DNA from: a virus | Virus record (IMG/VR): IMGVR_UViG_3300001686_000028 | Location: 1-22,864 of that record | DNA length: 22,864 bases | Strand: one strand, 5' to 3' | Part shown: positions 1 through 22,864 of the stretch, piece by piece | Layout: every line of letters starts with the position of its first letter | Position numbering within the stretch: the stretch's first letter is position 1 | Position numbers and translations under genes: made by a program | The notes under the pieces: generated by a model | Told to the model about the DNA's origin: nothing | What the model saw: only the letters and a program-made list of their open reading frames with translations | The model's database searches: none

Positions 1-1
1 G

Positions 2-601
2 CCAGCTGCCGCAACCGAGCCGCCCGCACTCGACCCGCAGTGGCTCAACCAGCGGCTCGAGCGCTCGAAGCAGGCTGGCGCGAGCGATCTGCTGAAGACG
101 CTCGGTGTCAGCAAAATCGAGGACGCCAAGGCGGCAATCGACGCCGCCAAGGCGGCCGAAGAGTCGAAGAAGACCGCCGAGCAGCGCGCGGCCGAAGCGT
201 TCGGCAAAGCGTCTGCGGCCGAGCAGGCAGCGTCGCGAGCGCAGGCGCTCATTCGTGAGCAGGCCGGTCGCATGATGATGGCGCTCGAGCCGGCCCATCA
301 GAAGATCATCGCCGACTTCGCGGGCGACGACCCGGAGCAACAGCTCCGAGCGATTCAGCACTTTGCCCCAACGTGGGCAAAAGCGGCCGAGCCGATCGCC
401 GCCGCTCCGCCCGTCACCGCTCCGCCCGTGACTACGGCTCCTGTCAATACCGCGCCTCCACCGGGGGCGCCGCCGGGCAACGCGCCCGGCTCACCACCTG
501 ACCACCGCGGCGTCTACACGCAGCTCAAGAACGCCAATCCGTTCAAGGCCGCTGCGTACGGACTTCAGAACTTCAGCGCGGTCCACGTACCGAAAACCTA
601 A
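2..601 (+). CDS. Phage scaffolding protein, 5' end cut by the window edge
   Basis: The reading frame is open from base 2 and ends in TAA at 599-601, giving 199 visible residues without the true start. The first 95 or so residues are a charged, Ala/Glu/Lys-rich helix with strong coiled-coil character, including a DAKAAIDAAKAAEESKK stretch. A Pro-rich linker with repeated APPVT-type units follows at about residues 134-163, then a short C-terminal segment ending in HVPKT. Helical body, proline linker and small basic tail, placed directly before the major capsid gene, are typical of internal scaffolds that guide procapsid assembly and leave or are degraded on maturation. I see no protease triad in the visible part. 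The family assignment rests on composition and position, not on a diagnostic motif. The ATG at 272 is an internal methionine, not the start. Confidence 0.7.
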   Translation, partial: PAAATEPPALDPQWLNQRLERSKQAGASDLLKTLGVSKIEDAKAAIDAAKAAEESKKTAEQRAAEAFGKASAAEQAASRAQALIREQAGRMMMALEPAHQKIIADFAGDDPEQQLRAIQHFAPTWAKAAEPIAAAPPVTAPPVTTAPVNTAPPPGAPPGNAPGSPPDHRGVYTQLKNANPFKAAAYGLQNFSAVHVPKT

Positions 602-606
602 CTCGT

Positions 607-622
607 CTCCGCCAAGTCGGAG
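607..622 (+). other. Small RNA hairpin between scaffold and capsid genes
   Basis: A perfect 5-bp inverted repeat (CTCCG and CGGAG) encloses a 6-base loop just after the scaffold stop and about 25 bases before the capsid start. No T tract follows, so it is unlikely to be a terminator. It could protect or separate the highly expressed capsid message, or be chance in GC-rich DNA. Confidence 0.25.
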
Positions 623-646
623 TGACGACCACACAAGGAACACCGA

Positions 647-1738
647 ATGAGCGTTTACCAACGGGCAGTAATGCCCGAGAACTTCTACGACGTCACTTCC
701 GACCAGCTGCTCGTGCAGCCCGAGCCTCAGTATCCGTTCGCGGAGATGTGGCTGGGCGCAATGAACCTCTCGCTCGATCCCGACGCCAGCATGGGCCTCC
801 CCGGCCGCACGCTGCCGCAAGTGGGCGCGCAGTATTCAGCGGCCGATCGCGGCGCGCTGATGCTCGCGAACCCGATCATGCGCGAACTCATCGCGGCCAA
901 GGTGGACTTCAATGCCACCCCCGGCTCGACCGTCCGTGTGAACCGCCCGGTCTACGCGAACACGACCTACACCGAGGCGAGCCGTCGCATCGTCTCCGGC
1001 ACGAGCATCACGCAGACCCCGATCTCGGTCTCGAGCCAACAGACCAACCTCACGCTGTACTGCTACGGCGGCCCCTACGACTCGGCGAACTCGCGCCCCG
1101 CGCCTTACGGCATCCAGTCGTTCGACGCCAACATGGGCGTCCACAACGCGGCTCAGATCCACGGCACGCAGCTGACGCGTGACTTCCGTCGGTTCATCGA
1201 ACTGGTGAACATCTCGCTGCTCGACCTCGAGTCCAGCGTCACCTATCCGGATGGCATGTCGGCGGCGAACGACGCCACCACGGCCGGCATGTTCCCGCTG
1301 CGGCTGGAGCAGATCACGCGCGTTCATCGCGACGCCAACAACGCGAACCTGCCGACCTTCTCGGACGGCTTCCGCATGCTGGCGCTCACGCCGACGCAGA
1401 TCCAGCAACTCGAGGTCGACCCCGCGTACCAGCGCCTCAGCACGTTCTTCCCCGAATACAACGTGCTCTTCGGCAACACGTACAAGAAGAGCGTCGTCGG
1501 CTTCCACATCTTCGAGGTCAACACCCTCACGACGACCAACAACTCGAGCTCGATCGCGATCCATCAGGGTCACGTAGTCGCGCCCGGCGCGTTGCTCGGC
1601 GGCATGGGCCGACGCCCTCGCGTGATGCCGAACACGAACGACAACTACGGCGAAACCATCCTCGTGATGTGGCTCGCCGACCTGGCGTTCGGCCTCGCCA
1701 ACAACACGTTCTCGATCGGTGTTCGCTCGTCCGCGTAA
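647..1738 (+). CDS. Major capsid protein (HK97-fold type)
   Basis: This 363-residue protein would form the icosahedral shell. It follows the scaffold gene, has the usual length for an HK97-fold coat protein, and has the expected layout: an N-terminal arm (residues 1-60), a helix-rich section (about 165-215), a long mixed domain, and a C-terminal segment with several hydrophobic strands (about 290-363). There is no N-terminal prohead protease or delta domain, which fits the separate scaffold upstream. An AAGGA ribosome binding site at about 636-640 supports the ATG at 647. Codon use is strongly GC3-biased, as expected of a highly expressed late gene. I cannot assign a named coat subfamily by eye; a P22- or N4-like coat is a possible alternative. 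Confidence 0.85.
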   Translation: MSVYQRAVMPENFYDVTSDQLLVQPEPQYPFAEMWLGAMNLSLDPDASMGLPGRTLPQVGAQYSAADRGALMLANPIMRELIAAKVDFNATPGSTVRVNRPVYANTTYTEASRRIVSGTSITQTPISVSSQQTNLTLYCYGGPYDSANSRPAPYGIQSFDANMGVHNAAQIHGTQLTRDFRRFIELVNISLLDLESSVTYPDGMSAANDATTAGMFPLRLEQITRVHRDANNANLPTFSDGFRMLALTPTQIQQLEVDPAYQRLSTFFPEYNVLFGNTYKKSVVGFHIFEVNTLTTTNNSSSIAIHQGHVVAPGALLGGMGRRPRVMPNTNDNYGETILVMWLADLAFGLANNTFSIGVRSSA

Positions 1739-1765
1739 GCGGAACCCGGACCATCGGAGCTCACC

Positions 1766-2185
1766 ATGGCAACCAAGAAATTCAACGTCTCCGGTGCGAC
1801 CGGCACGTTCAACACCATCACGGCGGGCAACGCGGTCGCCGGCAACCCCGTCTACATGGGCAGCGACGTGGCGCGCGCGTCGAACCTGTCGGCGCTCTGT
1901 GTGCTGCTCGCCGAGACCAACACACTGACCCTCACGGTCAAGTGGCAGGTCTCGAACGACAACACGACCTTCTACGACTGCGCCTTCAGCATCGGCAACG
2001 CGGCGGCGACCGTGGTCGGCACGGGCACGGCTGGTGCTGACGCGGCGGTCACGAAGGTGTTCGAGGCGCCGCAAGCGGTCTACGGCTGGAAGTACGCGCG
2101 CGTGGCGTTCGTGGTCGGCGTCGCGACGGGTGCCGCGGCCGACACGTACACCTACGGCTACAGCTACGTGCTCGGCGACATCTGA
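1766..2185 (+). CDS. Small capsid-associated beta-rich protein, possible decoration protein
   Basis: The product is 139 residues, rich in Ala, Gly, Thr and Val with alternating strand-like segments and a YTYGYSYV run near the end. It lacks a signal peptide or membrane segment. It sits 27 bases after the capsid gene with a GGAG site at about 1757-1760 before the ATG. Small beta-rich proteins next to the coat gene are commonly capsid decoration or head-stabilising proteins, and that is the proposed role, from position and composition only. A section near residues 58-70 (VKWQVSNDNTTFYDC) resembles a beta-sandwich strand pair as in Ig-like decorations. No named family is recognised. Confidence 0.55.
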   Translation: MATKKFNVSGATGTFNTITAGNAVAGNPVYMGSDVARASNLSALCVLLAETNTLTLTVKWQVSNDNTTFYDCAFSIGNAAATVVGTGTAGADAAVTKVFEAPQAVYGWKYARVAFVVGVATGAAADTYTYGYSYVLGDI

Positions 2186-2211
2186 CCGCTGCTGAGGGGC
2201 TCGGTGTTTGG

Positions 2212-2808
2212 ATGGCGCTGACGCAGTCAGAGCTGAACCGCTGCAAGGTCGAACTCGGATTCAACCTGATCGGCGTCAATCAGCCCTACATCTCAACATC
2301 GAGCCTGTTCGAGCAGGTGATTCAGCCCTACCTGCTCACGGGCGCTATCACCACGAGTTCGACGGCAGTAACCGAAGCGTCCGAGCCGACGGCCGTCACG
2401 CTCACGCTGGCCGATCCAACGGGGTTCGCCTTGTTCGACCGCGTCGTCGTGGACGTCGATGGCGCGCAAGAGTCGGCCTCGGTGCGGGCCATCTCGGGAG
2501 CGAACGTTACGCTGCTGCTGAGCGGCGAGCACTCGGGCACGTACCCGGTCACCGTCGAGGCAGGCGAGGCGATCGTCCGCGAAATGCTGCGCCGAATCCA
2601 GGACGTCAAGGCGCAGATGGCGCAGACGTTCGGCGAGGGAACGCTGCGCAAGGTTGATGAAATCGAATGGTACCAGTCGCCTGGTACGCTATTCGGCAAT
2701 CTCGGGAACCAACTTGCCTTTTGGCGTGATGAGCTAGCGTCGTCACTCGGTGTCGCCAGCTTGTGGCGTCAGCGCACGTCCGGAAGCCAGCGGCTGTCTG
2801 TATACTGA
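2212..2808 (+). CDS. Head-tail connector-like protein with an altered 3' end
   Basis: The 198-residue product has an N-terminal helix starting MALTQSELNR, a central beta-rich region (about residues 50-115), and a C-terminal helical part (about 120-190). Position after the capsid genes and a helix-strand-helix pattern fit an adaptor or connector protein at the head-tail vertex, but no family is recognised. The start has only a distant purine-rich site (GAGGGG at about 2194). By hand count, A/T at the third codon position is about 17% in codons before 2680 but about 37% in the last 43 codons, so the C-terminus looks compositionally foreign. The stop (2806-2808) lies two bases from the stop of the opposing HNH gene. 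See the findings on a displaced 3' end. Confidence 0.6.
   Translation: MALTQSELNRCKVELGFNLIGVNQPYISTSSLFEQVIQPYLLTGAITTSSTAVTEASEPTAVTLTLADPTGFALFDRVVVDVDGAQESASVRAISGANVTLLLSGEHSGTYPVTVEAGEAIVREMLRRIQDVKAQMAQTFGEGTLRKVDEIEWYQSPGTLFGNLGNQLAFWRDELASSLGVASLWRQRTSGSQRLSVY
2670..2687. repeat. Short perfect inverted repeat GTACCAG/CTGGTAC
   Basis: Seven-base arms flank a four-base TCGC centre inside the connector-like gene, exactly where its codon composition changes. It could be a remnant of an endonuclease target or insertion junction, or simply chance. Confidence 0.3.
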
Positions 2809-2810
2809 CG

Positions 2811-3437
2811 CTAGACGCGCCAGTGCGCCCGTCGGACGATCTGCGAAATCGCCGGCTGGGAGACGCCGAAAGCCTTCGCTAGCGAGATCTGAATCTCACC
2901 GCCCGCATAGCGATCGCGTATTTCCTGAACTTGCTCAACTGTCAGCTTTGCGTGCCTGTTCCGTTCGCCGCGAGCCGGAACGCGACGCCCCTTCGCGTAC
3001 ATGTCGTCCATGTTGTCTTGGTGTGTGCCCAGAAATAAATGAGCGGGATTTACGCACGGCGGGTTGTCGCACCTATGCAGAACGTGCAGCTGACCTGGCG
3101 CGCCGTGCGCCAGCTCCCACGAGACACGATGGGCCAATTGGCCGCGACGGGGGCCGAATTTGAAGCTCCCGTAACCGAGCGCGTTACGCCCTGCTGTCCA
3201 AATCCAACATGGCCCCAGCTCGGGGCAGTGCTGCGAAGTCGGGCCTAGTCTGTCCACCTTCCGCCAAAACAACTCGGACGGATCGCGCGGGCCGCGCGAG
3301 AGCCGGACCGCGCGCATGTGGCGAGCCGCCGCAAGTTGCTTGCACGCATTCGAGCAAAACATCCGGTTTGGCGGCCTGCTAGCGGAGCACTCGGGGCAGA
3401 GCGGCTGTGTCACCGAGACAATATAAGCACACGTCAT
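2811..3437 (-). CDS. HNH homing endonuclease with N-terminal zinc motif and C-terminal HTH
   Basis: The 208-residue product is a free-standing HNH_3-type endonuclease. Residues 14-32 hold a CxxC...CxxxC zinc-binding motif (Cys14, 17, 28, 32). The nuclease core shows AHR at 102-104, then HRCDNPPCVNPAHL at 121-134, followed by GTHQDN (137-142), the usual His-Asn-His and Cys layout of this family. Residues 165-204 form a helix-turn-helix with the sequence SLAKAFGVSQPAIS, likely for target recognition. It would nick or cut DNA at alleles lacking the gene and spread it by repair. It is oriented against the late operon. Third-position A/T is about 28%, higher than the neighbouring gene body. ATG at 3437 has a weak ribosome binding site; a nearby GTG start is possible. 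All catalytic residues look intact. Confidence 0.9.
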   Translation of the reverse strand: MTCAYIVSVTQPLCPECSASRPPNRMFCSNACKQLAAARHMRAVRLSRGPRDPSELFWRKVDRLGPTSQHCPELGPCWIWTAGRNALGYGSFKFGPRRGQLAHRVSWELAHGAPGQLHVLHRCDNPPCVNPAHLFLGTHQDNMDDMYAKGRRVPARGERNRHAKLTVEQVQEIRDRYAGGEIQISLAKAFGVSQPAISQIVRRAHWRV

Positions 3438-3516
3438 TCTGATTCAAGTGGTCACTTACGCGGATTTCACCAAACCCGATCTCGCCCCGATCTCCTCCCT
3501 CCTCTCGGTCTACTGA
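3427..3516 (+). pseudogene. Displaced C-terminal coding fragment (remnant ending LSVY-stop)
   Basis: This frame is open from 3427 to a TGA at 3514-3516 and reads as plausible protein with GC-biased third positions, for example YADFTKPDLAPISSLLSVY. Its stop overlaps the next start as TGATG, the same coupling used throughout this operon. The connector-like gene on the other side of the HNH gene also ends in LSVY-stop. The simplest reading is that this is the original 3' end of the upstream gene, separated from it by the HNH insertion. A tiny independent gene starting at GTG 3448 is the alternative. It overlaps the first bases of the HNH gene. Confidence 0.45.
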
Positions 3517-3974
3517 TGAACGCGGGCGAGCGAAACCGCGACCGCTTTCGAGCGATCGCCTATCGGGCTCGCGCGATTGCGGGCGAGCGGTACGGCCTCC
3601 GCACCCACATCATCTCCCGCGTAGTCCGCTACGCCGACTCCCCTCGCGACGACGTTTCCGAAAAGGAGACGCCGATCGTCGAAGCGAACGGCCAGCCCCC
3701 GAAGATCCGCTGGCTGAACGGCCAAGAGCTGACGATCGGTCAACTCAACCCGGGCACTGCAGAGGTCGGCCCCATTACGCCGGCATTCAGCGGCGGCGGG
3801 ACCGCCCTCACGCTGCTGAGCGGCGACGACCTCTCCCCCGGCGACAAGCTCTACTTCCGCATCACGGGTCCCCATCACCCGAATGGCGCGCTCTACCGGC
3901 GCCTCAATCAGATGGACGAGAAGGCGCTGCACTACACGATGCAGCTGGCTCCCGTCGAGCAAGAGGGCACATGA
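3516..3974 (+). CDS. Unassigned neck/head-completion-region protein, 152 aa
   Basis: The protein starts MNAGERNRDRFRAIAYRAR, a basic helical N-terminus, then continues as a beta-rich body containing GQPPKIRWLNGQEL and SGDDLSPGDKLYFRITGPHH. It has no membrane segment or signal. I chose ATG 3516 because it overlaps the stop of the preceding coding fragment as TGATG and because codon use upstream in this frame is poor. There is no Shine-Dalgarno sequence, so translation probably relied on coupling. Its stop overlaps the next start (ATGA). Position between capsid and sheath suggests a head-tail joining role, but no family is recognised. Confidence 0.6.
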   Translation: MNAGERNRDRFRAIAYRARAIAGERYGLRTHIISRVVRYADSPRDDVSEKETPIVEANGQPPKIRWLNGQELTIGQLNPGTAEVGPITPAFSGGGTALTLLSGDDLSPGDKLYFRITGPHHPNGALYRRLNQMDEKALHYTMQLAPVEQEGT

Positions 3975-4714
3975 CCGCCGCCGCCTCGCTCTACCGCAAG
4001 TTCGGCGCCCTCTCCCTCCCGCTCGACTCAAGCGATCCCGCTACTGACCTCGCGTCGCTCGACCCCGCGCGCGACATCCTGCTCGACCTGTTCGCCGCTG
4101 CCATCACGGCAGAGCTCGGCGGAGTTTGGCCGCTTGCGGTCTCGGGTTCAGCCCTCTCCGACTCCTCGCCGGTCGCGCAAAAGCTTCCGTCGATGCCGAC
4201 GCCTGAGGCGCTGGCCGAGATGAAGACGGGGTGGCCGCTGCTCTGCGTTTCCCGCGCAACAAGTGGCCAATCCGGATTCTCCGACTTCACGCTCGAGATG
4301 AGGCAACTCGTCCAACGCTGGGACATCGACTACATCCTCTGCCCGCTGACGCTCGGCAACCTGCTCCGCGTGCAGGACGTGCTCCCGACCGTCGGCAAGA
4401 CGTTCGAGATGGTGATCGAGAAGGGTGGCCACGCCGCCTACCGCTCGGTCCAGGTCGGAAACTCGTTCCTCACGGCCAACGCACTCGGCTCGGGTGAGAA
4501 CTGCTGCAACTTCTGGCGCTGCGAAGTGAAGGACATGGCGCTCGGGCCCGCCTCCTTCTCGTCGAAGGACCCCAAGTATTACGCCTGCGGGCTCACGCTC
4601 GAGACGGTCGAGATCGTCACTGAGCTCGACGGCGAGTCGGTGCCGCTCGACGGGGTGACAGGAACGTTCGGTCTCACGCAGAGCGGCGACCCGTCAATCA
4701 TCGTCCGCGGCTGA
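3971..4714 (+). CDS. Unassigned neck or tail-terminator-region protein, 247 aa
   Basis: The product has a helical N-terminal third (for example ARDILLDLFAAAITAEL at about residues 34-50), a middle with mixed helices, and a beta-rich C-terminal half with several Cys (CCNFWRCEV near 177-185). Start ATG overlaps the preceding stop as ATGA. It lies where Mu-like phages carry tail-terminator or neck genes, and its length and mixed fold are compatible with that role. This is inferred from gene order; I see no diagnostic motif. Confidence 0.55.
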   Translation: MTAAASLYRKFGALSLPLDSSDPATDLASLDPARDILLDLFAAAITAELGGVWPLAVSGSALSDSSPVAQKLPSMPTPEALAEMKTGWPLLCVSRATSGQSGFSDFTLEMRQLVQRWDIDYILCPLTLGNLLRVQDVLPTVGKTFEMVIEKGGHAAYRSVQVGNSFLTANALGSGENCCNFWRCEVKDMALGPASFSSKDPKYYACGLTLETVEIVTELDGESVPLDGVTGTFGLTQSGDPSIIVRG

Positions 4715-4717
4715 CCC

Positions 4718-5176
4718 ATGGCCTTCGAGATCACGAATCTCGCTGAGCTCGAGCGCCAGCACGATCGCTTCCTCGCCGAGAACGAGCGCGCCATTGCGGA
4801 TGCGCTTGATCTCGCTGGGCGCCACGGCGTCGAACACGTTCAGCAGCATCCCGAGTTCAAGCCGCACACGGGCGCGCTACAGAAGGCGACGAGCTACCGC
4901 ATCGTTCGCATGAGCAACGGCCGAGTGCTGAAGCTCGACAACTCGAGCAAGCATGCCGACGCGACCGACACGGGCGCGAAGCCTCACGTCATCCTACCGA
5001 GGCGCGGCCGATTCCTTCGCTTCATTGGTCGTGACGGTCGCACGGTGTTCACCCGCCGCGTGAATCACCCGGGCAACAAGCCCTACAAGTTCATGTTCTT
5101 CGCGACCGACGCGGCTGACCGCGCGTTCCGACAGGACATGAGCCGCCGAATGAGCGACCTCGCGTCGCGGTTCTAA
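4718..5176 (+). CDS. Head-tail completion protein, HK97 gp10-like / Mu gpG-like
   Basis: The 152-residue product begins with a long helix (residues 5-40), followed by HTGALQKATSYRIV (about 49-62), then a basic beta region and a C-terminal helix with AADRAFRQDMSRRMSDL. The helix, TGALQKAT-type segment, strands and C-terminal helix containing the late Phe/Arg residues is the familiar pattern of HK97 gp10 family and virion-morphogenesis proteins, which act at the neck or tail-tube end. It starts three bases after the previous stop. Assignment is by pattern and position. Confidence 0.6.
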   Translation: MAFEITNLAELERQHDRFLAENERAIADALDLAGRHGVEHVQQHPEFKPHTGALQKATSYRIVRMSNGRVLKLDNSSKHADATDTGAKPHVILPRRGRFLRFIGRDGRTVFTRRVNHPGNKPYKFMFFATDAADRAFRQDMSRRMSDLASRF

Positions 5177-5284
5177 CAGCAACTCTCGGGCGCCTTCGGG
5201 CGTCTCAGCCGCCGCGCCGTCCGGCGGGCACCACGTCGTCCCTACCCGACGCTGGGCCCAAGACGGCAACTCCACGGAGCCTCA

Positions 5285-5638
5285 ATGGGTCTCAAGTTCT
5301 ATCCGCGCCCCGGCCATTTGGTCACGTTCGCGAGCGGCCACGCAATTGGCCAGCTCTCCAGGTTCGTCGGTCGCACGCTTGCGACTTCTGACCGCAAAGG
5401 CGTCGCTGGCGCGTATGCGGCCGACGCCGAGCCCGTCGAAGTGCCCACCGATGGCCCCGACGCCGCTCACCTGATTCGCCAAACGCAGAAGGGCGGCCTC
5501 TGGGCTGCCGATGCGGCGACCGCCGCCGCGTGTGGCGTCGAGTTCGTCGCGCTCGAGAAAGACGCAGACGGCGAGTGGATGCCGGCGCCGAAGAGCGCCC
5601 CCGCTCCCGAAAAACCCAAGCCGAAAGCCGAGGTCTGA
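5285..5638 (+). CDS. DUF2635-like small protein preceding the sheath
   Basis: In Mu-like phages a small DUF2635 protein (Mu gp38) lies immediately before the sheath gene, as here. The 117-residue product has an N-terminal PRPGHLV segment, a region around GLWAADAATAAACGVEF (about residues 71-87), and a Pro/Lys-rich tail. It is longer than typical DUF2635 proteins of about 50-80 residues. GGAG at 5276-5279 gives a good ribosome binding site. The function of the family is not well defined; a sheath-assembly accessory role is plausible. Confidence 0.5.
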   Translation: MGLKFYPRPGHLVTFASGHAIGQLSRFVGRTLATSDRKGVAGAYAADAEPVEVPTDGPDAAHLIRQTQKGGLWAADAATAAACGVEFVALEKDADGEWMPAPKSAPAPEKPKPKAEV

Positions 5639-5641
5639 TAG

Positions 5642-7195
5642 ATGGCACTTCAACCGATCCTCGGCTATCCGAGCGACTACCGGGCCCCCTTCACTGCCGT
5701 TCAGATCGACTTTGCCCAAGGGCCGAGCACGTCGAGCGGTCCAGGTCGAAGCCCGATCTACATCGGGCCGAAGACGAGCGCTGGCTCCTGGACGGTCGGC
5801 ACCGTCTACAAGGTCTCGCGCGAACAAGACGTGATCGACGGCGCTGGCGCGGGCTCGTTCCTGCACCGGATGCTCCGCATGCATCTGCTCGTGGACAAGG
5901 GCGCGACGCTCTACGCCATGTGCTACGCGGCATCGAGCGGCGGTGGCATCGCGACGGCGACCGGCACCATCACGATCAGCGGCAGCCCGACCGCGACCGG
6001 CAACGTCACGACGACCGTTTGCGGCGAGGACATCACCACGTCCTTCAGCACGACGGACACGCCGTCGACGATTGCGGCGAACCTCTCGGCGCAGATCAAC
6101 GCGAAGACGTTTCTCCCCCTCACGTCCTCGCCCTCCGCGGGCGTCATCACGCTCACGGCGAAGATCGCGGGCGCGTCGTCGGGTGACGGCACGGTTCCGG
6201 TCCTCCGCTTCCGCTCGAGCCCCGACCCCGGCAAGGGCATCACCGTCGTCACCTCGGGCGCGGCGCTCGGCATCTCGACCGGTGTCTCGGGCGCGGACGG
6301 CGCAACGACCGAGGTCGCCAACCTCACGAGCGCGCTCGCCGGTATCACGAACAGCCGCTACTACTACATGGGGTTCTCCCTGTGGTCGAGCGCGGCCGCG
6401 ACCGTGATTCGGACCCACGTGCTCAACAAGAGCACACCGAACCCGGGCCTCCGCTGCCGTGCCTTCATGGGCTACCCGGGCGCCGAGACTGCGCTCACGA
6501 CGATCGCGAACGCCAACAACTACGAGCGCCTCCACTTCGTCAATCAGGAGAACTCCGACCACGACGCGGCGGAGCTCTGCGCGCAGGTACTGGCGATCCA
6601 CCGCAAGATGGAAAGCATCCCGGCGGGCTTCGTCCCGGACAACTACCGCGGCCCCGACTGGCTCATTCGGCCCGTCTACGACAACAACGACGTTCCGACG
6701 CAGACCGAGGTCAACACCGCGGTCACGAACGGGATCTGCATCATCTCGAGCGACCCAAGCGGTTCGTTCCTGGTGATGAGCGTGAACTCGCGCAGCAAGG
6801 ATGCGACCGGCTCGCTGAACGACTTCCGCGCGACCGAGACACACCGCGTGTCGTTCATGGACTCGTTCGCGGACACGTGGCTCGCGCGCCATCAGGTGAC
6901 CTACTTCGGATTCAAGCTGAAGCCCGATGCCGTGCTCGCGGATGGCACGGTGGATGTGAATCAGAAGCTGCCGCCGAAGACCGTCACGCCGAGCCGCTAC
7001 ATCCCGTTCGTCGCGAAGATCATCGACGAGTTCGAGGAAGCCGGCATGTTCCAGAACGCCACCGACTGGAAGGCGTCGCTCCGCGCGAACATCGACCCGC
7101 TCAACAACGGGCGACTCGAACTCGGCGACTCGGGCAGGACGATCGATATTCTGCATCAAACGAGCCTAAGGCTCGCGGAAGTATCCCCGGGTTGA
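5642..7195 (+). CDS. Contractile tail sheath protein (Mu gpL-like)
   Basis: The 517-residue product is the expected size for a sheath subunit, which polymerises around the tube and contracts to drive it through the envelope. Residues 1-95 form an N-terminal domain with SSGPGRSPIYIGPK. Residues about 95-200 are a Thr/Ser/Ala-rich beta insertion typical of surface-exposed variable sheath domains. The C-terminal half contains the conserved-looking GFVPDNYRGPDWLIRPVYDN region (about 330-350), the TETHRVSFMDSFADTW segment, and a terminal helix-strand ending in RLAEVSPG. The tube gene follows directly, as expected. GAGG at about 5629-5632 precedes the ATG. Confidence 0.88.
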   Translation: MALQPILGYPSDYRAPFTAVQIDFAQGPSTSSGPGRSPIYIGPKTSAGSWTVGTVYKVSREQDVIDGAGAGSFLHRMLRMHLLVDKGATLYAMCYAASSGGGIATATGTITISGSPTATGNVTTTVCGEDITTSFSTTDTPSTIAANLSAQINAKTFLPLTSSPSAGVITLTAKIAGASSGDGTVPVLRFRSSPDPGKGITVVTSGAALGISTGVSGADGATTEVANLTSALAGITNSRYYYMGFSLWSSAAATVIRTHVLNKSTPNPGLRCRAFMGYPGAETALTTIANANNYERLHFVNQENSDHDAAELCAQVLAIHRKMESIPAGFVPDNYRGPDWLIRPVYDNNDVPTQTEVNTAVTNGICIISSDPSGSFLVMSVNSRSKDATGSLNDFRATETHRVSFMDSFADTWLARHQVTYFGFKLKPDAVLADGTVDVNQKLPPKTVTPSRYIPFVAKIIDEFEEAGMFQNATDWKASLRANIDPLNNGRLELGDSGRTIDILHQTSLRLAEVSPG

Positions 7196-7276
7196 AATTC
7201 GTAATGAATCCGCGCGTTTACGCTTAGCAGCGAACCGAACGCGCCCCCGCGGCTTTCCCGCCGCCGAAGGACATCA

Positions 7277-7645
7277 ATGGCACTCTTTCAAGGCCTACGG
7301 CTGCGCCTCATCATCAATGGGGTTCAGCAGATCACTCAGACCGAGATTTCGGCTGACTTCGACTCGAACAACCAGCCACTCGAAACGCTCGAGGGACTCG
7401 TCGGTTTCACGCCAGGCGCCAAGCGCGTCACGATTACTGGCACGCAGGTAGTCCCGGTCGGTGGCCTCGAGTTCGACTTCGTTGCCAAGAGCGACGATCA
7501 GTCGGTGAACAGCATTCAAATCCCGATCGGCTCGAAGTCGTACATCGGCGACGGCGTGTTCAGCAAAGTCACGGTCAGCCAGGCGACGGGCAAGGCCACG
7601 GAAGCGAACTTCACGTGGGTCGGGTTGATGACGCCTCTGAAATAG
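7277..7645 (+). CDS. Tail tube protein (Mu gpM-like)
   Basis: At 122 residues and located directly after the sheath, this is the tube subunit that stacks into the inner conduit. The sequence begins MALFQGLRLRLIINGVQQI and is a compact beta-barrel-like protein with repeated strands (VTITGTQVVPVGGLEFDFVAK, broken by turns) and a final hydrophobic strand. Myophage tube proteins of this family are about 115-120 residues with this strand-rich, small design. AAGGA before the ATG gives good translation initiation. A 194-base gap follows before the next gene, larger than elsewhere in the operon. Confidence 0.82.
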   Translation: MALFQGLRLRLIINGVQQITQTEISADFDSNNQPLETLEGLVGFTPGAKRVTITGTQVVPVGGLEFDFVAKSDDQSVNSIQIPIGSKSYIGDGVFSKVTVSQATGKATEANFTWVGLMTPLK

Positions 7646-7839
7646 GCGTATTCATATGGTCGAGTTTATGATGGCGCAGTACATCTAGTTCACCAACACA
7701 GATCCCACGTTTGCGCGGCACCACGCCGCAACAAAATGGCGCGTCGAATGGCTGCCTCTTCGGAGTTAGGCGGCGCGCAGCGATTTTATCTACGCCTCCC
7801 GCAGCCCTAGCGCTGCCCGAGGCGTTTTGCGTTTTTCTG
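7646..7839 (+). other. Intergenic gap between tube and chaperone genes, with tiny leader-like ORF
   Basis: This is one of the larger gaps in an otherwise overlapping operon. It holds a possible 10-codon ORF (7656-7688, MVEFMMAQYI) with a weak AGG upstream, a short inverted repeat (GCGGC at 7715-7719 with GCCGC at 7725-7729), and the terminator-like hairpin listed separately. I see no promoter that I trust. Confidence 0.4.
7792..7836 (+). terminator. Terminator-like hairpin with T tract just before the chaperone start
   Basis: Bases 7792-7798 pair with 7819-7825 (ACGCCTC with GAGGCGT), then a symmetric CC/CC internal loop, then GCAGC (7801-7805) pairs with GCTGC (7812-7816) around a 6-base loop. 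A TTTTGCGTTTTT tract follows. This is the architecture of an intrinsic terminator or attenuator. Unusually, the next start codon (7840) lies three bases after the T tract, leaving no room for a Shine-Dalgarno sequence. It may reduce transcription and translation of the chaperone and tape measure relative to the tube, which are needed in far fewer copies. Confidence 0.55.
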
Positions 7840-8622
7840 ATGACCGAACCCACAACGAAGCTCACCGCCAACGCGATGATCTCCACCCTGCTCGAGGGCG
7901 GACCGTCGCTGCCGTGGAAGCTTCAGCGCAAGAAGGCCGACGGCACGCGGGAAGAGATCCCGTACCGGATGCAGGTCCTTCGCGTCGAGGAGAACCTCGC
8001 GGCGCTGAAAGATGCGCAGGACACCGCGAAGACGCGCGGCGAAGTCCAGGGCTACGGCGACATCTACAAGGAAGCGCAGGCGCACGAAGTGCTGCTCCGC
8101 GCCATCCGCACCGACGAGAAGCACGAGCGGCCCGACGGCACCAGCTACTACCCGCAGATTTTCAGCGCGACCGAGCAGCTGCGAGCGTCGCTCACTGAGC
8201 TTGAGATGGCGGCGCTGCTGAACGCGTACCAGATCACCAAGAGCACGTTCGCGGTCGTGGAAGGCCTCGAGGGGCACGACGCCGAGTCGTGGATCGAGAG
8301 GTTGAGTGATCCGCTCAAGGCCCCTTTTCATCTCTCCGAATTGGACTCTGCTCACTGGCCAGCTTTGATCCTTCTCCTGGCCAGGCTCGCAGCCGGCCTC
8401 TTGCGGGAACTTGGCCGCGAGCCACAGAGCTCGGCGCCTTCTTCGGAGTCAGAGCCCGAGACCTCCACCTCCTCCACTGGCTCCTCTGGTCCGCCGCCGT
8501 CCGCGTTGAATACGGGTGACGAGCCGGGCGTCGCGCCGATCGAAGTGAGCGGCGACACGCTCCTCTCGGCTGAGGATGCGGCCGCGCTCGTGGCGAAGCG
8601 TAAGGGCGGAGCGAAGCCGTGA
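7840..8622 (+). CDS. Tail assembly chaperone-like protein
   Basis: Position between tube and tape measure identifies the probable tail assembly chaperone, which coats the tape measure during assembly. The 260-residue product has an N-terminal domain (1-80) with SLPWKLQRKKADGTREEIPYR split by turns, a helical centre (about 85-185), a hydrophobic helix (HWPALILLLARLAAGLL, about 171-187), and a low-complexity Ser/Pro/Glu-rich tail (195-235). I chose ATG 7840 because upstream codons are poor, although no Shine-Dalgarno is present. Many phages make a G/GT pair by frameshifting; here both parts seem to be in one frame. The stop overlaps the next GTG start. Confidence 0.6.
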   Translation: MTEPTTKLTANAMISTLLEGGPSLPWKLQRKKADGTREEIPYRMQVLRVEENLAALKDAQDTAKTRGEVQGYGDIYKEAQAHEVLLRAIRTDEKHERPDGTSYYPQIFSATEQLRASLTELEMAALLNAYQITKSTFAVVEGLEGHDAESWIERLSDPLKAPFHLSELDSAHWPALILLLARLAAGLLRELGREPQSSAPSSESEPETSTSSTGSSGPPPSALNTGDEPGVAPIEVSGDTLLSAEDAAALVAKRKGGAKP

Positions 8623-10787
8623 GGTTGGAATATACCATATCGGCCGATGCTCGGCAGTTGCGGACCGTACTCCGCGGCGTCGAGCAGGAAGCCCGCTCGA
8701 GCAGCCGGCGCATCGGCCGCGAGACCCAGGCCGCCATGAATGGGCCAGGTCGAGCGCAAGCAACGCAGGCGCGTCGCTTCGACGAGTCGCAATCGCGCGC
8801 CGTCGCTCGAGCTCAAGAATCACTCGACCGGCAACGCAGCCGGGCGGTCCTCTCCAACATCAAGGCGGAGGAGCGGGAGCGCATTCGCGCCGATCGCGCG
8901 GCGTCTTCGGCGGCTGAATCTCTCGACAAGCAGCGTTCGCGCGGCTTGATGCAGCAGTTCCGCGAGCAGGAGCGAGCGCAGGCCAAGGCGAACTCGATGC
9001 GGGCTCGCTCGGCTGAGCGCATCGGCCACGGCGCGGCGCGTTCCGTCATGGGCGGAGTCGGCACCGTGGCTCGCATCGGCGGCGCGGCGCTCGGACTCAT
9101 TGGCGGCTTCAGTGCTGCCGGCGCAATCGAGGATCAGTTCGCGATTCGTCGCAAGGCGAGCGTCCTCGCCAACCAGTCGGAAGCTCCCGAGACGAAGGGG
9201 GCCATCGCGAAAGAGGCGATGGGCGTCAAGGGATTCACGGGCGAAGAGTCGCTCGACTTTCTCACGAACTTTCATGAGAAGAGCGGCGACCTCGGCGCGG
9301 CGCGCGGCGCGCTGCAAGACATGGCCCAGCTTGCGCTGGCGACCGGAACCAACTTCGATGAGCTCGGCTCTGCTGCTGGCTCGGCTTTCACGGTCGTCCG
9401 CGATCAGGTCAAGGACCCGCAGGAGCGCCTTCGCGTCCTGAAAGAGGTCATGACCGCCGTTGCCCAGCAGGGCTCGATGGGCGCGATCGAGATGCGCAAT
9501 CTCGTGGATGGCATGTCGGAGCTCGGCGGCGCCACGCGCTCGTTCGTTGGCGGCCCCGCCCGAATCCTCAAGTCGATGGGCGGGCTCGCCCAGATGGCGC
9601 TACAGCGCGGCGGCGCGGGCAGCCCTGAAGAGGCCGTGACGGCGGTTGCGCGGTTCGCCACCGACATCCCCGAGCACGGCAAGGAATTCGCCAAGCAGGG
9701 GATCGGAATCTACGCCGACAAGGGTCACACGCAGCTTCGTGCTCCCGAGCAGATCCTCGCGGACATGCTCCAGAAGACCGGGGGCGACCTCGGCAAGATG
9801 GGCGAACTCTTCGGCGTCCGCAGCCAGAAGGTCGCACGCGGCCTCTCGCCGCTCTACGGGCAGGCCGAGCGCGAGAACGCGGCGCTGCCAGCGGCACAGC
9901 GACGCAAGAAGGGCGAAGCGGGCAAGGAAGCGGTGCTCGCCGAGTTCGAGCGCTTCGCTGGGGCAACCCGAAGCGAAGAGGAGCTCAAGGCGCAGGCGGC
10001 ATCCCGTCTCGCCGACCCCGATCTCCAGGTCAAAGAGACGATGAAGCAGTTCAACGCTGCGGTCGGCACGGAGCTGATCCCGGTCTTGACTCGCGCGATC
10101 CCCAAGTTCGCCGAAGCCATCCCGGCGATCGGCCGGTTCACAAGTTCGGTCGCCGGCCTTGCCGAGTGGCTGATGGACAACCCGATCAAAGGCGTCGGGG
10201 CCATCATCGCGGCGAGCGTCGCGAAAGACGTTGCGGGCGCCGGCCTCGGCTCGCTCATCAGCAAGCTCCTCGTGGCCGCGTTCGCGGGAGAAGCGGCGAG
10301 CGGCGCCGCGGCGGCTGGTGCGGGCGGCCTAGCCACAGGCGCTGGCGGCGCAGCGGCAGGCGTCGGGCTTGCGCTCGGCGGTGCAATCGCGGCGGCTGTC
10401 GCTGGCACCGCAGCGGCCGGCTACGAGGGCTATACGCTCACGCAGCAGAGCGGCGGCCTCGCTGGCGTCGGCGCCGGCATCGGCGGCGTATTGGCCGGCA
10501 GGGGCTACGCAGGCGGCGTCGACGACTACATGAACGAGCAAGCGCGCAGCGCTAGCGGCGCCCCGGGGAAGGGCGGTGGCACATGGGCGCCAGGCCAGGC
10601 TCGGTCGGACTACGGCCCGCACCCCGCCGGTCCGTCGATGCAGGCCCAAGTCAAAGAACTCTTCGGCTCGAGCACCAAAGACCTCCAGTCGGCCGCGAAA
10701 GACATCAGCGCCGCCGCCGCAACGCTGAAGGCGAACGCCAACACGAACGGGCGCGACCCACGCGGCGCACCGATCAAGCCGGGCTAG
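8619..10787 (+). CDS. Tail tape measure protein
   Basis: The 722-residue product sets tail length and is held in the tube lumen; at the usual 0.15 nm per residue it predicts a tail near 110 nm. Residues 1-140 form a charged Arg/Glu/Ala coiled coil with a 33-residue repeat (ESLDRQRSR at 67-75 and ESLDKQRSR at 100-108). Hydrophobic Gly/Ala-rich segments lie at about 145-170 and 525-620, as is usual for tape measures that insert into the host membrane. The C-terminal end is Pro/Gly-rich. The start is GTG at 8619, overlapping the preceding TGA. No lytic transglycosylase or peptidase motif is evident. Confidence 0.88.
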   Translation: MRLEYTISADARQLRTVLRGVEQEARSSSRRIGRETQAAMNGPGRAQATQARRFDESQSRAVARAQESLDRQRSRAVLSNIKAEERERIRADRAASSAAESLDKQRSRGLMQQFREQERAQAKANSMRARSAERIGHGAARSVMGGVGTVARIGGAALGLIGGFSAAGAIEDQFAIRRKASVLANQSEAPETKGAIAKEAMGVKGFTGEESLDFLTNFHEKSGDLGAARGALQDMAQLALATGTNFDELGSAAGSAFTVVRDQVKDPQERLRVLKEVMTAVAQQGSMGAIEMRNLVDGMSELGGATRSFVGGPARILKSMGGLAQMALQRGGAGSPEEAVTAVARFATDIPEHGKEFAKQGIGIYADKGHTQLRAPEQILADMLQKTGGDLGKMGELFGVRSQKVARGLSPLYGQAERENAALPAAQRRKKGEAGKEAVLAEFERFAGATRSEEELKAQAASRLADPDLQVKETMKQFNAAVGTELIPVLTRAIPKFAEAIPAIGRFTSSVAGLAEWLMDNPIKGVGAIIAASVAKDVAGAGLGSLISKLLVAAFAGEAASGAAAAGAGGLATGAGGAAAGVGLALGGAIAAAVAGTAAAGYEGYTLTQQSGGLAGVGAGIGGVLAGRGYAGGVDDYMNEQARSASGAPGKGGGTWAPGQARSDYGPHPAGPSMQAQVKELFGSSTKDLQSAAKDISAAAATLKANANTNGRDPRGAPIKPG

Positions 10788-10799
10788 CCGTGAATCAGC

Positions 10800-11117
10800 T
10801 CAGGAAGGTTCTCGCCGGAATCGAGACGGAACGGGCGGCGTCGCAAGCTCGGCTCGGTCGATCTCGGTTCGCAGACGCTCTAGCAGCTGCCCCTCGGGCG
10901 CGAAGAGCTCCGTCTCGAGCAGAAGATCCGACGCAGCCCGCATCACTGCGGCTGGGACTGCGTGCGGCCCTGTCTCGGCTTCTTCAACGGACCTTTGGAG
11001 CACGATGAGCGCCTCGAGTGACGGCCGATCGACGACCTCGCCGCGAACGACGGCGTCTTCGAGTCGGGTCCGCACGAGCAGGCAGAGCTCTTTGATGGCG
11101 CCAAGCAAGTCACGCAC
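10800..11117 (-). CDS. Possible antisense helical protein between tape measure and gpN genes
   Basis: The minus strand reads as a plausible 105-residue acidic, Leu/Glu-rich helical protein (for example PSLEALIVLQRSVEEAET and LERLRTEIDRAELATPP). By hand count about 70% of its third positions are G/C, against about 50% in the competing plus-strand frame, which is Arg-rich like a shadow. A GTG at 11117 has GCAGG nine bases upstream; the only in-frame ATG is at 11426, far inside the next gene. It faces the tape measure gene, stop to stop, 12 bases apart. No family is recognised. If real it resembles the HNH and lipoprotein genes as a minus-strand insertion; otherwise this is a 345-base gap. Confidence 0.45.
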   Translation of the reverse strand: MRDLLGAIKELCLLVRTRLEDAVVRGEVVDRPSLEALIVLQRSVEEAETGPHAVPAAVMRAASDLLLETELFAPEGQLLERLRTEIDRAELATPPVPSRFRREPS

Positions 11118-11132
11118 TGGTTTCAGCCTGCC

Positions 11133-12080
11133 ATGACCGATCTCCTGCTTCAACTCCAGCGCGCAAGCTGGCGGGAAATCGAATTTCCCGTCATGGCGTC
11201 GCGGGACTTCGGGTTCACGCAGGAACAGGCCGAAAAACGCTTCCTCTTTCAGGATTCTCAGCTCGTAGAGAGCATCGGCCGCAAAAACCCGACCTACAAG
11301 TACATCATCCCTTTCCGCGAGAACATCGCGAAGGGCCCGTGGAAGAACCTCTACACCGAGGTCTACCCCGACTTCCTCGACGCCTGCCTCGATCGCACCC
11401 GCGGCGTCCTCGTAGACCCAGCGCACGGCGCGCTACCGGCCAAATGCGTCTCGTTCCGCGAGACGATGTCGGTAAACAAGCGTGACGGCGTCGAAGTCGA
11501 GGTCGAGTTCATCCGCTCGCCAGCCGAGGGCGACATTCTCGAAGACCCCGGCGCGACCGTCCGCACGCTCGAGAACGCGCAGTCGGTTGCGGGGGCGTTC
11601 GACCGCGCGATCACCAAGATCCAATTCAATGACCAGCCGCCGCCGAAGCCCACCATCAGCCCGCTCGACGCCGTGAGCGCGGTGACGACGCAGGTCAGCG
11701 TTGCTCAGCAGAAGGTCGCCGCGGCCTTTGGCGATGCCGCTTTCCGAGTCGAGAAGGCGTCCGCGAGCATCGACAAGCTCAAGGACCCGAACAATCAGCC
11801 GATTCTTCAGCAGGCCGCACGCCTTCGCGACGCTCTCCTCGGATTCGAGGACCGCACCGACCCGACTGGCGTTCGGCCGCTTCGTCGAGTCACGACGGCA
11901 AGCGACCTCACAGTCTCGGCGCTCACCCGAAAGCTCGGGATGAAGCTCGACGACCTCGTGCGGCTGAATCCGTGGCTCGCGCGCTCCCCGCTCGTTCCGT
12001 CGGGCACGCAGATCCGCGTCTTCTCCGACACCATCAAGCCCGCCAATGCCCGGTCAACCAGCGCCGCCAGATCCGGATGA
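11133..12080 (+). CDS. gpN-like DNA circularisation/baseplate protein with C-terminal LysM-like domain
   Basis: The 315-residue product starts with the DNA_circ_N pattern seen in Mu gpN-type proteins: a short aromatic N-terminal segment (ASWREIEFPVMASRDFG, about 11-27), then GRKNPTYKYIIPFREN. Despite the family name, these proteins act at the baseplate or tail tip. The centre is helical (about 180-245). Residues 253-300 resemble a LysM-like fold, ending PLVPSGTQIRVF, with the typical spacing of a small tail-protein-X-type domain. Fusion of the two modules is seen in other Mu-like phages. The downstream hub gene overlaps its last 35 bases. Confidence 0.72.
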   Translation: MTDLLLQLQRASWREIEFPVMASRDFGFTQEQAEKRFLFQDSQLVESIGRKNPTYKYIIPFRENIAKGPWKNLYTEVYPDFLDACLDRTRGVLVDPAHGALPAKCVSFRETMSVNKRDGVEVEVEFIRSPAEGDILEDPGATVRTLENAQSVAGAFDRAITKIQFNDQPPPKPTISPLDAVSAVTTQVSVAQQKVAAAFGDAAFRVEKASASIDKLKDPNNQPILQQAARLRDALLGFEDRTDPTGVRPLRRVTTASDLTVSALTRKLGMKLDDLVRLNPWLARSPLVPSGTQIRVFSDTIKPANARSTSAARSG

Positions 12081-13596
12081 CGACCGGCTCACGGTAGAGC
12101 TCGAAGGCGTCGGATTTCAGCCGAACCGAATCCTCTCCTACCGAATCAACACGCAGTACACGACGCCGACCGACAGTTGGGAATTCGTCGTCTACTCGGA
12201 GGACGATCCACGAGGACTACGCCGCCGCTTTCGGCCGCTGCAGCCGATCCGACTCTACATCGCCGGCAACCTGCAGGTCATTGGGCGGATCGACAAGATC
12301 GAGGGGACGGGGGAATCGGGGGCCGCGCTCAAGGTGAGCGGGCGCGACTATCTCGCCGACCTCGTTGACTCGACGGTCGACCCGCAATTCCAAATCAAGA
12401 AGAGCCAGGACATCGGCGCGTTCTTGCTCGACCTCTTGAAGCCCTGGGGCATCACGACGGTCTTCGGGAACTCCAACCTGACGCGCAACGCCCTCACGGG
12501 TCGCAAGCCGTTCACGAAGAACCCGGCCAAGCACTACAACTCGGCCAAGCTCGAAGACACGAAGGCGTCGGAGAACCAGGGCGTCTTCGAGTTCGCGAAT
12601 CGCGTCGTGGCCCGCCACGGCTTCATGATTCTGCCGGCTGGCACCCGCGACTCGATCGTCGTGGATGCGCCGAACTACGAGCAAACGGCGCTCTATTCGG
12701 TCTCTCGCCCTGGCAACATCCTGAGCGGCACAGCGAGCCGCGACTACACCGACATCCCGACCGTCACGATCGCGCATGGACGCATGGGCGGCAGCTCGCC
12801 AGGCGAGGAGTCGCCGAGTGGGCAATCAACTGGCGCGGTGTTTACGCCGGCAGCTGGCACACCAGCTGGCAAGCAGGGCCAGTTTGCCGCGAACCCGAGC
12901 AACGACGTACAGGGCACCGGTAGACGGCCGGGCTCTACGATAGGCGGCAGCGGCTCTGGCTTCGCCGGCAACCCTTCCAACGATACACAGGGCACGGGCC
13001 GGCGCGACGGGACCAGTCGCTCGCAGTTTGCCTCGAACCCGTCGAACGACGTGAGGGGCACGGGGCGGCGCACGGATGCCGACCCGGGGCCGTCCGCTGC
13101 GGGGCCGACGCTTGGCGGCAAGGCGAGCGGCAAGGACCGCTTCGGCACCTTCGACGAGACGGGCGCGAGCTCGCTTGGCCGGATCCTCGAAGTACAGCGC
13201 TGCATCACGAGCGACGACGGCGTCATCGTGGTTCGCGAGAAGCGATTCGATCCGAAGAAGCCCGACCACACGATCTACGGCTTCGACTTCCCCGTCTACA
13301 AACCGCTCTTCTATCGCGACAAAGACAGCCGCAACGACGAGCAGCTGAACTACTCGGTTCGCCGAGTCATCGCGGAGAAGCTTCGCGCGACCCTGACCTA
13401 CAACTGCACGGTGCGCGGGCACGTCGAGCCGAAGAGTGGCGCCACGTGGGCGGTCGATACGCTCGTCAACGTTCGCGACGAGGTCGAGGACGTGAACGAA
13501 GCGATGTGGATTCTCGAGCGGACGTTCGAGAACGACGGCACATCGGGGCCTGTGACTCACCTGTCGATGGTTCGCCCAGGGTCCTTTGTTTTCTAA
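12046..13596 (+). CDS. Baseplate hub protein, Mu gpP / gp44-like, with internal repeat insertion
   Basis: This 516-residue protein is the probable central hub that links the tube to the spike. The N-terminal beta domain (residues 10-110) includes NTQYTTPTDSWEFVVYSED and IGRIDKIEGTGESGAALKVSGRDY, separated by turns, a typical gpP/gp27-like hub start. The C-terminal domain (about 385-516) has NYSVRRVIAEKLRATLTY and ends in LSMVRPGSFVF. Between them, residues about 255-365 are a Gly/Ser/Pro-rich insertion containing three imperfect copies of FAxNPSNDxxGTGRR. This makes the protein longer than the usual 350-400 residues. The ATG lies inside the preceding gene. Confidence 0.78.
   Translation: MPGQPAPPDPDDDRLTVELEGVGFQPNRILSYRINTQYTTPTDSWEFVVYSEDDPRGLRRRFRPLQPIRLYIAGNLQVIGRIDKIEGTGESGAALKVSGRDYLADLVDSTVDPQFQIKKSQDIGAFLLDLLKPWGITTVFGNSNLTRNALTGRKPFTKNPAKHYNSAKLEDTKASENQGVFEFANRVVARHGFMILPAGTRDSIVVDAPNYEQTALYSVSRPGNILSGTASRDYTDIPTVTIAHGRMGGSSPGEESPSGQSTGAVFTPAAGTPAGKQGQFAANPSNDVQGTGRRPGSTIGGSGSGFAGNPSNDTQGTGRRDGTSRSQFASNPSNDVRGTGRRTDADPGPSAAGPTLGGKASGKDRFGTFDETGASSLGRILEVQRCITSDDGVIVVREKRFDPKKPDHTIYGFDFPVYKPLFYRDKDSRNDEQLNYSVRRVIAEKLRATLTYNCTVRGHVEPKSGATWAVDTLVNVRDEVEDVNEAMWILERTFENDGTSGPVTHLSMVRPGSFVF
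12880..13077 (+). repeat. Three imperfect tandem repeats in the hub gene (FAxNPSNDxxGTGRR)
   Basis: Repeat cores begin at the Phe codons at 12883, 12961 and 13027 (residues 280, 306 and 328), with spacings of 26 and 22 residues. The core NPSND and GTGRR motifs are conserved in all three, while the linkers vary. Confidence 0.8.
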
Positions 13597-13914
13597 GTGT
13601 CGGGCTGCAACTTCTCACTCCCGGGGATATCGCTCCCGGGCCTCAGCATTTCGCTACCCTCGCTGCCTGGTCTGCCGACGTTCGGCATCGCGCTCCCCGG
13701 CTTTCGGCTTAACCTGCGGATCCCCGCCATCTCGATTCCAGGGCTGAGCCTCTCGATCCCTTCGCTGCCCGGGCTGCCGAGCTTCGCGGTGAACCTGCCG
13801 GGCTTCCGCTTGAATCTGCGGATTCCGGCGATCTCGCTGCCCGGCTTGAGCCTCTCGATTCCGAGCCTTCCGGGGCTTCCGACATTCAGCCTCCGCTGCC
13901 CATTGGACGCATGA
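13597..13914 (+). CDS. LPG-repeat protein between hub and spike, 105 aa
   Basis: This small protein is almost entirely built from a 34-residue unit: residues 11-44, 45-78 and a partial 79-97, each reading ISxPGLSxSxPSLPGLPxF then a xLPGFRLNLRIPA half. Cys4 and Cys101 lie just outside the repeats at the two ends. The only charged residues in the repeats are Arg. Start is GTG at 13597, immediately after the hub stop, and the stop overlaps the spike start (ATGA), so it is tightly coupled. No family is recognised. A rod-like extended or beta-solenoid structure that links or caps hub and spike is a reasonable guess from position, not shown by sequence. Confidence 0.75.
   Translation: MSGCNFSLPGISLPGLSISLPSLPGLPTFGIALPGFRLNLRIPAISIPGLSLSIPSLPGLPSFAVNLPGFRLNLRIPAISLPGLSLSIPSLPGLPTFSLRCPLDA
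13627..13887 (+). repeat. 2.6 copies of a 102-bp tandem coding repeat
   Basis: Units start at 13627, 13729 and 13831. The period is exactly 102 bases (34 codons). Protein identity between units is high while synonymous positions differ, which suggests conserved protein repeats rather than a very recent duplication. Confidence 0.85.
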
Positions 13915-14546
13915 CCGACCTCATCGACATCGGCTCCGCTCGCCGCGACGCCGCGACGAACACGGTCCTCGTCCAAGCGAAGGCAGCGCAGATCGGCGCC
14001 ACGCCCGACGACGCCCCGAGCTTCGACAGCGCGCCCGTCTTCGGTCAGCTCGGAATCACAGCCGTACCGTGGCCTGCCGACGAACGCGGCAAGGCACAGG
14101 GCACGGTCGACGAGACGGTGCCTGGCCACAACGGCGTCATCACGAGCATCCGCGACGCTCGAGCGGCCGGCATCGTTCAAGAGCTCGGGCCGGGCGAGAC
14201 CGCGATCCACTCGACCGGCCCCGATTTCGACTCGCTCGTCCTGCTCAAAAAGCAACTCGCCGCGATCATGGTCGGCGACGACTGCGCGATCGTGATGGAC
14301 CGCGAAAACAAGCGGTTCACCATCTCGTGCTTCGGGCTGCATTTCGAGATGAGCGAAGCGAACGGCGTAGTCCTGACGACCGACGGCGGCGCGATGCTGC
14401 AACTTCACGGCGCGGTCGCGAACCTGATGGGCCAAGTCGTGCTCGGCGGTCGCAATCCGATTGGTCCACTCTGCTGGAGCCCGACTCCCGTTGTCGGCGT
14501 GACCGGATCCACTGCCCCAACCTTCGGAGTCTTCATTGGCGTCTGA
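13911..14546 (+). CDS. Baseplate spike protein, gpV / Mu gp45-like
   Basis: The 211-residue product follows the hub as spike genes do. It begins with a hub-binding N-terminal part (residues 1-70), continues with an OB-fold-like beta region including GPGETAIHSTG and IVMDRENKRFTISCFG, and then a repetitive beta section (MSEANGVVLTTDGGAMLQLHG, with turns), as in gpV-type trimers. The C-terminus is hydrophobic and Gly/Thr-rich (GVTGSTAPTFGVFIGV). I do not see the HxH metal-binding apex motif that caps many such spikes. Start ATG overlaps the preceding stop. Confidence 0.65.
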   Translation: MTDLIDIGSARRDAATNTVLVQAKAAQIGATPDDAPSFDSAPVFGQLGITAVPWPADERGKAQGTVDETVPGHNGVITSIRDARAAGIVQELGPGETAIHSTGPDFDSLVLLKKQLAAIMVGDDCAIVMDRENKRFTISCFGLHFEMSEANGVVLTTDGGAMLQLHGAVANLMGQVVLGGRNPIGPLCWSPTPVVGVTGSTAPTFGVFIGV

Positions 14547-14811
14547 CGCATGGACGAGCACGAAGGCGTTCAGCGTCTACAACGTGCTCCTCAGAACCGG
14601 GCAAGCCATGACGGCCGACGAGCTCGTCGCGTGGCTTCAGAAGAACTTCCGCGAGGACATCGACGACGCCTATGTCTCGATTGGCGTCGGCTACCTCGCC
14701 GCCAAGGGCATGGTCGGTGTCACGGCTGACGGCAAATTCGGCCTGATGCGACCCAACGCGCGGGTGAAGCGCGTGAACGAAGACATCGACCTCGATTGGG
14801 CTAACCCATGA
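14536..14811 (+). CDS. Small winged-helix-like protein in the baseplate operon, 91 aa
   Basis: Start is TTG at 14536, supported by GGAG at 14526-14529 with six-base spacing; the coding frame continues upstream of the first in-frame ATG (codon 25). Residues 14-70 have a helix, a turn, a helix and a beta wing (TADELVAWLQKNF, then AYVSIGVGYLAAKGMVGVTADG), a pattern like winged-helix domains. The final segment is basic and then acidic. It overlaps both neighbours (spike before, ATGA after). A DNA-binding or purely structural role is possible. No family is recognised. Confidence 0.6.
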   Translation: MASDAWTSTKAFSVYNVLLRTGQAMTADELVAWLQKNFREDIDDAYVSIGVGYLAAKGMVGVTADGKFGLMRPNARVKRVNEDIDLDWANP

Positions 14812-15257
14812 GCGGCATTACAGCGATCTCCTCGACAACGACTCACGCGGCCAGCGGCGCGGACGTGTCAGTCGCGGGCTATCTAACGGGCGATCAGATT
14901 GCTCTGATGACCTCGCCGACCGGTACCGACTACCAGTGGGCGATCTCGTTGCCCTCGGGCTCGAATGCGCTCCGCGCCGGCCTGGCGGGCGACGACACGG
15001 CAACCGCTTCGTTCACGCCCGACGCGCCTGGCGTCTACGCCGTCAGTGTGACGGTCGATGGCACGGTCTACATCCTCCGAATCGGCGTCACGATGCTCGC
15101 GCAGAGTACGGCGCTTGAGGCGCTGCGGCTCTTGCCTGTGACGGACTCGCAGATCGCTACGCCATCGCTTGGGGCTGCGCTCTACTACTCCTCGACGCGT
15201 AACGCGCTCGCGATGAAGGGCACCGACGGCGTCGTCCACACGGTGAACCTCACCTGA
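14808..15257 (+). CDS. Baseplate-associated Ig/PKD-like domain protein
   Basis: The 149-residue product has an N-terminal beta region resembling a PKD or Ig-like sandwich: DYQWAISLPSGS, then TATASFTPDAPGVYAVSV at about 65-82. The last part (SLGAALYYSSTRNALAMKG) resembles short repeats in tail fibre and baseplate proteins. A similar N-terminal Ig-like domain is seen in the fibre gene at 21947. It is coupled to both neighbours. It probably decorates the baseplate or contributes to adsorption; the exact role is unknown. Confidence 0.6.
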   Translation: MSGITAISSTTTHAASGADVSVAGYLTGDQIALMTSPTGTDYQWAISLPSGSNALRAGLAGDDTATASFTPDAPGVYAVSVTVDGTVYILRIGVTMLAQSTALEALRLLPVTDSQIATPSLGAALYYSSTRNALAMKGTDGVVHTVNLT

Positions 15258-15688
15258 TGGCCGGCCTCGGGCTCTTCCCCATCGGAAGCACGCCGCTCGG
15301 CTCTGGAACGCCCGTCGTCGCATCTGCGCCGCCCAGCGACATCCCCGAGCAGGCGAACTTCCTCGACCCCGTCACGGGCGACTACGTGGTCCAGAGCGAC
15401 GGCGCACTTCAGCGCATGCCGAACACACGGCACCGCGTGCTGATGTGCCTCAAGACCGAGCTCGGTAGCGCGGCGCATGAGCCGACCGTCGGCCTCGAAC
15501 TCCCGAAGCGCATGGGCAAAACGTTCGAGCAGCAGGCGAAAGGCGCCGTCCTCTCGGCGCTCGAACTCATCGGCGACGACATCCGTATCGACGACGTGAT
15601 CGTCCTGCGCGTTGGCACCGGTCGCGCTGACATCACGGTCGTCTACACCGACCTCACTACCGGCAACTCCGACACCGTCACGGTCTGA
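15257..15688 (+). CDS. Baseplate wedge protein, gpW / T4 gp25 / Mu gp46-like
   Basis: The 143-residue product has a Gly/Pro-rich N-terminal arm (1-35) and then DPVTGDYVVQSDGALQ, a helix around RHRVLMCLKTELGS, and a longer helix (KTFEQQAKGAVLSALELI, about 91-108) followed by two strands (IDDVIVLRV and RADITVVYTDL). This matches the fold order of gp25-like wedge proteins. It lies directly before the gp47/gpJ-like gene, which is the standard order. Starts within TGATG. Confidence 0.72.
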   Translation: MAGLGLFPIGSTPLGSGTPVVASAPPSDIPEQANFLDPVTGDYVVQSDGALQRMPNTRHRVLMCLKTELGSAAHEPTVGLELPKRMGKTFEQQAKGAVLSALELIGDDIRIDDVIVLRVGTGRADITVVYTDLTTGNSDTVTV

Positions 15689-17205
15689 TGGCTAACCTCG
15701 AACCAGGACAGCTTTACGTCCCCGAGTCGGCGTCGATCGTCAGGAATGATTTCCTAACGGACTTCCGCTTGGCAGCTCGAGGATCTGGCGTCACGGATCC
15801 GAGCGTCGCGCCCGGGACCGACAACTGGTTCTTCGCAACGGCGGTCGCGAATGCGGCGATGCTCCAATACGCGAACATCGCGTCGATTCGCACGTCGCTG
15901 ACGCCGCTCGATGCAACGGGCGAAGACCTCGACCGCTGGCGCCAAGCTCTCGGCCTTCCCGTTGTCCAGCCCTCGCCATCCTCGGGCAAGCTCACCGTCA
16001 CGGTCGCGCCGGGGGCAACCGTCACCGTGCAGGACGGGCTCCAGTTCATCCTGCCGAACGGGCTCCGCGGCAAAGTCTCGGGCACGCAGACGGGAATCGC
16101 CGACGGCCAGGACATCAACGTCGTCGCGGTCGATACCGGTTCGGCCACGAACGCTGAAAGCGGTGTCAAGGTCCGCTTCGTCAATCCGCCGTTCAACCTC
16201 GCCGTCGAAGCGCGGGTCTCGATCGCCTCGCCGCTTACGGGCGGATTCGACGAAGAGACGGAGCCTCGCAAGCGCGAGCGCGTGCTCAATCGCCTCGCCA
16301 ACAGCCCCGGCGGCGGCAACTGGGGCCAGCTCCGCGAGATCGCCTTCAACGCGCTCCCGTCCGTCCAGGATTGCTACGTCTACCCCGCGGCGGGCGGCCC
16401 GAGCTCCGAGAAGGTGATTCTCGTCCGTGAGTTCGACCTCGACCGCAACGACTTTCACCGTGCGATGCCGTCGGGCGGCGTGACGCTCGTCCGCAACGCG
16501 ATCCAAAAGGCCAACAGTGGCTCGATCGAGATCATCGTCGACACCGTTTCTGAGCAACCCGCCGACGTGGCGCTCTACCTCAGCCTCCCCGATTCGTCCC
16601 TTGCGGGCGGCAACGGCCTCGGCTGGGTCGATCAAGCGCCATGGCCCCCCGTCGGCGACACGCACGTCACAGTAACGGCCATCGGCAGCACGACGCAGAT
16701 CACGATAAACGCTTCGACCGCTATCGCGCCGATCGCCGGGCTGCATCACATCACGTGGTGGGCGCCGGGCGATCAAACGCCGCGAACGGTCCTGATTACC
16801 GCGAAGAGCGGCGGAGCCGGCGCGTGGGTTTTGACGGTCGACACGCCACTCATCGACTCGGACGGCACGGGCGTCACGCTTGGCGACTTCATCTCGCCAG
16901 CTGCAGTCGGGATCACGAACTACCGCGACACGTTCCTTCGACTCTTCGACGCGCTCGGCGCTGGTGAACTCGTGACCCCCGCCTCCGGCGACACGCCACG
17001 CCGCCTTCGTCACCCGTTCATCTCGGATGGTGCGCAGATCGGAATCACGGGGAAGTTCCTCGCCGACTTCATCAAGGCGCACCCCGAGATTGACGACGGC
17101 GCGTTCTCGTACCTGCCGGTTTCTGCGCCCACGATTCCGGCGAGCGTTGACCTGCAGCCGAATGTGCTTTTGCCCAGAAACTTTGGAATTTACGTTGCTC
17201 CATGA
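15688..17205 (+). CDS. Baseplate wedge protein, Mu gp47 / gpJ-like, with insertion
   Basis: This 505-residue product is a baseplate J-like protein that joins wedges and triggers sheath contraction. The N-terminal region has DRWRQALGLPVVQPSPSSG, then strands near residues 95-180. The hallmark GGFDEETEPRKRERVLNRL lies at about residues 181-200, followed by NWGQLREIAFNA and DCYVYPAAGG. Between about 300 and 415 there is a beta-rich insertion (TVTAIGSTTQITINAS and similar) not expected in most 340-400 residue J-like proteins. The C-terminus resumes with a J-like domain. The stop overlaps the next start (ATGA). Confidence 0.78.
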   Translation: MANLEPGQLYVPESASIVRNDFLTDFRLAARGSGVTDPSVAPGTDNWFFATAVANAAMLQYANIASIRTSLTPLDATGEDLDRWRQALGLPVVQPSPSSGKLTVTVAPGATVTVQDGLQFILPNGLRGKVSGTQTGIADGQDINVVAVDTGSATNAESGVKVRFVNPPFNLAVEARVSIASPLTGGFDEETEPRKRERVLNRLANSPGGGNWGQLREIAFNALPSVQDCYVYPAAGGPSSEKVILVREFDLDRNDFHRAMPSGGVTLVRNAIQKANSGSIEIIVDTVSEQPADVALYLSLPDSSLAGGNGLGWVDQAPWPPVGDTHVTVTAIGSTTQITINASTAIAPIAGLHHITWWAPGDQTPRTVLITAKSGGAGAWVLTVDTPLIDSDGTGVTLGDFISPAAVGITNYRDTFLRLFDALGAGELVTPASGDTPRRLRHPFISDGAQIGITGKFLADFIKAHPEIDDGAFSYLPVSAPTIPASVDLQPNVLLPRNFGIYVAP

Positions 17206-17741
17206 CGACCACGCCGACAGGACTGCCCGCTTGGTCGCGCGCCGCCGATCACACGATGTACGGTGGCCACCTCCAAAAGACGAACTACCAGAGTCAGGGC
17301 GTCGTCAACCCGCGCACCGACTTGGGCGCCGAAGCGATCTGCCGGCTCGCGGCCGATGCAGAAGCCACAACCCGCACGTGCCCGTTCGCGGTCATGACGT
17401 ACTTGAACGCAGACGGCTCGCCTGCCGCGCCGACTGTCGAGTCGATCTACATGATGACGGGCGTCCGCACGTCGTCCTACCTGGCCAGCGCGGCCCCGAC
17501 CGGTTTCCCGAGCGCTGCGCGCGTCAGCACGGGCAAGGTCACGTTCACATTCTCCGCGAGCTATGCCGATGCTTACGGTGTTTCGGCGCCGTGGACCCCG
17601 AGCGGGTGCTCGCTGGGATTCCAGGGGACGACGTTCTGCGACGGCGTGTGGAGCATCACCGGTAGCACCATCACGGTCGCCTGCTTCGACGCCGCTGGCG
17701 CCGCGCTCGGCGACCGGCGCGTAACCCTCGTGGTGTACTGA
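17202..17741 (+). CDS. Baseplate-region protein with GLPAWSR N-terminal tag, 179 aa
   Basis: Near the N-terminus this protein has TTPTGLPAWSRA, closely matching TTPRGLPAWSRQ at the start of the gp48-like protein encoded downstream (18199). The remaining region is beta-rich and Cys-containing, with CRLAADAEATTRTCPFAV and DGVWSITGSTITVACFDAAG, and is similar in layout to the next gene (17741), so the two are probably paralogues. No family is recognised. A structural baseplate or adsorption-associated role fits its position. It is coupled to both neighbours. Confidence 0.6.
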   Translation: MTTTPTGLPAWSRAADHTMYGGHLQKTNYQSQGVVNPRTDLGAEAICRLAADAEATTRTCPFAVMTYLNADGSPAAPTVESIYMMTGVRTSSYLASAAPTGFPSAARVSTGKVTFTFSASYADAYGVSAPWTPSGCSLGFQGTTFCDGVWSITGSTITVACFDAAGAALGDRRVTLVVY

Positions 17742-18199
17742 TGGCGGTCACGGGCGGATTCTGCCCGCTCCCGGCGCGGCTCGGCGGCGACGCGCTATCA
17801 GGCCTCACGGCAGAGCAGCACGCCAGGCTTGCGGCCGACACGGTGGCCAAAAAACGCACCGCGCCGTTCTGCTTCTTCTCGTGGTCGCTCGCGAGCGGCG
17901 GCGGCAACCCGGTCGTCACGAACTACCTCGGCATGAACGGAGCCGGCCCAAGCTTCGCGCCGAACCTCAACCAGTCTTCGGGCAGCACGGTCACGCTTCG
18001 CTGGAGAACAGCCGGCTTCTCCGACCCCTACAGCATCGCCTACGCTTGGCTACCTCGGCACGCCCTCGTCTCCGCTAACAGTTCGAGCTTCGCGCGCGGC
18101 GTGTGGGAACTCCTGAACGACGGGATCCGCTTTCGCCTCTTTGACGCCGCGGGCTCGCAAATCTCAGCTCCCGTCGCGGGCAGCTGCATCATCTGGTAA
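17741..18199 (+). CDS. Paralogue of the preceding baseplate-region protein, 152 aa
   Basis: The sequence aligns with the preceding protein: ARLAADTVAKKRTAPFCFF against CRLAADAEATTRTCPFAVM, and GVWELLNDGIRFRLFDAAG against GVWSITGSTITVACFDAAG. Spacing between these blocks is similar. It lacks the GLPAWSR tag and has its own N-terminus (MAVTGGFCPLPARLGGD). The stop overlaps the next start as TAATG. The duplication suggests both parts assemble on the same structure. No family is recognised. Confidence 0.6.
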   Translation: MAVTGGFCPLPARLGGDALSGLTAEQHARLAADTVAKKRTAPFCFFSWSLASGGGNPVVTNYLGMNGAGPSFAPNLNQSSGSTVTLRWRTAGFSDPYSIAYAWLPRHALVSANSSSFARGVWELLNDGIRFRLFDAAGSQISAPVAGSCIIW

Positions 18200-18969
18200 T
18201 GGCCGGCCGAGACCCCACCGTCACGACGCCTCGTGGCCTCCCCGCCTGGTCGCGCCAAGCGTCGATCGGCGACTACGACGGCGCAACCGACAAGGAAAAC
18301 ACCAAGACCGAGACGACGCCCTACGCCTGGACCTGGTACCAGGATTACACGACGATGCTCGGCACGGCGTTCACGTCGGTGCGTTCCGGCATCGTGCACG
18401 CACGAAAGCTTGCGCTCGCTCGACTCGAGGCCGCCAAACAGCGCGCCGTCGAGCGGGCGATCTGCAACGCAATGCCCGGCACCGCGGACGAGCTCCTCGG
18501 TAACTGGGCAGTCGCAATGTCGGTGCCCGTCTATCCCGAGGACGAGTCGTGGCAGGTGCGGCAACGGTGCGCAGCGAAGCTTGAGGCGCCGAACGGGCCG
18601 AACTTTGCGCAGATCGACGACTCGCTCAGGACACTGCTCGGGTCGATCTACGTTCAGTCGTATCGGACAACCGGAACGTCGCTCGCGGTCCCACCGACGC
18701 ACACGTTTTGGAGTGGGAATCCGCTCTCAGCTGGTGGCCTCGGTGGCGGCTCATGGTCGAGTGAGCGATCGAGGCTCACAGTGCAAGTGCAGCGTCCGGG
18801 CGATACCGAGCTCAGCTCGTTTTTGCGCACGGTGAACGTTGTGATGTTTCAGCACCTCGATCGCTTACTCCCCGCCTTTTGCGTTTTCGGCTCAACTGTT
18901 TGGGACACCGTGCCCGGATTTCATCTCGATATCTCCTCGCTCGATCTGACAGGGATGACCCCGTCCTGA
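18199..18969 (+). CDS. Baseplate wedge protein, Mu gp48 / gpI-like (DUF2313/YmfQ-type)
   Basis: The position after the gp47-like gene and before fibres matches gp48/gpI, which attaches fibres to the wedge. The 256-residue product has an N-terminal TTPRGLPAWSRQ tag (residues 9-20), then a helical region (about 40-95), and the core CNAMPGTADELLGNWAVAM and RQRCAAKLEAPNGPNFAQI typical of YmfQ-like proteins, followed by strands near SIYVQSYRTTG and SRLTVQVQ. The C-terminus has HLDRLLPAFCVFGSTVWD. Two small genes, one carrying the same tag, sit between this and the gp47-like gene, which is unusual. Confidence 0.65.
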   Translation: MAGRDPTVTTPRGLPAWSRQASIGDYDGATDKENTKTETTPYAWTWYQDYTTMLGTAFTSVRSGIVHARKLALARLEAAKQRAVERAICNAMPGTADELLGNWAVAMSVPVYPEDESWQVRQRCAAKLEAPNGPNFAQIDDSLRTLLGSIYVQSYRTTGTSLAVPPTHTFWSGNPLSAGGLGGGSWSSERSRLTVQVQRPGDTELSSFLRTVNVVMFQHLDRLLPAFCVFGSTVWDTVPGFHLDISSLDLTGMTPS

Positions 18970-18985
18970 GCCAAGGCTTGCGCGC

Positions 18986-19885
18986 ATGTTGTCACTAACA
19001 AAATTAGGCGGCTGGGCCTTCGGAGAGCTGCTCACATCCGTCCAAATGGAGGCGCTCGACGCCTCCCAAGCAAAAGCCATCGACGGCACGGGCGGCGGAA
19101 CCTACACGCCCAGCGTCAAGATCATCATCAATGGTCAAGGGCTCCAGGTAAACACCCTCACCGTCACGGGCACGCTCTCGCTGCTCGGTAACACGACGGT
19201 CGGCAACGCGCCGGCCGATGTGCTGAGCGTTCTCGCGACCTCTACGTTCTCGGCGCCCGTCACGCTCAACGACGCGCTCACCGCGAACGACACGGCCGAC
19301 TTCTTCGCTGACACGACGATTCATACGGCGGCCCTCTTCACGGTCGGCGGAAGCGCGCTCCTCGGCAACGACTCAGGCAAGAATCTCACGGTCGGGGCCA
19401 CTTCGACTTTCAACGCATCGGCCACCTTCAACGAAAGCGTCGACGTCTGGGGCGATCTCACGTGCCACTCGGCGACGCTGTTCACGGCCGGCGGTGATGT
19501 TCAGCTCGGCAACGACACCAGCAAGACGCTCTCGATAGGAGCGGCGCTCATCACGCGCCTGGTATTCGGCAGCGGCGGCATCATCCCGTTCAGGCTCTAC
19601 GACGGCCTCGGCAACGGTGATGCGACTATCTCTGTCGCCGACGGCAACGTGTTCCACCTGCCGCACGCGAATAGCGCGGTGCGCGCGTACACGCTCTCGT
19701 CGAGCGGAGCGCAGAAGAGCGACTTCGCGATATTCTACCAAGGCTTCGGGACCAACCAGGCCAACGATGTCGTCATCAAGGCGAACGGCGGCGAGGTTTA
19801 CCGTTTTGTGGCGGGAGCAGCGGCAAGCTTCCTCGTCATGTTCTACCGCTCATCGTGGGAAGTCGCCTTCGCCACCAACGACTAA
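18986..19885 (+). CDS. Tail fibre protein with beta-helical repeats
   Basis: The 299-residue product begins with a helical N-terminus (LTSVQMEALDASQAKAI) suited to baseplate docking. Residues about 55-190 are Thr/Ala/Gly/Asn-rich repeats: GNAPADVLSVLATSTFSAP, then GNDSGKNLTVGATSTFNAS, then GNDTSKTLSIGA, spaced about 50 residues, as in trimeric beta-solenoid fibres. The C-terminal part (about 225-299) is a mixed domain with hydrophobic strands and a final Trp-containing segment, possibly the receptor-binding or trimerisation tip. Its stop overlaps by two bases the stop of the opposing lipoprotein gene. Confidence 0.7.
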   Translation: MLSLTKLGGWAFGELLTSVQMEALDASQAKAIDGTGGGTYTPSVKIIINGQGLQVNTLTVTGTLSLLGNTTVGNAPADVLSVLATSTFSAPVTLNDALTANDTADFFADTTIHTAALFTVGGSALLGNDSGKNLTVGATSTFNASATFNESVDVWGDLTCHSATLFTAGGDVQLGNDTSKTLSIGAALITRLVFGSGGIIPFRLYDGLGNGDATISVADGNVFHLPHANSAVRAYTLSSSGAQKSDFAIFYQGFGTNQANDVVIKANGGEVYRFVAGAAASFLVMFYRSSWEVAFATND

Positions 19886-20721
19886 AGCGGCGGGCCGCAG
19901 TACGAATCCGGGAAAGTGAACTCTGCAGTCACGGCAGCGGGACAACTGCTACCCTTTGCGTCTGGGTTGATGTTCACGATCCCGGCCACGTCGTAACAGA
20001 ACCCATAGGGGACGCTGCAGTCCAACGAATACGGGCAGAGGGCAGAGTCGCCGTAGGCGGGATCCACGCCGGAAGCCACGGCGCATCCCTGCGGGGGCGT
20101 GGTGACATCTGGCGTGATGCACTTCCGCTCGAAGCTCAGGTCATCCAACTCACTGTACGGCACGACGCAAAGCTTGCCGGCCTCGCAGCTGCCGCATTGA
20201 ACCTCAACAGGACAGCTGTAGGCCTCTCCGAGGGCGGCATGAAGAGACGAGCACTCGACGCCCAGCGCCTGGCAGTCGCACTCTGGATTCAAGACGCACG
20301 CGCCCTTCACGCAGGTGTGCTTCGCGTCGCAATTGCAGGAATCGGTCGGCTTACCGCCTGAGCCGCCCGTTGAATGAACGGCGCCCGCTCCGGCGTCACC
20401 CGGCGCGCCAGCGTCGTTGTGTGTCGGGGCCTCGCCGCCTTGTCCGCTCGAGCCGTCGTCGGCGCCAGCGCTCGGGCTTCCGGCGTCGCCCACGTCGGGG
20501 TTGCCGGCCATTCCCGCGATGGCCGCACCGCCGCTCCCGCTCTTGCCGGCGACTCCCGCTGTATCGCCCAAGCCGGAGACGCCAGCAGTCGCCGCTGAGT
20601 CGTGGCCACCCGACGATCCGCCGCGACCGGCGTGCCCCGGGTCGCCCTGCGGAAGATTCGAGAAGTCGTCACCACAAGCAACGACGCAAAGGCCCCCTAG
20701 GGCCACCCATAGCGAACGCAT
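19882..20721 (-). CDS. Cys-rich myxobacterial-type lipoprotein (probable moron)
   Basis: The 279-residue product begins with MRSLWVALGGLCVVACGDD, a lipoprotein signal with the lipobox VVAC (residues 13-16). Residues about 25-125 are a Gly/Ala/Ser/Asp linker. The C-terminal domain has 18 cysteines, including CNCDAKHTC and CGSCEAGKLC, resembling the Cys-rich secreted and surface proteins of myxobacteria. I chose ATG 20721 over an in-frame ATG 10 codons upstream because an AAAGGA site sits seven bases before it. A TATGAT promoter-like sequence lies upstream. It is antisense to the late operon, between two fibre genes. Superinfection exclusion, receptor masking or another lysogenic conversion role is possible but not shown. 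Confidence 0.75.
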   Translation of the reverse strand: MRSLWVALGGLCVVACGDDFSNLPQGDPGHAGRGGSSGGHDSAATAGVSGLGDTAGVAGKSGSGGAAIAGMAGNPDVGDAGSPSAGADDGSSGQGGEAPTHNDAGAPGDAGAGAVHSTGGSGGKPTDSCNCDAKHTCVKGACVLNPECDCQALGVECSSLHAALGEAYSCPVEVQCGSCEAGKLCVVPYSELDDLSFERKCITPDVTTPPQGCAVASGVDPAYGDSALCPYSLDCSVPYGFCYDVAGIVNINPDAKGSSCPAAVTAEFTFPDSYCGPPL

Positions 20722-20767
20722 CGACGTTTCCTTTCGGGCGCTCTCAGCCAAGGGCGCCTACCCAGAA

Positions 20768-20773
20768 ATCATA
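20768..20773 (-). promoter_or_regulatory. TATGAT -10-like element for the lipoprotein gene
   Basis: The minus strand reads TATGAT at 20773-20768, differing from the sigma-70 -10 consensus at one position. It would place a start site near 20761, about 40 bases before the ATG at 20721. The corresponding -35 position is poor (TGGCGC at 17-base spacing). An own promoter would let the gene be expressed from a silent prophage. Confidence 0.45.
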
Positions 20774-20795
20774 GCGACCGGCCGGACAGCGCGCC

Positions 20796-21941
20796 ATGGG
20801 CACCAAGAAAATCAGCGCTCCGCGCATCACCGTCATCACGACGCCGGCCTATCCGGTGGCTAATCGTCCGTTCAGGCTACGGGTCGAGCCGATCGCCACG
20901 ACGACCGGAACCCACGTCCGGATCTGGTGCCTCGCTGCGCCACCCGGGACGAAGCTCCGCAAGCAGCTCGACGAAAGTCGGGCCGACCGCGTCACCATCG
21001 CGGCTCAGCTCCCGATCAGCACCGATTCCCAGCGTTCCGAGCTCACGCTCACGCTCGAGAAGGGCGGCGGCTACGTCCTGCAGGTCGACGAGCTCGTCGT
21101 CGGGAACGTGGATTACCCCGGCTTCACAGGCGGCTACGAATCCGATCCCCGCGGCGCACCGGGCGAGACGGTCAAGTCGTACGGGCAGACCACTATCTAC
21201 GTCGCCCAGTCGGTCACGACGCAGCTCGGCTGCGGCGCCGACACGGCGACGCTCAAGCTCTACGTGCACGACGCGACCGTCGTCCAGACGGAGCTTGCGG
21301 TGCATGGCGAGACGACGCCGCGCATCGACCTCTCGGGCAACGCGACGACGCGCGCCAAGCTGGCGTCCGAGAATTCGACCGTTCGGGACGCAGTCGCGGC
21401 ACTCGCGGGACAGCTCGTTAGCGATCTGACGGGCGACATCGGCGCGTCCCTCGACAACGAGATCACTAAGTTCAACGCCCACATCGAGCAGTCGCGCGTT
21501 CATCTCTCGAACGACGAAGACAACGCGGTCAACGGCAGCTTCCTCGGCGCGACGACGGCGCCCGCGCGTGCGGCTGCCCTGAGTGAGCTTCGGCGCCTGT
21601 TCACGCGGCACGCGAAGAACGACAGCGGATCGGGCACTGGCTCCGCCGGCTACCACTCCGCGGCTGACTGGCAAAACCTCCCGCTCGACGCCGCGGCCCC
21701 AAGTGATGCGCTGAGCGACGCCATCGCTCACGCTGACTTCTTTCGAGCGTACGAAGCGCACCGACTCTCGCCCGTTCATCCGCGCACGGACGGCACGAAC
21801 AAGCTGACGGTGCTCCCGCCGCTGCTTGAGCTTCATCGGGCGTTCCTGGCGGTGCTCGCTCAGCCGAGCGTGACCGCCCCCGCGACCGCCCCCGCTGGCG
21901 TCGCGCTCCTCGTCTCTCAACTCGGTTTCAAAGACGGCTGA
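20796..21941 (+). CDS. Fibre/adsorption-region structural protein, 381 aa
   Basis: The N-terminal third is beta-rich (KISAPRITVITTPAYPVANR, then RLRVEPIATTT and RSELTLTLEKGGGYVLQVDE), consistent with an Ig-like or fibre-docking domain. Residues about 185-260 are helical (RDAVAALAGQLVSDLTG and KFNAHIEQSRVHLSND), and the C-terminal region has a His-rich section (HADFFRAYEAHRLSPVH) and a Pro/Ala linker. No family is recognised. It lies between two fibre genes after the lipoprotein insertion and probably belongs to the host-recognition module. Only a weak GGA site precedes the ATG. Confidence 0.55.
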   Translation: MGTKKISAPRITVITTPAYPVANRPFRLRVEPIATTTGTHVRIWCLAAPPGTKLRKQLDESRADRVTIAAQLPISTDSQRSELTLTLEKGGGYVLQVDELVVGNVDYPGFTGGYESDPRGAPGETVKSYGQTTIYVAQSVTTQLGCGADTATLKLYVHDATVVQTELAVHGETTPRIDLSGNATTRAKLASENSTVRDAVAALAGQLVSDLTGDIGASLDNEITKFNAHIEQSRVHLSNDEDNAVNGSFLGATTAPARAAALSELRRLFTRHAKNDSGSGTGSAGYHSAADWQNLPLDAAAPSDALSDAIAHADFFRAYEAHRLSPVHPRTDGTNKLTVLPPLLELHRAFLAVLAQPSVTAPATAPAGVALLVSQLGFKDG

Positions 21942-21946
21942 ATTGA

Positions 21947-22864
21947 ATGGCTGCTTCCGCTGATTTTACGCTGAACGGTGCGTCAGCACCGCCAGAGCTC
22001 GCCGTCGCGGCTGGCTCGACGGTCACACTCGCGCTCGTCAGCATCACTGGCGTTCGGACGATCGTTTGGTCGATCGTCGGCAACAGCTCGCACACGCTGG
22101 TCAACCCGACCATCACGCCAGCTGGCTCGCCCCTCGGCGCGACCGCGACCTTCGTCATGCCCGCCGGCACCGGGCAGGGCTATCGGATCCAATGCCAGGT
22201 CAACGGCGGAAACGACGACGAGGGGACCTACCAATCCCAGCTCACGAAGACGGCCATCGTCGGCGTCATCAACGCCGCGGGCTTCGTCCCCTTCTGCTCG
22301 GGTGAAACAACCGAGCGCAACGCGACCTACGGCTACACCGAGCAACTGAACCTGCTCGCGAACGCGGGCGGAACGTCGGGGCTCGCCGATCACTCCGTCA
22401 CGACGGCGAAGATCCAGCAGTTCGCGGCCAATACGCTTGTCGGCAATCCGACGGGCGCGCTCGCGGACGTGCAGGCGATCACGCTCGGCTCAGGGCTGGC
22501 GTTCGTCGCTGGCGCCCTCACTCTCGCGGCCGCCGGCATCGCCCTTTCTGCTCTCGCTACGATTGCTGACCAGCGGATCCTCGGCAACGTCTCGGGCGGC
22601 ACCGCGAGCCCGATCGCGCTCACGGCTGCGCAGGTCAACACGTTCCTGCCGACGTTCGTCGCCTCGGGCGCGAGCCACGCGAAGGGCTTGGTCCCTGACC
22701 CGGGCGTCACGGGTGGCAGCACCAAGTTCCTCCGAGAAGATGCGACGTGGGCCGTCCCGGCAGGGTCCTTCACTGGCCCCGCCACGCCCGCGGACGACAA
22801 TAAGGTCGCTTACGCCAATGCAGGGGCGATCGGCTGGCGCGCCGGCATCACAACGCCGATCGCC
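21947..22864 (+). CDS. Tail fibre protein, 3' end beyond the window
   Basis: The frame is open from ATG 21947 to the right edge, giving 306 residues without a stop. The N-terminus (about 1-95) is an Ig/PKD-like domain (LAVAAGSTVTLALVSITGVR and ATATFVMPAGTGQGYRIQ). Later residues contain fibre repeats such as NTLVGNPTGALADVQAITLG and RILGNVSGGTASPIALTAAQ, then the classic fibre motif KGLVPDPG...TKFLREDATWAVP (about residues 246-269), common near the distal parts of phage tail fibres. Start is five bases after the previous stop. The receptor-binding tip is outside the window. Confidence 0.75.
   Translation, partial: MAASADFTLNGASAPPELAVAAGSTVTLALVSITGVRTIVWSIVGNSSHTLVNPTITPAGSPLGATATFVMPAGTGQGYRIQCQVNGGNDDEGTYQSQLTKTAIVGVINAAGFVPFCSGETTERNATYGYTEQLNLLANAGGTSGLADHSVTTAKIQQFAANTLVGNPTGALADVQAITLGSGLAFVAGALTLAAAGIALSALATIADQRILGNVSGGTASPIALTAAQVNTFLPTFVASGASHAKGLVPDPGVTGGSTKFLREDATWAVPAGSFTGPATPADDNKVAYANAGAIGWRAGITTPIA

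Follow-up and report, generated by a model that had tools for sequence, protein, structure and literature searches.

A three-unit proline-rich protein encoded beside phage tail spikes is a candidate spike-tip cap

Two designs are established for the sharp, closed tip required by contractile tails, tailocins and secretion systems: HxH-bound iron and PAAR. The spikes of P2, phi92, Mu and R2 close with a metal bound by an HxH motif (PMC10715212; HxH also in PMC10811340). The spikes of T4 and T6SS rely for closure on a separate pseudo-trimeric cap, gp5.4 or PAAR, a single chain with pseudo-trimeric symmetry placed on a trimeric beta-prism (PMC10715212). The end of T4 gp5 that lies under gp5.4 is blunt and hydrophobic (PMC4576200). 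The described modules nearest to the locus studied here are the Mu-type gpP hub/spike/gp46 modules of enterobacterial phages, which have the same gene order: tape measure, gpN, hub, spike, gp25/gp46 and baseplate J.

The window is the whole stretch of viral DNA that was analyzed, 22,864 nucleotides from IMG/VR record IMGVR_UViG_3300001686_000028. Its tail genes, all on the plus strand, encode a tail sheath (5642–7195; phrog_165, E 2.7e-48, and PF04984), a tape measure protein (8619–10787; phrog_28, E 3e-6), a DNA-circularisation-type hub protein resembling gpN (11133–12080; PF07157 and phrog_184), a gpP/gp44-like baseplate hub (12046–13596; phrog_177, E 7e-26, and a weak match to PF21929), a gp25-like baseplate wedge (15257–15688; phrog_43, E 3.5e-6) and a baseplate J-like wedge (15688–17205; PF04865, E 1.3e-16). 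The sheath gene at 5642–7195 shows that the tail is contractile. Two minor features of the module are recorded here. The hub carries an insertion of about 119 codons (12808–13164), mostly missing from the hub of a related locus, L002, with three copies of FA[AGS]NPSND[VT][QR]GTGRR (12883–12927, 12961–13005 and 13027–13071); the NPSND motif was seen in no other fetched locus. The gap between the spike and gp25 (14536–15257) holds two small genes, one of 91 aa and one of 149 aa, the latter with weak Ig/PKD-like matches; both have close counterparts in L002 and neither matches the family described below.

The open reading frame at 13597–13914 (plus strand) lies between the hub and spike genes. 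It begins with GTG and encodes 105 aa, with the sequence VSGCNFSLPGISLPGLSISLPSLPGLPTFGIALPGFRLNLRIPAISIPGL...CPLDA. The hub stop codon TAA (13594–13599 junction) directly abuts this GTG in the same frame, and the stop of the frame overlaps the spike start (ATGA). Fusion of the hub to this protein by stop read-through was considered and rejected, as the in-frame adjacency is not conserved and a one-base spacer in L002 breaks the frame. Comparison with the L002 homologue, which is 82% identical, gave a pN of 0.145 and a pS of 0.61 (dN/dS about 0.13). The gene is real, coding and under purifying selection, because this signal is confined to its own frame and is gone in the other two.

The first-pass annotation had described 2.6 units of a 34-residue repeat. 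The period stands, with 47 of 71 residue pairs identical (66%), a value set against a maximum of 32% that was never exceeded in 20,000 shuffles of the same residues at periods 20 to 45. The unit count, in contrast, is three: residues 7–40 (13615–13716), 41–74 (13717–13818) and 75–105 (13819–13911), all on the plus strand. Unit 3 lacks the hairpin, for which the sequence counterpart is both termini taken together, and it finishes in the C-terminal end CPLD-A. The bracketing of the repeats by Cys4 and Cys101 and the near absence of charge other than Arg, both proposed earlier, were borne out. These are the sole cysteines, there is no His, and the six charged residues are five Arg and one Asp. 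Cys4 (13606–13608, plus strand) is invariant in the alignments. Cys101 belongs to the C-terminal CPLD motif (13897–13908, plus strand), which recurs as CP[LF]D in nearly all family members, both in the alignments and among the pattern recruits.

The neighboring gene (13911–14546, plus strand) was modeled with AF2 from 28 homologues (pLDDT 76), giving an OB-fold at residues 1–84 and a beta-helix at residues 115–174. Foldseek placed phi92 gp138, eCIS spikes, R2 pyocin and the phiKZ and P1 spikes among its top matches, and VIA-align gave Z 8.5 to the Mu spike over 104 residues and Z 8.0 to phi92 gp138 over 170 residues. Although the VIA Z values are moderate, the Foldseek matches agree, and on this predicted fold the assignment of the product as a genuine central spike is secure. 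The same predicted OB-fold and beta-helix occur in the iron-tipped spikes P2 gpV, phi92 gp138, Mu gp45 and R2 pyocin, which form their own tip through HxH-bound iron. HxH was found in 0 of 34 in-group spikes, including that of the window.

Homologues of the three-unit protein were recruited with a DNA pattern for its C-terminus, [IL]P.F.h.CP[LF]D-stop. Scanning 2.9 million viral contigs yielded 25 stretches, nearly all encoding [LI]P-rich proteins of about 100–105 aa with an early Cys and a CP[LF]D end. In 257 Gb of bacterial and archaeal genomes the pattern found one member, L044, whose contig was assigned to a Burkholderiales genome bin, and a spike-profile search of 300 genomes from the order of that host gave no further copy. 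The family totals about 35 viral contigs, with each copy beside a tail spike gene. It is previously undescribed: no model in Pfam, PHROGs or NCBIfam describes it, and literature searches found no account of such a spike tip. A tblastn search of the window protein against 50,697 phage records with the low-complexity filter active returned nothing or the query's own record only, and a PDB sequence search with the family profile gave no real match. CBM39 (E 0.005) and other Pfam matches fell below the cut-off and were driven by composition.

Neighborhoods were mapped with HMMs built from the window and three relatives. All family copies map to one tail module, composed of tape measure, gpN, hub, spike, family gene, gp25 and baseplate J. 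To avoid selecting loci through the family gene itself, 32 loci were recruited independently with a hub profile. An intact family gene lies next to the spike in 28/28 of those with sequence across the region; three loci whose sequence ends before this position (L064, L071 and L078) are outside the count. In L075 the copy between hub and spike (about 7170–7500) appears to be broken by a frameshift, or by an assembly error, and its relatives have intact copies. The C-terminus-pattern recruits likewise all lie beside spikes. Homologues, from loci recruited independently of the neighborhood, lie only beside contractile-tail spike genes.

Three units were found in 33 of the 33 members examined, with a unit length of 31–36 residues across the family. 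The internal periods have means of 33.4 and 33.5 residues, and 32.9 remain when two periods are subtracted from the Cys-to-CPxD span. Measured from the first Cys to CPxD, the span equals 2.998 ± 0.031 periods in 27 well-anchored members (L006 and L077 were poorly anchored in the fit). Family members have a Cys at both ends, and the joined termini resemble an internal linker, as in L028, where FSVPCPFD + CNFDLP compares with FSVDLDIDLSLDLP. At the position of the C-terminal Cys, 39 of 54 internal linkers carry L, I or V. Closure length and internal period length do not covary across members, so the argument for a closed domain rests on the fixed total span. A fixed three-period span and linker-like termini are what a circularly closed three-unit domain would show.

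Within one protein the units are 72% identical, at a pN of 0.22 and a pS of 0.62, near saturation, against 38% for equivalent units taken from different homologues; for 49 of 60 units, the closest one was in the same protein. Because this identity persists despite nearly saturated synonymous sites, the likeness is kept by selection and does not reflect recent duplication, as three equivalent contacts would require.

How the spikes of this lineage are closed can be compared with the nearest outgroup, the Mu-type modules, whose hubs are 22–25% identical to the in-group hubs. There, HxH is present in 74/74 distinct spikes and the family gene is in none of the corresponding loci, whereas all in-group loci with enough sequence carry the gene beside spikes without the motif; the contrast is between two clades, represents few evolutionary events and may reflect a single one. 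PAAR (PF05488) was absent from a six-frame search of the window and other records, covering 28 viral or phage records, and its only matches were in a bacterial genome (G014), on contig C125 and not on the phage contig C169. The earlier statement that standard hub–spike pairs lack such a component holds for the Mu-type relatives, which have their own HxH tip, but not for T4 and T6SS, which have gp5.4 or PAAR (PMC10715212). Some gp5-type spikes have neither HxH nor an adjacent recognizable tip gene (L173, L176 and L170), so the absence of HxH is by itself no proof of a separate cap.

A second lineage has a similar protein. With a pattern for the unit core, we found two large phage contigs (L165 and L167) with an unrelated tail, which has a gp5-type spike (phrog_430), gp25 and baseplate J, none of them matching the in-group HMMs. 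There, a spike without HxH is followed directly by an open frame of 136 codons that has a Cys near both ends and three LPIPSIKFP units, at a period of 38. This version may derive from common ancestry with the main family or from convergence. In Pseudomonas phage Peetri, the slot just after a gp5-type spike without HxH is taken by PAAR. The spikes of IME392 and phiLo have HxH; those of RHph_TM40 and GXN1 lack it and have no recognizable cap beside them. In Alishewanella phage Slickus01 (L175), the slot held elsewhere by PAAR or the three-unit protein, next to a spike without HxH, contains a 285-aa hydrophobic protein (4527–5381) that starts MSICLP and ends ICF; it is possibly another kind of tip.

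We propose, with a probability of roughly 0.6, that the window protein is a monomeric cap with pseudo-threefold symmetry that closes and sharpens a blunt trimeric spike, an analogue of PAAR with unrelated sequence. A single chain would fold as three near-identical units around a pseudo-threefold axis, and the ring would close at the junction of its termini, probably through a Cys4–Cys101 staple. The cap would rest on the spike trimer at its C-terminal end, which is blunt and hydrophobic, with each unit contacting one spike chain, and would close and sharpen the spike for membrane puncture. Its job would be that of PAAR or gp5.4 for VgrG or gp5, or of HxH-bound iron for the P2, Mu and phi92 spikes. 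The closed fold, the Cys–Cys bond, the spike contact and the tip role are our inference. The observations in favor of the cap are the constant place beside the spike, the three units per chain that match the threefold spike, the selected likeness of those units, the linker-like joined termini, the spike fold predicted for the neighbor, a three-unit protein in the PAAR slot of the second lineage, and the presence of the gene with spikes that lack HxH and PAAR but not with the HxH spikes of the outgroup.

The likeness to PAAR proteins (T4 gp5.4 and T6SS PAAR) extends to small size, a gene next to the spike and spikes without HxH. A conical, pseudo-threefold fold on the spike end may be a further likeness: the three units per chain agree with it, but the AF2 model of the protein reached a pLDDT of only 39. 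It does not extend to sequence: there is no PF05488 match, no sequence relation was found, and [LI]P motifs dominate. The PAAR Zn center has His and Cys at the cone apex; with no His and a single pair of Cys, the window protein lacks the ligands for the published multi-ligand site, though it may use metal in another way. A cap that is PAAR-like in action, although failing the sequence tests for PAAR, is the most economical reading.

One rival is a chaperone or folding clamp dedicated to assembly of the spike trimer, which would be made next to the spike but stay outside the virion. It would account for the strict spike neighborhood, the small size and a family start codon that often overlaps the spike stop, and hydrophobic proline-rich strands could shield the spike C-terminus. 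We consider it unlikely, since it leaves unexplained the pairing of the family with spikes that lack an HxH tip, the use of the PAAR slot by the second lineage and the two conserved Cys.

Ranking after the chaperone, and improbable as well, is a homotrimeric rod, sleeve or adaptor, either joining the hub to the spike or making the spike longer. The position of the window gene between hub and spike favors it, and repeats with trimeric neighbors would suit a trimeric rod. That position, which the first-pass annotation took as its starting point, is confirmed in the window and shared only by L002/L074, L073 and L075; the commonest order is hub–spike–family, with the gene 3' of the spike or one gene later in most relatives. 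A rod would also be expected to vary in length among homologues, and the repeat number does not vary from three in any member examined. Of the rod, adaptor or tip-cap roles offered at first, the link to the spike and the tip cap are therefore retained, the hub–spike adaptor is dropped because of the gene order and the constant number of units, and the fixed three units make the homotrimeric rod less likely. Least probable is a proline-rich plug or membrane-active peptide, otherwise without structure, that the tail would carry at its tip or inside the tube and release as it contracts: its hydrophobic, almost uncharged composition and the lack of a usable AF2 model of the protein alone (20 homologues, with L029 left out as misplaced in the MAFFT alignment; pLDDT 39, pTM 0.22) would agree with this, but the failure may reflect only a shallow, repetitive alignment, and the fixed three-unit length, conserved Cys pair and selected unit identity better fit a folded symmetric domain.

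The universality of the family in one phage lineage and the absence of HxH there point to a third tip design. We judge it somewhat better than an even chance that a proline-rich, circularly closed three-unit protein, unrelated to PAAR, replaces the HxH iron tip in at least two unrelated phage tail lineages, as a third and previously undescribed way to sharpen a contractile spike. For structural biologists, the proposed cap is small and its binding is clearly predicted: each of its three like units would meet one of the three chains of the spike. Annotators gain a named target: in the deposited genome MW202476.1 (L003), the family gene (4932–5249) is unannotated and lies under overlapping CDS in other frames. 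That record is titled Siphoviridae, yet carries gp25 and baseplate J genes.
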